Source of the DNA: Nocardia vinacea
GTDB taxonomy: Bacteria > Actinomycetota > Actinomycetes > Mycobacteriales > Mycobacteriaceae
Length of the DNA: 64,000 bases
Direction of reading: 5' to 3'
Assembly (NCBI RefSeq): GCF_035920345.1
Contig: NZ_CP109149.1
Coordinates: 7,006,001-7,070,000 of the forward strand
Shown here: in pieces, positions 1 through 64,000 of the stretch
How positions within the stretch are numbered: position 1 is the stretch's first letter
Layout of the letters: the number at the start of each line of letters is the position of its first letter
Program-made: the position numbers and the translations under genes
The notes under the pieces: model-generated
The model's input: only the letters and a program-made list of their open reading frames with translations
What the model was told of the DNA's origin: nothing
Database searches by the model: none

Positions 1-879
1 ATCAGCACGCATATCAGCGTGCGCGACGACCGAAACCAGCGAAGCTGGCCATGTATCCGCTGTTGCAGGCCTGGTCGAGGAAAAGCTCACCGCGTGCTGG
101 TCACCGCAACAGATCGCGGGCTGGTTGCGCCGAATGTTCCCTGCTGATCCGGCGATGCGGATCTCTCACGAGGCGATCTATCTGACGCTGTTCGATCCTC
201 GCCGTAAGAAGGCGATCGACCGGACCTTGGGACGCAAACTCCGTACCGGCCGGCGGATGCGTCATCCGAAGCGAGCACGTCGCCCGGACGGACGCGGGGT
301 GATCAGCGATCTGGTATCCATCAGCGAACGCCCAGCGGAGGTCGAGAACCGGCAGGTCGCCGGGCATTGGGAAGGTGATCTCGTGATGGGGTCGCGGCCC
401 TCGGCCGTCGCGACGCTGGTCGAGCGAACCACCGTTTCACCGCGCTGGTGGCGCTGCCTGATGGCCTCAAAGCCGACCAGGTCACCCCTCATTTGACCAG
501 GTGCCTGCTTGGCCTTCCTGCGTCGATGCGCCGCACGCTGACTTGGGACCAGGGCCGTGAGATCGCCGGCCACAAGGCGATCACCTCCGCCACCAGCATG
601 CCGGTCTATCTCTGCAATCGCCGCAGCCCTTGGCAGCGCGGCACCAACGAGAACACCAATCGCCTCCTGCGCCAATACCTTCCGAAAAACGCCAACCTGC
701 GCCGCTTCACCCAAGAAGACCTCGACGCCATCGCTCATGAACTCAATCACCGGCCCCGCAAGATCCACGGCTACCGCAGCCCCGCAGAGTTCTACACTGA
801 ACATCTGAAAAGCGGTGATGCACTGACCATTGAGCCACCATCGCTTGCGCCCGGTAGGGATCTGACTGGTAGTGGTTGA
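1..879 (+). pseudogene. IS30-family transposase, frameshifted remnant, start outside window
   Basis: The reading frame begins in frame 3 (ARRPKPAKLAMYPLLQ), jumps to frame 2 near base 70 (EEKLTACWSPQQIAGWL) and to frame 1 near base 432 (RFTALVALPDGLKAD). Each jump looks like a single lost base. Spliced together, the parts give an IS30-type DDE transposase: HWEGDLVMG carries the first Asp, TWDQGREIA the second and ENTNRLLRQY the Glu. The SPWQRGTNENTN segment is a family signature. Two frameshifts make it inactive. The N-terminal helix-turn-helix part lies before the window. No clear terminal inverted repeat was found after the stop. Confidence 0.85.
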
Positions 880-1009
880 TAGTCGAGTGGCATGAATGTC
901 TCGAATCGTTCGCGGTGCCAACAGCGGCATCGGTCGGCGCGGGCACAGAGGTCGCCAGTGGTGCATCGGAGAATGCGCACGGTGACTTGAGCTGGAAAGC
1001 TTGCTGTTC

Positions 1010-1624
1010 ATGTCCAAGCTCCGCGTCGGTGTCCTCGTCTCGCACAACGGCTCCAACCTTCGGGCTCTGCACCGTGCGGCGGCCGAACCCGCGGCGCGGT
1101 TCGAGGTAGTGGCCGTGATCAGCAACAACAGTGGATCGCCTGGATTGGCGTATGCGCGGGAGAACCAGATCGCGACCCGTCATTTGTCGGGCAAGACCCA
1201 TCCTGGTCCCGATCAACTCGACGACGCCATCCGGGCCATGTTCGTCGAGCATTCGGTCGAGTTAATCGTCACGGCCGGCTATATGAAGAAGCTCGGCCCG
1301 CGGACCCGCAAGGAATTCGCGCCCGAAATCCTTAACATCCACCCCGCACTCTTGCCGCGCTTCGGCGGGCACGGGATGCATGGAAACCACGTTCACCAGG
1401 CAGTTCTCGACTCCGGCGACACCGTCAGCGGCCCGTCGGTCCACATCGTCGACGACGAATACGACACTGGCGAAGTGATCGCCCAGCTCGAGGTCCCGGT
1501 GCTCGCCGACGACACCGTCGACACACTCGCTGCGCGTGTGCTGACCGCCGAGCACATTCTCCTGCCCCTGGTCGTGCAGCAGATCGCCACCGGACAACGC
1601 CTCTACCTCAACAATCGGCCTTGA
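1010..1624 (+). CDS. PurN-like phosphoribosylglycinamide formyltransferase paralog
   Basis: A 204-residue formyltransferase-fold protein. It opens with a phosphate-binding strand and loop (RVGVLVSHNGSNL). It contains NIHPALLP, which carries the catalytic Asn and His of the PurN family, and GPSVHIVDDEYDTG, where the family has its catalytic Asp. PurN transfers a formyl group from 10-formyl-THF to GAR in purine synthesis. The FGGHGMHGNHVHQAV stretch is typical of GAR transformylases rather than methionyl-tRNA formyltransferase. ATG 1010 is preferred to the upstream TTG at 1001. It stands alone between two IS30 remnants with no purine genes around it, so it may be a second or acquired copy, or act on another amine (inference). 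Confidence 0.75.
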   Translation: MSKLRVGVLVSHNGSNLRALHRAAAEPAARFEVVAVISNNSGSPGLAYARENQIATRHLSGKTHPGPDQLDDAIRAMFVEHSVELIVTAGYMKKLGPRTRKEFAPEILNIHPALLPRFGGHGMHGNHVHQAVLDSGDTVSGPSVHIVDDEYDTGEVIAQLEVPVLADDTVDTLAARVLTAEHILLPLVVQQIATGQRLYLNNRP

Positions 1625-1656
1625 CCACGCCGCGGTAGCCATTGCGTGGCACCCAG

Positions 1657-1762
1657 GCGCTTCACCCAAGAAGAGCTCGACGCCGTGTGGCCAACCGCAG
1701 CACCGCAGAGGACTACGCTGAGCACCTGAACAGGCGTGACGCACTGACCATTTGAGCCCACC
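1657..1762 (+). pseudogene. 3'-end fragment of a second IS30-type transposase
   Basis: This stretch closely matches the 3' end of the transposase remnant at 709-845. It shares the codons for the FTQEDLDA segment, the HL segment before the stop and the sequence up to GAGCCCACCA. About 40 bases present in the first copy are missing here, being replaced by a short GTGTGG. It is too short to encode anything. With the remnant at 1-879 it brackets the PurN-like gene. Confidence 0.75.
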
Positions 1763-2542
1763 AACGTTTTCCGACATAGGTTCAAGTTCCAGAACGCTGA
1801 CCAACCTACGGAGTGTTCACGGGTGAGGGCATTTGGCTGGGGAACGCTTCTCCGCTGGGACTGGTTTGCTGGGACGGGCGACACCGTCGTGGTGCCCTCG
1901 ACCGTCGCGCCCGCGCAGTCGACTGCCCCGCCGAAGTCGTGCTTCCCGTTCAACTGCTGACAGCGATCACGCCGTGGCAGAGTCGGTAATCGACCTGTAT
2001 GTATAGAACGACCGAGGGGCCTGGGCTGCTACAGACAGCCCAGGCCCCTCGGTTCATCTGTGTGGTTGCTACCGATCCCCGTGGCCACGGGGCTGGTCGG
2101 ATGCCGGGTCGTCGAGGTATCGCCATCGAATTCGGGTGATCGTGCTGCTCGGTGCGCAGCCCTTGTGGCTGCCGCAGAAGAAGGGGTTCCGGTAGTAATC
2201 GCGGAAAAAACAACGGATATGGCGGTTTGGCCTGGTCGTGAGCACGGCCAGCGGATGTATCACCAACCCCCGAGTGCTTGACGTTGCTGCGTACACGGCA
2301 CGCGTTACAGGTTCGACCTCCGGAAACCCCGCTGCTCCGAAGCTGTCTCACGAACGAAGGTCTGCGGACACGACACCCCGCGAGTTCGCATTGGATGCGA
2401 CTCTCTCGCACCTGATGCGAGCGGCCAGAGCAGACCTTCTATCTGGCCTGATCAGCGGCTACGCCGAACATCGTTGGATTTCGGCGGAACTACTGGGGAC
2501 CCCGAAGGGGATGGCGTGTTGAGCGCCTGGTCGTGGACCGGG
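1763..2542. other. Intergenic region with gene debris and one terminator
   Basis: No convincing intact gene. Around 1821-1959 a short plus-strand frame ends in a proline/alanine-rich tail followed by KSCFPFNC, which looks like the C-terminus of a small exported protein without its beginning. From 2054 to 2542 there are short open frames on both strands with no recognisable product and no good start sites. The strong hairpin at 2011-2053 is listed separately. This is consistent with an eroded mobile region. Confidence 0.5.
2011..2053. terminator. Strong hairpin, probable terminator
   Basis: Perfect 18-bp stem: arm 2011-2028 reads ACCGAGGGGCCTGGGCTG and arm 2036-2053 is its complement, with a 7-base loop. 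It follows the short plus-strand debris frame and may have ended transcription of a gene now lost. Confidence 0.7.
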
Positions 2543-2773
2543 TCAGGCGGGGACGCCGGTGTACAGGTTGTAGGTGCCGTTGGCCTGCAGCTCGCAGACG
2601 TAGTGGGTGCCTCCGGTGCTGGGTGCCCGGCCGTCGGCCTCGCAGGCGGACAGGGTGGCGTAGTTGCCGATGTAGGTGCCGCCGGGGTTGGCCGCGGCGA
2701 TGCCGGTGACGAGGGCGGCGGTGGCGCCGACCGCGAGGAGACAGGTGGCGAGGGTGGTGGCGATCTTGTTCAT
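2543..2773 (-). CDS. Small exported protein, 76 aa
   Basis: Starts MNKIATTLATCLLAVGATAA, a typical Sec signal peptide with a positively charged N-terminus, a hydrophobic core and a likely cleavage site after AAA at about residue 28. The mature part is about 48 residues with two cysteines (SACEAD and YVCEL), probably forming one disulphide, and ends in TYNLYTGVPA. The ATG at 2773 is preferred over upstream in-frame starts because it begins exactly at the signal peptide. I do not recognise a characterised family, although small two-cysteine exported proteins of this form are common in Nocardia. It stands alone on the minus strand. Confidence 0.7.
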   Translation of the reverse strand: MNKIATTLATCLLAVGATAALVTGIAAANPGGTYIGNYATLSACEADGRAPSTGGTHYVCELQANGTYNLYTGVPA

Positions 2774-3355
2774 GGCTGTCCTTCGGTCATTGTGTCGAGC
2801 ATCAGATACGGAACAGTCTGTTTGTGGAGATTCGGAGCCGCTAGGGTAGTGATCTACTCGATCGTGGAGCCAGCGCGATGACGGTCGCGCGATGTCGGAG
2901 CCCACCGGGAAGGCTCGGGTCGATCTCGACTGATCGAGCTGTGGTGTTGCAGGTTCGAGCCGTCGACCTCGTCGAACTCGATGATGTAGAGGGTGTCGAC
3001 GCAGCTGCCAGAGGTTGTCGGCGTAGGGCGGAGATTGTTGATGCGGTAATGAACGGCCACCGAGAAATAGGCGCACAGGCGCTGTGACACGAACGAAAAC
3101 GGCCACGCCGTGATGGCGCCGCCCAGTTGGCGATTTACGCCCAATACGTAACTACGCAGCGCGCCCGACCGCAGTCTGACCACCGATAACCACTTATCGG
3201 CGGTCAGAACCTTGCAAGGATGGATATGCCCCGGACGAAGCCGCGCGGATACCACCATGCCGTGGCGTCGTAATTCACGGCGTGAAGGCGAAACGCCGCG
3301 CTCGGTCCATCTTCAGTCCTCGGCAGAAGGCGGGATGTGCCGACTGTCAGATGAA
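2774..3355. other. Intergenic region, no gene recognised
   Basis: About 580 bases between two minus-strand genes. Short frames on both strands lack start signals and family features. No clear hairpin or attachment-site copy was seen. Confidence 0.5.
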
Positions 3356-4375
3356 CTATCTGACAGTCGGCTGATGTTGTGGGACGACAGAGTCGGCAGC
3401 GACCGTGCACTGTTCGACCTGACGATCGGTGTGCATCGGACTGAGCTGCCCGCGGTATGTCCGCAGGATCTCGCTGACTTGGTCGCGGTGTTCGCGGGCG
3501 GCGCGGTCGGCCATGGCGTGGGCGGCGGTAATCGCCCGGGAGTACTCCACATCGCGTTGCTCGAGCTGATGGTGGTGTTCGTTGGCCTGGTCGTCGAGCC
3601 GCTGTCGCAGGGTCGCGTTCTCCTCAGCTGAAGTCTTGGCGTTGGTGACCGCGGCATCTCGTTCGCCTTCGGCATGGGCCTGTGCTGCGCGGGCAGCGTC
3701 GAGGTGTCTACGCATTTCCTTCAAGACCGCTTCGGCCTCCTCGTAGACGCGGTCGCGATCAGCTTCTACCTCGGCGATGCGCTCTTGTGCGTCGGTGGCG
3801 GCTTGTGCTGCAAGGTCTTTGGCCTCCTGAGTCTCCTCGGCGGCTTCGTCGGCGGCGGCCAGGGCAAGCTCCTCGAGCTCGACCGCACGTTCCAGCCGAC
3901 GCGCCATGACCGTGGCCGCCTTCTCCGCATCGTCGCGAGCCTGTTCGGCGGCGGCGATGCGGACAGTCGCGTCCCGTCGAATCTCGGCGATCTCGCGGTC
4001 GATGACCGCAGGGTCGGTGACCTCGGCGATCAGTTCGCCGGCGTCGACCAGCATGGCCGCCAGCTCCACGCGCGTCAGCTCGATGCGGTCGACGAGATCG
4101 GCGAGGGCATTCATGCCGTCGGTGACCGGACGCGACGGGCGCTGCTCTGTGCGTTTGCCGGTCTTGTCGTCGGCTTTACGCTTGCGGCGCAGCGCTTTCT
4201 GGGCGGTGTGGTCGGGGTTGTCGCAGTATTTGCGCGGTGCGCCCGGCTTGCCGCTGCTCATGACTTCGGCTTCGCATGTACCGCCGTTGTCCAAGGGGAA
4301 CTGGCATCCCGTCGGGGTGTCGGTGGTTGTGGCGCGTGGCGTGACGGCTTTCAGCATCATGGAATTCCGTTTCAT
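3356..4375 (-). CDS. Long coiled-coil protein with N-terminal cysteine cluster
   Basis: 339 residues. Residues 20-55 hold Cys and His residues (CQFPLDNGGTCEAEV, then KYCDNPDHT) that could form a small zinc-binding site. From about residue 85 to 310 the chain is almost pure Ala/Glu/Arg heptad-like helix (AAEQARDDAEKAATVMARRLE and similar), expected to form a long coiled coil. The tail is polar. Proteins of this form accompany tyrosine integrases on actinobacterial integrative elements. Some resemble KfrA-like DNA-binding coiled-coil proteins, but I cannot assign a family. It lies 76 bp downstream of the integrase in the same direction, so it is probably element cargo or an element maintenance protein (inference). 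Confidence 0.6.
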   Translation of the reverse strand: MKRNSMMLKAVTPRATTTDTPTGCQFPLDNGGTCEAEVMSSGKPGAPRKYCDNPDHTAQKALRRKRKADDKTGKRTEQRPSRPVTDGMNALADLVDRIELTRVELAAMLVDAGELIAEVTDPAVIDREIAEIRRDATVRIAAAEQARDDAEKAATVMARRLERAVELEELALAAADEAAEETQEAKDLAAQAATDAQERIAEVEADRDRVYEEAEAVLKEMRRHLDAARAAQAHAEGERDAAVTNAKTSAEENATLRQRLDDQANEHHHQLEQRDVEYSRAITAAHAMADRAAREHRDQVSEILRTYRGQLSPMHTDRQVEQCTVAADSVVPQHQPTVR

Positions 4376-4451
4376 TCCATTTCATTTCATTCCGACGCTG
4401 CGGTGATGAAATGAATCCTGGTGGGCAGGTGGAGTGCTCGGGGACACTGGT

Positions 4452-5702
4452 TCAGGCGACGGTGCGCAGCATCGCGGCGCGGGCGCGTGGGAGCCGGTGG
4501 GCGATGATTTGGGCGGCGGCGGCGCTGGCGCGGCGGTCGTTGTGGCCGTAGCGGGCGTCGGTGGTGTTGACCGATTTGTGCCCGGCGTCGCGGGACACGA
4601 CGAACAGGGGGACGCCGTCCTGGAGCTTCCAGGAGATGCCGGTGTGGCGCAGCGTGTAGGGCGTCAGTCGCTTGCCGCGCATCGAGGCGATCGCGTCGGC
4701 GAAGCGCTCCAGCAGATACTCCGGATCCGCGCCTTTCCATTGGGCGTTGGGGCCGAACGGTTCGAGGTTGCCGTCGGCGAGGGCACGCAGGCGGCGTATG
4801 GCGGGCACCCAGGCTTTGGCGTAGAAGTAGCCCGCGCTGATCGGGGTGTCGTTGCTGGTGTGGACCAGTAACTCGTCACCTGGGCGATCCAGGTCGAAGC
4901 GTTCCAGGGTTTCCAGCGGAACGGTGACGGTGCGAATACCGCGCGAGGACTTCGGCTTTCCCAGCTTCATCTCACCGCCGACGTGCTTCCACGCCTTGTT
5001 GATGCGCACATCGCCGGTCCGTTTGTCGATGTCGCGGATCTGGATGGCGGTGACCTCGCTGGGCCGGGCCATCGAGACGAGGTTGAACTCGGCGTGCGGA
5101 CGCCACCGCGGCGGCATCAACTGTTCGAAGAGCTCCCATTCGTCGTTGTCGAAGATGTCGAGCTCCGGCGCGTCGTGGCGCGGCAGTCGAATCCCCAGGC
5201 ACGGGTTGTAGGGGATCAACGGCGACGGTCGTTCGGCCACGGCCGCGTTCAAACCGGCGGAGAGGAATCCGTGTTTGTTGTGAATGGTTTTCGCGCCGTT
5301 GCCCTTGTCCTGCTCGAGGTGCACGATCCAGGCGGCGTCCAGATCCTGGTTGAACGCGGTGATCGGCAGCGAGGAGCCCATGAACGGTTCGATGTCGCGG
5401 TCGATGTAGCGGAGGTAGCCGGCGCGGGTGCGTTCCTCGATACCGGTCAGCCGCGCGGTGTACTTGCGCAACCACTCGACCAGCGTCATGGAGCCGACCG
5501 CAGTGCCGAGCTGGATCTCGCGGATCCGGCGCGCCTCGGCGACCCCGACTACCTCGGCCAGCTCACACCAGCGCACCGCGGCCTCGAAGTCGTCGAAGGT
5601 CTCCGACGTCGACCGTCGACGCCCGGTCTCGTCGTAGAAGTGGAACGGAACCTGCCAGGCGATCGACCCGTTGCTACGGGGTCGCGGGCGTGGTGTGAGC
5701 AT
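4452..5702 (-). CDS. Tyrosine recombinase (phage-type integrase)
   Basis: 416 residues. The N-terminal part has an arm/SAM-like core-binding region (MTLVEWLRKYTARLTG through HLEQDKG). The catalytic domain shows the expected residues: Arg in SMARPSEV, Lys near KPKSSRGIRT, the HxxR box as LRHTGIS, the second His in AGHKSVNTTD and the nucleophile Tyr in DARYGH. All appear intact. An upstream start at 5780 is possible but adds unrelated residues; ATG 5702 begins at MLTPRPRPRSNG, which fits the family better. The gene points away from the tRNA-Gly 129 bp upstream, the usual arrangement for an element inserted into the tRNA 3' end. It catalyses integration and excision. Confidence 0.9.
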   Translation of the reverse strand: MLTPRPRPRSNGSIAWQVPFHFYDETGRRRSTSETFDDFEAAVRWCELAEVVGVAEARRIREIQLGTAVGSMTLVEWLRKYTARLTGIEERTRAGYLRYIDRDIEPFMGSSLPITAFNQDLDAAWIVHLEQDKGNGAKTIHNKHGFLSAGLNAAVAERPSPLIPYNPCLGIRLPRHDAPELDIFDNDEWELFEQLMPPRWRPHAEFNLVSMARPSEVTAIQIRDIDKRTGDVRINKAWKHVGGEMKLGKPKSSRGIRTVTVPLETLERFDLDRPGDELLVHTSNDTPISAGYFYAKAWVPAIRRLRALADGNLEPFGPNAQWKGADPEYLLERFADAIASMRGKRLTPYTLRHTGISWKLQDGVPLFVVSRDAGHKSVNTTDARYGHNDRRASAAAAQIIAHRLPRARAAMLRTVA

Positions 5703-5830
5703 GAAGCCTCCAGAGCCGGTAGTTGCCCTGAGAAGCCGTTGAGACCGCAAATGGTGACGTGGTGACACAAGTGGTGACATACACGTCTACACCAGGGTAG
5801 CTCACGCTACTGACCTGGCGTTCTTGTGGA

Positions 5831-5902
5831 GCGGATGACGGGATTCGAACCCGCGACCCTCACCTTGGCAAGGTGATGCGCTACCAGCTGCGCTACATCC
5901 GC
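5831..5902 (-). tRNA. tRNA-Gly (GCC)
   Basis: 72 bases on the minus strand with 7-bp acceptor stem GCGGATG/CATCCGC. The anticodon arm reads TCACC-TTGCCAA-GGTGA, giving anticodon GCC. The T arm has GGTTCGAATCC. The 3' end lies at 5831, towards the integrase, so it is the likely attB side of the element at lower coordinates. No CCA is encoded. Confidence 0.95.
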
Positions 5903-6001
5903 ATGCGCTTCGTTGGGGTCCGGGAGGGCCGCAACGGCGTGCGCCCAAAACTGTAGTCCGTCATCACGTCCAAATGAAAATCGGACATTCGACGTGGCGC
6001 A

Positions 6002-6868
6002 TCAGGGAGCGCTGTGGTCTGCGAGAGCTGTAAAGAAGGAGGCGTGGTCGCCGGCCCATTCGGCGTAGCTGCGGGGTGCGCGGCCCAGGACTTGGTGGAC
6101 GTCGTCGGTGAGCGTCGCGTTGCCGCCTGCGCGGACGTAGGCCTGGCCGGCCAGTGCTCCGTCGGCGAATTCCGGGGACATGCCTGACGAGATCATGTGT
6201 TCGCGCGCAACGTCTTCCGGCACGTCGACCACATCGAGCGGCTGACCGAGGAGCGCTGCCAGTGTGGTGACCTGGTCGGCACAGGTGAGCAGCGCAGGAC
6301 CGGTGGGGGTGTAGATGTGTCCGGAATGGCCGGGGGTCAGCAAAGCCTCGGCGGCGACTGCGGCGACGTCACGTGGATCGATGACGCCCTGGCGGCCGGT
6401 CCCGGTGAGATTCGGCACGGGCCGGCCGGATCGGATGGCATCGGCCCAGCTCAACGTGTTGGAGGCGAAGCTGGTGGGACGCAGGATCGTCCATTCGAGA
6501 CCGCTTTCGCGGGTCGCCTGCTCGCCGGGCATATGCCAGGTGCCGACGCGGCCGAGTTCCGGATCACCGGTGCCGATGGCGGAAAGTTTGACGATCCGCC
6601 GCACCCCGGCGTCGCGAGCCGTGCGGACCAGCGCGCGATCGGTTTCGGCGTCATCGGGGCCGAGGACACCGACGAGGAAGGCCGCGTTCGCGCCGGTCAT
6701 CGCGGCGGCCATCGAGTCGGGGTCGTGGTAATCGCCCCGGACCACCTCGACCCCGGCGGGCACCCGCTCCGGATTCCGCGTCACTGCGCGGACCCGCACC
6801 CCACGGGCGGCCAGCTGACGGACGATTTCACTGCCGATGGTGCCCGTGGCACCGGTGATGACGATCAT
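6002..6868 (-). CDS. NmrA-like NAD(P)H-binding oxidoreductase (atypical SDR)
   Basis: 288 residues. It begins MIVITGATGTIGSEIVRQL, the GxxGxxG nucleotide-binding loop of atypical short-chain dehydrogenases of the NmrA / SDR_a5 type. The next strand ends in RAVTRNPERV, with basic residues suited to NADP. A central WTILRPTSFASN segment also fits the family, and the usual YxxxK pair is absent, as is common in NmrA-like proteins. Relatives act as NAD(P)H:quinone oxidoreductases or redox-sensing regulators. The substrate cannot be told from sequence. It is transcribed divergently from an AraC-type regulator 96 bp away, which probably controls it. Confidence 0.8.
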   Translation of the reverse strand: MIVITGATGTIGSEIVRQLAARGVRVRAVTRNPERVPAGVEVVRGDYHDPDSMAAAMTGANAAFLVGVLGPDDAETDRALVRTARDAGVRRIVKLSAIGTGDPELGRVGTWHMPGEQATRESGLEWTILRPTSFASNTLSWADAIRSGRPVPNLTGTGRQGVIDPRDVAAVAAEALLTPGHSGHIYTPTGPALLTCADQVTTLAALLGQPLDVVDVPEDVAREHMISSGMSPEFADGALAGQAYVRAGGNATLTDDVHQVLGRAPRSYAEWAGDHASFFTALADHSAP

Positions 6869-6964
6869 GAGGAGAGCGTGCCGCCGGTGCCGCCCGGTTC
6901 AATAGGAAATTTCGGCACGGCTTCGGGCGCTGTATCCGGCTGTGAGCTGCATACAGTGGGTCGG

Positions 6965-7744
6965 GTGACCATGCAGGTAGACCTGATCGAAGCCACGGTG
7001 CCCGCGCCGGAATCGCTGCGTCCGTGGATCACCGAGCTGGGACGCTTTCCCACCGCCACTGATGCATCCCTGCCGTTCACACATGTGCCGCATGCCGGGA
7101 CGACGATCGTGCTGCGTACTGCCGACCGCCCAGACGCACTGGTCCTCGGCCCGCAGACCCGCGCCTCGTACTCCACAGCCGATAAACCCGCTGGCTGCGC
7201 CCGCCTGCGCCTGGCCCCCGGCGCCACCCGCCAACTGCTCGGCATCCCCGCCGCTGAGCTCGCCGATCGTGTCGTCCGTCTCGCCGACCTCCCCGGTGTC
7301 GCCGCCGAATTGGCGAACGAACTCGCCACGCTGCCAACGGAAGAGGTCCTGCCGTTCCTGGAAGAGGTTCTTCCACAACGCATCTCCGAAGATTCGACGC
7401 AACGCATCCACCGCGAACTTCTCCGCGATGCGGTAGCCGCTATATCCGCAACGCCAACAGTCCACGACCTGGCCGCCGACCTCGCAGTAAGCGAACGCCA
7501 ACTGCGCAACCTGTTCACCAACGGAATCGGCATCTCCCCGAAGCATTTCGCGAGGATCGGCCGCGTCCGCCAGCTCCTCGCCGATGCGAGCGACACGGAG
7601 GTTTCATTGGCCGACGTCGCAGCCGTCCACGGCTACTACGACCAATCCCACATGTCGGCGGACTTCAAAGCGCTGATGGGTGTGCCACCAGCCAAGTTCT
7701 TCCAGGGACAGGTTCCCGCACCAACCCCGTGCCGGTCGGCCTGA
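6965..7744 (+). CDS. AraC-family transcriptional regulator
   Basis: About 259 residues from GTG 6965 (ATG 6971 is equally possible). The open frame extends upstream to 6197, but that part overlaps the divergent NmrA gene and is a high-GC artefact. The C-terminal 100 residues carry two helix-turn-helix motifs: VHDLAADLAVSERQLRNLF and SLADVAAVHGYYDQSHMSADF, the latter close to the AraC signature. The N-terminal sensor half resembles the small DUF6597-like domain of XylS/AraC relatives. Likely a repressor or activator of the divergent oxidoreductase. Confidence 0.85.
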   Translation: MTMQVDLIEATVPAPESLRPWITELGRFPTATDASLPFTHVPHAGTTIVLRTADRPDALVLGPQTRASYSTADKPAGCARLRLAPGATRQLLGIPAAELADRVVRLADLPGVAAELANELATLPTEEVLPFLEEVLPQRISEDSTQRIHRELLRDAVAAISATPTVHDLAADLAVSERQLRNLFTNGIGISPKHFARIGRVRQLLADASDTEVSLADVAAVHGYYDQSHMSADFKALMGVPPAKFFQGQVPAPTPCRSA

Positions 7745-7749
7745 AGAAC

Positions 7750-8493
7750 TCAGCGCTGCTGCGCCGCGCGACGTCGGGCCATCTCTTCCCGCTCGAGCAC
7801 CGCGGCCTCGGCAAGGGTGGGCGCACTGCCGCCGAGTCTGACCGGAACCCAAGGCGCACCCTCGGGCATCGGGTAGCCCGTTTGTGCCTGTTCGAGCAAT
7901 TCGCCCATCCGCGTACGGATTTCGGCTGTCAGGTCGTCGGTCGGCTCGGCGGGCGGGATCGGATCGCCGATGCGGATATTGATCGGAAAACGATGGCGGC
8001 CGAGTTGTTTCGGGAAACCCTTGGTCCAGATGCGGTGCGCGCCCCAGATGACGATGGGAATGACCGGCACGTCCGCGTCGATCGCCATACGCGCCGCACC
8101 GGATTTGAATTCCTTTAGTTCGAAACTGCGGCTGATCGTCGCTTCCGGATAGACCACGACCAGTTCGCCTTCCCGCAACGCCTCGACGGCGCGTCGGAAT
8201 GACGCCGCTCCGGCCGCGCGATCGACGCCGATTGCCTTGCAGTGCTTCATGAGAAAGCCGACGATGCCGTGTTCGAGTTCGGCCTTCATCATGTAGCGCA
8301 CATTGCGCCGTGATATGCGCCCGACCAGCCCGACCTCCATGAAGTCCAGGTAGGCGGTGTGATTCACGGCGAGTACGGCACCGCCGATGCGCGGGATCCG
8401 GTCTTGGCCGGTGATGTCGATGCGCAGACCCTGCACCGCGAACATCGTGCGAACCAAACCGGTGAGAATGTCATAGACCGGTTCCCGCGACAT
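7750..8493 (-). CDS. PlsC-like lysophospholipid acyltransferase
   Basis: 247 residues with the acyltransferase blocks: NHTAYLDF (HxxxxD active site), RNVRYMMK (block II) and YPEATISRSFELKEFKSG (block III, YPEAT in place of the commoner FPEGT). The IPIVIWGAHRIWTKG segment is block IV. Enzymes of this fold acylate lysophosphatidate or related lysolipids at the inner membrane face. The substrate is not defined by sequence. It lies 8 bp downstream of a close paralog, so the pair is probably one transcript. Its 3' end nearly meets the AraC gene (convergent, 5 bp apart). Confidence 0.85.
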   Translation of the reverse strand: MSREPVYDILTGLVRTMFAVQGLRIDITGQDRIPRIGGAVLAVNHTAYLDFMEVGLVGRISRRNVRYMMKAELEHGIVGFLMKHCKAIGVDRAAGAASFRRAVEALREGELVVVYPEATISRSFELKEFKSGAARMAIDADVPVIPIVIWGAHRIWTKGFPKQLGRHRFPINIRIGDPIPPAEPTDDLTAEIRTRMGELLEQAQTGYPMPEGAPWVPVRLGGSAPTLAEAAVLEREEMARRRAAQQR

Positions 8494-8501
8494 AGCTTCC
8501 C

Positions 8502-9254
8502 CTACAAAGAATCCTCGGCTGCCCGACGCGCCGCCTTCTCCTCGGCTTCAGCGGCATCCATGGCATCAGCTTCTTCGAGGGTAGGCGCACTGCCGCCCAA
8601 ACGTGCTGGTACCCAGTACGCGCCGGGTTCGTGCAGGTAGTCCTTCTGCAGATCCAACAGCATGGCCTGCATGGTGCTGCGGAGTTGGGCCGTGAGTTCG
8701 GCGGCGGGCTCATAGGGCTGGATCGGTGCGCCTACGGCAATGGAGATCGGAGTATTGGTGCGGCCCAGACGCTTCGGAAAGCCCTTGGTCCACACGCGCT
8801 GGGCGCCCCAGATGACGATCGGGATGATCGGCACGTCCGACTCGATCGCCATGCGCGCGGCACCGGATTTGAAGGCCTTGATCTCGAAGCTGCGGCTGAT
8901 GGTCGCCTCCGGGTAGACGCCGACCAACTCGCCCTTGCGGAGGTATTCGAGTGCCGCCTGGTACGAGTCGGCCCCCGCGGACCGATCGACGGGAATGTGC
9001 TTGAGCGCCCGCATGATCGGGCCGGAGATGCTGTTGTCGAACACCTCCTTCTTGGCCATGAAGCGGATGTACCGCTTGGGGGTGCGCACCGGCAGACCCG
9101 CGTAGGTGAAGTCCATGTAGCCGGTGTGGTTCACCGCGAGGACGGCACCACCGCGCGCCGGAATATGTTCAGCGCCCTTGACGCTGAACTTCAAACCTTC
9201 GACAAAGAAGACGGTACGGGCAAGCCCGATTATCGTCCGGTAGACGGGTTCCAC
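8502..9254 (-). CDS. PlsC-like lysophospholipid acyltransferase, tandem paralog
   Basis: 250 residues, clearly homologous along its whole length to the next gene downstream. It has NHTGYMDF for the HxxxxD box, RYIRFMAKK, YPEATISRSFEIKAFKSG and IPIVIWGAQRVWTKG. It differs mostly in the C-terminal 60 residues, which are rich in Ala and Glu. Probably the first gene of a two-gene operon. Tandem duplication followed by divergence suggests two lysolipid or acyl-chain specificities (inference). Confidence 0.85.
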   Translation of the reverse strand: MEPVYRTIIGLARTVFFVEGLKFSVKGAEHIPARGGAVLAVNHTGYMDFTYAGLPVRTPKRYIRFMAKKEVFDNSISGPIMRALKHIPVDRSAGADSYQAALEYLRKGELVGVYPEATISRSFEIKAFKSGAARMAIESDVPIIPIVIWGAQRVWTKGFPKRLGRTNTPISIAVGAPIQPYEPAAELTAQLRSTMQAMLLDLQKDYLHEPGAYWVPARLGGSAPTLEEADAMDAAEAEEKAARRAAEDSL

Positions 9255-9354
9255 AATTCCGCTAGCGTAGTCGCTGACTGTCCCATCCGGCAGAGCCGCC
9301 GCGACTGCGCGCGTCTGACCCGTCGCTCAACGTCTAAGAAAGAGGACCCTCGAA

Positions 9355-10272
9355 GTGGAACGCGCCCGCCCGATACCGCGTGAACGCGACTGGAAGGACC
9401 CGCGCGAACGCGACCGGAGAGGGCTGGTGGCCATCATGGGTGGTCTGGTGCTGACCGGCGCCGTCCTGCTCACCGGCTGCGATTCCGTATCCGGCATTCC
9501 CGGCGATGAACCGAAGCAAACGTCGGCGCCGACTACCACCGCAATGTCCGCCGCGATTCCGACCACAACTACGAAGGTCTTGGCGCAGGCGTTCGCGGTG
9601 CCGGTCGGTGAGGTTCCCGGCCTGGCCGGCGCGGCGGATGTCGCGGCCCGCTTCGGCGCCGTCTTGGCGGGCTCGACGCCCGCCGAATTGCGGTCCAAGT
9701 GCTGGATGATGGCGCCGGGCAATGTGGCCGATATGGCCACCGAGCAGAAGGCCGTCCTCAGCGCCCTCGCACAACCCGCCACCACCACGCAGAACACCGT
9801 CACCTGGCAGAACGCGGGCACGACCGTCGCCTTCGATCGGAACGAAGTCGTGGCGGCCACGAAGAATTCGTCCCAGATCGTCTGTCCATGGGTCGCGCAG
9901 GACGGCGCCGAGGCCGGACCCAATGAGGCCGACGCCAGGCATACCGTGCGGCGCTATCTGTCCCGCTTCGTCGGCACCCCGCTCGATCCCGCCGATAAAG
10001 AGGGAACCTACCCACTGGTCTGCAAGGCGAGCCCGGCGAACTGGGATCCCAGCGGAACCGGAAGTCCGACAGCCCCGCCGCTGGCCAACAACCCGGGCAG
10101 GCTCACCGGAACCACGAAATTCACCGATCAGGAGATCCGCTCGGAGCGGCTACGCGCGGGCTACGTGACCGTCGAAGTTCCGGTAACGAACTCCTCGGGT
10201 GTGACGCAGACCCGAACCTTCACCCTGACCGCGGGCAACGCGGGCTACTGCATCGGCGACGTTTCTGCCTAA
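9355..10272 (+). CDS. Putative lipoprotein, 305 aa
   Basis: GTG start followed by a charged N-terminal segment, then a hydrophobic helix ending in LLTGC, a lipobox with the lipidated Cys at about residue 42. A Thr/Pro/Ala linker follows (TSAPTTTAMSAAIPTTTT). The mature domain has a few Cys residues (KCWMMAPG, IVCPW, LVCKAS, GYCIG) likely to pair after export. Function not recognised. The long cytoplasmic extension before the membrane segment is unusual for a lipoprotein but occurs in actinobacteria. It is followed by the MBL/Rieske gene 42 bp downstream on the same strand. Confidence 0.7.
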   Translation: MERARPIPRERDWKDPRERDRRGLVAIMGGLVLTGAVLLTGCDSVSGIPGDEPKQTSAPTTTAMSAAIPTTTTKVLAQAFAVPVGEVPGLAGAADVAARFGAVLAGSTPAELRSKCWMMAPGNVADMATEQKAVLSALAQPATTTQNTVTWQNAGTTVAFDRNEVVAATKNSSQIVCPWVAQDGAEAGPNEADARHTVRRYLSRFVGTPLDPADKEGTYPLVCKASPANWDPSGTGSPTAPPLANNPGRLTGTTKFTDQEIRSERLRAGYVTVEVPVTNSSGVTQTRTFTLTAGNAGYCIGDVSA

Positions 10273-10314
10273 CCACTACCCTGGATGGCTGGTAACGGTC
10301 AGGAGGAGCAGCTC

Positions 10315-11853
10315 GTGCAGATCACCAGCGTCGGACACGCCGGATTCCACATCCGCACCGCGGCCGGGTCGATCCTTTGCGATCCCTGGGTCAATCCCGC
10401 GTACTTCGGTTCGTGGTTCCCGTTTCCGGACAACACCCAGCTGGACTGGGACGAGCTGGGCAATTGCGATTTCCTGTACGTCTCGCATCTGCACCGCGAC
10501 CACTTCGACGCGGCGCACCTGGCCAAGCACGTCAACAAGGACGCGACCGTGCTGCTGCCGGACTATCCGGTGCCGGATCTGAAGCGGGAACTGGAGAAGC
10601 TCGGCTTCCACAAGTTCTTCGAGACCGAGGATTCGGTGAAGCACCGGGTGGCCGGACCGGGCGGCGAGATCGACATCATGATCATCGCGCTGCGCGCACC
10701 TGCCGACGGACCGATCGGCGACTCCGGGCTGGTCGTCGCCGACGGCGAGACCACCTGTTTCAACATGAACGATGCCCGTCCGGTGGATATGGATGTGCTG
10801 CACGACGCATTCGGGCATATCGATATCCACCTGCTGCAGTACTCGGGCGCGATCTGGTATCCGATGGTCTACGACATTCCTTCGCGGACCAAGTCGAATT
10901 TCGGTAAGCAGAAGCGTCAGCGCGGAATGGACCGGGCGCGCAGCTATATCGAGCAGGTCGACGCCACCTGGGTGGTGCCCTCGGCCGGGCCACCGGTATT
11001 CCTCGACGACGAGTTGCGCTACCTCAATGACGATCGCGGCGACGAGGGCAATATCTTCCCGGACCAGATGGTGTTCCTGGAACAGATGAAGATCCACGGC
11101 AACGAGGGCGGGATCCTGATGATTCCGGGTTCGGTCGCCGATGTGCGCGGTGCGGAACTCTCGCTGACCCATCCGTTCGAGCCGGGCCTGATCTATGACA
11201 ACAAGGCCGATTACATCGAGCTGATGGCACAGCGTCTCGCGCCCGTGCTGGCGGCCGAAAAGGCAGCGTGGGCAACGGGTGACGAGCCGCTGCTGGAACC
11301 GCTGCGGGCGCTGTTCGAGCCGATCATGAAGCAGAGCGATCTGATCTGCGACGGGATCGGCTATCCGGTCGGGCTGGTCATCGGTGACGAAACCGTGGTG
11401 CTGGACTTCCCCAAGCGGGTGGTGCGTGAGCCGATCGAAGGTGAAGGCAAGTACCGCTACGGTTTCCGGATCCCGCCGGAGCTGGTGCGTACCGTGCTGC
11501 GCGAAAATGAGCCGGACTGGGTGAACACCATTTTCCTGTCCACCCGATTCCAGGCCTGGCGCATCGGCGGCTACAACGAATTCCTGTACACCTTCTTCAA
11601 ATGCCTCACCGACGAGCGGATCGCCTACGCGGACGGCTGGTTCGCCGAGGCGCACGACGATTCCGCCTCAACGGAATTGGCCGGCTGGGAAGTCCAGCGC
11701 CGCTGCCCACATCTGAAGGCGGATCTGTCGAAATTCGGCGTTGTCGAAGGAAATAACCTCACCTGCAATTTGCACGGGTGGCAGTGGGATCTGGAATCGG
11801 GGCGGTGCAAAACCTCCAAAGGGCATGAGCTGCGCTCGCGCAAGCTCGCCTGA
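10315..11853 (+). CDS. Metallo-beta-lactamase fold protein with C-terminal Rieske domain
   Basis: 512 residues. GTG 10315 is chosen because AGGAGGAG lies 7 bases upstream. Residues 1-290 are a beta-lactamase-like hydrolase/oxygenase fold with SHLHRDHFD (HxHxDH type) at about residue 57. Residues 455-500 form a Rieske [2Fe-2S] site: RRCPHL and, about 20 residues later, CNLHGW, giving the CxH and CxxH ligands. The combination recalls CMP-Neu5Ac hydroxylase (CMAH), which also joins a Rieske domain to an MBL-like fold, but there the Rieske domain is N-terminal. A redox enzyme fed by a reductase is likely; the substrate is unknown. Short distance to the lipoprotein suggests co-transcription. Confidence 0.8.
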   Translation: MQITSVGHAGFHIRTAAGSILCDPWVNPAYFGSWFPFPDNTQLDWDELGNCDFLYVSHLHRDHFDAAHLAKHVNKDATVLLPDYPVPDLKRELEKLGFHKFFETEDSVKHRVAGPGGEIDIMIIALRAPADGPIGDSGLVVADGETTCFNMNDARPVDMDVLHDAFGHIDIHLLQYSGAIWYPMVYDIPSRTKSNFGKQKRQRGMDRARSYIEQVDATWVVPSAGPPVFLDDELRYLNDDRGDEGNIFPDQMVFLEQMKIHGNEGGILMIPGSVADVRGAELSLTHPFEPGLIYDNKADYIELMAQRLAPVLAAEKAAWATGDEPLLEPLRALFEPIMKQSDLICDGIGYPVGLVIGDETVVLDFPKRVVREPIEGEGKYRYGFRIPPELVRTVLRENEPDWVNTIFLSTRFQAWRIGGYNEFLYTFFKCLTDERIAYADGWFAEAHDDSASTELAGWEVQRRCPHLKADLSKFGVVEGNNLTCNLHGWQWDLESGRCKTSKGHELRSRKLA

Positions 11854-12037
11854 ATCCTGGTTCCCCCGGGTGCCTTTTTCCGACTGTCGGTCGGTTCTGA
11901 AATTCGGTGCTATTCGGCCGCTCACGTGCTGGTGGCGACTACCGTGCGCTCCTACAATCAGGAGCGTCGGGGAATATCAACGAACTCGACGAACGGCGAG
12001 TCAGGTCTGCGCGACGAACTCGCCGGAAGAAGGCACA

Positions 12038-12427
12038 ATGATGACCAACAAGACGCGCGACAGCAGCATGCGCCGACTATTTGCAGAGGTCGCGCTCATT
12101 GGAGCGGCGATGGCGGTTCCGATGACGGCAGTGGCGGTTCGCGCCATGGCGATGCCGACACCTGAACCAGGTGTAGTGCAGACAGAGAATCCACACTGTC
12201 CGGGCTATGGCCCCGGGTGCAAAGGCGACGGCTGGGGCGGCAACGGCGGCTGGGGCGGCGGCGGCTGGGGCAACGGCGGTTGGGGCGGCAACGGCGGCTG
12301 GGGCGGCGGCGGCTGGGGCAACGGCGGTTGGGGCGGCAACGGTGGTTGGGGCGGCGGCGGTTGGGGCGGCAACGGCGGCGGTTCGAGCCAGTGGTTGTTC
12401 CCCCCGGGCTTGTTCGGCAGCAGCTAA
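12038..12427 (+). CDS. Gly/Trp-repeat exported protein
   Basis: 129 residues. A GGAAGAAGG ribosome site precedes ATG 12038. Residues 1-40 form a signal peptide (RRLFAEVALIGAAMAVPMTA). A short CPGYGPGCKG segment with two Cys follows. Residues 66-113 are three 16-residue repeats of Trp, Gly and Asn (WGGNGGWGGGGWGNGG). The tail is SSQWLFPPGLFGSS. No enzyme features. Gly-rich repeat proteins of this kind are usually surface or cell-envelope proteins. The repeat is encoded by three 48-bp units, so length polymorphism between strains is expected (inference). Confidence 0.7.
   Translation: MMTNKTRDSSMRRLFAEVALIGAAMAVPMTAVAVRAMAMPTPEPGVVQTENPHCPGYGPGCKGDGWGGNGGWGGGGWGNGGWGGNGGWGGGGWGNGGWGGNGGWGGGGWGGNGGGSSQWLFPPGLFGSS
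12233..12376 (+). repeat. Three 48-bp tandem repeats inside the Gly/Trp-rich gene
   Basis: In-frame 48-bp units encoding WGGNGGWGGGGWGNGG; the third unit ends in GGN instead of GNG. The units are nearly identical at the DNA level (GGCTGGGGCGGC alternating with GGTTGGGGCGGC), which points to recent duplication. Confidence 0.85.
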
Positions 12428-12947
12428 CCGAACGAATCCGAGCGTCGCAAGATAGATCTTTCGGCGATGTCGACCATTTCGGTGACATTGCTGCTTGCCC
12501 GTGTCCGGGCGCAGGTAAGGGCGCACCCACCGCGAACCCACAAGTGCGACAACCGAACTGACCGTCGTGCCGGGAGCTGGCGCCGAATACAGGAGGCCGG
12601 CGCAATACCGGGATCGACCTCGCAAGCGCTTGGCATGGCTCGCGTATCACTACGTCGACGACCCGGGCATGTCGGAGCTGGATCGCAGAACACTCGAGTC
12701 AGCCTCGCGAACACTGGCGGCCCGCGTTAAGGGCGCGTCGATACCCCTGCTGTGGGACAGCCCGTCGGAACTGGAGCGCGGGACACTCGAGTCGACCTCG
12801 CAAACACCAGCGGCCCGCTTAAAGGCGCATCGATACCCCTGCTGTGGGACAGCCCGTCGGAACTGGAACGCGGATCTGGCCCTGCGGGCACTTGGCCGAG
12901 GTCCGTGCATCGGCATAACGACGACCCGGGACTGAAGTGTCGTTGGG
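12428..12947. other. Intergenic region containing a tandem repeat
   Basis: 520 bases between the Gly/Trp-rich gene and the convergent transporter. The main content is the 92-93-bp tandem repeat listed separately. No gene recognised; frames that read through the repeat on both strands lack start signals. Confidence 0.5.
12672..12881. repeat. 92-93-bp tandem repeat, about 2.3 copies
   Basis: Unit 1 starts at 12672 (TCGGAGCTGGATCG), unit 2 at 12765 (TCGGAACTGGAGCG) and a partial unit 3 at 12857. Each full unit contains ACACTCGAGTC and ends in CTGCTGTGGGACAGCCCG. The last ~35 bases of units 1 and 2 are almost identical while the middles differ by scattered changes. Confidence 0.85.
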
Positions 12948-13904
12948 TCAGGCTCGTGAGCGGGTGGCGACAACGACGGCGACGAAGGTCAGGGCGCAGC
13001 CGATTACGGCGGTCGAGGAGAGTCCGGCGCCGGTTGGGGTGAGGAGGTCGAGGGTGATCGAGGCTAGGAGCTGGCCTGCTACCGAGGTCAGTCCGAGGAG
13101 CAGAACGCCGATCCAGCGGACGGTGATGGCGGCCAGGGCAATGAAGGCGACGCCGATGAGTCCGCCTAGATAGAGCCATGGCTCGCTGGGGAATTCGGTC
13201 GGCCAGCCGGTACCGACCAGGACGCCGGCCTCGATCGCGAACAGGGCCGCGGTGCCGATGCCGAAGTTCACCAGGGTGGCGGAGAACGGGCCGCCGACCG
13301 CGCCGACGCGACCGTTGACCGCTTGCTGCCAGGCCAGCCCGATTCCGGCCAGCGCGGGCAAAAGGATCAGCACAGCGGTCGGGCCGGTGCGCAACCACTC
13401 GGGCACCGCCGCCGAACCTACCGGCGCGCCGGACCGTCCAGCCGCGGCGAGGCCCACCGCGACCATGGCCAGCGCCGCGCCACCCACGCGCGAAACCGTG
13501 ACCGGCGTACGGCCGTTCGGCGCCAGCCCGAGCCGGTCCACCACCAGACTGCTCAGCAGTTGGCCGCCGACCGTGGCGACGGTGAAGGCCGTAACGCCGA
13601 TCGCCGCGACGGTTAGTCCTTGGCAGGCAACCAAGAACGCACCACAGAGCCCCCCGAACAACTGCACCGGTCGCAGTTCACCACAGGCCACCGCCTGCCG
13701 CACCCGCACCAGCCCGTCCCGCAGCCGCCGACTGATCGCAAACGCGATCACCAACACCACCAGTCCGAGCCCGAAACTGATACAGGCTGCCGCGATCCCA
13801 TCCTCCAACCGCACCCCCAACGCCCCATTGATCCGCCCCTGCACCGCCACCCCGGCCCCGATGCAGAACCCGAAGGCCAACCCAACCTCCGCCCGCGCCA
13901 CCAT
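12948..13904 (-). CDS. DMT-superfamily membrane protein (DUF606/YdcZ type)
   Basis: 318 residues from ATG 13904. Other in-frame starts upstream would add a basic, non-hydrophobic leader. It has ten predicted transmembrane helices in two halves of similar design: AEVGLAFGFCIGAGVAVQGRINGALG begins the first half and GIGLAWQQAVNGRVGAVGG the second. The Q-x-x-x-N-x-x-x-G motif occurs in both (QGRINGALG, QQAVNGRVG), which is characteristic of the DUF606/YdcZ family. Members are thought to be small-molecule or drug exporters of the DMT superfamily. No neighbouring gene indicates the substrate. Confidence 0.8.
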   Translation of the reverse strand: MVARAEVGLAFGFCIGAGVAVQGRINGALGVRLEDGIAAACISFGLGLVVLVIAFAISRRLRDGLVRVRQAVACGELRPVQLFGGLCGAFLVACQGLTVAAIGVTAFTVATVGGQLLSSLVVDRLGLAPNGRTPVTVSRVGGAALAMVAVGLAAAGRSGAPVGSAAVPEWLRTGPTAVLILLPALAGIGLAWQQAVNGRVGAVGGPFSATLVNFGIGTAALFAIEAGVLVGTGWPTEFPSEPWLYLGGLIGVAFIALAAITVRWIGVLLLGLTSVAGQLLASITLDLLTPTGAGLSSTAVIGCALTFVAVVVATRSRA

Positions 13905-14445
13905 CCCCGCACCGTACCGCCACCCCCACATCCTCCGACCGCGCCACAACGCACCCCGCGCCCGAGCGCACCTCACACCAGACGGAACAGACACCCTTCG
14001 CTGGAGATTCGCGGCGCCGAATGCGAGCCCGGAATCCCCGTGGTTGTGCGCGTCCACCATGCCGCGGCAACAGGCCAGGCCTCAATGCCTGCGGCAGATC
14101 GAGTGCGGGTCGGGCCATTGCCTCGGCCTGCGGCGCAAGGCAGGAACAGCAACCAGGCGTAGCTCCGAGCCCGACAAGTTCGAGTGGGTTTGCGACCGGA
14201 CTGTCGCAAACCCAGTCACTACCTCGCATAGGCCGCAAACTATGTGCGATCACCCGATATGCGAGACCACCATTCGGGCATCGTGTCTCGGGAGCGGTGG
14301 CAGCGCGCTGTGCGGGGCTACCGCGCTCGTCTTTTCAGCGACTCGTGGCGCGGAACTGGCAGCAGACAATCGACCGAACCCCCAGTGCGAGAGCTCGCAG
14401 TGATGCGATGGCGGCATGGTCAGGACGGGCCCCGCCGTCCATCGA
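13905..14445. other. Intergenic region, one hairpin, no gene recognised
   Basis: 541 bases between two minus-strand genes. Contains the terminator-like hairpin at 14185-14214. Open frames on both strands have neither start sites nor family features. Confidence 0.5.
14185..14214. terminator. Hairpin, probable terminator
   Basis: Perfect 12-bp stem TGGGTTTGCGAC / GTCGCAAACCCA with a 6-base loop. Lies 231 bases past the stop of the DUF2236 gene on the minus strand. Confidence 0.5.
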
Positions 14446-15699
14446 CTACCCGGCGCGCAGGGTGGTGCGGGCGGCGTAGGTGTCGTGACGAGCGTAGGTG
14501 CGGTCGCCGCCGTTGCGGGCGATGGAGCCGCGGACCAGGCGGGCGCGGATTCGGGCACCGAGTCGTTCTTGGAAGTGGGTGGCGCCGGGGATGAGTTGGC
14601 GGGGTACTTCCAATGCGCCGTTGACGACGGCAGTGGCCATGACGGCGCTCTGGAAGAATTTGCTGTTCTCCAGGCCGAGGAAATCGGAGTTGGTCGGGCC
14701 GAGGACGATCCGGCTGTAGGCGACCATATAACTGGTGATCACCCGACGGATCAGGCGCTGAGCTGCGGTGTCGGTGCCGATGAACAGGCCGCCCGCGGCC
14801 GGGACCAGGGCCTGGGCCAGGCGGCGGGAGTCCTCGTCCGGGATGAATTCGGTATCGGCGAGGATCCAGAAGGCGCGCCAGGTATCAGTTTCATTGGTCG
14901 GCAGGATTTCGGCGTCGATGCCGAGCAGGAATCCGACGTAGCGCCAGAGCTGGAATACGGCATCCTTCTCCTGCGCCGAGAAGCGCAGGCCGAGCGCCTG
15001 TGCGCCAACCAGATTCGCCATCGAGAACAGCCCGAGCGTGCCGACGGTGAGCACCTGGTTCACCGGATGGTCCCAGGCTTCGTAATTCCAATCGGGACGT
15101 CGATTCATACCCGCCCGGACCAGCGCGTGCATCAGCCGCACCCGCAGCACACTCTTGTAGCCGACCTGATTGCGTTGCAGCCCACCGGGAGTCGTGACGT
15201 CCAGCCACCACTGGGTGGTTTCGGCCAGGCGGCGCGGCGCCATGGCGTCGAGGTCGCCGGTGCCGACCAGGGTCTTATCCGCGCGGGAGGCCAGATAGCC
15301 GCCCATCAGCGCGAACATGCCCATCGCGATGCCACCCCAGACGCTGGTGCGTTCCACGACCCGGGCACCACGGTCGATCTTGGTGCGGTCCAGCCAGTAC
15401 GGGTCCGTCTCGACCTGACCGAAGAATGCCGTCAACTCGGCGGGCGCATTCGGCACCGTATCGATACCGCGTTCCACGGCGATCTCGAACATCCGCCGAC
15501 CCTCGCCGACCGGCAGCCGCTTGAACATCGCGACCACATCGTCTGCGAGCGGATCACCGACCTGTGTGAACCGGCGGAACGAATCCCGCTGCGCCGCGGT
15601 GCAGCGCAGATCGCCGGGCGCCAGCACCGGCACCGCATACCGGAACGGGAACTCCGTGAACAGCGGCGGAGTGGGCAGGAGCTGGTTGTCATGCGTCAT
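14446..15699 (-). CDS. DUF2236 / MpaB-type oxygenase
   Basis: 417 residues from ATG 15699, preceded by GGGGAA. The sequence matches the DUF2236 family, the haem-containing group that includes latex-clearing protein and MpaB. Features are GIAMGMFALMGGYLASRAD, RVRLMHALVR (His and Arg that serve as haem-binding candidates in the family), and a C-terminal RNGGDRTYARHD. In Lcp the haem is b-type and cleaves polyisoprene; most DUF2236 members have unknown substrates. No Tat or Sec signal is present, unlike secreted Lcp, so it is probably intracellular. A TetR regulator is divergent, 109 bp away, and likely controls it. Confidence 0.75.
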   Translation of the reverse strand: MTHDNQLLPTPPLFTEFPFRYAVPVLAPGDLRCTAAQRDSFRRFTQVGDPLADDVVAMFKRLPVGEGRRMFEIAVERGIDTVPNAPAELTAFFGQVETDPYWLDRTKIDRGARVVERTSVWGGIAMGMFALMGGYLASRADKTLVGTGDLDAMAPRRLAETTQWWLDVTTPGGLQRNQVGYKSVLRVRLMHALVRAGMNRRPDWNYEAWDHPVNQVLTVGTLGLFSMANLVGAQALGLRFSAQEKDAVFQLWRYVGFLLGIDAEILPTNETDTWRAFWILADTEFIPDEDSRRLAQALVPAAGGLFIGTDTAAQRLIRRVITSYMVAYSRIVLGPTNSDFLGLENSKFFQSAVMATAVVNGALEVPRQLIPGATHFQERLGARIRARLVRGSIARNGGDRTYARHDTYAARTTLRAG

Positions 15700-15808
15700 T
15701 GCATTTCCCCCATCGGAAGAGAGGTTCGCGCCCAGGCCGAGCACATTCTGACAAGACCGTCCCACAAATTCGAATATCTGGCAAGGATCTATGCCAGAAT
15801 GGACCGCG

Positions 15809-16453
15809 ATGGCTACTACCTCACGGTCCTACGGCGGCATACCGATCGAACAGCGCCGCGCCCGTCGCCGCGCCGCACTGCTGGATGCCGCGCTGGACAT
15901 CATCGGGACCTCAGGATTCGCCAAGCTCACCGTCTCCGGACTATGCACCCAGGCCAAACTCTCCGAGCGCTATTACTACGAGAGCTTCAGCGACCTCGAC
16001 ACCGTATTCAGTGAGTTGTTCGAGCGCATCGTCGACGAAATCGGCCAGACCGTGGTCGCCGCATTCATGGGGACCGACGCCGACATCCGCGCCAAGACCC
16101 GAGCAGCCATCGCCGCGGCCGTCGACCTGATCGCCGACGATCCACGCAAGGCCCGCATCGTCACCGTCGAGGCGCAACTGAATCCGCCGCTGCTCATGCG
16201 CCGGGCCGAGGTGATGCGCTCATTCGCGGGCATCATGACGGCGGTCTGCGCCGAGGAGATCGGTGCCGATGTGGTCGAAAGTGCCGGTGACCAAGCCGAA
16301 TTCGCCGCCACCCACCTGCTCGGCGGGCTATGGGAGACCACCAACAGCTGGCTGGCCGGCACCCTCTCGATATCCCGCGACACGCTGATCGACCGCTCCA
16401 CCGATCAATTCCTCCTGACCGCAACCCATCTCATCGAAGCGCCGCACGGCTGA
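15809..16453 (+). CDS. TetR-family regulator
   Basis: About 214 residues from ATG 15809 (ATG 15791 also possible). N-terminal helix-turn-helix at about residues 20-65: RRAALLDAALDIIGTSGFAKLTVSGLCTQAKLSERYYYESFSD, shown here only as the domain extent with recognition helix SERYYYESF. The C-terminal ligand domain is alpha-helical and not assignable. Divergent from the DUF2236 oxygenase gene, so autoregulation and control of that gene through the shared 109-bp spacer is the likely role (inference). The short spacer was not seen to hold a perfect palindrome. Confidence 0.85.
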   Translation: MATTSRSYGGIPIEQRRARRRAALLDAALDIIGTSGFAKLTVSGLCTQAKLSERYYYESFSDLDTVFSELFERIVDEIGQTVVAAFMGTDADIRAKTRAAIAAAVDLIADDPRKARIVTVEAQLNPPLLMRRAEVMRSFAGIMTAVCAEEIGADVVESAGDQAEFAATHLLGGLWETTNSWLAGTLSISRDTLIDRSTDQFLLTATHLIEAPHG

Positions 16454-16465
16454 CAGCCCATTGCC

Positions 16466-18049
16466 TCACCGATCGGACCTGCGGCGCGGTAACGAGGACG
16501 GAATCAGCAGGGCGATAGCGAGCATGGCAGCGCCCAGCAGCGCGACCGTTGTCGACATCGACAACCACAAGGTGGCGATGGCGGCGAACCCGAAGACCGC
16601 CAGTGCGACAACCTCCGCAGCGAGTCCGGACACCGAGGTGACCGTCGCCCGCGCCGGACCTTCGATCGCGTCCTGCAACCGAGCCCCCGCCACAACACTG
16701 GCGTTGTAGACGATGCCGTAGGAAACACCGATCGCCGTAAAACCCACGCCCGCAAGCACATACACCGCACCCGGCCAGCGGACGGCAAGACCTGCGACCA
16801 CCGCACCGCCGACGAACAGCAGACCACCCAGCCCCACCGCGATCGCCATGGCGCGCGCCGACATGCCCTCGGTGCGCCCGGCCAACACCGAACCCACCAG
16901 CGAACCGACAACCGTGATACCGACCAGCACCGGCACCACCGCCGTCTGCACCCCGACCTCCTGGGCGAGCAATGCGAAGTACTCGTCGAAGGCGGTAACC
17001 CCGAACAGCAGCGCCCCCAGTGCCACGCCATTACGCACGGCACGCACCCGAATCGCCTCCCCCACACCGGTTCGCAGCATGTTCAGATACGTCGCGAACG
17101 GCCGCGATTCCGTCGATATCGACACGGAGATGTCGGCGTTGTCCGTCGCCGGGCACAAGACGCCGCCTGCCACAGCCACTCGACCATCCGGCTCGGTGCC
17201 GAACCCGTCTGCCGCGACAGCGCACTCGCCTGCACCAGCATCACCACTAGCCGACGACAGGGCAGCCCGCGCGCCCGCCCCAGCAGCACACTCACCCGCG
17301 CCAACTGTCGCCGCGTGTCCACTGTCCACCGCGCGGCGCGCATTCGGTTCCAGCTCACCGTCGCACCCGGCGTCCAATTGCCCAGCAGAGGCGACAAACC
17401 GGGATGTGCTCGGCTCCTGCGCCACCGCACCGACCGACATTCGAGCCAGCTCGGATGAACCGGCTGAATTGTCCGCGTCTTCGAGGTCCTCGACCGCCGC
17501 GGCCGACACAGCCTTCGGCACGCTCGGCAACGACAGCCCGACCAGAGTGTGCACCGCCGCGAACGCCACACTGCACCAGCCGAGCAACGGATAGCCACCC
17601 CAGATATACAACGGTGTGGCGGAGAGGATGGCGATCACGATCGCGGCTTCCGATGCCGCCCTGGCATATCCGATGATGCGCGGATACGCCCGCTGCTCAT
17701 TCCGGGCGACAAGTTCGTCGTAGAGCAATGCCTCGAACGTCCCGGACACCAGCGCGCCCGAGGTGCCCCACAACACGAAGCCAGCCGCGAAACCCAGGTA
17801 AGTCGGCAGCACAGTCCAGCACGCGAAACCGGCGGTCAGCAGCACACCGCTCGTTACGAGCAGCCCGCGCCGTGACACCGTATCGGCCCAGGCGCCCGAT
17901 GGCACCTCGAGGAGGAACGCGGTCGCCGACCACATAGCCAACAGCGACGAGATCTGCCCGGTGCTCAACCCATGATCGGCGAACAGCACCGCATACAGCG
18001 CATAGAGCGGAATCAGATCACCGATGCCCTTGAAGAGCACCGCCCGCAC
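16466..18049 (-). CDS. MFS transporter with large Ala-rich central loop
   Basis: 527 residues. Helices 1-6 precede about residue 178 (FKGIGDLIPLYALYAVLF, motif A-like GAWADTVSRRG) and helices 7-12 follow residue 305. Between them is a ~125-residue low-complexity insert rich in Ala, Gly, Glu and Ser with two Cys-containing repeats (GAGECAAGAGA, GAGECAVAADG). Normal MFS loops there are 30-50 residues. GTG 18049 is the only start before an in-frame stop. Likely a drug or metabolite exporter; the substrate is unknown. Transcribed in the same direction as the GGDEF-EAL gene upstream, with a 220-bp gap. Confidence 0.75.
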   Translation of the reverse strand: MRAVLFKGIGDLIPLYALYAVLFADHGLSTGQISSLLAMWSATAFLLEVPSGAWADTVSRRGLLVTSGVLLTAGFACWTVLPTYLGFAAGFVLWGTSGALVSGTFEALLYDELVARNEQRAYPRIIGYARAASEAAIVIAILSATPLYIWGGYPLLGWCSVAFAAVHTLVGLSLPSVPKAVSAAAVEDLEDADNSAGSSELARMSVGAVAQEPSTSRFVASAGQLDAGCDGELEPNARRAVDSGHAATVGAGECAAGAGARAALSSASGDAGAGECAVAADGFGTEPDGRVAVAGGVLCPATDNADISVSISTESRPFATYLNMLRTGVGEAIRVRAVRNGVALGALLFGVTAFDEYFALLAQEVGVQTAVVPVLVGITVVGSLVGSVLAGRTEGMSARAMAIAVGLGGLLFVGGAVVAGLAVRWPGAVYVLAGVGFTAIGVSYGIVYNASVVAGARLQDAIEGPARATVTSVSGLAAEVVALAVFGFAAIATLWLSMSTTVALLGAAMLAIALLIPSSLPRRRSDR

Positions 18050-18269
18050 GGTAAGCGCGCGCAGACCGATCCCGCCGGTCCGCGACCTATCGGCTCAATA
18101 GCCATAAAAAAGCAAACGCATACCGTCAGCCTGGCGACCTGCCCCCGAGCCCGTCAAGCGGTTTTCGGACGCCACCGCACGAACAGCCCGCCCTCGGCCG
18201 GAATCCACACCTCTTGTCGACGCACCCAACGAGCGCGAATCCGAAAAAGCCGCCGCGCTTCGGTGGTGC

Positions 18270-20174
18270 TCAACCGAGCGGCAACCACCCGTTGGCGGTA
18301 TGCCGGTCCCCATCGCCGAGTTCCCGATCATCGAACCCTGGGCCGACCCGCCCCTGATTCTCGTTCAGATCGGTGATCAGTTCCGAGACCGGATGCGAAT
18401 CGCTGTAGTGATAGCCCTGGGCCAATGCGAAACCGAGTTCGGTCAGCACCGCGGCCTGGTATTCGGTCTCCACGCCCTCGGCGATCACCTGTAGGTCCAG
18501 TGCACTGCTCAGTGCGGCGATCACGCCGAGCAGCGGCGGCGCGGGCGAATCCGAACGGATCGCGGCGACGAAAGACTGGTCGACCTTGAGGATGTCGCTG
18601 GGCAGGGTGGCCAGGCGGCTCAACGAGGAGTAGCCCGTACCGAAGTCGTCGATCGCGATGCGCACCCCACGCTCGCGCAGGATGTGCAGATTGCCGATGG
18701 CCGTTTGGGATTCGGCCGCCAGCTCGCTCTCGGTCACCTCGAGCACCAGTTGATCGGCGGGCCAGCCGGTGCTGGCCAGGATATTGGCGACGCGGTCCGC
18801 ATAACCGGTCTCGGCCAGTTCCAGACCGCTGACATTGACGTTCAGCGTCAGATCCAGTTGTGCGAAGGTCTCCTGCAAGCGAGCCGCGTCCGCACAGGCC
18901 CGACGCAATACCAACTCGTCCAGATCGGAGATGAGGTCGTATTCCTCGGCTACCCGGATCAGTCCCTCGGTGGTCACATCCGGCTGCGCACTCGACGACC
19001 AGCGCAGCAGCGCCTCGACACCGACCGCCTTACCGCCGCCCTCGGTCAGGCTGACGATCGGCTGGTAGTGCACATCGAGCGCGCCACGGTCGATCGCCTC
19101 GCGCAACTCGACCGCCAGCGGCAACTGCCGCGACGACTCCAGCACCGTCCGGTTGCGGCCCGCCTGCTTGGCGCGGTACAGACCGACATCCGCCCGACTC
19201 ACCAGCAGCGAACCCGACTCCCCCGGCTGCCACGAGGTGACACCGGCCGAACAGCCGGTGGTCACCGATGCCCGCAACTGCTCGGTCAGCAGAATCGCGG
19301 CCTGCTCGGTGGTATTCGGCAACAGCAGTGCGAAGGCGTCACCACCGTAGCGAGCGAGTCGCTGATCGGGCGCGAGCAATTTCGACCAGGTATCGGCTAC
19401 CCGCTGCAGCACCGCATCGCCCGCGCGATGGCCGAGGTGGTCGTTGATCTTCTGGAAGCGGTCGAGGTCGACGAGCACCAGCGCCAGCCCCTGACCGGTG
19501 CGGGTGGCGGTTTCGATCGCGCCGTTCAGCGCCCGGTCGAAACCGCGCCGGTTGAGCAGTCCGGTGAGCACATCGATATCGGCCTCGGACGCCATCCGGG
19601 TCAGGATGCCGACCACCACGCCGACTCCGAACGTCACACCGGCCGGAATCAACCCGGACCACCACGGCAATGTGGGATGCACCGGCCGCGTCGGCATCAC
19701 CCACAGACACATGGCCATAGCGAACGTGATGTGCGCGAATGCCTGGGGCCATGCGAAGAACAATGCGGCATCACACGCCACGAATACATAGAAGGAGGCC
19801 AGACTGATCGCGCCGACGGTATTCGGGAACGCGTATACGGCGATTGTCACCAATACCGTCGCAATCGCGACATAACCATGGTGAATCCCATGCGGCAACC
19901 GCGGACCCCAGCCGAGCAGGCTGAGTCCGAGCAGCAGCGCCACCGCGGCGGCGGTACCCACCAGTGCTCGATTGCCTTCGCTGCCCGGGGCGATTCCCGT
20001 GATCAGCAGGCCGAGCGCGCCCCCCATGACGTAGAAGGCACCAGTGGTCCGGGACATGACCATTGCCGTCGCCAACGCAGAAGCGGCCCGCACCCGGGTT
20101 CGGGTATCGCCGCGAGACCCGATTCCTCGCACGGGGAATAGCCTAGACATAGAAATTACCGACAGTTGCCACAT
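18270..20174 (-). CDS. Membrane GGDEF-EAL protein (c-di-GMP phosphodiesterase)
   Basis: 634 residues. The first ~190 residues hold about six to seven transmembrane helices. A GGDEF domain follows (VLTGLLNRRGFDRAL; the signature reads YGGDAF, so the catalytic Glu is Ala). The C-terminal EAL domain has all expected active-site motifs: EALLRW, NVNVSG, VLEVTESE, DDFGTGYSS, LKVDQSF, AEGVET and QGYHYS. It should therefore hydrolyse c-di-GMP to pGpG, while its cyclase half is probably inactive or only GTP-binding. ATG 20150 is an alternative start. Likely role: lowering c-di-GMP in response to a membrane signal. It is downstream of serS on the same strand with a 73-bp gap. Confidence 0.9.
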   Translation of the reverse strand: MWQLSVISMSRLFPVRGIGSRGDTRTRVRAASALATAMVMSRTTGAFYVMGGALGLLITGIAPGSEGNRALVGTAAAVALLLGLSLLGWGPRLPHGIHHGYVAIATVLVTIAVYAFPNTVGAISLASFYVFVACDAALFFAWPQAFAHITFAMAMCLWVMPTRPVHPTLPWWSGLIPAGVTFGVGVVVGILTRMASEADIDVLTGLLNRRGFDRALNGAIETATRTGQGLALVLVDLDRFQKINDHLGHRAGDAVLQRVADTWSKLLAPDQRLARYGGDAFALLLPNTTEQAAILLTEQLRASVTTGCSAGVTSWQPGESGSLLVSRADVGLYRAKQAGRNRTVLESSRQLPLAVELREAIDRGALDVHYQPIVSLTEGGGKAVGVEALLRWSSSAQPDVTTEGLIRVAEEYDLISDLDELVLRRACADAARLQETFAQLDLTLNVNVSGLELAETGYADRVANILASTGWPADQLVLEVTESELAAESQTAIGNLHILRERGVRIAIDDFGTGYSSLSRLATLPSDILKVDQSFVAAIRSDSPAPPLLGVIAALSSALDLQVIAEGVETEYQAAVLTELGFALAQGYHYSDSHPVSELITDLNENQGRVGPGFDDRELGDGDRHTANGWLPLG

Positions 20175-20247
20175 CCTGTGAATCCGGCATGGCGAACCCC
20201 TAGCTATTTACCTGTAGGCAATGTGGGACGGGCTATTTCGACGTGAT

Positions 20248-21510
20248 TTATCGCGGTGGTGTCAGCACCTCGGTACCGACGAACGGTACCAGCGCGGCGG
20301 GCACCCGGACAGAACCATCGGCCTGCTGATTGTTCTCCAGGATCGCCACAATCCAGCGGGTGGTCGCGAGCGTACCGTTCAAAGTGGCTGCGATCTGCGG
20401 CTTTCCGTTCTCGTCGCGATAGCGCACGGCGAGGCGGCGGGCCTGGAAGGTGGTGCAGTTCGAGGTCGAGGTGAGCTCGCGGTAGGTCTGCTGGGTGGGC
20501 ACCCAGGCCTCGCAGTCGAATTTGCGCGCGGCCGAACTGCCCAGATCGCCCGCGGCGACATCGATAATTCGATAAGGCACCTCGACGGCCGCGAGCATGT
20601 CCTGCTCCCAGGCGAGGAGGCGTTTGTGTTCGGCCGCGGCCTCCCCGGGCGTGGTGAACACGAACATTTCGATCTTGTCGAATTGGTGCACCCGGATGAT
20701 GCCGCGGGTGTCCTTGCCGTAGCTGCCCGCCTCGCGCCGGAAACACGACGACCAGCCCGCATAGCGCTTCGGGCCGGCGCTCAGATCCAGGATTTCGTCC
20801 GAGTGGTAGCCCGCCAGCGGCACCTCCGAGGTGCCGACCAAGTACAGCTCGTCCTCCTCGAGGTGGTAGACCTCGGCGCTGTGCTGGCCGAGGAATCCGG
20901 TACCGGCCATGATCTCCGGGCGCACCAGCACCGGCGGAATCATCATGGTGAACCCGTTGGCCACCGCCTTCTGCGCGGCGAGTTGCAACAGACCAAGCTG
21001 CAGCAGCGCTCCGTAACCGGTCATGAAGTAGAAGCGCGCGCCCGAAACCTTCGCGCCGCGTTCCATATCGAACAGACCGAGCGATTCGCCGAGCTCCACA
21101 TGGTCCTTGGGCTCGAAGTCGAATTCCCTTGGCGTGCCGATGGTCTCGAGCACGATGTAATCGTCCTCGCCGCCCGCCGGTGCGCCTTCCTGGACCACGT
21201 TCGAGATAGCACGGTGCGCGGCGTCCATATCGGCGTCGGCGGCGTGCTGCGCGGCCTCGGCCTCCTTGACCTTCGCCGACATCTCCTGCGCCTGTTCCAG
21301 CAGGACGGACCGTTCGTCCGGCTTCGCCTTGCCGATCAGCTTGCCCATCGCCTTGTGCTCGGCGCGCAGGTTATCGGCGTTGGCCACCGCCGCACGGCGC
21401 GCCGCGTCCGCCTCGAGCAGGGCGTCGACGAGGGCGGGGTCTTCGCCGCGGGCGCGCTGCGAGGCGCGGACCGCGTCGGGGTTGTCCCGCAGGAATCGGA
21501 GGTCGATCAT
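20248..21510 (-). CDS. serS: Seryl-tRNA synthetase
   Basis: 420 residues, the normal length for actinobacterial SerRS. The start [17 protein letters not shown] and the N-terminal coiled-coil arm (residues 30-110) are typical. Class II motif 2 appears as [15 protein letters not shown] with [12 protein letters not shown], and motif 3 as [18 protein letters not shown]. The protein charges tRNA-Ser and tRNA-Sec with serine. ATG 21510 is the family start; the frame continues upstream by 34 codons without support. Neighbour order (serS, septum-formation protein, metallopeptidase) is as in M. tuberculosis. Confidence 0.97.
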
Positions 21511-21602
21511 GGGTGACCAGCCTAATGGTCGCGATATTGCTGTTCCACGCCGATATCCCCGGATGCGGGCCGTGCCGCGATATACGCGCGCATAGTTGGC
21601 TT

Positions 21603-21818
21603 GTGGGCACAACTTTCGACGAAACCGCTATTGACAACGCAGTTGCCGATCTGGTCGCGGGTGAGAACGTGGGCACACACCCCGCTGCGGCGGCGGCGCC
21701 GCCGTGGTTCGTCGACAATGCGACCGCGGCTGCGACGGGACGCAAGCTGACCGAGTTCTACGCGACCGCCAATCCGGCGCGGTTGCCGGGATTGTTCCTG
21801 TCCGCGTTCCGCGGATGA
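21603..21818 (+). CDS. Small hypothetical protein, ~71 aa
   Basis: GTG 21603 gives [20 protein letters not shown]; an upstream ATG would overlap the serS start region. It is Ala-rich and ends [22 protein letters not shown]. No signal peptide, membrane helix or known domain is visible. It sits between divergent serS and the septum-formation gene, with poor start signals, so it may not be real. Confidence 0.35.
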
Positions 21819-21907
21819 CGCACCTCGCATAGGTACGACCGGGGCGCTTCGGATCGATTCGACCAGGTCGTGGCACCAGTGAACAGACGCTGACATGATG
21901 GACCGCG

Positions 21908-23047
21908 ATGTCTGCTGATGATGTGACCAAGGACGCGTACGAATCCGACCTGCCCTCGGGCGAGTCGTCGCGCGCGGAATCGTTCCCGCAGTCGGTGATC
22001 ATCGACCGCGACGCCGTCGCCGACGGCAAGCTGCATCTGTCCGCACCGAAGCTGCGTTGGGTATTGCTCACCGCAGCGGCGGGCGCCGTCATCATCTCGT
22101 TGGTCGGTCTGTTCATCACCGGCTACGACAACGACAAGGGTCTGGAGGCGCACAATCCGGGTTCGCCCGGCCAGACCGCCTTGGATAAGGAGTTCGGTAC
22201 CGCGGCCAGGGGCGATTGCCTCAGCTGGAGCAAACAGGACCGCGGCGATCTGGTGAAGGTCGCTTGCTCCAACAAGCATTTGTTCGAGGTCGCGGCCGAT
22301 GTTGATATGGCCAAGTATCCCGGCGTGGAATTCGGCCCCGGCTCACGCTTTCCGGACTCGCTGCGACTGACCGAACTCAAGGAAGAGCACTGCAACCCGG
22401 CCGTCGAGCAGTATCTGAACGGCAAGTTCGATCCGCGCGGCCGCTATGTCGTCGGCCTGATGTACCCGAGTCCGGACGGGTGGAAGCACGGCGATCGAAT
22501 ACTGCGCTGCGGACTCCAGTTCTCCGGTAGCACCGGCACTCCGCTGCCGACCTCCGGCGCCGCTACCGAGCACGATCAGTCGAAGGTCTTCGAGCCCGGC
22601 ACCTGCCTGGGTATCAATCAGAACCTGCCCACCGATCCGGTGGACTGCGCACAGGCGCATGCCGTCGAGATCGTGTCCACCGTCGATCTCGGCCAGCACT
22701 TTTCCGGCGGCCCGCCCGCCAAGGATGACCAGGACAAGTTCATGGAGGACGAGTGCGCCAGGGCGGCCGACGACTACCTCGGCTCACCCGACGCGGTGCG
22801 CAATAAGACGCTGACGCTGTTCTTCGACTACCTCGACGCGCGCAGCTGGCTGGCGGGCAGCCGCAAATTGGACTGCATGCTCGGAAAGGGCACCGACCGT
22901 GAGGGTTTCGCACCGATCACCGGATCGGCGAAGGGCGAAATCCTGATCAACGGCCAGGCTCCGGTGCCGCCGCCGAATTCCGGACGCTCTACGCCCGCCC
23001 CGCTGCCCGGCGCCGCACCGCTGCCACCACAGCCGCAACCGCGCTGA
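21908..23047 (+). CDS. Septum-formation family membrane protein (Rv3835-like)
   Basis: 379 residues. A ~50-residue cytoplasmic N-terminus precedes a single transmembrane helix (WVLLTAAAGAVIISLVGLF). The rest is outside the membrane. Two related modules follow, each with paired Cys: GDCLSWSK...VACSNKHLFEVA...HCNPA...RCGLQ and GTCLGINQ...VDCAQAHAVEIV...ECARAAD...DCMLG. This is the Septum_form-domain layout. The tail is Pro-rich and probably cell-wall facing. The gene occupies the Rv3835 position next to serS. It runs directly into the metallopeptidase gene (TGATG overlap), so the two are co-translated. Its exact function is unknown. Confidence 0.8.
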   Translation: MSADDVTKDAYESDLPSGESSRAESFPQSVIIDRDAVADGKLHLSAPKLRWVLLTAAAGAVIISLVGLFITGYDNDKGLEAHNPGSPGQTALDKEFGTAARGDCLSWSKQDRGDLVKVACSNKHLFEVAADVDMAKYPGVEFGPGSRFPDSLRLTELKEEHCNPAVEQYLNGKFDPRGRYVVGLMYPSPDGWKHGDRILRCGLQFSGSTGTPLPTSGAATEHDQSKVFEPGTCLGINQNLPTDPVDCAQAHAVEIVSTVDLGQHFSGGPPAKDDQDKFMEDECARAADDYLGSPDAVRNKTLTLFFDYLDARSWLAGSRKLDCMLGKGTDREGFAPITGSAKGEILINGQAPVPPPNSGRSTPAPLPGAAPLPPQPQPR

Positions 23048-23397
23048 TGGTGGTGACCATGTCCGCGGACCGGTTCGAGGAGCTGGTCGGCGATGCGCTC
23101 GATCTCATTCCACCGGAGTTGGCCCGCGCCATCGACAATGTGGTCGTGCTGATCGAATCGCGCAATCCGGAGGATCCACATCTGCTCGGGCTGTATCACG
23201 GAATCGCGTTGACCGAACGCGACAGTCACTACGGCGGCTCGCTACCCGACACCGTAACCATCTATCGCGAGGCGATTCTCGACGTCTGCGGCGATGACCG
23301 CGAGGTCGTCGAGGAGGTCGCGATCACTGTGATCCATGAGATTGCACACTATTTCGGCATTGACGAAGACCGGTTGCATGAGCTGGGATGGGGCTAG
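23047..23397 (+). CDS. Metallopeptidase-family protein (DUF1025, HExxH)
   Basis: 116 residues with VIHEIAHYFGID, the HExxH zinc motif with a downstream Asp. The acidic N-terminus (FEELVGDALDLIPPEL) is typical of the small zincin-like DUF1025 family found next to septum-formation genes in actinobacteria. No signal peptide, so cytoplasmic. Substrate unknown. ATG 23047 overlaps the stop of the preceding gene by one base. Confidence 0.85.
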   Translation: MVVTMSADRFEELVGDALDLIPPELARAIDNVVVLIESRNPEDPHLLGLYHGIALTERDSHYGGSLPDTVTIYREAILDVCGDDREVVEEVAITVIHEIAHYFGIDEDRLHELGWG

Positions 23398-23565
23398 TCT
23401 TATCCAAGCTGTATTTCGGGCTCGGCTCGACGAGCGCGAAACCAGCACGGATGACCGGAAGAAACTTGGGGATTCGATGGAACCGATCGCGTTGCTGTCG
23501 CGTCCTATCACTCGAAGGGGGAATTCTCGTGGTTCCGCCCCACAGCCACTAGAAGGAGTCGAGTC

Positions 23566-23877
23566 ATGGTTGGACATGTACTGATCTCGCCGGAGGCCAT
23601 TCTCGCCGCCGCGGCCGAACTCGATCTGGTCGCCGAGCGGCTTTCCGCAGCGTCCATGATCACCGCGCCGGGGACGCACGTGATTCCGTCCGGTGCCGAA
23701 GAAGTGTCGATCGTATCCGCCAGCCACTTCAACCAGGGCGCGATGACCCACGATCATTCCATCGCCCAGGGCATTCTCGAACTGCACCATGCTGCCCAGA
23801 CACTGCGTTTGCAGCTGGCCCAGCACATCGCCGGCGACGTCGTGCGCGCCGCCGGAGTCAACGCTATTCAGGTCTAG
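23566..23877 (+). CDS. PE-family protein
   Basis: 103 residues with AAGGAG 9 bases before ATG 23566. The protein is two helices with a turn: SPEAILAAAAELDLVAERL, then HFNQGAMTHDHSIAQGILELHHAAQTLRL. The PE residues occur in ISPEAI. PE proteins pair with PPE proteins as helical bundles and leave the cell through type VII (ESX) secretion. There is no tyrosine anywhere in this protein, so the YxxxD/E secretion motif usually found in PE proteins is missing. It is followed 50 bp later by a PPE gene and then by espG, so a functional trio is likely. Confidence 0.85.
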   Translation: MVGHVLISPEAILAAAAELDLVAERLSAASMITAPGTHVIPSGAEEVSIVSASHFNQGAMTHDHSIAQGILELHHAAQTLRLQLAQHIAGDVVRAAGVNAIQV

Positions 23878-23927
23878 TCCGCACGGTTATCCTCAACCAC
23901 CATTCAGACATTCAGGGGAGTTAAATC

Positions 23928-25076
23928 ATGGTTGCAGGAGTCACCGGGGTCCTGTGGGTCGCCCGGCCATCCGAAGTCAACTCGGCCACCCTTCACGCGG
24001 GCGCACACGCGATCCCGATTTCGGCCGCCGCTACCGCGTGGGGCGCACTCACCGCCGCCTGGGTCGACGCAACGACCACCGTTGCCCGCGTCATGGCCGA
24101 GCTCGGCGTCGGCATGCAGGGCATCAACGGCATCGCCGCACTCGGCAAGCTGACCGGATTCCTCGGCTGGTCCGAGCAGCAGGGCGTGCAGGCCGCGGCG
24201 ATGGGCGGTAAGGCCGCGGCGAACGTCATCGCTTACGGCGTTGCCGCGCTCGCGATGCCGAGCCCGCCCGAAATCGCGGCCGTCAATGCCGCGTTGGTCG
24301 CCTCGACGAACCCGGCCGGCGCCGTCACCGGCGCCTATGAGGCCGCCGAAATCGCTAGGCACGCCATGGATCTGCGCGCGGCGCTGGTAATGGAGACCTA
24401 TGAGGCGGCGACCTCGGCGATGGTGGCCACACCCGCCGAGTTCATGATGCCGCCGCCGATCGCGGCGGGCGCGGGCCAGGCCGAGCCGAGCGGGAACGCC
24501 GATGCCGCGTTCGGAGCGCCCACCGACCCGATCTCGACGGCGGTCGCCGCCGTGCAGGCGTTCGTATCCAACCCGGGTGTGGCCAGTGCCGCCACGCAGG
24601 CCGCGCAGGCAGTCGGTTCGGTGGTCAGCACCGGTGCGTCGACGGTCGGCAGTGTGGCGACCAATGCGGTCACCGCCGCGGCAAGCACGCCGATGACCAC
24701 CATGGCCCCGATGGCGATGGGTGGCGCGATGGCCGCGGCGGGCAGTGCGACCGCGACCCGTGCGGTCTCGTTCTCCGGAACCTCCGCCGGTGCGGGCGGC
24801 ACCCAGCTCAAACTGCCGGAAGGCTGGGGTACGGGCAGCGTCATCGGTGGCAACACCGCGACAGCGGCACCCGAGACGGTCGCATCTGTCGAAGCCACAC
24901 CGGCCCGGTCGAGCAACAGCAGCGCGGGCAACCCGCTGCTGGGGAACCAGGCCCGCGACGGCGAGGACGACGAATCCGAGCAGGACAGCAAGGTCGACCT
25001 GCGGTCCGATCACTTCACCGACGGCCGCTTCGCCGCCGACGGGGTGATCGGCGCCAACGCCGGGACGGTTGGGTGA
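23928..25076 (+). CDS. PPE-family protein
   Basis: 382 residues; GGGGAG precedes ATG 23928. Residues 10-45 show the PPE start, with P14-S15-E16-V17-N18-S19 in place of the usual PPE-[IV]-NS and W38-G39-A40 where the family has WxG. Residues 10-180 are helical and match the PE-binding region. A YxxxE motif occurs in TGAYEAAEI at Tyr137. The remainder is Ala/Gly/Thr-rich with low complexity, and the tail is acidic (RDGEDDESEQD). The product is expected to be secreted with the PE partner through an ESX system encoded elsewhere. Its stop overlaps the espG start (GTGA). Confidence 0.88.
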   Translation: MVAGVTGVLWVARPSEVNSATLHAGAHAIPISAAATAWGALTAAWVDATTTVARVMAELGVGMQGINGIAALGKLTGFLGWSEQQGVQAAAMGGKAAANVIAYGVAALAMPSPPEIAAVNAALVASTNPAGAVTGAYEAAEIARHAMDLRAALVMETYEAATSAMVATPAEFMMPPPIAAGAGQAEPSGNADAAFGAPTDPISTAVAAVQAFVSNPGVASAATQAAQAVGSVVSTGASTVGSVATNAVTAAASTPMTTMAPMAMGGAMAAAGSATATRAVSFSGTSAGAGGTQLKLPEGWGTGSVIGGNTATAAPETVASVEATPARSSNSSAGNPLLGNQARDGEDDESEQDSKVDLRSDHFTDGRFAADGVIGANAGTVG

Positions 25077-25903
25077 CCGTCCTCGGTACCAGTGGTGGGC
25101 CGTCCGCACTCGAGGCGGTTGTGCTGTCACCCGACGAGATCCAGTTTCTCCGCAAGAAGCTGGGTCTCGATGACCTTCCGGTCGTGCTGAACGCATACGC
25201 CCGCTTCGACAGTGTGCCCGCGCATCAGGCGGCAATGGCCAGCGCGGCCGAGTCGCTCGAACAACGGGACCTGCTGATCGACAACGGCGTTCAGCCCGAC
25301 TTGGAGGACCGACTGCGGGTGCTGAACCGCCCGCAGTGGATTGTCACCATGCGGCTGATCGTCGAGGGGTACGTGAGTCGTTTCTGTCTCGCGAAGAGCG
25401 ACGACCTTTCCGTCGTCGCCCTTCGCGGACAGGACTCGTATGTGATCGACGAAGTGGGAATCGACCTGGCCGGCACCGTGATAGCGGCGCTCGGCACGGC
25501 CCCGCCACTCGAGCTCTACGGCATGAACGCACCGACCGAAGAGCTTGCCACGATCTTCGAGGACGTCGGTGATGCCGCTGCCACCGCCGAACGTCTGGCA
25601 AAGGTCGGCAATCCCGCGCAGGACGCGCAAACCCTCGCCTCAGCCGTGGTCGAAATCCATTCGCATGCGCAGATCAGCGCCGTGCTGTACGGGGACGGCA
25701 CCCGCGACATCGTCGACAAGCACATCGCCGTATTCAACACCCGCAACGGGCGATTCATCTCGACCGCGAGCGTCGCCGATGACGGCACCAAGTGGTCGTC
25801 ACTGGCCAGCGGCACTCCCGCCCGCCTGCGCGCCGCGGTGGAGGATCTGATTCATTCCTTGCCGGAGCGGGAAGAGTTTCCGAGGAATCCGAGGTTGGAA
25901 TGA
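25073..25903 (+). CDS. EspG-family ESX secretion chaperone
   Basis: 276 residues. The N-terminus (VVLSPDEIQFLRKKLGLDDLPVVL) and the central region (VSRFCLAKSDDLSVVAL; DSYVIDEVGIDL) match EspG proteins. EspG binds the PPE tip of PE-PPE heterodimers in the cytoplasm and delivers them to the ESX membrane complex. The gene is translationally coupled to the PPE gene by a 4-base GTGA overlap, which strengthens the assignment. It is the third gene of the cassette and no other ESX gene (EccA-E, MycP, Esx) is in this window. Confidence 0.88.
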   Translation: MTVLGTSGGPSALEAVVLSPDEIQFLRKKLGLDDLPVVLNAYARFDSVPAHQAAMASAAESLEQRDLLIDNGVQPDLEDRLRVLNRPQWIVTMRLIVEGYVSRFCLAKSDDLSVVALRGQDSYVIDEVGIDLAGTVIAALGTAPPLELYGMNAPTEELATIFEDVGDAAATAERLAKVGNPAQDAQTLASAVVEIHSHAQISAVLYGDGTRDIVDKHIAVFNTRNGRFISTASVADDGTKWSSLASGTPARLRAAVEDLIHSLPEREEFPRNPRLE

Positions 25904-25931
25904 GGGCGCATCCGCTGGGAAGTAATGCCCG

Positions 25932-26570
25932 CTATGCCGCTTCCTGATCTCGAGCCGATTGCGCCCGCTGCGCCAGATCGGCACCGATCCGGTATGCCTG
26001 GTCGATCAACTGTTCGTGAACTCGCGGGTCGTCGGTCTCGGTGCCGTAGAGAAACTTGATGGATGACTCGGCTATCCCACAGTATCCGGCAACGCCGTGC
26101 ACCATCTGGGTCGTCATCGCCTCCTTGTATCGGCGCCGGTCGTAAGTGCCTTCATCGAGACCGGCAACTGCGATGAAATGCAAAGCTCTTACTGCACTCT
26201 GACCGCTTTCCGAGCTGGTGTCGTAGGCCCAGCCTCTGGCGAATACGCGGTCTATCCATCCTTTGGCCAAGGCTGGCATCGACCACCAGTGCACCGGGAA
26301 GAGGAGAGCGATTGCATCGGCCGAGTCGAGCAATTCCTGCTCACGCCTGACATCGGCGGGAACCTCGCCCCGTAGCCGGTGCACCGCCAGATCCTGCTTG
26401 CCGAAGATGGGATCGAATCCCGACTTTGTCAGATCATGTGTTGTGGCAGTGGTGTTTCCGTCCGCCTGGATGCCTTGTTCAACTTCTCTGGCAATGGCCC
26501 AGGTAGCGGAGTCGTGATCCGGGTGCGCAACCACTAGTACGACGCTCGGCCGACCGTCTTCGTTCGTCAT
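25932..26570 (-). CDS. NAD(P)H oxidoreductase, flavodoxin-like fold
   Basis: 212 residues with VVAHPDHDSATWAIAREVEQG, the flavin-phosphate region, and the signature FPVHWWSMPALAKGWIDRVF of the KefF/MdaB/NQO1 family (Flavodoxin_2). These FMN/FAD enzymes reduce quinones and electrophiles by two electrons. A divergent MerR-type regulator begins 50 bp upstream with a dyad between the genes, so the pair looks like a stress-inducible unit responding to quinones or a related electrophile (inference). Confidence 0.85.
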   Translation of the reverse strand: MTNEDGRPSVVLVVAHPDHDSATWAIAREVEQGIQADGNTTATTHDLTKSGFDPIFGKQDLAVHRLRGEVPADVRREQELLDSADAIALLFPVHWWSMPALAKGWIDRVFARGWAYDTSSESGQSAVRALHFIAVAGLDEGTYDRRRYKEAMTTQMVHGVAGYCGIAESSIKFLYGTETDDPRVHEQLIDQAYRIGADLAQRAQSARDQEAA

Positions 26571-26587
26571 ATGGCCAAGCTAAAGTA

Positions 26588-26607
26588 TGACACTAACGTC
26601 AATGTCA
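26588..26607. promoter_or_regulatory. Dyad in divergent promoter, candidate MerR operator
   Basis: TGACA CTAACGTCAA TGTCA: 5-bp inverted arms with ten bases between. Read on the minus strand it starts inside TTGACA, and TTAGCT follows 19 bases later, the long spacer typical of MerR-controlled promoters. Confidence 0.6.
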
Positions 26608-26620
26608 AGGAGTTGGCCGG

Positions 26621-26983
26621 GTGCGGATCAGCGATCTGAGTCGAATCACCGGCGCGAGCCCTCGGATGCTCCGTCATTACGAGGCCGCCGGTGTCCTCTC
26701 GCCTCGGCGGGATCCCAACGGCTATCGGCATTACCGCCCCGAGGATGTCAAGACCGTGAAGGATATTCGCTGCTTGCTGGCATCGGGACTGTCGCTGACC
26801 GAGTCCTACACGATGTTGCACATTGCGTGCACCGCCCCGTCCAGTGCATCCGAGGACGATCGTGAAGCCGTGCTGCAGCAAATCGATGAGCGCACACGCC
26901 AATTGGATACCGCCATCGAACGACTCGTCGCCGAGAAGGCGAATCTGCTCGAGCTCCGCTCGGATATCGAGGCTGGCCGATAA
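26621..26983 (+). CDS. MerR-family regulator
   Basis: 120 residues, GTG start at 26621. The N-terminal winged helix reads RISDLSRITGASPRMLRHYEAAGVL followed by the wing NGYRHYRPEDV. A dimerisation coiled coil follows (LQQIDERTRQLDTAIERLVAEK). There is no metal-binding Cys cluster in the tail, so it resembles small-molecule or redox-type MerR members with a short C-terminus rather than metal sensors. It is divergent from the NAD(P)H oxidoreductase and is expected to control it and itself through the dyad at 26588-26607. Confidence 0.9.
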   Translation: MRISDLSRITGASPRMLRHYEAAGVLSPRRDPNGYRHYRPEDVKTVKDIRCLLASGLSLTESYTMLHIACTAPSSASEDDREAVLQQIDERTRQLDTAIERLVAEKANLLELRSDIEAGR

Positions 26984-27021
26984 CACGAAGGCGAGCGGGG
27001 AGCATTGTGCCCCAAGGGGAT

Positions 27022-27684
27022 TCAGCCCATCGGGTCATCGGCGGTAGGGGAAACTTCGTAGGCGAAGGGTGGCGTGAAGCGGCCCCAACGGATACATTCC
27101 CAGCCGCCCACGGGGCGGGGGACGAGTTCGATGGTTTCGGTGTTGTCGAGGTGGTTGTTGGTGGTGAAAGGCGGTGCCACACCACTGAGGTTCCGGGAGA
27201 CCAAGCGCATGGCGGCGCCGTGGCTGACCACCAGGATGTCGCCGTCGCTGCCGTCGGCCAGGTATTTGGTGCGCAGGTCCTCGATGACCGGTAGGAAGCG
27301 GGCCAGGACGTCATATCCGGATTCGCCGCCGGGGACGCGTTCGGCGAGATCGCCTTCGTGCCAGGCGCGGTAGATCCGCTGGAAGGACGAGTGGGCTTCC
27401 TCGGTGTTCAGACCCTCCATCTCGCCGACCTGAACTTCGTAAATGTCATCGAGCACCTCGACCGGTACGCCGGTTGCAGCCTCGATGTATCCGGCGGTCT
27501 GTCTGGCGCGCAGCGCGGCCGAGCAGAACAGCGCCTTCGGCGATCTCAACAGACTCGAGCCGAATGTTTTCGCTTGAGCCGCACCGCGTTCGGTGAGCGG
27601 TAGGCCGGGGATACGAGTGTCCAAGATTTTGGCTACGTTGCCTTCGGTCTCGCCGTGGCGAACGAGTATCAGTCTGCCGGTCAT
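27022..27684 (-). CDS. Histidine phosphatase (phosphoglycerate mutase-like)
   Basis: 220 residues. It starts MTGRLILVRHGETEGN, which contains the RHG catalytic box, and has the second His as VVSHGAAMR. The length and layout match the M. tuberculosis Rv3837c type rather than glycolytic phosphoglycerate mutase, which is longer. The substrate may be a small phosphorylated metabolite. Its ATG overlaps the pheA stop by four bases (ATGA), so it is translated after pheA from the same mRNA. Confidence 0.88.
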   Translation of the reverse strand: MTGRLILVRHGETEGNVAKILDTRIPGLPLTERGAAQAKTFGSSLLRSPKALFCSAALRARQTAGYIEAATGVPVEVLDDIYEVQVGEMEGLNTEEAHSSFQRIYRAWHEGDLAERVPGGESGYDVLARFLPVIEDLRTKYLADGSDGDILVVSHGAAMRLVSRNLSGVAPPFTTNNHLDNTETIELVPRPVGGWECIRWGRFTPPFAYEVSPTADDPMG

Positions 27685-28595
27685 AGGTCGGCCACCCCCT
27701 TACGCAATTGGGTCAGCCACTCGGCGGCCGGTTCATCCGAGGGCGGTGGGGTTCCGGTCGCCGAGGTCGCGGGCCAGGAACCGAGGAAACGGATCCGCGC
27801 CGTGCGGTGCAATGCCTTGAGTGCCTCGGCGACCGCGGTGTCGTCGATATGCCCGACGCAGTCGAGGTAGAAGCGATAGGTGCCCATACCTGTCCGGGTG
27901 GGCCGGGATTCGATTCTGGTGAGATCGATACCGCGGGTGGCGAATTCGGCGAACGCCCGCATCAGCGAGCCCGGTTTGTTGGGTAGCTCGAGCACGATCG
28001 AGGTGCGGTCCGCACCGGTTGCGGACGGTGCGACTCGTGGACGGGTCACCAACACGAAGCGGGTGATCGCCTGGTCGTGGTCGGCGACACCCGACGCCAG
28101 GGCCGTCAGACCGAGGCGTTCTCCGGCCAGCGCGGTGGAGACCGCGGCGTCGGCACGACCGGCCGCGACGTCCTCGGCCGCAGCCGCATTCGAGGCCGAG
28201 GTGTACATCTCGACATTCGGCAGCGTGCGCGATATCCACAGCCGCACCTGTGCCCCGGCGACCGGATAGGCGGCCAGGGTACGAACATTCGCCATCTCCG
28301 TCCCCGGCCTGGCCAGGATCGCAAAGCTCACCTCGAGCTCGGTTTCGGCGACGATCTGCAGCCGCGGACCGATGGCCAGCGAATCCAGGGTCGACGAGAT
28401 GGAGCCCTCGACCGAACTCTCGATCGGCACGACGGCACCCTCGACATCACCGGACCGGATCAGGTCGAGCGCCGCGCCTTGGCTGGGCGCGGCAATCCGC
28501 TCGACCGGTCCGTCGAAGGCTTGCGAGGACTCGAGCTTGGCGAGGGCCATCTCGGTAAAGGTTCCGGACGGCCCGAAGTACGCGATTCGCGGCAC
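27681..28595 (-). CDS. pheA: Prephenate dehydratase
   Basis: 304 residues. The N-terminus IAYFGPSGTFTEMAL is the prephenate dehydratase start. The ITRFVLV segment holds the conserved Thr-Arg-Phe. A C-terminal ACT domain has the feedback site with GSLMRAFAEFATRGIDL and IESRP. It converts prephenate to phenylpyruvate in phenylalanine synthesis and is expected to be inhibited by Phe. No chorismate mutase domain is fused. It is followed by the histidine phosphatase with ATGA coupling. Confidence 0.95.
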   Translation of the reverse strand: MPRIAYFGPSGTFTEMALAKLESSQAFDGPVERIAAPSQGAALDLIRSGDVEGAVVPIESSVEGSISSTLDSLAIGPRLQIVAETELEVSFAILARPGTEMANVRTLAAYPVAGAQVRLWISRTLPNVEMYTSASNAAAAEDVAAGRADAAVSTALAGERLGLTALASGVADHDQAITRFVLVTRPRVAPSATGADRTSIVLELPNKPGSLMRAFAEFATRGIDLTRIESRPTRTGMGTYRFYLDCVGHIDDTAVAEALKALHRTARIRFLGSWPATSATGTPPPSDEPAAEWLTQLRKGVADL

Positions 28596-28605
28596 GGTTA
28601 CGACA

Positions 28606-29046
28606 TTACTTGCGTGCGCGGAGGATGCTCAGAGTTCCAGCTAGATCGTCGGGCGCATTGGATTCGATCGCCAGCAACACGCTGCGCGCAGCCTCGACCG
28701 CAGGTGGCTTCAACGAGGTCAGAAAGGCGATATCGGGCCGAGCCAACGCGGCTCGAATATCCTCACCGCACAGCGCCGCAACCGTTCCCGCGACGATAGC
28801 CAGCGCCCGCTGCCCATCGGATGTGCGCGCAATGAAACCGCCATCCGAGTGCGCGACCTCGACCAGAAAACCGGCGATCTCCGCATCGCTCACGTCCGTG
28901 TCGAGAACACGAACGCCGGTCGCTCCGGTCCCCACCGCCCGCACCAGCCCCTCATCCAAACTCCGCCGCGCCGCCGACGGCGCCGCCAACGAAAGCAACA
29001 CCGGCTCCCCCGCCACCCCGTGCGCCGCCTGCACTCCATCCGCCAT
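28606..29046 (-). CDS. Hypothetical protein, 146 aa
   Basis: The frame is open further upstream into a repeat, but ATG 29046 (MADGVQAAHGV) is the sensible start. The protein is Ala- and Leu-rich with mixed helices (SLDEGLVRAVGTGATGV; DIRAALARPDIAFLTSLK). No signal peptide or membrane segment. I do not recognise a family. It lies 10 bp upstream of pheA in the same direction, so it is probably the first gene of the pheA operon. Confidence 0.55.
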   Translation of the reverse strand: MADGVQAAHGVAGEPVLLSLAAPSAARRSLDEGLVRAVGTGATGVRVLDTDVSDAEIAGFLVEVAHSDGGFIARTSDGQRALAIVAGTVAALCGEDIRAALARPDIAFLTSLKPPAVEAARSVLLAIESNAPDDLAGTLSILRARK

Positions 29047-29136
29047 ACGTCCACCGTAACCACGCCCGCTCACCGCCCTACCAGCCCGGGCTCGCGGGGC
29101 CACCCTGCCCAATCCCCGCCCGCTCACAGCGGTCGG

Positions 29137-29332
29137 CGACCCGACGCACGTCTACCTGCCCACAACGATCGGCCACCCGACACACGCCCACCTGCCCACA
29201 ACGGTCAGCCACCCGACACACGCCCACCTGCCCACAACGGTCAGCCACCCGACACACGCCCACCTGCCCACAACGGTCAGCCACCCGACACACGTCTACC
29301 TGCCCACAACGGTCAGCCACCCGACACACGTC
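29137..29332. repeat. 36-bp minisatellite, five copies plus a partial
   Basis: Units start at 29137, 29173, 29209, 29245 and 29281, with a partial from 29317. Each runs CCACCCGACACACG(C/T)C(C/T)ACC to ACAACGGTCAG. The three units from 29173 to 29280 are identical. The unit is a multiple of three, so all six frames stay open, which is not evidence for coding. The minus strand is G-rich with GGG runs (GGGCAGGTGGGCG) that could form a quadruplex. Confidence 0.9.
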
Positions 29333-29783
29333 GCCCGCTCGCACCGGGCGCCCGACACAGGCCGGTCCGCAGGCCCACACTCATCCGCCTGCGCACACCG
29401 GTCTGCTCGCAGCGGTGGCCTGCGGCTGGTTCGATGAGCACCGAGCCTGATCAACATGACACCGAGCAGTGCCCCGAGCGCCACCTCCGCCCGCTGCGCG
29501 CGTGACACGCACGGCCCGCCTGCGCGATGACGCTCGGCGCGCTGGTGGCCGCGGTTGCCGGAAAAGCGTTCCTGGGCAATCGAGTCGGCTTTATCGGCGA
29601 CCTCGCCGGCCCGTCCGCGATCGCGCTAGGCGGGCCGCGCGTGACCCGCCTGCTCGCGCAGGATGGCCGCGAGCGCTGGGCCGCACGCCACCGGTGCTGC
29701 CGCAGTGTCGAGGTCGGGGCGAAAGAGCGGGGAATTGTCGGGATTTGGGTGAGGGGAACGGTTGCGGAAAGCGGGAGCGTGAC

Positions 29784-29802
29784 TTAGCTTAGGGTAACCT
29801 AA
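29784..29802 (+). promoter_or_regulatory. IdeR/DtxR iron box
   Basis: TTAGCTTAGGGTAACCTAA matches the mycobacterial IdeR consensus TTAGGTTAGSCTAACCTAA at all but two positions. It is 36 bases before the DUF2470 gene start, so iron-loaded IdeR would repress that gene. Confidence 0.9.
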
Positions 29803-29838
29803 TTGCAATTGCACCGCGTGACTCGTATGGAGGTCTGC

Positions 29839-30600
29839 ATGCTGAAGCCGACTGTTGCACCGTCAACCGCTGAGCGGGTTCGGAGTGCGTGCGCACACGC
29901 GGAGCAGGCGGTGTTGGCAATGCCGGGTATTGATCCGACGCCGATTTCGGTGCATCACCTGCGACAGTGCGGGGATGCGGTGATCGCGGTGCCGACCGCG
30001 TCCATGGCGGCGGAATTGGCCGGTAATTCGAGTGAGAGCGGTGCACCGGCGGTGTTGGAGCTCACCGATCATGCGCCGCTGCCGCTGCGGGAGCCGGTGC
30101 GGGCGCTGGTATGGCTGCGCGGGTGGGTGCGGGCGGTGCCGACGCAGGCGCTGCGGGCGCTGGCCACCGAGGTCGCCAAGGATCATCCGCATCCCGACCT
30201 GCTCGATGTCGGCCACAGCGCGACCCTGTTGCGCGTGGTGATCAACTCCGCGGTGGTGGCCGACTCGACCGGCGCCGAATCCGTCTGCGTCGACGAACTC
30301 CGACTGGCCCAACCGGATCCGTTCTGCGCACTGGAATCCGCCTGGCTGCAGCATATGGATGCCGACCACGCCGACATCATCGCCCAACTCGCCCGCCACC
30401 TCCCGCCGCGCCTGCAGACCGGCGCGGTGCACCCACTGGCCATCGACCGCTACGGCGTGACCCTGCGCATCGAAGGCCACGACGGCGACCACGACTTCCG
30501 TCTCTCCTTCAACTCCCCCGCCGACGACATCGAATCCCTCAGCCGCGCAGTCCGCACCCTCGCGGGCTGCCCCTTCCTGAACGGCCTCCGCCACATCTGA
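29839..30600 (+). CDS. DUF2470 (HugZ-like C-terminal) protein, iron-regulated
   Basis: 253 residues; GGAGG lies 6 bases before ATG 29839. The C-terminal ~80 residues form a DUF2470 domain (HMDADHADIIAQLARHL; AIDRYGVTLRIEGHDGDHDFRLSF), which is found at the C-terminus of HugZ-type haem-utilising enzymes. The N-terminal half does not clearly match the haem-oxygenase-like barrel. The IdeR box just upstream and the position equivalent to Rv3839, which I recall as an IdeR-repressed gene, point to a role when iron is scarce, possibly haem iron handling (inference). Confidence 0.8.
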   Translation: MLKPTVAPSTAERVRSACAHAEQAVLAMPGIDPTPISVHHLRQCGDAVIAVPTASMAAELAGNSSESGAPAVLELTDHAPLPLREPVRALVWLRGWVRAVPTQALRALATEVAKDHPHPDLLDVGHSATLLRVVINSAVVADSTGAESVCVDELRLAQPDPFCALESAWLQHMDADHADIIAQLARHLPPRLQTGAVHPLAIDRYGVTLRIEGHDGDHDFRLSFNSPADDIESLSRAVRTLAGCPFLNGLRHI

Positions 30601-31146
30601 TGCGGACCGTGGACCTGCGGCAGGTACCGAACCCGGTGCAGCGCAACCCGCCCCGCCCGGTGCTCCGCAGCAAAGATCACTTGCCTCGACCGTCAGCAGC
30701 GACGCACCTCGCCGAGTCAACGCGAACCAACCCAGCGGCCGCGCCGGACGGGGCCACCATCCGGTGCGGCCACAGCGTCGTACCTCGCCCGTGAGGCGAC
30801 AACGGCAAGCCACCCGGCGGCAAGAGCAACCGATCTTGAACCGCCAACGATGCAGATGGCAATCCGGATTCGCTGCGGCACCTCGAACCGCTGATCGAAC
30901 GGGACCACCATTCCGGGCGGCCGCAATGTCGCCGCCGCAGCCTGCGACAACAAGTGCCGAGATCGCGATGGCTGAATCCGAACAGCCAGCAATGAGTCCG
31001 CAGCGACCGACAGGGCCATACAGCCGGTCACCCCGGCGGCGAACAGCCCAATCGACGGCGATGTAGTCGGCACCTCGAACCGCTGATCAACGCGACGCGA
31101 CATGCACAGCACCCGCCGGAACGGCGCGGGCAATAGATTCGGACGC
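30601..31146. other. Intergenic region with a direct repeat
   Basis: 546 bases. GGCACCTCGAACCGCTGATC occurs at about 30881 and again at about 31069, some 188 bp apart, embedded in unrelated flanks. No gene recognised; a minus-strand frame of ~270 codons lacks a start signal and overlaps the next gene. Confidence 0.5.
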
Positions 31147-31938
31147 ATGCGTGCTGAGACCGGTTCCGGGTGGGACGAGCCCGAGCTGACTGATCGGGAG
31201 CGGCTGGGGATTCGGCTCGAAATCCTGGTCGTGCTGGTGGTGACGTTCGGGCTGAGTGGGTTGAATGCGGCGTTGTCGTTGCTCGAGAGCGCGCTGTCCC
31301 CGGGCGGGGTGGGCGGGCAGACCGTCGCGCTGAATCCGACGCGGGCGGCGCAATCGACCATCGATCTGCTCTTCCAACTGCTCAGTGCGTTGCGGCTGGC
31401 CGGGTGGGGGGCGCTCGGGCTGTATCTGTTGTGGCGCAGCGGAATAGGGCCGCGGATGATCGGATTGGCGAGGGTCCGTTGGCGTTCCGATGTGCTGCCT
31501 GGACTGATCCTCGCGGCGGTCATCGGGCTGCCGGGGCTCGGGCTCTACTTGACCGCGCATGCACTGGGGTTCAGCGTGACGATCGTGCCGAGTTCGCTCG
31601 GTGACCACTGGTGGCGGTTGCCCGCACTCATCGTGTCCGCCTGTGCGAATGCGGCGGCCGAGGAAATCGTGGTTGTGGCCTATCTCATCACCCGACTGCG
31701 CAGGCTCGGCTGGTCAGAGAACCGGTCGCTACTGGCCTCGGCACTGCTGCGCGGGAGCTATCACCTGTATCAGGGCTTGGGCGGTGGGCTCGGTAATCTG
31801 GTCATGGGTGTGATTTTCGGCCGATTCTGGCAGCGCACCAACCGGCTGTGGCCGCTGGTGCTGGCGCACGCGACGATCGATGCCGTCGCCTATATCGGCT
31901 ATACATTGCTACGCGGTCACGTTTCCTGGTTGCCGTAA
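31147..31938 (+). CDS. CPBP-family membrane protease-like protein
   Basis: 263 residues with about six to eight transmembrane helices. The CPBP (Abi) motifs are visible: paired Glu in ANAAAEEIVVVAYL and His in LVLAHATIDAVAY. Motif 1 lacks the usual Arg three residues after the Glu pair (EEIVVV instead of EExxxR), and the middle motif is LLRGSYHLYQG. Related proteins are membrane-embedded glutamic proteases (type II CAAX prenyl endopeptidase-like). Activity cannot be assumed. It stands before the LCP gene with a 109-bp gap. Confidence 0.75.
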   Translation: MRAETGSGWDEPELTDRERLGIRLEILVVLVVTFGLSGLNAALSLLESALSPGGVGGQTVALNPTRAAQSTIDLLFQLLSALRLAGWGALGLYLLWRSGIGPRMIGLARVRWRSDVLPGLILAAVIGLPGLGLYLTAHALGFSVTIVPSSLGDHWWRLPALIVSACANAAAEEIVVVAYLITRLRRLGWSENRSLLASALLRGSYHLYQGLGGGLGNLVMGVIFGRFWQRTNRLWPLVLAHATIDAVAYIGYTLLRGHVSWLP

Positions 31939-32047
31939 CACCCGCCGGTCCGCCCGGCGATTTTATCGACGAGCGCTCACTCGAGCGCACCAACTTCCGG
32001 CCGCTCGTCAAGCCCCCCGACGGCCCTCGAACAGTAGAGTCTGTGTG

Positions 32048-33436
32048 ATGAACGGCGACGACCCCCAGCGCTACGACCGGACGCGCCGGGAGCCGCAACC
32101 CTTCGGAAATCCCGGTGCGCCGTCCACGCCGCCGCAGCGGCGCGAACCGCATCCGCCGGGTCGTCGCGGACCCGGTCCGGACCCGAGACATATCGACCCC
32201 ACCAAGGTCATCCGGCACGACGGGTCGAATTACGCGCCGCCGCTGGCATATTCACAGGTACCACCCGAAACGCGAATGCCGCCACGCAATTCCCAGCCAC
32301 CGCATGCACCGACGCAGCGGCCGCAGCCGTATCACGAACCCCAGCCTCGCGGCGTCCACGGCTATGCGCCGCCCCAGCAGCCGGTTCCCTACCAGGATCC
32401 GCAGAACCTGCGCCCGCGCCGCCAGGGGCCCCCGCCGCCGCCATCACTGCCGCCGTCGCGCCGCGATCGCGCACCCCGCCCGCCGCGCCGCCGTCGCAAA
32501 CTGCATCTGTTCCGCTGGTTCCTGGTGCTGTTGGTGGTGCTGGTCCTCGCGGTGGTCGGCGCCGTCATCAAACTCGACGGTTCGCTCAACCGGATCGACG
32601 CGCTCGCCAACTACTCCGACCGCGTCGGCGATACCCCGGGCACGAATTGGCTGCTCGTCGGCTCGGATGGCCGGGCCGGACTCACGGCCGATCAGGAACA
32701 GGAACTCGCCACCGGCGGTGAGGTCGGCCCCGAGCGCACCGACACGATCATGCTGGTGCACATTCCGAAATCGGGTGCGACCACGCTGGTCAGCCTGCCG
32801 CGCGACTCGTATGTGAGCATTCCGGGCCACGGCAAGGACAAGCTCAACGCCGCCTTCGCCTTCGGCGGCGCACCGCTGCTGGTGCAAACCGTCGAAACCG
32901 CGACCGGCGTGCACATCGACCACTACGCGCAGATCGGATTCGGCGGCTTCGCCGGCATCGTCGATACCCTCGGCGGCATCGATGTCTGCGTACCCAAGGC
33001 CATCGACGATCCGCTCGCGGGCATCAATCTGGCTGCCGGCTGCCAGACCCTGGACGGTCCGCAGGCATTGGGTTTCGTCCGCAGCCGGGCGACCGCCCTC
33101 GCGGATATCGACCGGATGAACAACCAGCGCCTGTTCATGGCCGCCCTGCTGAAGAAGGCGACCAGCGCGGGCACGCTGGCCAATCCCTTCACGTTGTGGC
33201 CGCTAGCCCGCGATACCGCAAAATCGCTGAAGGTCGATAAGGGCGATCACATCTGGAATCTCGGCCAGCTCGGCTGGGCGATGCGCGGCGATACCGTGGC
33301 GACCACCGTCCCGGTCGGCGGCTTCACCGATACCGATAGCGGAAATGTATTGCTGTGGGATAAGCAACGTGCGGGTCAATTCTTCGACGACCTCGCGAAG
33401 GACCAACCGATCCCGGACGATCTGCTGACGAGGTAG
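32048..33436 (+). CDS. LytR-CpsA-Psr (LCP) family cell-wall ligase
   Basis: 462 residues. The first ~150 are Pro/Arg/Gln-rich and disordered, typical of actinobacterial LCP proteins, and are followed by one transmembrane helix (FRWFLVLLVVLVLAVVGAV). The extracellular LCP domain shows ERTDTIMLVHI, SLPRDSYVSIPG, an IDHYAQIGFGGFAGIVD segment and DGPQALGFVRSRA, with the conserved Arg and Asp residues that bind the polyprenyl pyrophosphate. LCP enzymes attach arabinogalactan or other glycopolymers to peptidoglycan. No C-terminal LytR_C domain is visible. Confidence 0.92.
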   Translation: MNGDDPQRYDRTRREPQPFGNPGAPSTPPQRREPHPPGRRGPGPDPRHIDPTKVIRHDGSNYAPPLAYSQVPPETRMPPRNSQPPHAPTQRPQPYHEPQPRGVHGYAPPQQPVPYQDPQNLRPRRQGPPPPPSLPPSRRDRAPRPPRRRRKLHLFRWFLVLLVVLVLAVVGAVIKLDGSLNRIDALANYSDRVGDTPGTNWLLVGSDGRAGLTADQEQELATGGEVGPERTDTIMLVHIPKSGATTLVSLPRDSYVSIPGHGKDKLNAAFAFGGAPLLVQTVETATGVHIDHYAQIGFGGFAGIVDTLGGIDVCVPKAIDDPLAGINLAAGCQTLDGPQALGFVRSRATALADIDRMNNQRLFMAALLKKATSAGTLANPFTLWPLARDTAKSLKVDKGDHIWNLGQLGWAMRGDTVATTVPVGGFTDTDSGNVLLWDKQRAGQFFDDLAKDQPIPDDLLTR

Positions 33437-33446
33437 CGTCGGGCCT

Positions 33447-33995
33447 ATGCCCGATACCGATGCCGACGAGCCGTTCCCGGACCTGCTGCGCGACCAGATC
33501 CGTCGTGGCTTCACCGCCTCACAGCAGTATCTGGCGGCGGCGGTCTACTTCGATTCGAATCGCCTGCCGCAGTTGGCAAGGCACAGCTACGGCAAATCCG
33601 CCGAGCACCGCTCGCACGCCCTGCGCATGGTGCAGTACCTGCTGGACCGCAATCTACAAGTGCAGGTCGGCGGCCTCGACGACGTGCAATCCACCTTCGA
33701 ATCTCCGCGCGGCGCCGTCGTTTTCCTGCTGGAATCCGAGCGCGCCCGCAATGCGCAGATCACCGAATTGGCCGGCACCGCGCGGGCCTCCGGCGACTAC
33801 CTCGGCGAGCAATTCATCCAGTGGTTCCTCAAGGAGCAGGTGGAGGATGTCGCCGGGATGACCACCCTGCTGACCGTCATCGACCGTGCCGCGGGCGATC
33901 TGTTCGATGTCGAGGACTTCATCTCGCGCGAGCTGCGCACCACACCGCGCGCCGATATTTCCGCCCCGAGAATGGCCGGTGCTGCCAAGAATTAA
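33447..33995 (+). CDS. Ferritin-like paralog with degenerate ferroxidase centre
   Basis: 182 residues, same length as the ferritin gene that follows and alignable end to end. Where that one has Glu23, this has Gly21 (IRRGFTASQQY). In place of the ExxH Glu56 it has His54 (AEHRSHAL, with His57 kept). Later ligands are kept (Glu98 and GEQFIQWFL). Two of the three ferroxidase-site carboxylates at the A site are therefore gone. It may be a structural subunit, like the animal L chain, that co-assembles with the active ferritin (inference). Starts 10 bp after the LCP stop. Confidence 0.8.
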   Translation: MPDTDADEPFPDLLRDQIRRGFTASQQYLAAAVYFDSNRLPQLARHSYGKSAEHRSHALRMVQYLLDRNLQVQVGGLDDVQSTFESPRGAVVFLLESERARNAQITELAGTARASGDYLGEQFIQWFLKEQVEDVAGMTTLLTVIDRAAGDLFDVEDFISRELRTTPRADISAPRMAGAAKN

Positions 33996-34014
33996 TTAGG
34001 CAATACTAGCCTCA
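33996..34014 (+). promoter_or_regulatory. IdeR-like box before the ferritin gene
   Basis: TTAGGCAATACTAGCCTCA matches the IdeR consensus at about 13 of 19 positions, and a further AAGGCTG half-site follows. It lies 53 bases before ATG 34067. In M. tuberculosis the corresponding bfrB gene is activated by IdeR through several weak boxes. Confidence 0.55.
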
Positions 34015-34066
34015 ATAAGGCTGTACTTGGATGACACGCGCCATGACCAGCGCTAATGTCGCAACT

Positions 34067-34615
34067 ATGTCCAGCCATCCGGAGTCCCCACGCAGCAAAT
34101 TTCACGGCCTGCTCCACGATCAGATCCGGCACGAATTCAATGCCGAACATCAATACATCGCGATCGCGGTGTGGTTCGACAATGCGGATCTGCCGCAGCT
34201 GGCCAAGCGTTTCTATGCGCAGGCGGTCGAAGAGCGCAATCACGCGATGATGATCGTGCAGTACTTCCTGGACCGGGATATCAGCGTCGAGCTTTCCGGG
34301 ATCGACGCCGCGAAATCGCAATTCGAGAATGCACGCGAACCGATCGCGCTGGCCCTCGCGCAGGAAAAGAACGTCACCGACCAGATCATCCAGTTGGCGA
34401 GCACCGCCCGCGAAGAAGGCGATTACCTGGGTGAACAGTTCATGCAGTGGTTCCTGAAGGAGCAGGTGGAGGAGGTCGCGAATATGACGACCCTGCTCAC
34501 CATCGCCGATCGTGCCGGGTCGAACCTGTTCGACCTGGAGGATTTCGTCGCTCGTGAAATGAGTGGTCCGAGCGATGCTTCCGGCGCTCCGTCCACTGCG
34601 GGCGGCACCATCTGA
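34067..34615 (+). CDS. bfrB: Ferritin (BfrB-type)
   Basis: 182 residues from ATG 34067 (an upstream ATG at 34031 has no ribosome site and would put residues before the conserved start). It matches M. tuberculosis BfrB closely: KFHGLLHDQIRHEFNAE, the ExxH box as EERNHAMM (Glu56, His59), Glu100 and GEQFMQWFLKEQVEEV. All ferroxidase ligands are present. It stores iron as a ferric core inside a 24-mer. It follows a ferritin-like paralog with lost ligands and is under an IdeR-like box, so it is probably induced when iron is ample. Confidence 0.92.
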   Translation: MSSHPESPRSKFHGLLHDQIRHEFNAEHQYIAIAVWFDNADLPQLAKRFYAQAVEERNHAMMIVQYFLDRDISVELSGIDAAKSQFENAREPIALALAQEKNVTDQIIQLASTAREEGDYLGEQFMQWFLKEQVEEVANMTTLLTIADRAGSNLFDLEDFVAREMSGPSDASGAPSTAGGTI

Positions 34616-34638
34616 TTCACGATTCCTATAACGGAATC

Positions 34639-34668
34639 AGGGCCGGCTCGTCGCGACGAGCCGGCCCT
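34639..34668. terminator. Perfect palindrome, terminator of ferritin gene
   Basis: 15-bp arms AGGGCCGGCTCGTCG / CGACGAGCCGGCCCT meet without a loop, 23 bases after the ferritin stop. It may also act for the minus-strand microORF that ends at 34676. Confidence 0.85.
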
Positions 34669-34675
34669 GTCGACT

Positions 34676-34732
34676 TTATGCAGCGCTCAAGGAGCTGAGC
34701 AGCGTCTTGAGCAGCGCCAGAATGGCTTCCAT
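34676..34732 (-). CDS. Candidate 18-residue microprotein
   Basis: An ORF of 18 codons (MEAILALLKTLLSSLSAA) with an AGGAAAGTAGGA stretch 7 bases before the ATG. The peptide is an obvious amphipathic helix with one Lys and one Glu, leucine-rich on one face, like small membrane-active peptides. It lies between the ferritin terminator and the DUF5926 gene, transcribed leftward into the same hairpin that ends the ferritin gene. No homology was checked. It might instead be chance coding in an untranslated region. Confidence 0.35.
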   Translation of the reverse strand: MEAILALLKTLLSSLSAA

Positions 34733-34864
34733 GATGGTCCTACTTTCCTCATCTTTCGGTGAGACTTCGCTCACCACCACCAGCTTTCGGTGATGCAGAG
34801 AACCTAACCGAGGGTTGATTAGAAAGGAGGGTGTTTCACAAAATTCTCCGTGATATTTTTGAAA

Positions 34865-35788
34865 TCACCGCAACGTGACCTGACGCGACCGCAGCCCATC
34901 CCGGGAACGGCGCTCGTCCGCCGAGAGCGCAGAGTCGTCGGCCAGCGCCGCCGCCAGGCGTTCCCCGAATTCGATCGCCGGTTTGTTCCACTCGCTGGCA
35001 TGCAGTTCCGGATCCAGGTCGAACACCGGCACCAGCAGACCGTGTGTGCGGAACGAGCCCGCGAAACGCGAGCCATCGCCGAGATGCAGTCCGCCCGACG
35101 CATGCAGCCGAGCGAGCGCCAGCATCAGATCGTCCTCGTTCTCCGGGCGCACCCAGCGCAGATGCGCCTTATCACCGGCATCGACCCACCAGCCCGCGCC
35201 GATCGCATCGGGCCCGAGATCCAGTCGCGCGGACGGCATTATCGCCTGCTTGGCCTGTTCGATGGTCGCGGCGACCTGCGGATCGGGCTGCACGCCCTCG
35301 GGTACCCACCAGTCGAAGTCCTGGTGCACGGTCAGTTCAAGCTGTGCGTCCGCATCGATCACATCGGCCAATCTCGGTCCGCCCTCAGCACTCTCGGCCG
35401 CGGTCAGCGATTCCCCGGGTTCGGCGGACTGTGTCCACAGAATCGCCGCCGCGATATCGGCGGCCGGATCCGGACCCTGGAATTGCACCTGCGTGGCGAC
35501 ATATCCGGTCGCCGGCTCGCCCGCCCGCACCAATCCGGCGACCGCGCCCGGCAATACCGTGGCCAGCACGACGGAACGCTCCGCGGCGATATCGGACGAC
35601 AGCGGCAGCGTCGCGGTCGCCGACGGCACGAATTCGCGCAGCGCGACCAGATCGCACTCCGCGGCCAGCCCTTCGAACGGACGCGCACCGGACTGCGCTG
35701 CCTGCAGTTCCAGGGCCGACCGCCGCTCGGCGAGACGCTGGGCCCGGTTCCCTCCGGGCTTCGGACTATTGCGCTTGCTTTTACCCAC
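34865..35788 (-). CDS. DUF5926-family protein
   Basis: 307 residues. The start MGKSKRNSPKPGGNRAQRLAERR is basic, followed by LECDLVALREFVPSA-type sequence and a Trp-rich segment (HQDFDWWVPEGVQPD, IGAGWWVDAGDKAHLRWVRPEN). I assign it to the actinobacterial DUF5926 family, whose function is not known. No membrane segment or signal peptide. The basic N-terminus may bind nucleic acid. It is preceded (upstream on the minus strand) by a dispersed hairpin repeat rather than by a normal promoter region. Confidence 0.65.
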   Translation of the reverse strand: MGKSKRNSPKPGGNRAQRLAERRSALELQAAQSGARPFEGLAAECDLVALREFVPSATATLPLSSDIAAERSVVLATVLPGAVAGLVRAGEPATGYVATQVQFQGPDPAADIAAAILWTQSAEPGESLTAAESAEGGPRLADVIDADAQLELTVHQDFDWWVPEGVQPDPQVAATIEQAKQAIMPSARLDLGPDAIGAGWWVDAGDKAHLRWVRPENEDDLMLALARLHASGGLHLGDGSRFAGSFRTHGLLVPVFDLDPELHASEWNKPAIEFGERLAAALADDSALSADERRSRDGLRSRQVTLR

Positions 35789-36166
35789 GGCAGGTCAAAC
35801 TACAGTGGCTGTGTTTGATTTGCCGCGCCTGGCGGCGCGGCGTGTTCGCGGCCCCCTGGTGTCTCGCGTCCGAGCCGTCGAGACTCGCGCCTGCGGCGCA
35901 TGCGCTTCGACGACTCGGACGCGAGACGGGCCGCGAACGGTCGCTCGTAAGACTCACTCCGTCGTGGTCGCTGATGGCGGATCGTTCACAGCACCTGATG
36001 CCCTCACGCCGGCAGTAGAGTCCCGCGCCTGCGGCGCATGCGCTTCGACGACTCGGACGCGAGACGGGCCGCGAACGGTCGCTCGTAAGACTCGCTCCGT
36101 CGTGGTCGCCCGTGCAGGTCGTCAGCCTCTGATATCCGCTCGCCCAGCGGTGGAAACCGATTCGAC
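35789..36166. other. Intergenic region filled by hairpin repeat copy
   Basis: Holds the repeat copy at 35823-36109 and little else. No gene recognised. Confidence 0.6.
35823..36109 (+). repeat. Dispersed hairpin repeat, family 1, copy A with duplicated right half
   Basis: A small hairpin CCGCGCC/GGCGCGG (35823-35840) is followed by a 95-bp imperfect inverted repeat (35844-35938): GTTCGCGGCCC and TCTCGCGTCCGAG on the left, CTCGGACGCGAGA and GGGCCGCGAAC on the right. The right half and tail (about 35886-35971) recur at 36024-36109, 138 bp on, with few changes. Related copies are at 41377-41492, 51852-51985 and 56985-57131. Confidence 0.9.
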
Positions 36167-36934
36167 TCAGGCGGCCGCGAGCAGTGCCTTCGTACGGGCC
36201 GGGTGGTTGGTGGCCACCCAGCTGACGCCCAGGTCGGCGCACAAGCGCACATCGTCTGGATCGTCCACCGTCCAGCAGTAAGTGGCGCGGCCCGCGGCGG
36301 CGGCCTTGTCGACGAGGTCCGGATGTTCGCGCAGGGTTTTCACCGAGGGACCGACGGCGGTCGCGCCGACCGTGGTCGCGGCGCTGCCGCCCAGGTAGCG
36401 CGATGATTCACCGAGCAGGACAGTCGGCAGCAGCGGTGCGGAACGGCGGATCCGCCAGACCGCGGTGGCCGCGAAAGACATGACAACCGCACGGGAGTGA
36501 TCGGCGGAGGCGGGGGTGGCGATGCCGAAGCGCTGGAGTTCGGCGAGCAGCTTGTTCTCCACCAGCGCGCCGTAGCGCACCGGATGTTTGGTCTCGATGA
36601 ACAGCTTCGTCGGCCTACTGCGCCAATCGAGTACCAGCTCGATCAGTTCGCTGAGGGTGAGAACCGATGCGGGAGCGCCGTCGGCCCCGAAGTCGAGTCC
36701 CGCGAGTTCGTCCAGGGTCATTTCGCTGACCAGTCCGGTGCCCGACGAGGTCCGGTCGACGGTGCGGTCGTGCACGCAGACCAGATGCCCGTCCCTGGTC
36801 AGCCGGACATCACACTCCACGCCATCGGCGCCCTCTTGCAGCGCTAGTTCATACGCGGCGAGCGTATGTTCCGGGCGCGCCGCCGACGATCCCCGGTGCG
36901 CGACGACGAACGGTGCGCGACTGCCCTGGCTCAC
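36167..36934 (-). CDS. glpQ: Glycerophosphodiester phosphodiesterase
   Basis: 255 residues with AHRGSSAARPEHTLAAYELAL, which contains HR and the Glu-His pair, and GVECDVRLTRDGHLVCVHD, the second half of the active site, typical of GDPD (glpQ/UgpQ) family enzymes. It hydrolyses glycerophosphodiesters to glycerol-3-phosphate. There is no signal peptide, so it acts inside the cell. ATG 36934 overlaps the stop of the upstream gene by 4 bases (ATGA). It occupies the Rv3842c (glpQ1) position between the ferritin and the membrane gene. Confidence 0.93.
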   Translation of the reverse strand: MSQGSRAPFVVAHRGSSAARPEHTLAAYELALQEGADGVECDVRLTRDGHLVCVHDRTVDRTSSGTGLVSEMTLDELAGLDFGADGAPASVLTLSELIELVLDWRSRPTKLFIETKHPVRYGALVENKLLAELQRFGIATPASADHSRAVVMSFAATAVWRIRRSAPLLPTVLLGESSRYLGGSAATTVGATAVGPSVKTLREHPDLVDKAAAAGRATYCWTVDDPDDVRLCADLGVSWVATNHPARTKALLAAA

Positions 36935-37965
36935 TTGGCCAAAACCTCCTCGTGCTCACGGTGCGGTGTACTTGCTTCGAGCGCGACGGGCTCGGGCTGC
37001 TTCGCCCCGCCGCCACCCGGCTGCACCGGTTCGATAACGGGTACCGCCGGATCGACGGCGATCACCCACCGGCGCGCAGTCCTGCTGCGGCCGAACAGAT
37101 CCCGGCCCGCCATCGACCGCTGCACCCAGAGGGTCAGCACCGCGACCCCGGCCGCGACCAGATCGGTGAACGCGGTGAACAGCACACCATCCGCCTTGGC
37201 CTGCAGGGTATCCGCGGTTCGCCATAGCAGTGCCGCCACCGTGCAGCCCGCGCCGAGCACCCAGCCCACCCACCAGATGTGCACGGCCCGCAGCGTCCGC
37301 GGATCCGGACGCACGGCGACCGTCTCGGTGAGAAATACACCGGGCCACAACAGATTCACCACCGGTATCAGACAGCCGAGTGCGAGCGTCCGGACCAAGC
37401 GCGGGTCACGGCGGCCGGCCGCGGCGAAGGCGGCCCGACGCGTTTCGATCAACCAGCCGAGCATCGCGATCGCGGTGATCAACCCGAGCGCGAGGCCGAC
37501 CAATGCGGAGAGCCACACCATGGCATCGGAGATGTGCAGCAACCACGACGGAATCAGCCGAGTGCGGTTGCGCAGCAGGATCAAATAGCGCCCGAGTTCG
37601 GCGCAGGCGGCGATCGCGAAAACAGCCGCGGTCGCCATGAGTAGCGCACCGGCCCTATTGGTCAGCCGGTCCAGCGGCCGTTGTGGCGCAGACGCGGACT
37701 CGACCGGCGGATCCAATAGCCCCCAGCGCGGAATCTGCTGGTAGCGCGGCGTTTCCACTGGCGGCCGCGGCCGACCGGAGCTCAACTTTCGGGAGCGCTG
37801 ATCGGGACGGCGGGCGACCCAGCGGTAGTTTCGCCGCTCGGCGGGGGCGTCGATGGGCGCCGGTGACAACAGCACGCCACGGCAGCGCGGGCACCAGTGC
37901 ATCGGCGTCGTCTGCACGGCCCAGCGCGCGCCGCAGCGCGCACAAGGTTGTACCACCGTACTCAC
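36931..37965 (-). CDS. Zinc-ribbon membrane protein (Rv3843c-like, DUF4328)
   Basis: 344 residues. GTG 37965 begins VSTVVQPCARCGARWAVQ; with HWCPRCRG this gives two CxxC pairs forming a zinc ribbon. A Pro/Arg linker follows, then about six transmembrane helices from residue ~105 (LLMATAAVFAIAACAEL; VWLSALVGLALGLITAI; LALGCLIPVVNLLWPGVFL; VHIWWVGWVLGAG). The layout fits DUF4328 proteins; function unknown. The GTG overlaps the stop of a preceding 24-codon ORF (GTGA), the last of a threefold leader repeat. Its own stop overlaps the glpQ ATG. Everything is thus chained by translational coupling. Confidence 0.85.
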   Translation of the reverse strand: MSTVVQPCARCGARWAVQTTPMHWCPRCRGVLLSPAPIDAPAERRNYRWVARRPDQRSRKLSSGRPRPPVETPRYQQIPRWGLLDPPVESASAPQRPLDRLTNRAGALLMATAAVFAIAACAELGRYLILLRNRTRLIPSWLLHISDAMVWLSALVGLALGLITAIAMLGWLIETRRAAFAAAGRRDPRLVRTLALGCLIPVVNLLWPGVFLTETVAVRPDPRTLRAVHIWWVGWVLGAGCTVAALLWRTADTLQAKADGVLFTAFTDLVAAGVAVLTLWVQRSMAGRDLFGRSRTARRWVIAVDPAVPVIEPVQPGGGGAKQPEPVALEASTPHREHEEVLAK

Positions 37966-38036
37966 GGTGTCTCCCTTGCGGCATGTCCGGGCCCTTCGTG
38001 GTTACGCAGGCTGCCGCCTGCGGGCCTGACGTTCAT
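37962..38036 (-). CDS. Leader ORF 3 of tandem 71-bp array, 24 aa
   Basis: Copy nearest the membrane gene. Starts MNVRPAGGSL and ends HAARETP. Its stop TGA shares bases with the GTG start of the next gene (GTGA). An AGGGAG stretch before that GTG is part of the unit. It differs from the other two copies at three residues. Confidence 0.4.
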   Translation of the reverse strand: MNVRPAGGSLRNHEGPGHAARETP

Positions 38037-38107
38037 GCTGTCTCCCTCGCGGCATGCCCGGGCCCTCCGTGGTTACGCAGGCTGCCGCCTCCGGGCCTGA
38101 CGTTCAT
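38033..38107 (-). CDS. Leader ORF 2 of tandem 71-bp array, 24 aa
   Basis: Starts MNVRPGGGSL and ends HAARETA, identical in sequence to leader ORF 1. Its stop overlaps the ATG of leader ORF 3 (ATGA). The GAGGGAGA ribosome-site-like sequence 5 bases ahead of each ATG lies inside the repeated unit. Confidence 0.4.
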   Translation of the reverse strand: MNVRPGGGSLRNHGGPGHAARETA

Positions 38108-38178
38108 GCTGTCTCCCTCGCGGCATGCCCGGGCCCTCCGTGGTTACGCAGGCTGCCGCCTCCGGGCCTGACGTTCAT
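38104..38178 (-). CDS. Leader ORF 1 of tandem 71-bp array, 24 aa
   Basis: First in the transcript. AGAGAGGGG sits 8 bases before ATG 38178, 23 bases after the rhodanese stop. Starts MNVRPGGGSL, ends HAARETA, and stops in ATGA with the second unit. The peptide is Gly-rich and basic with two His, no Cys and no hydrophobic stretch. Confidence 0.4.
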   Translation of the reverse strand: MNVRPGGGSLRNHGGPGHAARETA

Positions 38179-38201
38179 GCCGGGTGCCCCTCTCTCTTGC
38201 C

Positions 38202-38573
38202 TCAGTAGATCTTCGCCTGGTGATCGCCGTCCGCAACCAATGGTCGACCCACCCGCTGCCATGCCACCATGCCACCGCTGACATTGACCGCGTCGTATCC
38301 GATGTGCGCCAGGTACTTGACCACCTCGATGGAGCGGCCGCCCTGGCGGCAGATCACATACAGCTGGGCGTCGTAATCCAGCTCGTCGACGCGGGCGGGC
38401 ACATCGGCCATCGGAATATGGATCGCCCCCGGCGCATGTCCGAGCTGCCATTCGTCGTCCTCGCGCACGTCGAGCAGAATCGCCGCCGGGGCGTCCGCCG
38501 CGACACGCTCGGTCTTGTCGAATTCGTCCGGTACGGCTTCCACCGGCACCGACGACACTTCGGGGCTCGTCAC
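38202..38573 (-). CDS. Rhodanese-domain protein
   Basis: 123 residues. A short N-terminus leads to ILLDVREDDEWQLGHAPGAIHIPMADV, the first rhodanese signature, and VICRQGGRSIEVVKYL, the active-site loop with the catalytic Cys in CRQGGRS. Single-domain rhodaneses of this kind carry sulfane sulfur or act as sulfur transferases in the cytoplasm. GTG 38573 (VTSPEVSSV) is preferred over an upstream ATG since it starts at the family N-terminus. The gene is first in a run on the minus strand that leads into the leader ORFs, the zinc-ribbon membrane protein and glpQ. Confidence 0.88.
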   Translation of the reverse strand: MTSPEVSSVPVEAVPDEFDKTERVAADAPAAILLDVREDDEWQLGHAPGAIHIPMADVPARVDELDYDAQLYVICRQGGRSIEVVKYLAHIGYDAVNVSGGMVAWQRVGRPLVADGDHQAKIY

Positions 38574-39089
38574 GCTTCGATCCTGCCATGGGTGGCGCAC
38601 CACGGGGGAGTTCCGGCCCCGCTATGCCGGTGACCCGCAGGCACTTCACGGCCTCGACATCGGCACGTTACCTCGGGTATGTTCTGTGCTTCTGGATCCG
38701 GTCCGATGCCCCGCTCCGGGGCCGCTTGTGCATATCTCGGTCGAAGTTATCCACATAATCCACAGCTTGATCCACAGGCACAGCTATCGAACAGCACACC
38801 ACTCGCAGGCTTCAGCTATCGATCTACAAGGACTGATGCACCGAAACCTGGATCGCTGGCGATACCGAGAGATTGCTGAAGCAAGGCCGCGGTACGAACG
38901 ACCGATCCGAGACTCCCCTCCTTGCCATCTCGGAGCGGTCATTCGCCGCTGCTTCGGGATCTGAGGCTGTGCAGGTCCCGATATCTACTTGGACGCCGCT
39001 GATCGCCGATCGGTTCCCCAAAAAGACCAGAACACTTGCGAATAACTGAAATACCGGGTTCCCGCAGGTGCTGTCGGTAGCCTGGATGC
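38574..39089. other. Intergenic region with DnaA-box cluster
   Basis: 516 bases between the divergent rhodanese and a hypothetical gene. Contains the DnaA-box array at 38747-38776. No other feature recognised. Confidence 0.5.
38747..38776 (+). promoter_or_regulatory. Cluster of three DnaA-box-like sequences
   Basis: TTATCCACA (38747-38755, perfect DnaA box) is followed directly by TAATCCACA (38756-38764) and, after three bases, TGATCCACA (38768-38776). All face the same way. The last two have one or two mismatches to the consensus. Confidence 0.65.
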
Positions 39090-39701
39090 ATGAACGTGAG
39101 CAGGGGGCTACTCGACGGAATGGAAACGACAGCACTCAACACAGCACTCTCCGAGGCCACATGCCTAGGCCTGGGGGTCGATACCGCAAACGCACAACTG
39201 AGCCTCGACCTGGAGGTATTGACGCTTCCGGCCGAGGGCCCCGCGCCCGAGGACCATCGCGTGAAGTTGACATTCACCGGTGTCAGTCGAGTCGCGGCCT
39301 CACTGCGCATTCAGGAGTGGGACGACGTGGCGGCCAGGGTGCTGCCGCTACAGCTGGACAAACTGGACGCGGCCATCCGCAGCTTCGGCGGCGGCCGACT
39401 GCACGGCTGGGAATTCATCGATGTGGACGACAGTGGCTGGGTGCACTGGAGTGAACTGCTCAGCTTCGACACCCAGATCGACTCGCACGCCGCCACCCAC
39501 GTCATCGAGTTCTCCCAGGAGGAGGGCATCGACCCGCGCGAACTCGATGTGCGGGTGTGGTTCGACGACATGACGATTCACGACGCCAAGGGCGCCGCAA
39601 TCCCGCTGAAGGAATTCATCGCGGGCGGGGTGCGCTGGTGGAAGGCGCATGACGCGGGCGATCCGCGGACCATGCGCGCCGGAATCGTGCCGCAGCTGTA
39701 G
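39090..39701 (+). CDS. Hypothetical protein, 203 aa
   Basis: Begins [20 protein letters not shown] 39120 (METTALN) is an alternative and start signals are weak for both. The protein is soluble, with acidic and Trp-rich stretches ([35 protein letters not shown]). No signal peptide, membrane helix or known motif is seen. A strong terminator follows. I do not recognise a family. Confidence 0.6.
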
Positions 39702-39710
39702 CGCACCTCG

Positions 39711-39741
39711 AACCGCACACCCGGCCACCGGGTGTGCGGTT
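39711..39741. terminator. Terminator hairpin between convergent genes
   Basis: 14-bp perfect stem AACCGCACACCCGG / CCGGGTGTGCGGTT with a 3-base loop, 9 bases after the hypothetical gene's stop and 5 bases from msrA's stop; can serve both strands. Confidence 0.85.
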
Positions 39742-39746
39742 GTGTT

Positions 39747-40463
39747 TCAGGCACCCGAACCGACCGGACAGCTGACGCCGGTGGCGTGCACCGGACAGTA
39801 GCCGCCGGGATTCTTGGCCAGATACTGCTGGTGGTAACCCTCGGCGTAGAAGAACTCGGGCAGCGCCCGCAGCGGATCCGTGCCGCCCTGTCCGGGCAGT
39901 TCGGTGATCTCCGTGGTGATCTCGCCGTAGCCCGCGGTAGCAAGTCGCTCACCGAAGGTCTGCGCGGTGCTGTGCGCGAGCCGCGCCTGCGCCGCGTCGA
40001 CGGTGAAGAGCGCCGAGCGATACTGGGTGCCGCGATCGTTGCCCTGCCGCATGCCCTGGGTCGGATCATGGTTCTCCCAGAACCGGCGCAGCACATCGGC
40101 GTATTCGATGACGTTCGGATCGAAGACGATCAGCACCGCCTCGGTATGGCCGGTGCGCCCACTGCAGACTTCTTCGTAGGTCGGGTTCCGGGTATAGCCC
40201 CCGACGTACCCGACCGCGGTCGTGAAGACACCGTCGAGTAGCCAGAACTCCTGTTCCGCACCCCAGAAACAACCCATGGCCACCACCGCGACCTGCAGAC
40301 CTTCCGGAAACGGCGGATAGATCGGCCGACCGTTCACATAATGGGTATCCGAGACCAGTATCGGGTCGGGACGACCGGGCAGCGCTTGCTCCGGCGTCAC
40401 CATCGCTGGCTCGGGAAGACGGACCCGTCCGACTAGTTCGTCGTACCAGGACATGGTGCTCAT
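39747..40463 (-). CDS. msrA: Peptide methionine sulfoxide reductase MsrA
   Basis: 238 residues. Core motif [12 protein letters not shown] has the catalytic Cys. [23 protein letters not shown] and NHDPTQ are standard MsrA blocks. The tail [15 protein letters not shown] supplies resolving Cys residues. It reduces methionine-S-sulfoxide in proteins using thioredoxin. ATG 40463 is used; the frame is open farther upstream but without support. A ~140-bp dispersed repeat sits immediately in front of the start and contributes the GGAGAGGCGG ribosome site. sodA is divergent 276 bp away. Confidence 0.95.
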
Positions 40464-40603
40464 CCGCCTCTCCGCGTATTCAGGCCATACGAGTCGAGTG
40501 CCACGTGGCCTGATCTCAGGTCCTGCGTGCGGTGCCCAGTTGACTTTTGGGCGTACCCGGCGAGTTACCCATGTACTTATGAAATCAGTCGTTCCGTCAA
40601 GCG
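40464..40603 (+). repeat. Dispersed repeat, family 2, copy 1
   Basis: Runs from CCGCCTCTCCGCGTATTCAG (the reverse of msrA's ribosome site) through GTGCCACG to TTTTGGGCGTACCCGGCGAG and TGAAATCAGTCGTT. The same blocks in the same order occur at 46207-46340 (reversed) and 47736-47870. It fills the msrA-sodA spacer and must contain the msrA promoter or alter it. Confidence 0.85.
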
Positions 40604-40739
40604 TCCAGCGCGGACCGGGAAAATTAGGCGCCGGAATGAGGGGGCAAGGAGCGCGGTTGCAAACGAGCGGGTGTACGAATGATGGTTGAGTGTGCTCGAG
40701 ACGAGGGCACACACGGCCCAGACATTAGGAAGGGACATC

Positions 40740-41363
40740 GTGGCTGAGTACACGTTGCCAGATCTGGATTACGACTACAGCGCCCTGGAGCCCCACATCT
40801 CCGGGCAGATCAACGAGATTCATCATTCCAAGCACCACGCTGCCTATGTCGCCGGCGTCAACACCGCGCTGGAGAAGCTCGAGGCCGCACGCGAGGCGGG
40901 CGACCACGGCGCGATCTTCCTGAACGAAAAGAACCTGGCCTTCCACCTGGGCGGCCACGTCAACCACTCGATCTGGTGGAAGAACCTCTCCCCCAACGGT
41001 GGTGACAAGCCGGTCGGCGAGCTGGCCGCCGCGATCGACGACCAGTTCGGCTCGTTCGACAAGTTCCGCGCGCAGTTCACCGCCGCGGCCAACGGCCTGC
41101 AGGGCTCCGGCTGGGCGGTGCTCGGCTATGACACCCTCGGCCAGAAGCTGCTGACCTTCCAGCTCTACGACCAGCAGGCCAACGTGCCGCTGGGCATCAT
41201 CCCGCTGCTGCAGGTCGACATGTGGGAGCACGCCTTCTACCTGCAGTACAAGAACGTCAAGGCGGACTACGTGACCGCGTTCTGGAACGTCGTCAACTGG
41301 GAAGACGTGCAGGAGCGCTTCGCGCGCGCCGTCGGCCAGGCCAAGGGCCTCATCTTCGGCTGA
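40740..41363 (+). CDS. sodA: Superoxide dismutase (Fe/Mn family)
   Basis: 207 residues from GTG 40740 with AGGAAGGGA before it. Closely matches M. tuberculosis Sod[19 protein letters not shown], the first His in [33 protein letters not shown] and [15 protein letters not shown], which carries the Asp and His ligands. It converts superoxide to oxygen and peroxide. There is no signal peptide, though the mycobacterial enzyme is exported without one. Whether it prefers iron or manganese cannot be judged. It is followed by a terminator hairpin and a family 1 repeat. Confidence 0.96.
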
Positions 41364-41376
41364 GCCGAGCCCAATT

Positions 41377-41395
41377 GCAGCGCCTCCGGCGCTGC
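41377..41395. terminator. sodA terminator hairpin
   Basis: GCAGCGCC tcc GGCGCTGC, 8-bp stem, 14 bases past the sodA stop. It corresponds to the small flanking hairpin of the family 1 repeat. Confidence 0.7.
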
Positions 41396-41397
41396 GT

Positions 41398-41492
41398 GTT
41401 CGCGGCCCCCTTGTGGCTTGCGGCCGAGCCGTCGAGACTCGCGACTGCGTCGCATGCGCTTCGACGACTCGGTCGCAAGCCGGGCCGCGAAC
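41398..41492 (+). repeat. Dispersed hairpin repeat, family 1, copy B
   Basis: 95-bp imperfect inverted repeat with arms GTTCGCGGCCC...GGCTTGCGGCCGAG and CTCGGTCGCAAGC...GGGCCGCGAAC. The compensating changes (TTGCGGCC against copy A's TCGCGTCC) keep pairing, which suggests selection for structure. Same orientation as copy A. Confidence 0.85.
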
Positions 41493-41677
41493 GGTGCATG
41501 CTCGATCTCGCTTCGCTCGAAACACGGTGTGACGCCGATGCCGTCGCCCGCGGCATGCTTCGTTTGTCCGATTAGCACTCTTTGGTACTTGTGTGCCAAC
41601 TGAGTTTTGGCGCATCCTCGAGAATCCACAGTTCGAGGACGGGCAAAGCCGCCCCCGGTTCGATCACGGGAGGCATC

Positions 41678-42205
41678 ATGCATACGAACGGACCCATCGG
41701 CATCACGCCGTTCCAGGCCCGCGGATCGCTGCGGGGGTTCGTCATCTCCGGACGTTGGCCCGACACCACCAAGGAATGGGCGCAGGTACTCGTGCTCGCC
41801 GTGCGGGTGGCCTCATATCCGGGCTTGCTGACCACCTCGACGGTCTTCGGTGTGCGCGAGGAGCTACCGGATGATCCGGCACCTGGCACCGTCGGGCTCG
41901 TCCTCGCCGAGGGACCGGTGCTCGGCGACCAGGCGCTGGAACCCGGCCGGTTCGCCGATCATGTGCCGCCGGCGCTGTTGATGTTGCATCCGCCCTCGGA
42001 GACCCGGCCATCGCTGCCGGAATGCGTCGGCGTGGCATCGGGTTGTGTGCTCCTGCCCGGCGTTCCGCATCTGGGGTTGGAGCATCGGGCAGCGTGGGCG
42101 GAGGCCGAATCCGACGGCACCGTCACCTCTTTGGTGAGCCGGGTCGGACTGGATCCGATCAGCGACCCCGATACCGCGGTTCTGGCCATGCTCCTGGCCG
42201 CCTGA
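41678..42205 (+). CDS. Conserved hypothetical protein (Rv3847-like)
   Basis: 175 residues; GGGAGG lies before ATG 41678. It starts MHTNGPIGITPFQARGSLRG. Mixed hydrophobic and acidic regions with no membrane helix. Position after sodA and length match M. tuberculosis Rv3847 (about 177 residues), whose function is unknown. A hairpin terminator follows. Confidence 0.75.
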   Translation: MHTNGPIGITPFQARGSLRGFVISGRWPDTTKEWAQVLVLAVRVASYPGLLTTSTVFGVREELPDDPAPGTVGLVLAEGPVLGDQALEPGRFADHVPPALLMLHPPSETRPSLPECVGVASGCVLLPGVPHLGLEHRAAWAEAESDGTVTSLVSRVGLDPISDPDTAVLAMLLAA

Positions 42206-42519
42206 ACCACTCTTCGCCTAGCCAGTGCCCACCTCGCACCTTGTGCGAGGTGATCCGGCTGCGCAGTGCGTGCCGCTGCAATCGGACGGCATCTTCGGCG
42301 GAGTGTCCGGTACCGAGCAAGCCCGAGTAGTAGGTTGCCGACCGGTATACGCTGACACGGAGCTGATTGCCAAGGGCTAGCTCATTTTTGGATGAGCGCG
42401 TGCTGCCGGATCTGTCAGGACACCCGAAAATCGACGATTGGATCACCAAACTTATTGTGCGCATTGCGATTTCGATTACAACGGCTTGGCGTGAGTATGG
42501 CTGCGGGGGTACAGTCGAT
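42206..42519. other. Intergenic region before the riboswitch
   Basis: Contains a terminator at its left edge and otherwise no gene. Probably holds the promoter for the riboswitch-controlled transcript. Confidence 0.45.
42230..42252. terminator. Terminator of the Rv3847-like gene
   Basis: Perfect 10-bp stem CACCTCGCAC / GTGCGAGGTG with loop CTT, 25 bases past the stop. Confidence 0.8.
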
Positions 42520-42665
42520 GACAGCGAAGGGGAGTAGCCCGCAATCGCGCTGTCGACATACTGGTCCGCCGCCTCACGAGGGCGCGGACCCGGCAGCGTG
42601 AACCGGCGTAGATCCGGTGGGCGAGACCTTCGGCCGAGACAACCATTTCGTTGTCGGCCGGAGGC
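42520..42665 (+). ncRNA. yybP-ykoY manganese riboswitch
   Basis: The two conserved loops are visible: AAGGGGAGTAG (42527-42537) and GGGCGAGACCTTCGGCC (42619-42635), with GTCGACATACTGG between them and a closing stem ending in TTGTCGGCCGG. These are the yybP-ykoY aptamer features that bind Mn2+ at the junction of loops L1 and L3. It lies 50 bases upstream of a GDT1/TMEM165-type gene, so manganese should switch on the exporter. The 3' edge and the expression platform (possible CCGGCCGGCAGGCCGG stem) are approximate. Confidence 0.9.
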
Positions 42666-42714
42666 GTAACCCGATCTTCCGGCCGGCAGGCCGGAGCCCG
42701 GGAGTGCAGACCAT

Positions 42715-43437
42715 ATGATCGCGACGATATTGCTCAGCGTCGGAATCGTCTTTCTCGCCGAGTTGGGTGACAAGTCCCAGCTGATGGCGTTGACGTTCGC
42801 GCTGCGCTACCGCTGGTGGGTGGTGCTCGGCGGCATTGCGACCGCGAGTGCGGCGGTGCATCTGATCTCGGTCGGTGTCGGCTACTTCCTCGGTGCCGCG
42901 CTGCCCACCCGGGCCATCGCACTGGTCGCCGCGCTCACCTTCCTGGCCGTCGGCCTGTGGACCCTGCACGAACATTTCGGCGACGATGATGCCGAGGCCG
43001 AACCCAAGCCGCCGCGTTCCACGACCGCGCCGTTCTTCGTGGTCCTCTCGGCCTTCCTGCTCGCCGAACTCGGCGACCGGACCATGTTCGCCACCGCAGC
43101 CCTGGCCACCGACAACAGCTGGATCGGCGTGTGGATCGGCTCCACCATCGGCATGGTCGCCGCCGACGCCCTCGCCATCGCCGCGGGCATCCTGGTCGGC
43201 AAGCATCTCCCAGAACATGTCATCGGTATCTGCTCCGGCCTGCTGTTCCTCTACTTCGGCACCGCGAGCCTGCTCACCGCCGCCCGCCCCGACCTCGGCA
43301 TACTCACCGGCGGCGCACTCGCCACCCTCGCCCCGGCCACAGCAGGCATTGCCCTGCTGATTCGATCGCGCCGCGCACGCCGAAATTCGGAACGCATCCC
43401 CAACGATCCGGCACCTGAAGCCGACAGGGTGCGCTGA
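42715..43437 (+). CDS. GDT1/TMEM165 (UPF0016) manganese exporter
   Basis: 240 residues, ATG 42715. Six to seven transmembrane helices in two halves, each with the signature ELGD(K/R)(S/T): FLAELGDKSQLMALTFAL and LLAELGDRTMFATAAL. These motifs form the cation pathway of UPF0016 proteins, which move Mn2+ or Ca2+ by exchange with H+. The upstream yybP-ykoY riboswitch is the usual control for bacterial Mn exporters (MntP, MneA types), supporting a Mn2+ export role. The position is close to Rv3848 in gene order. Confidence 0.9.
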   Translation: MIATILLSVGIVFLAELGDKSQLMALTFALRYRWWVVLGGIATASAAVHLISVGVGYFLGAALPTRAIALVAALTFLAVGLWTLHEHFGDDDAEAEPKPPRSTTAPFFVVLSAFLLAELGDRTMFATAALATDNSWIGVWIGSTIGMVAADALAIAAGILVGKHLPEHVIGICSGLLFLYFGTASLLTAARPDLGILTGGALATLAPATAGIALLIRSRRARRNSERIPNDPAPEADRVR

Positions 43438-43563
43438 CCGGTCACGCTCCCAGCCCGTCCTCCGGGACGTATCTCCCGGCTTGCCGTTGGACATCATCGG
43501 CACGGGCTGCACGCCGCCGAGCGCAGCAAGTAGCCCACGCGCGGACGGTCCGACCGCGGGCGC

Positions 43564-44238
43564 TCAGGCCCGCACTTCGGACTGACGCAGTATCGCCTCG
43601 CCGTAGAGATCACCGCTGCGGCGCACCAGGTCCAGTAGGGGTTCGCGGAGGGCTCGGAGGCTGGGGAGGTCGTCGACGGCTATGCGGGCGGTGACCATGG
43701 CGCTGACGGCGGCGGCGAGAGTTTGGCAGGCGAAGCGCTGTTGGTCGGTGCGGGCGTCGAGGACGTCGGCGATCATGGTGACGAATGATTCCTGCAATTG
43801 GGCGCGGCGGGCGACCGCCTTCGAACCCACCGCGTAGACCTCGACGAGGTAGAGGCGGGCGTATGCGGGTTCGGCGATCAGTCCGTCGAAGTACGCCTCG
43901 AGGATGCGGCCCATCCGATCCGGATCGGCCGGGTTCGCGGCATCCCGCGCATCGCCGCTGATCGCATTCGCGATATTCGCGATCAGCAGTTCGACGGCCC
44001 GCTCGTAGGCGGCCTCGAAACAATCCTCTTTGGAACGGAATTGCTCGTAGAAGGTCTCCCGCGAAACCCCGGCCCGCTTCAGGATGACAGCGACCGAGGT
44101 CCCGACGTATCCGTTCTCGACCATGGCCTCGGCCATCGCACTCAGGATCCGCTCGCGCTGCGAGGCAATCACCTCCTCCCTCGGCAGGCCGTGTCGCCCC
44201 CGCGGGAGTTGGCGTGCGCTGCTTGCGGATTCGGTCAT
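43564..44238 (-). CDS. TetR-family regulator
   Basis: 224 residues. Helix-turn-helix residues at about 25-75 with recognition segment SRETFYEQFRSKEDCF. The C-terminal domain is unassignable. ATG 44238 directly follows the stop of the upstream SDR gene (TGA then ATG), so the two are translated together. A palindrome in the 199-bp divergent region at 45220-45237 is a candidate operator through which it could control both its own operon and the opposite SDR gene. Confidence 0.88.
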   Translation of the reverse strand: MTESASSARQLPRGRHGLPREEVIASQRERILSAMAEAMVENGYVGTSVAVILKRAGVSRETFYEQFRSKEDCFEAAYERAVELLIANIANAISGDARDAANPADPDRMGRILEAYFDGLIAEPAYARLYLVEVYAVGSKAVARRAQLQESFVTMIADVLDARTDQQRFACQTLAAAVSAMVTARIAVDDLPSLRALREPLLDLVRRSGDLYGEAILRQSEVRA

Positions 44239-45177
44239 TCAGTGGCTCCGAGGGGTCGGGTGGGCGATATCCGGCCACGCCGGTCGCTCCATCTTGCGGG
44301 GTCGGTCCGGTTGGTCGGTGGTGAACGGTGCCTCTTCGGTCCGCGCGATCTCCAACGCCCGCGCCACCCCGCGCCGCAGCGCCATATCGATCACCCGCTG
44401 GGCGATCGGCCGGAACGGCAGCGCCACCGCCACCCACCACGGCGATACCACCTGACGTTTGCGCCGGGCGATGGCACGCTCGACCGCATCGATCGCGGGA
44501 CCGAGCGGTGCGACTCCCGACACCGTGGACCGGCCGAGAATGGCCCGCGCTGCGGCGGTGCCGAAGCCGCGCGCGGTCATATCGGTATCGAGTTCGGCGA
44601 AATACGCGACCCCGACCTTCGCGCCGGTGTGCCTGACCTCGTGCCGCAACGTATTACCGAGCGCCTCCACCCCGGCCTTCGATGCGCTGTATGCCCCGAC
44701 CAACGGCAGATTTACAGCGGCCGCCAGCGACGAGATGACCAGCGCATACCCGTCCGGATGACAGATGTGCGGTCCGGCGGCGCGCAACGTGTAGTAGACG
44801 CCGAGCACATTGACCGCCAGCGTCTCCTCCATGACCGCCGGATCCCCGCCGAGCAGCGCCAATTGTTTGGCGATCCCGGCATTGGCCACCACCACATCCA
44901 GCCCGCCGAGTTCGGTGACCAGCGTGCTCACCACCCGCTCCACCTGCCGGTGATCGGCGATATCGCAATAGCGCCACGGCGCGTCCCCGCATTCGTGCGC
45001 AACCTCCGCGAGCAGATCCGCCTCCAGCCCGAGCAGCGCTACTTTCGCCCCTTTCGCGTGCAACTGCCGCGCCAGTGCGGCGCCGATACCGCGCGCCGCG
45101 CCGGTGATCAGAATCCGGCGCCCGGCGACGGACGCGGTGGAAAACAGGTGCGCACCCGTCACCCGGCCGCCTCTCAT
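44239..45177 (-). CDS. Short-chain dehydrogenase/reductase
   Basis: 312 residues. Rossmann loop ITGAARGIGAALARQL, NAG motif VVVANAGIAKQ, catalytic Ser in VISSLAAAV and YSASKAG for the Tyr and Lys pair: a classical SDR with all catalytic residues. The C-terminal extension of about 60 residues (VVSPWWVAVALPFRPIAQR) is hydrophobic and could bind membranes. Substrate unknown; related enzymes act on lipids and steroids. It is the first gene of a pair with the TetR gene and divergent from another SDR. Confidence 0.88.
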   Translation of the reverse strand: MRGGRVTGAHLFSTASVAGRRILITGAARGIGAALARQLHAKGAKVALLGLEADLLAEVAHECGDAPWRYCDIADHRQVERVVSTLVTELGGLDVVVANAGIAKQLALLGGDPAVMEETLAVNVLGVYYTLRAAGPHICHPDGYALVISSLAAAVNLPLVGAYSASKAGVEALGNTLRHEVRHTGAKVGVAYFAELDTDMTARGFGTAAARAILGRSTVSGVAPLGPAIDAVERAIARRKRQVVSPWWVAVALPFRPIAQRVIDMALRRGVARALEIARTEEAPFTTDQPDRPRKMERPAWPDIAHPTPRSH

Positions 45178-45219
45178 CGAATCGCTTCGCGATGCTGCAT
45201 AGCTGCGACGATACCAGCC

Positions 45220-45237
45220 GCGAACACATATGTTCGC
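45220..45237. promoter_or_regulatory. Palindrome in divergent SDR promoter region
   Basis: GCGAACA CATA TGTTCGC: perfect 7-bp inverted arms around a 4-base centre, 43 bases before the minus-strand SDR start. Form and place fit a TetR operator. Confidence 0.6.
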
Positions 45238-45376
45238 AAATAATTTTCTGTTTATCCGACAGTGCTATGGAGGGCTGGCATCGGGTGCAAGGGAGCCGTG
45301 ATCGGCCTCTCATACTGCACCGGTTAGGGTGCAATTGACGAAGGGCCAACTGGCTGTCACGAACGAGAGGACCATC

Positions 45377-46144
45377 GTGGAGATTTCGGGTTCCGCCGCC
45401 ATCATCACCGGAGGCGCATCCGGCCTCGGCGCCGCCACTGCCAAGCGTTTCGCCGACCTGGGCGCAACCGTCTTCGGACTCGACGTACCCCAATCCATCG
45501 AGCGCGCCGGGGATAACGTGCCCGACGGTGTCACCCTCATCCCCGCCGACGTCACCAGCAACGACGAGGTTGCCGCCGCCGTCGCGCAGATCGTCGAATC
45601 CGGTGCGCCGCTGCGCATCGTGGTGAACTGCGCCGGTGTCGGCTGGGCCGGACGCATCCTGTCCAAGAACGGCCCGCACGATCTGGAGCTGTTCCGCACC
45701 GTCATCACCGTCAACCTGCTCGGCACCTTCAATGTGATGCGCCTGGCCGCCGACGCGATCGCCAAGACCGACACCGTCGACGAATACGGCCAGCGCGGCG
45801 TGATCATCAACACCGCCTCGGTCGCCGCATTCGAGGGCCAGATCGGCCAGATCGCGTACTCGGCCTCCAAGGGTGGCGTGCACGGCATGACCGTCCCGGC
45901 CGCGCGTGACCTGGCCCAGTTCGGCATCCGCGTGAACACCATCGCCCCCGGCATCATCGACACCCCGATGCTCGCCGGTGTCACCGAGGAGTACCGCAAG
46001 GGCCTCGAGGCCGGTGTGCCGTTCCCGTCGCGCCTGGGCCGCCCGGACGAGTACGCGCAGCTGTCGCAGTACATCGTCGAGCACGACTACCTCAACGGCG
46101 AGACCATCCGCATGGACGGCGCCCTGCGCATGGCTCCCCGCTAA
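45377..46144 (+). CDS. 3-hydroxyacyl-CoA dehydrogenase-like SDR (HSD10 type)
   Basis: 255 residues from GTG 45377 (GAGAGG lies 6 bases before). It has IITGGASGLGAATAKRF, NCAGVGWAG, TASVAAFEGQIGQIAYSASKGGV and IAPGIIDTPML, all as in HSD17B10/FadB2-like type II 3-hydroxyacyl-CoA dehydrogenases. Expected reaction: NAD-dependent oxidation of 3-hydroxyacyl-CoA in beta-oxidation. It is transcribed away from the SDR-TetR pair. Confidence 0.85.
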   Translation: MEISGSAAIITGGASGLGAATAKRFADLGATVFGLDVPQSIERAGDNVPDGVTLIPADVTSNDEVAAAVAQIVESGAPLRIVVNCAGVGWAGRILSKNGPHDLELFRTVITVNLLGTFNVMRLAADAIAKTDTVDEYGQRGVIINTASVAAFEGQIGQIAYSASKGGVHGMTVPAARDLAQFGIRVNTIAPGIIDTPMLAGVTEEYRKGLEAGVPFPSRLGRPDEYAQLSQYIVEHDYLNGETIRMDGALRMAPR

Positions 46145-46206
46145 GAGCCCGACCTCAGCCGAGATCGGTTATGGCCTCGAACCGCGGGCTCCAAAGGAGC
46201 CCAGCG

Positions 46207-46340
46207 CAACAACTGATTTCGTAAGTACATCGGTACCTCATCGGGTACGCCCAAAAGCCGAATGGGTGCCACGACCGCCGGCCCTACGACCGACGATCGT
46301 GGCACCCAACTGCTATGGCCTGAATATCCGGGGAGGCGGA
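46207..46340 (-). repeat. Dispersed repeat, family 2, copy 2 (reversed)
   Basis: On the minus strand it reads CCTCCCCGGATATTCAGGCC, GTGCCACGATC, CTTTTGGGCGTACCCGATGA, GTACTTACGAAATCAGTTGTT. It lies between two convergent genes and ends at the methyltransferase stop. Confidence 0.85.
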
Positions 46341-47156
46341 CTAGCTCGGTTTGTGGCCGATGCCGAGGAATGCCGTGGTGGACAGGGGCTTGTTCGGGCG
46401 GTAGTTGACGGCGAGGTAGGCGCGCATCAGTGCGACGCGTTCGGCCCAGACCTGCTCGCCGACGGTGCGACGCATCAGCAGCAGCGGGGCGCTGCTGCGC
46501 ACCATGGTTTCCCACATCTCGTCGGAGTCGGCGAAACCGAGCGTGCTGGTGTGGCGTTGGATGCTCACCCCGGCGAAGCCCGCGGTGCGCATCTCGGTCG
46601 CGAAGACCTCCGGATTTTCCAGGTTGAGGAAGTTGGGCAGGGGTTCGGAGATGGTCGGATCGGCGGCGGCGAAGGCGCCGAACATCATTCGCATGAGCGT
46701 CGATTCGGCCACCGGTGCCCAACTCGACACCACGGCGGTGGCACCGGGACGCAGTACCCGGAACAATTCTGCGAAGCCCTTGGCCCGATCCGGGAAGAAC
46801 ATCAGCCCGAACATCGAAAAACCGGCATCGAAGCTGTCGTCGTCGAACGGCAGCGCCTGCCCGTCCCCCACCCGTGTTTCGATATTGGTCAGCCCAGCTG
46901 TGCGGGCGTCCTCGGTGAGTCGCTGGATCATCGGCTCGGAGAAGTCGATAGCCGATACCTGTGCCACCCGCTCGGCGGCGGGCAGACTCAGCGTGCCGGG
47001 CCCCGCCGCGACATCGACAATCTGTGATTGCGCCGAAAGGCTGGCCAGTTCTAGTGCGCGAGCGGAGAAGGGCGCCATGATCGCGGGTCCGAATTCGGCA
47101 TATCCGTCGGCAACGAGATCCCACGGCTCGGCGGCGGCAAGCGGGTTACCAGACAT
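46341..47156 (-). CDS. SAM-dependent methyltransferase
   Basis: 271 residues from ATG 47156 (the frame extends upstream to 47216 without support). Motif I is VDVAAGPGTLSLPAAE, followed by the acidic post-I strand ending in VSAIDFSEPM, and motif region VGDGQALPFDDDSFDAGFSMFGLMFF: a class I (Methyltransf_11/25, UbiE-like) fold. Substrate not determinable. It converges with the HSD10-like gene. Confidence 0.85.
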   Translation of the reverse strand: MSGNPLAAAEPWDLVADGYAEFGPAIMAPFSARALELASLSAQSQIVDVAAGPGTLSLPAAERVAQVSAIDFSEPMIQRLTEDARTAGLTNIETRVGDGQALPFDDDSFDAGFSMFGLMFFPDRAKGFAELFRVLRPGATAVVSSWAPVAESTLMRMMFGAFAAADPTISEPLPNFLNLENPEVFATEMRTAGFAGVSIQRHTSTLGFADSDEMWETMVRSSAPLLLMRRTVGEQVWAERVALMRAYLAVNYRPNKPLSTTAFLGIGHKPS

Positions 47157-47247
47157 CAGCTGACGATCCTTTCGACCGTCCAAGGCTAACCGGGCAGTAC
47201 CCCCGGAACCTACCAACTCCGGCCGATCTCGCTGTGCGCCAAGCAGA

Positions 47248-47730
47248 TCAGATCTTGCGTTCGAAGGTGATCAGGTGATGACCCGGTCCGTTGTAATCAC
47301 GCACCGGTCCGGCGACGGTGAAGCCCAGATGCCGGTGGAAGCCGATCGACGCGTCATTGCCGGGCGCGGTGATCGCCTTCACGATGTGCCGGTCATTCGC
47401 CCTGGCGATCGCGAAGAACCGCTCGTACAGCTCGCGCGCGAGGCCGCTCTTGCGGGACTGCGGATCGACGCCGACGAAGTGGATGTAGGCCTCATCGGAT
47501 TCCGACGGCGAGAGGAAGCCGATCAGGAATCCGGCCAGCCATTCGGTCGGTTCCCGCCATCCAGCGCCGGGCACCTCGGCGACCAGGCTGGTTCGGTAGA
47601 AATGATCGAGGAACAACCTGGGCAGGTGCGGTAACACCGAGCGTCCCCACCAGTCATCGATGACGGTGGCGATGGCGTCGTAGTCATCGGCACGTGCGGC
47701 CCGGATGACCGGCCCGTTCGCATTCGGCAC
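47248..47730 (-). CDS. GNAT-family N-acetyltransferase
   Basis: 160 residues from GTG 47730 (VPNANGPVIRAARADDYD). The acetyl-CoA region is HFVGVDPQSRKSGLARELYERFFAIAR, close to the GNAT Q/RxxGxG/A pattern though with S in place of the first Gly. The NDASIGFHRHLGFTVAG segment is also typical. Substrate unknown. The family 2 repeat sits right at the start and ends in GGGAGGCGGG, which may serve as its ribosome site. Confidence 0.8.
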   Translation of the reverse strand: MPNANGPVIRAARADDYDAIATVIDDWWGRSVLPHLPRLFLDHFYRTSLVAEVPGAGWREPTEWLAGFLIGFLSPSESDEAYIHFVGVDPQSRKSGLARELYERFFAIARANDRHIVKAITAPGNDASIGFHRHLGFTVAGPVRDYNGPGHHLITFERKI

Positions 47731-47735
47731 GTCAG

Positions 47736-47870
47736 CTAGCCCGCCTCCCGCATATTCAAGCCAGATCAAGTGCCACGATAGTCGCGTTGGCGCCCAGCGG
47801 TGAATCGGTGCAGGGCTTAGCCTGTCCCCGATGAGTTACCCATGTGCCACGGAAATCAGTTGTCTTGTCC
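47736..47870 (+). repeat. Dispersed repeat, family 2, copy 3
   Basis: Blocks CCGCCTCCCGCATATTCAAG, GTGCCACGATAG, CCCGATGAGTTACCCATG and GGAAATCAGTTGTC in the same order as copy 1. The middle TTTTGGGCGTA block is lost, otherwise the spacing holds. Confidence 0.75.
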
Positions 47871-47898
47871 GACAACCTTGCGGGTCGTCGCAGACCTG

Positions 47899-47942
47899 GT
47901 GAGCGGCTCACACAGGTTGGAGAACCTACGTGAGCCGCTCAC
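47899..47942. terminator. Terminator downstream of htpG
   Basis: Stem GTGAGCGGCTCAC (47899-47911) / GTGAGCCGCTCAC (47930-47942), with AGGTT/AACCT in the loop. 36 bases past the htpG stop on the minus strand. Confidence 0.75.
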
Positions 47943-47977
47943 TGGTTATGTGTCCCCGATTCTTCGCAGGTCGACCT

Positions 47978-49933
47978 TCAGAGCGTGCGGGTCAGGCGCT
48001 CGGTGAGGATCTGAGCGAAGCGGGCCGGATCCTTGAGTTCGCCGCCCTCGGCGAGAACCGCTGTGCCGTAGAGCAATTCGGCGGTCTCGGTGAGTTCGGG
48101 AACCTTGCCCGCGTCGGCGTCGTCCCGGCGGGTGTCGTAGGCGTCGCGCAGACCGGTGACCAGCGGGTGGGTCGGGTTGAGCTCGAGGATCCGCTTGGAC
48201 TCGGGCACCAGCTGACCGGAGGCGCGGTACATGCGCTCCAGCATCGGGGTGAAGTCGAAAACATCACCGACGAGGCAGGCCGGCGAGGTGGTGAGCCGGT
48301 TGGTCAGGCGCACCTCCTTGACATTGTCCAGGGTCTTGCCGAGCCAGCCGAGCACTTCGGCGAAGTCCTTGTCCTGCTGTTCACGCAGCGATTCGGTGGC
48401 CTTCTTCTCCTCCTCGGTCTCCAGATCGACCTCGCCCTTGGCGATGGACTGCAACGGCTTACCGTCGAATTCGGTTACCGAACCGACCCACATCTCGTCG
48501 ACCGGATCGATCAGGATCAGCACCTCGCGGCCCTTGGCCTTGAAGGCCTCCATATGCGGGGAGCTTTCGACCTGCTGACGGGTCTCGCCGGTCATGTAGT
48601 AAATGGCGTCCTGGCCGTCCTGCATCCGCTCGACGTAGGCGGCGAGGGAGGTCAGCTCTTCCTCGGAGTTGGTCGAGGCGAATGAGGAGACCTGCAGCAG
48701 CGTCTCGCGGTTGTCGAAGTCCGACAGCAGGCCCTCCTTGAGGACGCGCCCGAACTCCTTCCAGAACGTCTGGTATTTCTCCTGATCCTCCGCGCCCTGC
48801 AGTTCCTTGACCGTCGAGAGCACCTTCTTCACCAGGCGCTTGCGGATCATCTGGATCTGCCGGTCCTGCTGCAGGATCTCGCGGGAGACATTCAGCGACA
48901 GGTCCTGCGCGTCCACCACACCCTTGACGAAGCGCAGGTATTCCGGCATGAGCTCTTCGCAGTTGTCCATGATGAACACCCGCTTGACGTAGAGCTGCAC
49001 ACCGCGCTTGTGCTCGCGGGTGAACAGGTCGAAGGGTGCGTGCGACGGAACGAACAGCAGTGCTTGGTACTCGAAGGTGCCCTCGGCCTTCATCGGGATG
49101 ATCTCCAGCGGATCGTCCCAGCCGTGGCTGACGTGCTTGTAGAACTCCTTGTACTCCTCGTCGCTGACCTCGCTCTTCGGGCGGGTCCACAGCGCCTTCA
49201 TGGAGTTGAGGGTCTGCTCCTCGAGAATCGTCTTCTCGGTCTTCTCCTCACCCTCCCCCTCGGTGACGGTCCGCTCGACCTGCATGCGGATCGGCCAGGC
49301 GATGAAGTCCGAGTACTTCTTGACGATCTCGCGGAGCTTCCACTCCAGGGTGTAGTCGAAGAGGTGGTCGTCCTCGTCCGGGGTCTTGAGATGCAGCGAT
49401 ACGGCGGTGCCCTGCGGGGCCTCGTCGAGGGTTTCGATGGTGTAGGTCGAGCTGCCCGCGGCCGACTCCCAGCGGGTGCCCTCGGTCTCGCCCGCCTTGC
49501 GTGTGGTCAGGGTGACCTTGTCGGCGACCATGAAGGTCGAATAGAAGCCGATGCCGAACTGGCCGATCAGCTCCTCGGCGGCCGCCTCGGATTTCGCCTC
49601 GTTCAGTTTCTTGCGCAGCTCCGCGGTGCCGGATTTGGCCAGGGTGCCGATCAGATCGACCACCTCGGCGCGGGACATGCCGATGCCGTTATCCCTGACG
49701 GTCAGGATCCGGTTGTCCTTGTCGACCTCCAGCTCGATATGCAGATCGGCGGTGTCGACGTGCAGATCCTTATCCCGGAAGGACTCCAGCCGCAGCTTGT
49801 CCAGCGCGTCAGAGGCATTCGAGATCAGCTCCCGCAGGAACGTGTCCTTGTTGGAGTAGACCGAATGGATCATCAGCTCGAGCAGCTGATGGGTTTCTGC
49901 CTGGAACTCGAGTTGTTCGACGTGCTCTGTCAC
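47978..49933 (-). CDS. htpG: Hsp90-family chaperone HtpG
   Basis: 651 residues, the normal length. GHKL ATP-binding motifs are intact: ELISNASDALDKLR, RDNGIGMSRAEV and IGQFGIGFYSTFMVADKV. The middle domain has the conserved Arg in LNVSREILQQDRQIQMIRKRL, and the C-terminal dimerisation domain is present. An ATP-driven cytosolic chaperone in protein folding and heat or oxidative stress. It is transcribed leftward, and a hairpin follows. Confidence 0.97.
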   Translation of the reverse strand: MTEHVEQLEFQAETHQLLELMIHSVYSNKDTFLRELISNASDALDKLRLESFRDKDLHVDTADLHIELEVDKDNRILTVRDNGIGMSRAEVVDLIGTLAKSGTAELRKKLNEAKSEAAAEELIGQFGIGFYSTFMVADKVTLTTRKAGETEGTRWESAAGSSTYTIETLDEAPQGTAVSLHLKTPDEDDHLFDYTLEWKLREIVKKYSDFIAWPIRMQVERTVTEGEGEEKTEKTILEEQTLNSMKALWTRPKSEVSDEEYKEFYKHVSHGWDDPLEIIPMKAEGTFEYQALLFVPSHAPFDLFTREHKRGVQLYVKRVFIMDNCEELMPEYLRFVKGVVDAQDLSLNVSREILQQDRQIQMIRKRLVKKVLSTVKELQGAEDQEKYQTFWKEFGRVLKEGLLSDFDNRETLLQVSSFASTNSEEELTSLAAYVERMQDGQDAIYYMTGETRQQVESSPHMEAFKAKGREVLILIDPVDEMWVGSVTEFDGKPLQSIAKGEVDLETEEEKKATESLREQQDKDFAEVLGWLGKTLDNVKEVRLTNRLTTSPACLVGDVFDFTPMLERMYRASGQLVPESKRILELNPTHPLVTGLRDAYDTRRDDADAGKVPELTETAELLYGTAVLAEGGELKDPARFAQILTERLTRTL

Positions 49934-49954
49934 GTCGCGATGGTACCGCCGCGC

Positions 49955-51628
49955 CTATCCGACATCCGCCGACATCTGCCCGAAGTCGGCCAAGCCGGGC
50001 ACTTCGATGTCGGCGCGGTGGGGATCATCCGCCCGTGTGGGCCGGGGATGCATCCATTCGCGCAGCACCATGGTGGCCCGCACATCGTCCTCGTTGTACT
50101 CCAGCAGCCGGGTGCGCTGACTCAGCTCGGGTTCGCCCTCGTAGCCGACGGCCAGCCGATACCAGCTCATCGACGCCTCACCGCCCGCCTCGGGATCGCG
50201 CCAGGAGAACCCGGCCACCGGCGCGATCTTCTTGAGCCCCTTGCCATTCGGGCAGATGAATTGATCGGAGACGGCCTGGAACATATCCACCCACTGCGGT
50301 CCGTCGACGAAGGCGCGCACCTGATCGACCGTCGGCACCCCGGGCTTACCCGCGAACCGACGCGCCGATTCGTAGAGCCATTTGTCCTCGGCGGTACGCG
50401 AATAGCAGTAGGCGGCGAAGGTTTTCCCGGCCGCGACGGCCTCGGCGCGCACCGTCATCAGCCAGGTCCAGAACTCGCCGAAGGAGCGGCCCTCATCTTC
50501 GGTGGGCAGCGGATCCCAGGTGACGAACGGGCGGTACACGCCGTCGAGCAGCGTGCCCCACAGATACGCGCCGTACTCCTGGAAGCTCTCCAGATCGACG
50601 TCCACCTCGACATCGGCCCGGCGCACCCAGACCCGCTCGACCCGGCGCACCAGCGGCGCGCCCGCGAGCCAGGCGCGGGCGGTCACCACGGCCTCGTCGA
50701 ACGGGCCGTGCTGCCAGTCCTCCGGATCGTCGCCGACCCAGGCGGCCAAATCGTCGATGGTCTCGACGCCGTGTCCGCGCAGCACCTCCGCGCGGGAACC
50801 GGGCGCGACCAGGCTCACGTCCCGGTGCTCGATCAGCCAGCCCTCGCAACTCTGGCCCGCGACCTGCGCCTCATCGGCGGGCGCCTTGCGCGTCCACCAC
50901 GGGCACTGGCGGCATTCGGGCACCTTCGACGGAACTGTTGGCAATTCCCCGCGCACCACCGCGATTCGATCGGCATAGCGCCGGTCGTAATCGGCGAGCA
51001 GCGGGCCGAGATCGTGCACCAGGATGCGGTCGAAGTGGTAGCCGATCACGCCGCCGACCAGCGCCGGACTGGCCAGACCGTGGCGCTGCAGCATGCGGTA
51101 CAGATGCGCGAGCCGCTGTTGATCGCGGGGCTGCTGGCGCAGTTTGCGATGCGGATCCGGTTGCGGATCCCAGTGATACGGATCCGAGGTGGTCGGGTGG
51201 AAATCGGCCGGTTCGGGCTGGCGCGGGTCGGTGACCTTGTGATTGACCACGATGACCGGGATGTAGCCGCCACGATCGCGGTCACGCAGCAGGATCTCCG
51301 AACCACCGCGGCGGCCGGTATCCGGTTCCTGTGGCAGCAGTCCGCCCCAGATGTGTTGTGCGCCTTCGGCACACGCGCGCATCGTGGCCGCGGCCCGCTC
51401 CCCCGCGCGCAGCGTCGGATCGATCACCACCCAGTTGTCCGGATCCGCGGCGATCAGCGCCTCACGCACCCGGGTGCGATGCGCGGTCGCGGCCTCCCGG
51501 CGCTGACGGACCCCGGCATCCTCGATCACCCCGGTCAGCAGGTTCGGATGCGCGGAATTCAAATGCAATCGGTGCCGACACCCGATCAATGCTCTGGCAT
51601 CGACGAATGCGGCCGGCTCGACGGGCAT
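49955..51628 (-). CDS. TM0106-type RecB-like nuclease with RNase H-like domain
   Basis: About 557 residues from ATG 51628 (MPVEPAAFVDAR); the open frame reaches 52051 but the upstream part crosses repeat DNA. The first half resembles the PD-(D/E)xK RecB family (VVIDPTLRAG; IPVIVVNHKV) and has a Cys cluster (ECRQCPWW, QSCEGW) that may bind an Fe-S cluster. The second half has DVDLESFQEYGAYLWG and LLEYNEDDVRATMVLREW, the DEDD-type RNase_H_2 motifs. The two-nuclease layout matches the TM0106/Rv2119 family. Probable DNA-repair nuclease. It ends 21 bp from the htpG start. Confidence 0.8.
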   Translation of the reverse strand: MPVEPAAFVDARALIGCRHRLHLNSAHPNLLTGVIEDAGVRQRREAATAHRTRVREALIAADPDNWVVIDPTLRAGERAAATMRACAEGAQHIWGGLLPQEPDTGRRGGSEILLRDRDRGGYIPVIVVNHKVTDPRQPEPADFHPTTSDPYHWDPQPDPHRKLRQQPRDQQRLAHLYRMLQRHGLASPALVGGVIGYHFDRILVHDLGPLLADYDRRYADRIAVVRGELPTVPSKVPECRQCPWWTRKAPADEAQVAGQSCEGWLIEHRDVSLVAPGSRAEVLRGHGVETIDDLAAWVGDDPEDWQHGPFDEAVVTARAWLAGAPLVRRVERVWVRRADVEVDVDLESFQEYGAYLWGTLLDGVYRPFVTWDPLPTEDEGRSFGEFWTWLMTVRAEAVAAGKTFAAYCYSRTAEDKWLYESARRFAGKPGVPTVDQVRAFVDGPQWVDMFQAVSDQFICPNGKGLKKIAPVAGFSWRDPEAGGEASMSWYRLAVGYEGEPELSQRTRLLEYNEDDVRATMVLREWMHPRPTRADDPHRADIEVPGLADFGQMSADVG

Positions 51629-52080
51629 CGACGCAGCACTCACCTCGGCCTGCCGCTCGTCGGCTACGCCTTCGTGATTGCGACCGTCGCGGTCACCGCT
51701 GCCCGAATACACATACGCAGTATGGTCCAGACCCCTGACAACTCTGTGAACCGCATGACACGACCTGCTGCGGGGACAGGTGAATCGGTAGCAGGGGGCA
51801 ACGAATGATTCGCTACCAACCCGACCCGCTCGGACCGAGTCTGCAGAGTGACGTCGTCGAAGCGCATGCACCGCAGGCGTGCGTCTCGACGGCACCGCGA
51901 GCGACTGCTCGCAGGTCGCGAAAGAGTCGGCGGCGAGACGCCAGGGGAGACGAACACCCAGCGCCGTAGGCGCGGCAATATGACACAGGCTAGGGTACTT
52001 GCGACACGTGTGGCATGGGCGGACGAGCGTTCCCCGACGTCGTACTGCCAATTGCGAACGAGCATCACGGAGGGCCTTCG
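51629..52080. other. Intergenic region with degenerate family 1 repeat
   Basis: Contains the eroded repeat copy at 51852-51985 and presumably divergent promoters for the nuclease and the DUF6474 gene. No gene recognised. Confidence 0.5.
51852..51985 (-). repeat. Dispersed hairpin repeat, family 1, degenerate copy C
   Basis: Reads GTCGTCGAAGCGCATGCACC, then CGCAGGCG, CTCGACGG, CGGCGAGACGCCAGGGG and CGCCGTAGGCGCGGCA, matching the reverse orientation of copies A and B with several losses. Confidence 0.65.
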
Positions 52081-52731
52081 ATGGGGTTGTTCACGAAGCG
52101 CAAGCGGCGGCCGAGCCGCAGGGCCGAGGCGAAGGCCCTCAAGCACAAAGCCGCCATGGAGGCGAAACTCGGCGCCAAGAACGACCGCAAAGCCCGGCGC
52201 GCGGAGGCCCGCACCCAGAGCAAGGTCGCCAAGGCGCAGATCGCCGCACTGCAAGCCGAGGAGAAGGCCGCACTGAAGGTGGCCGCCAAGGCCGAGCGGG
52301 ATCCGTTCACTGCGAGCCAGGTCCGCAAGTACCTCGGTGTCGCCCGGGTGCTGGTGCCCGTACTCGCACCGCTGGCCTACCGCGCCGCGACCTACATCCG
52401 CGGCCGGATCGATACCCGTCGGGCGCATCAGCTCGGCATCGGCGTCGAACAGCTCGGTGATTTCAGCGGCCACGGCGGCCGGCTGCAGGCGCGGATCTCC
52501 AATACCGAAGCGGCCCTTGACAAGATCGGCACGCAGTCCGGCGGCAAGGCGAACAAGGGCGAGACCCAGAATTTCGTTACCGCCACCCAGGATCGACTCG
52601 GAAATCTGACCGCCGCGATTCGGACCGCGGAGCAGATGCCCACACCGCGTCGTCGCGCCGTACACGCGTCGATCTCGAGCGAGCTGTCCGGTATCGAGGC
52701 GGACGTCTTGGCGCGCCTCGGCGTCAGCTGA
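52081..52731 (+). CDS. DUF6474-type hypothetical protein
   Basis: 216 residues. Begins MGLFTKRKRRPSRRAEAKALK; the first 90 residues are very rich in Lys, Ala, Arg and Glu, forming a basic helix. One short hydrophobic stretch (VARVLVPVLAPLAYRAATYI) could be a membrane anchor. The C-terminal half is helical (AALDKIGTQSGGKANKGE). I place it with the actinobacterial DUF6474 proteins, of unknown function. It precedes the small membrane protein by 8 bp, so it may be in the copper operon. Confidence 0.6.
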   Translation: MGLFTKRKRRPSRRAEAKALKHKAAMEAKLGAKNDRKARRAEARTQSKVAKAQIAALQAEEKAALKVAAKAERDPFTASQVRKYLGVARVLVPVLAPLAYRAATYIRGRIDTRRAHQLGIGVEQLGDFSGHGGRLQARISNTEAALDKIGTQSGGKANKGETQNFVTATQDRLGNLTAAIRTAEQMPTPRRRAVHASISSELSGIEADVLARLGVS

Positions 52732-52739
52732 TCCATCCG

Positions 52740-53279
52740 ATGTCTCCCGGCCAGCCCTCCGGCAGCCCGCGTGGCTGTCTGGTCGGCGGCATGGTCGGTG
52801 CGCTCGCCATCGCCGCACACGGTGCGGCGGGTGGCGGATTTCCGGATTCGGCCGAATCCGCACTGCTGCTGCTTGTTTCAGCGCTAACAGGTTGGGCTGC
52901 GGGACGGCTGCACCGGGGCGCCATCGCGCATTGGGCCGTGCTCGGTCCGCTCGCGCTCGGACAGCTCGCCGGACATGCGGTGCTATCCGGGCTGATCGAC
53001 CACCCCCATAGCCACACCGCCGTACCGCAATTCGACCCATACCTGCCCACGGGCTGGATGTTGTTGGCGCACTTGGTCGCAACGTTCGGCTGCGTCGCAC
53101 TGATCCTTTTGGCCGAGCGGCTCTATGCGTTGGCGTCCAGCGTCATTCGCGCGGTTTCCACAGCGGGATCACCGCTCGCGGTCACCCGCCCGGTCCGCTG
53201 GTCCGATTCGATTCTCCGGCACTACCGCTTTCATCCGAACGGCGCGATCGGTCCGCGCGCGCCACCGGTGTCGGCCTGA
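52740..53279 (+). CDS. Small polytopic membrane protein in copper cluster
   Basis: 179 residues with four to five hydrophobic helices (GCLVGGMVGALAIAAHG; ALLLLVSALTGWAAG; WMLLAHLVATFGCVALILL). A His-rich loop lies between helices (DHPHSHTAVPQF), and the C-terminal tail holds two His residues (LRHYRFH). The His residues and position just before the YcnI-like gene suggest copper handling. No named family recognised. Confidence 0.65.
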   Translation: MSPGQPSGSPRGCLVGGMVGALAIAAHGAAGGGFPDSAESALLLLVSALTGWAAGRLHRGAIAHWAVLGPLALGQLAGHAVLSGLIDHPHSHTAVPQFDPYLPTGWMLLAHLVATFGCVALILLAERLYALASSVIRAVSTAGSPLAVTRPVRWSDSILRHYRFHPNGAIGPRAPPVSA

Positions 53280-53321
53280 ACCGCCACACCCAAACCCCTT
53301 CGGACAGAAAGCTCTTCACCC

Positions 53322-53978
53322 ATGCGTACGCAGATCACGCGCGCCTGCACGGCGGTCGCCGCCGCCGGTTTCGTTCTCCTCGCGGGGGGCACCGCCTCCG
53401 CACACGTCACCGCCGACGCACCCGGTGCGACGCAGGGCAATTACTCGGTGATCACCTTCAAGGTCCCGACCGAATCGGAGACCGCGAACACCACGGCACT
53501 CACCGTCGCCCTGCCCAACCTCAAGAGCGCCCGCACCGAACCCATCCCGGGTTGGAGCTCCAAGGTCGACCGCAATGACAAGGCCGAGGCCACCTCGGTC
53601 ACCTGGACCGCCGATCCCGGCACGCCCGGTGTTCGTCCCGGCCAGTTCCAGCGCTTCGTCCTCTCGGTCGGCCCGCTGCCGACCCAGGACGAGGTCACCT
53701 TCCCGGCCACCCAGACCTATAGCGACGGCAAGGTCGTCAAGTGGGATCAGCCGATGGGCTCGGACGGTTCCGAACCCGAGCATCCGGCACCGACGCTCAC
53801 CCTCGCGGCTGCCACCGGCGACGGCCATGACGACCACCACGTCGGCAGTTCGGCCGCAGCCGAGAAGGCGAAGGACACCGACAACACCGCGCGCTGGCTC
53901 GGCGGCATCGGACTCGCGCTCGGCCTGCTCGGCGTGGCGCTCGGTCTCGGCAATGTGATCCGCGGACGCCGGGCATGA
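53322..53978 (+). CDS. YcnI-like copper-binding protein (DUF1775)
   Basis: 218 residues. A signal peptide precedes ASAHVTADAPGATQGNY, which after cleavage exposes an N-terminal His as in YcnI, where it helps form a monohistidine copper site with a conserved Trp. The core continues FKVPTESETANTTALTV and VTWTADPG. A His-rich linker (GDGHDDHHVGS) and a C-terminal transmembrane helix (WLGGIGLALGLLGVALGLG) anchor it outside the membrane. It leads the CopC and CopD genes, as in ycnKJI-type loci, so it probably passes copper to them. Confidence 0.88.
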   Translation: MRTQITRACTAVAAAGFVLLAGGTASAHVTADAPGATQGNYSVITFKVPTESETANTTALTVALPNLKSARTEPIPGWSSKVDRNDKAEATSVTWTADPGTPGVRPGQFQRFVLSVGPLPTQDEVTFPATQTYSDGKVVKWDQPMGSDGSEPEHPAPTLTLAAATGDGHDDHHVGSSAAAEKAKDTDNTARWLGGIGLALGLLGVALGLGNVIRGRRA

Positions 53979-54054
53979 GCGAGCGCAGCGAGCGAACAAT
54001 GAACACAGCCGGGCTGCCGCTCGTGCCGGAGCCGAGCGCCAGCGAGGCGGAGGC

Positions 54055-54609
54055 ATGAGCGGCATCGCCATGCGTCGCATGGTCGCCGGGCTGGTCGCGA
54101 GCCTGCTCTTGCTGAGCATGGGCGCGCTCGCGGCCGCGACGGCATCGGCCCATTCGACGCCGGTCAGCAGCGTGCCCGCGGACAGCGCGAGCATCGAAAC
54201 CGGTCCCGAGCGGGTGAGCATCACCTTCAACGAGCCCCTGCAGGAAAGCTTTCCGGCACTCACCGTGGTGGGTCCGGACGGGAATCTGTGGTCCAAGGGC
54301 GATCCGAAGGTGGACGGCCCGACCGTGAGCGTCGCGGTCGGCGAACTCGGCCCGACCGGCGTCTACAAGATCGGATACCGGGTCACCTCCGCCGACGGTC
54401 ATCCGGTCAAGGGCGAGCGGACCTTCACCCTCACCAAAGCGGGCAACGGGACCCCGGGCCCGAAGGCCGACAGCCAGCACAACTCCGGCGGCAGCGACGA
54501 TTCCGGCGGAATTCCGCTGTGGGTCTTCATCATCGGCGCGGTCGTCCTGTTCGGCGGTGGTCTGGCATTCGCCCTGTTCGGCGGCAGGAGCCGCAAATCG
54601 CAGCGGTGA
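54055..54609 (+). CDS. copC: CopC-domain copper-binding protein
   Basis: 184 residues. Signal peptide, then ASAHSTPVSSVPADSASIETGPERV; the mature N-terminal His and a second site in TSADGHPVKGERTF match the CopC copper(II) site (His, Asp, His). A beta-sandwich of about 100 residues follows, then a linker and a C-terminal transmembrane helix (LWVFIIGAVVLFGGGLAFALF). It carries extracytoplasmic copper and hands it to CopD. Its start overlaps no other gene but is only 76 bp after the YcnI-like stop. Confidence 0.92.
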   Translation: MSGIAMRRMVAGLVASLLLLSMGALAAATASAHSTPVSSVPADSASIETGPERVSITFNEPLQESFPALTVVGPDGNLWSKGDPKVDGPTVSVAVGELGPTGVYKIGYRVTSADGHPVKGERTFTLTKAGNGTPGPKADSQHNSGGSDDSGGIPLWVFIIGAVVLFGGGLAFALFGGRSRKSQR

Positions 54610-54622
54610 GAAGAGCACACGG

Positions 54623-55561
54623 GTGAACAAGGCGCAGCGGACGACCGGCGGCGGAAATGCGCAAGCGCTGCTGCTGGTCGGCCCGGCCGGGCTGCTCGGG
54701 GTGGCGCTCGCGCTGATCCTGGCTGTCCCGGCCCCCGCGCAGACCGAGAGCGTCATCCGGGTGCTGGCGGACTGCACCGGGGCCACCGTGCTCGGACTGG
54801 CCGCATTGCCCCGACTGCACGATCGGCTCCGGCCGCCGTGGCGGGTGCTCGCGGTACTGGCCGGGATCTGGTGTGTCACCGAATTCACAGTGCTCGTCTT
54901 CGAGGCGGCCGCCGTCGTCGGCGTGCCCATCGGCAAGCTCAGCGCTGGGCAGTTCGGCAATTTCCTGGTCGAGATCAGCGGCGGTCAGGTCGGTATCGCG
55001 GTACTGATCGGCAGCGGTGCGGTCGCCTGCTATTCGGCGATGGCGTTCCGGCGACCGGAGACCGCGTCGGCCGATCTGGTGCTGGTCTTCGCCGCAGTGG
55101 CGCTCGCGCTGCGGCCGATCACCGGACATATGTCGCAGCAGCCGTTCGGCTCGGTGCTCGCGGCGGTGCACGCGCTGGCGGCGGCGTCCTGGTTCGGGCT
55201 GCTGATCGCGCTGGCGCTGGTGGTGCGCACCCGCGGTGAGTGGGCGGTGACGCTGCCCCGGTATTCGGCGGTGGCGCTGCCGCTGGTCGGCATCGTCACG
55301 GTCACCGGCCTGGTCAACGGGTTGGTGCGGGTCGGCGGGATCGCTCCCTTCGTGACGACCGGCTACGGCCGCATTCTGCTGGCGAAAACCCTTGTGCTGG
55401 TTGGATTGCTGGCGCTGGGCTGGTGGTGGCGACGGAACTGGGTACCGCAGGCGACGGGACATCGAATGCCTGCCGAATCCTCACTGCGTCGGGCAATCAT
55501 CGAGGTGGCGGTGATGGCCGTGGCCTTCGGACTGGCGGCGACCCTGGCGGTCACCGCTTGA
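54623..55561 (+). CDS. copD: CopD-family copper transport membrane protein
   Basis: 312 residues from GTG 54623, just after the copC stop. Eight predicted transmembrane helices. The HALAAASWFGLLIALAL segment and the QQPFGSV His region match the CopD fold. It acts in the membrane to import copper from CopC. Together with YcnI and CopC it forms a copper acquisition/handling cluster. A longer frame from 54557 overlaps copC and is not credible. Confidence 0.88.
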   Translation: MNKAQRTTGGGNAQALLLVGPAGLLGVALALILAVPAPAQTESVIRVLADCTGATVLGLAALPRLHDRLRPPWRVLAVLAGIWCVTEFTVLVFEAAAVVGVPIGKLSAGQFGNFLVEISGGQVGIAVLIGSGAVACYSAMAFRRPETASADLVLVFAAVALALRPITGHMSQQPFGSVLAAVHALAAASWFGLLIALALVVRTRGEWAVTLPRYSAVALPLVGIVTVTGLVNGLVRVGGIAPFVTTGYGRILLAKTLVLVGLLALGWWWRRNWVPQATGHRMPAESSLRRAIIEVAVMAVAFGLAATLAVTA

Positions 55562-55618
55562 CGCTTGCAAATGCAAGCACCCGCTGCCGGGCCGATAGCA
55601 ACCCGTTACAGTTGTGCC

Positions 55619-56077
55619 ATGACCGAGGTGAAGATCATCGAAGACTGTGCGGCTTCGGCCGAAACAGCCTTCGCGTATGTCAACGACTACCGGAATCTGT
55701 CGCGTTTCATCACCGAGGTCCAGGACTTCACGCCGATCACCGAGCAGATCGAGGGTGTCGGCGCGACTTTCGACGGCACCATCAAACTCGGTCCCGCCGC
55801 TCTGCATTCGCGCCTGCAGGTCGTGCGGTGGGAGGAGAACTACGCGATCGCGGTGAAGTCGATCAAGGGTTTCGAAATCGAATCCACCTTCCTGTTCCAC
55901 GCCAAGGGCACCGATAGCTGCACGGTCGACGCGATCGTCGACTATCGCGTGCCGGGCGGAATCGCGGGCAAGGTGCTCGGCAAGACCATCGAGCCGTTCG
56001 TGAAGCTCGCCGTCAAACACTCCACGCACAACCTGACCACCCAGATCGCCGAATTCCACGCCAGCAGGCAAAGCTAG
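55619..56077 (+). CDS. SRPBCC-fold protein
   Basis: 152 residues. It starts MTEVKIIEDCAASAETAFAYVNDYRNLSRF, the pattern of the START/SRPBCC (polyketide cyclase/dehydrase-like) family. A hydrophobic pocket is expected; small-molecule ligand unknown. No signal peptide. Separate from the copper genes by a 57-bp gap. Confidence 0.75.
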   Translation: MTEVKIIEDCAASAETAFAYVNDYRNLSRFITEVQDFTPITEQIEGVGATFDGTIKLGPAALHSRLQVVRWEENYAIAVKSIKGFEIESTFLFHAKGTDSCTVDAIVDYRVPGGIAGKVLGKTIEPFVKLAVKHSTHNLTTQIAEFHASRQS

Positions 56078-56121
56078 CCGGAACTTGTCCAGGCCGGCCC
56101 GGCCGGAGGATGCTGTGCACT

Positions 56122-56502
56122 ATGGCTGACCGCACGACACCGACTTTTCCACAGCGCATCGCCTACATCTGCGGGCGCACGCTGCCGGAGTCGATGTCGG
56201 CCTGGGTGCTGGAGGATCTGACCGGCCCCGGCGCTGCACGGCGCTATCTGACACGCTTCCTCATTCCGATGATTCCGGTGCTGAGCCTGTTCCTGCTGGT
56301 ACCCGGACCGAAGTGGATGGGCCTGGCGATGATGGCCCTGCTGTATCTGCCGCTGATCTATTTCACCGCGGCACTGATGTACGTGTATCGCCGGGCCCGT
56401 CTGGTCAAGCACGGCCTCGATCCGGCACTGGCCGACTCCGCGTCCAGGAAGCGTGCGGAAACCGAGCGGCTGGCCTATGAACGCCGCCACGGTCGCGCTT
56501 GA
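56122..56502 (+). CDS. DUF5313-family membrane protein
   Basis: 126 residues with two transmembrane helices (FLIPMIPVLSLFLLVPG; MALLYLPLIYFTAALMYVY). It begins TFPQRIAYICGRTLPESMSAWVLEDL and ends with the charged helix SRKRAETERLAYERRHG. GGAGG precedes ATG 56122. The family is actinobacterial with unknown function. A paralog follows 63 bp on, indicating a local duplication. Confidence 0.75.
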   Translation: MADRTTPTFPQRIAYICGRTLPESMSAWVLEDLTGPGAARRYLTRFLIPMIPVLSLFLLVPGPKWMGLAMMALLYLPLIYFTAALMYVYRRARLVKHGLDPALADSASRKRAETERLAYERRHGRA

Positions 56503-56565
56503 ATTCGGCTGCCGAATATTCGCCGAACCTGGCCGTGATGCATCTCACGGGCATAGCCTGAACAT

Positions 56566-56931
56566 ATGAAGCGTCCCACGTTAGGCCAACGGATCGCTTA
56601 CGATCTCGGTCGCGAGCTCCCCGAGGAGCTGCACGAGTGGGTCATCCACGACCTTGTCGGGCACGGGGCCATGGAACGCTACCTCGTCCGCTTCCTCGTA
56701 CCGTTCATCCCGTTCTTCGCGCTGTGGTTGCTGTTCCCCGGCCCGATGGGGTTGAAGATCGGCATGATCGTCATGATGATCGTGCCGCTGATCGTGTTCA
56801 CGGTGTCGCTCAGTTACGTCTGGCGTCGGTTCCGGCTGAGCCAGCACGGCATCGATCAGGAGTGGATCAACCACAACAAGATGCGCGAAACCGAGCGGAT
56901 GAAATACGAGATGCATTACGGGCACCGCTAG
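56566..56931 (+). CDS. DUF5313-family membrane protein, tandem paralog
   Basis: 121 residues, same layout as the previous gene: TLGQRIAYDLGRELPEELHEWVIHDL, two helices, and a tail MRETERMKYEMHYGHR. The identity is moderate, so the duplication is old. It stands directly before a family 1 repeat copy. Confidence 0.75.
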   Translation: MKRPTLGQRIAYDLGRELPEELHEWVIHDLVGHGAMERYLVRFLVPFIPFFALWLLFPGPMGLKIGMIVMMIVPLIVFTVSLSYVWRRFRLSQHGIDQEWINHNKMRETERMKYEMHYGHR

Positions 56932-56984
56932 CAACGGGTTTGCACAGCGCTCGCCGGTGGATGCTAACCATACGCACCCACCCG

Positions 56985-57131
56985 ACCACGACGGAGCGAG
57001 TCTTACGAGCGACCGTTCGCGGCCCGTCTCGCGTCCGAGCCGTCGAAGCGCATGCGCCGCAGGCGCGAGTCTCGACGGCTCGGACGCGAGACACCAGGGG
57101 GCCGCGAACACGCCGCGCCGCAGGCGCGGCA
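56985..57131 (-). repeat. Dispersed hairpin repeat, family 1, copy D (reversed)
   Basis: The core 57015-57109 is again exactly 95 bp with arms GTTCGCGGCCC and GGGCCGCGAAC. The tail to the left (CCACGACGGAGCGAGTCTTA) matches the tail that follows copies A and its duplicated half. The small hairpin GCCGCGCC/GGCGCGGC at 57112-57130 is the flanking hairpin of copy A. It ends 12 bases before the rraA start. Confidence 0.9.
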
Positions 57132-57141
57132 GAATGTCACA

Positions 57142-57612
57142 GTGAACACTATTGCCACCGCGGACCTCGCCGACGAGATCGGCCCCGAAATCCGTAGCTG
57201 CGATACGCAGTTCATCCAGTTCGGCGGGCGTGCGGAATTCTCCGGGCGCATCACCACGATCCGCTGCTTCCAGGACAACCTGCTGGTCAAGCAAACACTG
57301 GGCGAGCCGGGCAACGGCGGCGTGCTCGTCGTCGACGGCGGCGCCAGCGTGCACACCGCATTGGTCGGCGACATCATCGCCGGACGCGGGGTGGCCAACG
57401 GCTGGTCCGGCGTGATCGTCAACGGTGCGGTGCGCGACTCGGCCATCCTGCGCACGCTCGATATCGGCATCAAGGCACTTGGCACCAACCCGCGCAAGAG
57501 CACACAGACCGGCTCGGGCGACCGCGATATCCCGGTCGAATTCGGCGGCGTCACTTTCGTGCCCGGCCATATGCTCTACAGCGACCACGACGGCATCGTG
57601 GTCCGTGCTTGA
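57142..57612 (+). CDS. rraA: RraA-family regulator of RNase E / aldolase-like
   Basis: 156 residues from GTG 57142. Core [19 protein letters not shown] and [17 protein letters not shown] carry the conserved Gly-Gly, Arg and Asp of the RraA/MenG fold; these correspond to the substrate-binding residues of 4-hydroxy-4-methyl-2-oxoglutarate aldolase-type enzymes. In M. tuberculosis the counterpart is Rv3853. True RraA binds RNase E; which role applies here is not clear. Its end is 10 bp from the convergent S4 gene. Confidence 0.85.
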
Positions 57613-57622
57613 GACCGAGCGA

Positions 57623-57844
57623 CTAGACCGCCGCCACCCTGACCCTGTGACCGGCGATGGCCACAATGTCGCCGACATGCAATTGCCGTCCGCGACGCAG
57701 TTCCACCTCCTCGTTCACCCGTACCAGACCCGCGGCGATCACGGTCTTGGCCTCCGATCCGGAATCGATCAGATTGGCAAGCTTGAGGAACTGGCCGAGT
57801 CGAATGACGTCGTCATCGATCGGCACATCGACTGCATCGGACAT
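57623..57844 (-). CDS. S4 RNA-binding domain protein
   Basis: 73 residues, almost entirely an S4 domain: IRLGQFLKLANLIDSGSEAKTVIAAGLVRVNEE with a C-terminal VELRRGRQLHVGDIVAI. This small stand-alone YbcJ-type S4 protein binds structured RNA or ribosomes. ATG 57844 is used; ATG 57853 would add three residues. Confidence 0.85.
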   Translation of the reverse strand: MSDAVDVPIDDDVIRLGQFLKLANLIDSGSEAKTVIAAGLVRVNEEVELRRGRQLHVGDIVAIAGHRVRVAAV

Positions 57845-58063
57845 GGGATACATCCTTACTCCGTCGCCGTCGAACCGGAAATCCAACCCCCGCCCGCGGC
57901 GCGAACGACGGGCCCGGAGACGGTAGCGCAGCGAAACCACGGAGGGACCCGTGAACACCGCAGTCGAATACAGACGGCCGAAACGCATCGTTGACGCTCC
58001 GATAACCGACATGCCCGGGCGGCCTTCGAGCACCACTACCGCGGCAACGTACACACTGGTGCT

Positions 58064-61000
58064 GTGACAACCACGCACGCCGGGCAACACATCGACACCG
58101 AAGCCCCCTCGGAAAGATCCGCACCACCGGTTCCGCATCGTGGACACGGACGGTTGCGCGAGGTCCCGCATGTCGCGGGTCTGCTCCTTGGCGTGTTCGC
58201 CGTGCTCTGCTTCCTGTGGAGCCTTTCGCCCGGACTGCGATATCTGACGCACGTACCGCGTCGCTACATCGACCTGTACTACTTCGACGCACCGGATACC
58301 AGCCTCGTGTGGGCGCTGGTGGTCGGTCTGCTCGCGGGGGCGACGGCCAGTCGCAAGCGAATCGCCTGGTGGTTGCTGCTCGGCTATATCGCGCTCTACG
58401 CACTGGCGAATGTGCTCGAATTCGCCGACGAGGGCAATATGCACGCGCTGGTGGCCGCAGTGGTGCAGCTCGCCGCGATCGGAGTGCTGCTCGCGTCCTG
58501 GCGGGAGTTCTACACAAAGGTGCGCCGGGGGGCTGGCTGGAAGGCGTTGGGCGTCCTGGCCGGCGGTCTCGCCATCGGCTGTCTGCTCGGTTGGGGTCTG
58601 GTGGAACTGTTCCCCGGTTCACTGCCTCGCGGCGTGCAGCGGCCGCTGTGGTCGGTCTATCGGGTGACGGCCGCGGTGCTGGTGGACAACGAACATTTCG
58701 ACGGCCATCCGCGCCCGTTCGTCAACTTCCTGCTCGGTCTCTTCGGCGCCATCGCGCTGCTGGCCGCGGTGGTCATCCTGCTGCGTTCGCAACGTGCGGG
58801 CAATGCGATGACCGGCACCGACGAATCCGCGATCCGCGGGCTGCTGGAGCGCGCCGACACCGAGGATTCGCTCGGCTACTTCGCGACCCGGCGCGATAAA
58901 GCCGTGGTGTTCGCGCCGAGTGGCAAGGCGGCGCTGACCTATCGCGTCGAATTGGGCGTATGCCTCGCCAGTGGTGATCCGATCGGTATTCGCGAGGCCT
59001 GGCCGCAGGCGATCGATGCGTGGCTGCAGTTGGCCGACCAATTCGGTTGGGCCCCAGCGGTCATGGGCGCGAGCGAACTCGGTGCGACGGCATACCGGCG
59101 GGCCGGACTTTCGGCGCTGCGCCTCGGTGACGAGGCCATTCTCGACACCAGGACTTTCTCGCTCGCGGGCCCGGAGATGAAGCAGGTCCGCCAGGCCGCG
59201 AATCGGTTGCGCAAACACGGGATCACCGTGCGGATCCGCCGCCATCGCGATATTCCGGCCGAGGAATTCCGGCAGGTGATCACCCGTGCCGACGCCTGGC
59301 GCGATACCGAAACCGAGCGCGGCTTCTCCATGGCGCTCGGCCGCCTCGGCGATCGGCTGGACGGCGACTGCCTGCTGGTCGAGGCGGTCAAGCCCACCCG
59401 CCAGCCCACCACCACCCTCAACGGACAGCCTTCGGCTGGCTCATCCGAACCCGAGGAGCGGGTGCTCGGCATGCTGTCGCTGGTGCCGTGGGGACGCACC
59501 GGTGCTTCACTCGAACTGATGCGTCGAGATCCACACGGCCCCAACGGTGTCATGGAGCTGATGATCTCCCAGCTCGCGCTGACCTCCGAACAGCATGGCA
59601 TCACCAAGGTTTCGCTGAACTTCGCGGTATTCCGCTCCGTCTTCGAAGAGGGCGGACGTATCGGCGCCGGACCCGTGCTGCGGCTGTGGCGCGGTGTGCT
59701 GCTTTTCTTTTCGCGCTGGTGGCAGTTGGAGGCGCTGTACCGGTCGAATGTGAAGTATCAGCCATACTGGGTGCCCCGGTTCTTCCTGTTCGAGGAGCGC
59801 AGGCAACTACCTCGGGTGGCCATCGCCAGTGCGCTCGCCGAGGGCTTCCTACCGCGCTTCGGCAAGGAACCCGAGACCATCACCCACACCGGTCTGCACA
59901 GTGCGGTACCCACGGGCGTCACCGGACTGCACACCGACGGCAGTCCGCCGGATCTGCCGGACAACGTCGGTGTGGAACAGCTTCCCCGCCGCCCGGAGCA
60001 GGTGCGGGTGCGCATGGACAAACTCGACCGGCTCGCGTCCGCCGGCGTCGACGCCTATCCGGTCGCCTATCCCCCGACGCATACCGTTGCGGCAGCGCGT
60101 CGTTCACCGCGCGGAACCACGGTGCGGGTCTGCGGCCGACTGCTGCGCATCCGCGATTACGGCGGTGTGATCTTCGCGGTGGTCCGGGACTGGACCGACG
60201 ATATCCAGCTGGTCATCGACCGCGATCGGGTCGGCGTCGAACGCAGCGCCGAATTCGGCGAATTCTTCGACCTCGGCGACCTCATCGAGGTCAGCGGCCG
60301 GATCGGGCACAGTCGGCGCGGCGAACTCTCGCTGCTGGCCGCGGACTGGCGGATGATCGGCAAATGCCTGCATCCGCTGCCGGACAAGTGGAAGGGTCTG
60401 GCCGATCCCGAGGCCAGGGTGCGTCAGCGCTACGTCGATATGGCGATCAATCCCGAGGTCCGCGAGATGCTGAGCAAGCGGACCGCGGTGGTGCGCTCGC
60501 TGCGGGATTCGTTGAACGCCTGGGGATATCTCGAGGTGGAGACCCCGATCCTGCAGAAGGTGCACGGCGGGGCCAATGCGACACCGTTCCTCACCCATAT
60601 CAATGCCTACGATCTGGATCTGTATCTGCGGATCGCGCCCGAGCTGTATCTCAAGCGGCTGTGCGTCGGCGGTATGGAGAAGGTCTTCGAAATCGGGCGC
60701 AACTTCCGCAACGAGGGTGTGGACTTCAGCCACAATCCGGAGTTCACCAGCCTGGAAGCCTATGAGGCACATGCCGATTACGAGCGGATGATGCAGCTGG
60801 CCCGCCAGCTCATCCAGAACGCCGCACAGGCCGCCAATGGTTCGATGGTGGCACTGCGACCCAAACCGGACGGCTCCTTCGAAGAGGTGGACATCTCCGG
60901 GGAGTGGACGGTGAAGACCGTGCACGGCGCGGTATCGGAGGTACTCGGCACCAAGATCACCCCGCAGACCACGCTCGACGAGCTGCGCGAACTCTGCGAT

Positions 61001-61444
61001 AAGGCGGAGGTGCCCTATCAGCACGGCTGGGATACCGGGCAGGTCGTGCAGGAAATGTACGAGCATCTGGTCGAATCCCATACGGAGAAGCCGACTTTCT
61101 ACATCGACTTTCCCACCTCGGTCTCCCCGCTGACCCGCGCGCACCGCAGCATCCCCGGCGTGACCGAGCGCTGGGATCTGGTCGCCTGGGGCGTCGAATT
61201 GGGTACGGCCTACAGCGAACTCACCGATCCGATCGAACAGCGACGCAGGCTCACCGAACAGTCGATGCTCGCGGCCAACGGCGATCCGGAAGCGATGGAG
61301 CTGGACGAGGACTTCCTGCAGGCGCTCGAGCATGCGATGCCGCCGACCGGCGGTTTGGGCATGGGAGTTGACCGCATCGTCATGTTGATCACCGGACGTA
61401 GCATCCGCGAGACGCTGCCCTTCCCATTGGTGAAGCCGCGGTGA
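58064..61444 (+). CDS. lysX: Bifunctional lysyl-tRNA synthetase / lysylphosphatidylglycerol synthase LysX
   Basis: 1126 residues. Residues 1-245 are membrane helices. Residues 245-600 form the DUF2156 (MprF-type) lysyl transferase domain that moves lysine from Lys-tRNA to phosphatidylglycerol. Residues 640-1126 are a lysyl-tRNA synthetase: an OB fold ([19 protein letters not shown]), motif 2 ([21 protein letters not shown] at about 875) and motif 3 ([15 protein letters not shown] near 1100). Both halves look intact. It gives the membrane positive charge and resistance to cationic peptides in mycobacteria. A GTG start is used. Its end is followed by a small Lys-rich membrane protein. Confidence 0.95.
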
Positions 61445-61552
61445 GGATCTCACTATGAAATATTGCAACCGGAGAAAGTTTCCCATACGGTAATCGCCCG
61501 GTAGCCTTGATGATTCGGCCCCGGGAGGAGGCCGTTACCTTCGACACTGGGG

Positions 61553-61786
61553 ATGCATATGTATCTTGACCTGCTGACCAACACCGCTCTGCTGGACCCG
61601 CAGGTGTGGGCAAGCGCGGACACCTGGACCAGCTCGGACACGTTGGCGTCGACGATGGAGTTCGCGGCCAAGAAAAAGAAGAAGAGCAGCAGTGGGCTGA
61701 TCATCGGCGGCATCTGCTGCCTGGTCGTCGTCGCCCTGATCGTCGGCGGCATCTACCTGTTGACCCAGCGCAAGAAGCAGCAGTAA
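61553..61786 (+). CDS. Small Lys-rich membrane protein, 77 aa
   Basis: A short Leu/Trp-rich N-terminus (LLTNTALLDPQVWASAD), then a run of basic residues (AAKKKKKSSSG), one transmembrane helix (LIIGGICCLVVVALIVGGIYLL) and a basic tail (TQRKKQQ). Looks like a single-pass protein with its Lys-rich loop inside. It follows lysX at 108 bp and ends at a terminator. Function unknown. Confidence 0.6.
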   Translation: MHMYLDLLTNTALLDPQVWASADTWTSSDTLASTMEFAAKKKKKSSSGLIIGGICCLVVVALIVGGIYLLTQRKKQQ

Positions 61787-61794
61787 ATCCACGA

Positions 61795-61829
61795 AAACGG
61801 CCCGGCTCGCATCGCGAACCGGGCCGTTT
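61795..61829. terminator. Bidirectional terminator hairpin
   Basis: Stem AAACGGCCCGG / CCGGGCCGTTT with a 13-base loop that can extend pairing (TCGC/GCGA). Followed by a T-rich end (TTTCGG) on the plus strand and A-rich on the minus, between the small membrane gene and the convergent MFS gene. Confidence 0.85.
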
Positions 61830-61841
61830 CGGTATTTCGGA

Positions 61842-63359
61842 CTAGATGGCGGTGCGTTCGGAGGCCACCTCGGCCTCGAGCAGCAGTTCATCATCGAGTT
61901 CGTCGTGCGGCTGCGCCGGCACCAACTTCAGCACCACCACCGCCGCGACCAGCGCGGCGACCACCAGTGCGGCGCCGATCCAGAACGCCAGGTGGAATCC
62001 GTTGGTGAGCGCCACGTTTGCGGCGACACCGTCCTTCAACAGATGTTCGGTCTTGCTCGCCGACAGTGTGGCCAGCACCGCCAGGCCGAGTGCACCACCG
62101 ACCTGCATGGTGGTGTTGGCCAGACCAGAGGCCAGCCCGGCCTCCTGCGGCTCGACCCCCGACATCGCCAGATTCATCAGCGACGGGAAGGCCAGACCCG
62201 CACCGGTGCCGAACAGCGCCATCGGGCCGAAGATGTCGATCCAGTAGTTGCCGTCCACCGGCGCCTGGGTCAACCAGAGCAGTGCGACGAGGATCAGCAG
62301 CAGACCGGGAATCAGCACCTTACGGGCGCCGAAGCGCATCACCAGATGTTCGGAGTAGCGCACCGACAGCAGACCCATGATCGCCGCGACCGGGAAGAAG
62401 GCCGTGCCGAGCTGGATCGGCGAATAGCCGAGCACCTGCTTCAGGTAGAGCGAACCCATGAAGAACATGCCGAACATGCCCGCCACGGTCAGCACCTGGA
62501 TCACATTGGCGCCGGACAGATTCCGTGAGCGGAAGATCTTCAGCGGCATCAGCGGGGTGGCCGCCGTCGCCTCCCGCGCGATGAATCCGGCGAGCAGCAC
62601 CAGCGCGGCCGCGCCGAGCCCGAGCGTGACCGGATCGGTCCAGCCGTATTCCGCCGCCGGCTTGACGATCGTGTAGACACCGAGCATCAGCGCCGCCGTG
62701 ATCAGCACGGCGCCGGGCACATCCGCGCCGTCCTTCAGTCCGGCGCCCTTGTCCTTGTCCAGGATCTTCAGCGCGCCGAGGCCGACCGCGATGCCGATCG
62801 GCAGGTTGACCAGGAAGATCAGCCGCCAGTCCAGGGCGGTCAGAAAACCGCCGAGCAGCAGGCCGATCGCACCACCGGCCGACGCGACGAAGGCGTAGCG
62901 ACCGATCGCCTTGGCCTGCTCGCGCGGATCCGGGAACATCGCGAAGATCATGCCGAGGATGACCGCCGAGGTCATGGCGCCGCCGATGCCCTGCAGGAAG
63001 CGGGCCGCGATAAGGGTCACCTCGTTGACGGCCGCACCACACAGCGCCGAGGCCAGGGTGAAGACCGCCAGTCCGGACAGGAACATGGTGCGGCGACCGA
63101 TGAGGTCACCGAGTCGGCCGGCCAGCATGAGCAGGCCGCCGAAGGAGATCAGATATCCGTTCACCACCCAGGCCAGACCTGATGCGGTGAAGCCCAGGTC
63201 GGTCTGGATGTCCGCGAGCGCGACATTCACGATCGTCGCATCGAGCACGATCATCAGCATGCCGCCGCACAACACATAGAGGGCGAGCCAGCGCTTGCTG
63301 TCCGAACCGGCCGGGGCGTCCCCCACCTGTCTATGTCGTTCTTTTGCTTCCGTCACCAC
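61842..63359 (-). CDS. DHA2-family MFS multidrug efflux transporter
   Basis: 505 residues with 14 predicted transmembrane helices. LDATIVNVALADIQTDLGF is the DHA2 helix 1 pattern, GRLGDLIGRRTMF is motif A and RFLQGIGGAMTSAVILGMI is close to motif C. It resembles EmrB/QacA-type H+-driven exporters of drugs or cationic dyes. The divergent HxlR-type regulator and the AT-rich spacer with a palindrome suggest it is induced by a substrate. Confidence 0.92.
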   Translation of the reverse strand: MVTEAKERHRQVGDAPAGSDSKRWLALYVLCGGMLMIVLDATIVNVALADIQTDLGFTASGLAWVVNGYLISFGGLLMLAGRLGDLIGRRTMFLSGLAVFTLASALCGAAVNEVTLIAARFLQGIGGAMTSAVILGMIFAMFPDPREQAKAIGRYAFVASAGGAIGLLLGGFLTALDWRLIFLVNLPIGIAVGLGALKILDKDKGAGLKDGADVPGAVLITAALMLGVYTIVKPAAEYGWTDPVTLGLGAAALVLLAGFIAREATAATPLMPLKIFRSRNLSGANVIQVLTVAGMFGMFFMGSLYLKQVLGYSPIQLGTAFFPVAAIMGLLSVRYSEHLVMRFGARKVLIPGLLLILVALLWLTQAPVDGNYWIDIFGPMALFGTGAGLAFPSLMNLAMSGVEPQEAGLASGLANTTMQVGGALGLAVLATLSASKTEHLLKDGVAANVALTNGFHLAFWIGAALVVAALVAAVVVLKLVPAQPHDELDDELLLEAEVASERTAI

Positions 63360-63419
63360 AGACGCCTTCCACCCGAAGATCGTTACTGTGGCACGCTAGC
63401 AACACTTAGTCCTAAAAGA

Positions 63420-63438
63420 CAACTAATTAATTCAGTTG
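63420..63438. promoter_or_regulatory. Palindrome between MFS and HxlR genes
   Basis: CAACTAATTAATTCAGTTG: CAACT/AGTTG arms with an AATTAATT centre in an AT-rich patch, 61 bases from the MFS start and 27 from the regulator start. Candidate operator. Confidence 0.55.
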
Positions 63439-63464
63439 AAGAATCGACTGATATGCTGTAGCTC

Positions 63465-64000
63465 ATGACTGTTGCCCCGGAGCAGCGCGCCAAGCGCAGC
63501 TACCACGACGCCTGCGGTGCCGCCCGCGCGCTCGACCTCGTCGGCGAGCGCTGGAGCCTGCTCGTGGTACGCGAACTACTCCTGGGCCCCAAGCGCTTCA
63601 CCGATCTGCGCGCCGGACTGCCCGGCATCAGTCCCAATGTGCTCTCGCAGCGGCTCGAGGAACTCGTCCAGATCGGCGTCGTACACAAGCGCAAGCTGCC
63701 GCCGCCGGTCGGCGCCGCCGTCTACGACCTCACCGATTGGGGTCGCGAACTCGATTCGGTGATCATGGCGCTCAACCGCTGGGGCGCCCGCTCCCCCAAC
63801 AGCTACCGCTGCTCCGAGGTATCCACCGACTCCCTGGTGGTCACCCTGCGCAACTTCTTCAAGCCCGAATCCGCCGCGGGCGTGCACACGGACTACGACC
63901 TGCACTTCACCGGATCCGATTCCGGCACAGACGAATTCCACGCTATGGTCGCCGACGGCACCTTTACCATCACCCGCGGCGCCACCGGCCGCGCGGCCAC
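63465..64000 (+). CDS. HxlR-family regulator, 3' end outside window
   Basis: At least 178 residues. Winged helix at residues 10-95: CGAARALDLVGERWSLLVVREL, LPGISPNVLSQRLEEL, then wing and VYDLTDWGREL. This is the HxlR/MarR-like family, including the conserved N-terminal Cys that senses oxidants in some members. Beyond residue 110 the sequence (VVTLRNFFKPESAAGVHTDY) resembles an SCP2-like lipid-binding region. It is divergent from the DHA2 pump and probably controls it. The C-terminus runs off the window. Confidence 0.85.
   Translation, partial: MTVAPEQRAKRSYHDACGAARALDLVGERWSLLVVRELLLGPKRFTDLRAGLPGISPNVLSQRLEELVQIGVVHKRKLPPPVGAAVYDLTDWGRELDSVIMALNRWGARSPNSYRCSEVSTDSLVVTLRNFFKPESAAGVHTDYDLHFTGSDSGTDEFHAMVADGTFTITRGATGRAA

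Follow-up and report, generated by a model that had tools for sequence, protein, structure and literature searches.

The DNA analyzed here, a 64,000-nucleotide stretch of the Nocardia vinacea genome (hereafter, the window), carries on its minus strand a tandem array of three 71-bp units (period 71, TRF score 398), and each unit is a 24-codon open reading frame (ORF). In all likelihood, judging from sequence comparison, this array is a tandemly expanded, Nocardia-specific mobile hairpin repeat, one class of which lies at stop/start overlaps and keeps the downstream gene translated, either by relay or by fusion. The element, whose units measure about 71-78 bp, would probably be a mobile hairpin repeat of the non-autonomous type, presumably still capable of active movement. 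One class of copies would occupy the 4-nt ATGA overlap, or the start codon, between co-directional genes and would be bounded by RTGA on each side. Under relay, a small ORF, typically of 24-26 codons per unit and longer where 75-bp units run together, would end in a stop that overlaps the next start, often with a ribosome-site-like sequence; under fusion, a copy would extend the downstream protein in frame, with the extended starts presumably being used. By either route, translation towards the downstream gene would not be cut off, probably through genuine reinitiation in the case of relay, and the number of units would be altered by tandem duplication and deletion. The level of expression may be affected as well. 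The dispersal of the element, its placement, the empty sites, the reading frames, the copy-number series and the ribosome-site trend are all apparent from the comparisons described below.

The array lies between the genes for a rhodanese-domain protein and a DUF4328 membrane protein, and the relevant features (positions in the window) are the following.

38202..38603, minus strand: upstream gene, rhodanese domain (PF00581)
38106..38184, minus strand: match of the hairpin-element model to unit 1, 79.9 bits
38104..38178, minus strand: unit 1, 24-codon ORF MNVRPGGGSLRNHGGPGHAARETA, the stop overlapping the next ATG
38033..38107, minus strand: unit 2, same sequence as unit 1
37962..38036, minus strand: unit 3, with 6 differences, the stop overlapping the GTG of the membrane gene
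37962..38042, minus strand: match of the hairpin-element model to unit 3, 71.1 bits
36931..37965, minus strand: downstream membrane gene, DUF4328 (PF14219)
36167..36934, minus strand: GDPD/GlpQ gene (PF03009), with a 4-nt overlap between its GTG and the stop of the membrane gene (AAGTGAGCC)
57895..57976, plus strand: second copy of the element in the window, intergenic and uncoupled, 68.6 bits

The architecture given in a preliminary description of this DNA, namely three 71-bp units with 24-codon ORFs chained by ATGA, ATGA and GTGA overlaps, is confirmed in the sequence: the successive stop/start junctions are GCATGAACGT (ATGA), GCATGAACGT (ATGA) and CCGTGAGTAC (GTGA), and the first ATG of the array stands, as had been stated, 23 nt after the end of the rhodanese stop. 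Units 1 and 2 show no difference over 75 nt, and unit 3 departs from them at 6 positions, 3 of which alter residues (G6A, G14E and A24P, the substitutions originally listed), 2 are silent and 1 falls in the overlap. The statement that a ribosome-site-like sequence recurs in every unit holds for units 1 and 2, in which GAGGGAGA precedes the overlap, but not in the same form for unit 3, which has AAGGGAGA at this position. Elsewhere in the window, other tandem arrays are found at 12671-12874 (period 92), 29125-29330 (period 36) and 12224-12379 (periods 15-48), and the copy at 57895-57976 is located between one minus-strand and one plus-strand gene call.

The array is more than a chance repetition: a BLAST search with one unit against the genome of origin yielded 43 matches, the three of the array included. 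A covariance model (R1), built from 44 copies, matched this genome 87 times at E<=1, with 76 of these matches at E<=1e-5, and had matches in all 148 sampled genomes of the genus (E<=1e-3). In a sample of the family, R1 matched 30 of 301 genomes (E<=1e-4), 29 of them from the genus, and in a sample of the order, 8 of 298, comprising 7 from the genus and a weak single match in another family; the genus, family and order searches scored the best 15-31 candidates per genome under strict filters, so that the counts per genome are minimum values and some weak matches could have been missed. Collectively, these searches indicate a repeat dispersed within the genus Nocardia, with almost none outside it; the genus was identified as Nocardia from named orthologues of the adjacent gene. 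The only extra-genus genome with many matches (15 of 15 scored), G161, carries another genus code and is 66% complete; it represents either a sister genus or a misplaced bin.

With a crude gene finder trained on 10 ORFs, we assigned a genomic context to 74 of the 76 R1 matches in the genome of origin, the middle unit of the array being missed: 19 copies fall in gene calls, 6 are ATGA-type by the rule of the script and 49 are intergenic. The intergenic copies comprise 22 in sense orientation between tandem genes (including two that are actually linked, L076 and the second L072 unit), 11 in antisense orientation and 16 between divergent genes. By this crude gene finder, most copies in the genome of origin are uncoupled, lying between genes without an ATGA link, and the ATGA pattern has 8 matches there.

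Across the 44 copies, the left and right arms of the element vary and tend to remain complementary. Pairing between the two arms of the same copy averaged 22.8, compared to 18.2 (sd 0.51) for permuted arms, with none of 5000 permutations as high. In the drawn structure, 81% of the cells pair and two-sided changes number 48, against 16 in shuffles, in a test that leans towards this structure because it was derived from the same alignment. The loop, GGAGG..GG.AGC..GCGTAACCACG, is highly conserved across copies. Such covariation could also be read as the mark of a cis-regulatory RNA hairpin, with the conserved loop and the covarying stem regulating in 5' regions and the ORF being incidental, and it would suit this reading that 38 of the 49 intergenic, non-ATGA-type copies precede a gene read in the direction of the element and that none of the 49, as placed by the crude gene finder in the genome of origin, lies between convergent genes. 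Nevertheless, a single unit folded as RNA shows no unusual stability (z -1.53), the RNAalifold consensus is weak (-4.85 kcal/mol), and Rfam matches are sub-threshold only (mir-5316, the sole match in a search of the array, was rejected), while the 11 antisense copies between tandem genes do not fit and a regulator of this kind would not need the excess of relay seen at ATGA sites. We consider an RNA regulator rather unlikely.

Examination of the rhodanese-DUF4328 junction in relatives provides a view of the element at one position. Among the best 30 orthologous loci, 7 carry units, 2 contain apparent remnants, 3 have a different insert and 18 have none. There are three units in the present genome, two in G045 and one each in G117, G009, G134, G053 and G077. 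In a set of 66 named loci, some of which represent the same species as these coded genomes, one unit is present in N. vinacea, N. pseudovaccinii and N. altamirensis, two are present in N. anaemiae, and a degenerate unit occurs in N. amikacinitolerans and N. xishanensis (model scores of 21.7 and 24.5 bits). In 13 of 13 unit-bearing loci that were read, with the same species included twice in places, the ORF is open, has 24 codons per unit and ends in an RTGA overlap; in the degenerate units of N. amikacinitolerans and N. xishanensis, it is 21 codons long. The comparison of copy number and frame across other Nocardia genomes that the preliminary description had proposed thus gives 0-3 units, in frame wherever read. 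In a 70-protein tree, carriers occur patchily within one clade of 21 rows (support 81/87), a pattern that fits either an old insertion followed by losses or a few insertions, the tree being compatible with both.

The different insert at this junction was found in G017, G080 and G094 (loci L089, L090 and L098), as well as in N. ninae, N. tenerifensis and N. suismassiliense (L134, L162 and L173). Perhaps the rhodanese-DUF4328 junction is a hotspot for short insertions.

Two proposals about the array can be weighed against these loci. One, offered in the preliminary description as the alternative to a functional array, is that the gene's own leader was duplicated in tandem by chance; the identity of units 1 and 2 would agree with such an event, but it is contradicted by the dispersal of the family in the genome and the genus and by the 18 of 30 orthologous junctions without a unit, making this origin exceedingly improbable. 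The other is that copy number works adaptively, as a dial on the DUF4328 membrane protein and on GlpQ. The range of 0-3 units among relatives at this junction, and likewise of 0-3 between species at glfT1 (see below), is what a dial would produce, but neutral tandem slippage is equally expected to give unit variation, and from these sequences we would give the dial little credence.

Empty orthologous sites at other genes show that the element is placed exactly at the ATGA stop/start junction. We compared three genes that we take, from their sequences, to be glfT1, gatA and rluD; Pfam supports glycosyltransferase, amidase and ABC1 domains in genes behind the element. Of 30 glfT1 loci, 10 carry 1-3 units (L308 and L310, a variant outside the count pattern, being read by eye), 2 contain remnants (L299 and L316) and 18 are empty; among 30 gatA loci, 3 are filled, 1 has a short remnant (L319), 25 are without the element and 1 is unreadable (L345); and the 30 rluD loci are divided into 6 filled and 24 empty. 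The typical empty glfT1 site reads CAGGC-ATGA-GTGAGCCG, and the filled one AAGGC-ATGA-unit-ATGA-GTGAGCCG, such that ATGA flanks the units on each side, compared to the single ATGA of empty glfT1 and gatA sites. In G004, three units run in frame with GlfT1, and the glycosyltransferase domain follows them (from residue 77 or 74, depending on the model).

Several individual loci deserve mention. L299, L316 and L319 appear to hold what was left of the element after deletions. At L259, L254 and L264, units of the element may extend the N-termini of GlfT1, GatA and an ABC1 kinase. In the gatA locus L321 (G104), the native ATG after the element is ACG, and the start may now lie inside the element.

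To characterize the coupled class across the genus, we used a pattern for copies starting with ATGA, which was matched in 88 of 148 genus genomes, compared to 0 for the reversed control. We examined 118 distinct ATGA-type sites, a minimum for the genus, consisting of 109 among the places listed and 9 from the genome of origin or the window locus; two loci of the genome of origin, L077 (no RTGA at the right end) and L076 (ATGG on the left), were excluded. The downstream proteins of the 118 sites form 62 clusters, and orthologous sites from related species, which are not independent, are included. A site was classified as relay if its first stop overlaps a start from which a long ORF (at least 110 codons or running off the locus end) is reached, either at once or by way of small ORFs, and as in frame if the first frame enters the long ORF. 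By these definitions, 83 sites are relay, 26 are in frame and 9 are neither, with the first overlap of the relay sites being -4 nt in 82 and -1 in 1. One of the 9 remaining sites, L073, does have a -4 nt link, to an ORF of 69 codons. For comparison, the 338 ATGA on both strands of the window, the array itself included, yield 29 relay cases (8.6%) and 97 in-frame cases (28.7%) by the same rule; when the 118 sites are read in the +2 frame, 5 count as relay and 46 as in frame. Relay at ATGA-type sites is therefore far above chance. Of the 118 sites, 114 have no stop within 66 nt in the ATG frame, and 58 have none in the +2 frame. The proposal of the preliminary description that the array acts by ribosome relay is thus upheld to the extent that relay exceeds the window null and that frames are kept at the junction, both of which are consistent with coupling. 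In-frame runs were dropped as evidence of selection, given 26 of 118 sites against 97 of 338 in the null and 46 in the +2 frame.

The frame in which the element is read differs between sites, with the core read in three phases in 34, 51 and 33 of the 118 sites. With every frame of the core in use, conservation does not extend to the encoded peptide. This bears on the notion that the 24-residue peptide itself is a functional product, for which the retention of the frame across relatives, including the 21-codon form of N. amikacinitolerans and N. xishanensis, might be cited; given the three phases and the lack of a Pfam match to the peptide at E<=0.01, we regard it as very unlikely.

All 42 tandem spacings at ATGA sites, namely 75 (36 cases), 74 (3 cases), 77, 78 and 71, are 0 or 2 modulo 3. 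In the spacing control, which covered 8 tandem loci (L408 gave no array, and L405, which has GTGA at its beginning, may be coupled), the 7 arrays not beginning with ATGA yielded 9 of 10 spacings that are also 0 or 2 modulo 3, the other one being 76; since non-ATGA arrays behave likewise, spacing was abandoned as proof of selection on the frame. At one locus, the three 74-bp units of G118 form three 25-codon ORFs in relay and the three 75-bp units of G007 form one 75-codon ORF; each array overlaps the same gene through a terminal ATGA.

Relay and in-frame junctions also differ in the predicted pairing of the anti-Shine-Dalgarno sequence at the next start, which averages -6.0 kcal/mol for 73 relay junctions and -2.4 kcal/mol for 62 in-frame junctions; pairing of -5 kcal/mol or better is reached by 45% and 13%, respectively. 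With identical tails removed, the contrast persists (57 vs 53 junctions, rank test P about 2e-11, a value that is only a guide because the rows are related by descent). Predicted Shine-Dalgarno pairing is thus stronger at relay junctions than at in-frame ones, with under half of the former reaching -5 kcal/mol.

The closest known system appears to be that of the MIRUs (mycobacterial interspersed repetitive units), like which, to judge from their description, the Nocardia repeat seems to work. MIRUs are described as apparently mobile, inserting at start codons and carrying an ORF coupled at -4 nt (a 2025 review, PMC12548453), as 40-100 bp long and present at 41 locations in M. tuberculosis H37Rv (PMC2734929), and as confined to M. 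leprae and the M. tuberculosis complex (PMC4213456). So described, they share with the Nocardia element dispersed units of 40-100 bp (here, periods of 71-78 bp and the 76 matches in the genome of origin at E<=1e-5), coupling of a small ORF by -4 nt (at 82 of the 118 ATGA-type sites, with just 8 pattern matches in the genome of origin) and tandem copy-number variation (0-3 units between species at the window locus and glfT1). The Nocardia element differs in its host, in its covarying hairpin arms, in its in-frame N-terminal runs and in that the copies in the genome of origin are mostly uncoupled. To our knowledge, MIRUs lack dyad symmetry, whereas the arms of the Nocardia element covary and pair.

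Two other classes of repeats are comparable in part. REP/REPIN elements with RAYT, and MITEs, are short, non-coding hairpins of high copy number. The Nocardia element is likewise a short, high-copy hairpin, but is absent from the vicinity of the two Y1 transposase (PF01797) genes in the genome of origin, whose 3363-bp loci contain no R1 match; in this genome, no RAYT-like transposase could be tied to the element. Rickettsia palindromic elements, as portrayed in the literature, occur in frame with host proteins, measure about 150 bp and encode a conserved peptide (PMC10969869). Palindromic structure and in-frame use in host proteins are common to both; unlike this portrayal, the Nocardia units measure 71-78 bp, lie at gene starts and are read in three phases, and the in-frame cases (26 of 118) are not above the null. 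Among the top-ranked matches in the open-access literature, there was no description of this Nocardia repeat, which does not itself establish its absence from print.

The genus offers a natural series of 0, 1, 2 and 3 units, in relay or in frame, with empty orthologous sites, which allows testing an old proposal, namely, that translational coupling survives the insertion of MIRU-type repeats. For annotation, the implication is that some Nocardia proteins may be assigned, or may have, N-terminal extensions derived from the element.

The right arm of the element varies with its host flank. At the 3 positions preceding the ATGA, the host base and the right arm pair in 92, 94 and 81% of cases, against 70, 84 and 46% in permutations (108 of the 118 ATGA sites with anchorable arms; 0 of 5000 permutations at each position); pairing is weak at position -4 (89 of 5000) and nonexistent beyond it. 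At gatA, the host flank in empty relatives is GGCGA-ATG, and the filled loci of G014 and G097 have CAT-TCGC and CAT-GCG, respectively; at rluD, host CCGT occurs with CATACG (2 loci), and host CCGC with CATGCG (1 locus) or CAGGCG (3 loci). This match may stem from copying of the arm when the element inserts, from the arm choosing its target, from correction mediated by the hairpin or from selection. A more specific possibility, which we put forward only tentatively, is that the right arm, as the reverse complement of the host bases preceding the ATGA, is either copied at insertion or serves as a guide that chooses stop/start junctions, with relay or fusion as the outcome depending on the frame and the ribosome site; if this were true, the element would be a parasite of translational coupling itself. 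The idea that the host serves as the template of the arm at every copy was rejected on account of the uncoupled, intergenic copy L057, which has no clean target-site duplication and possesses a 12-bp arm pair missing from the corresponding empty site of G009, G005, G007 and G008; at L057, the element may have brought both arms, or the arms may have arisen otherwise.
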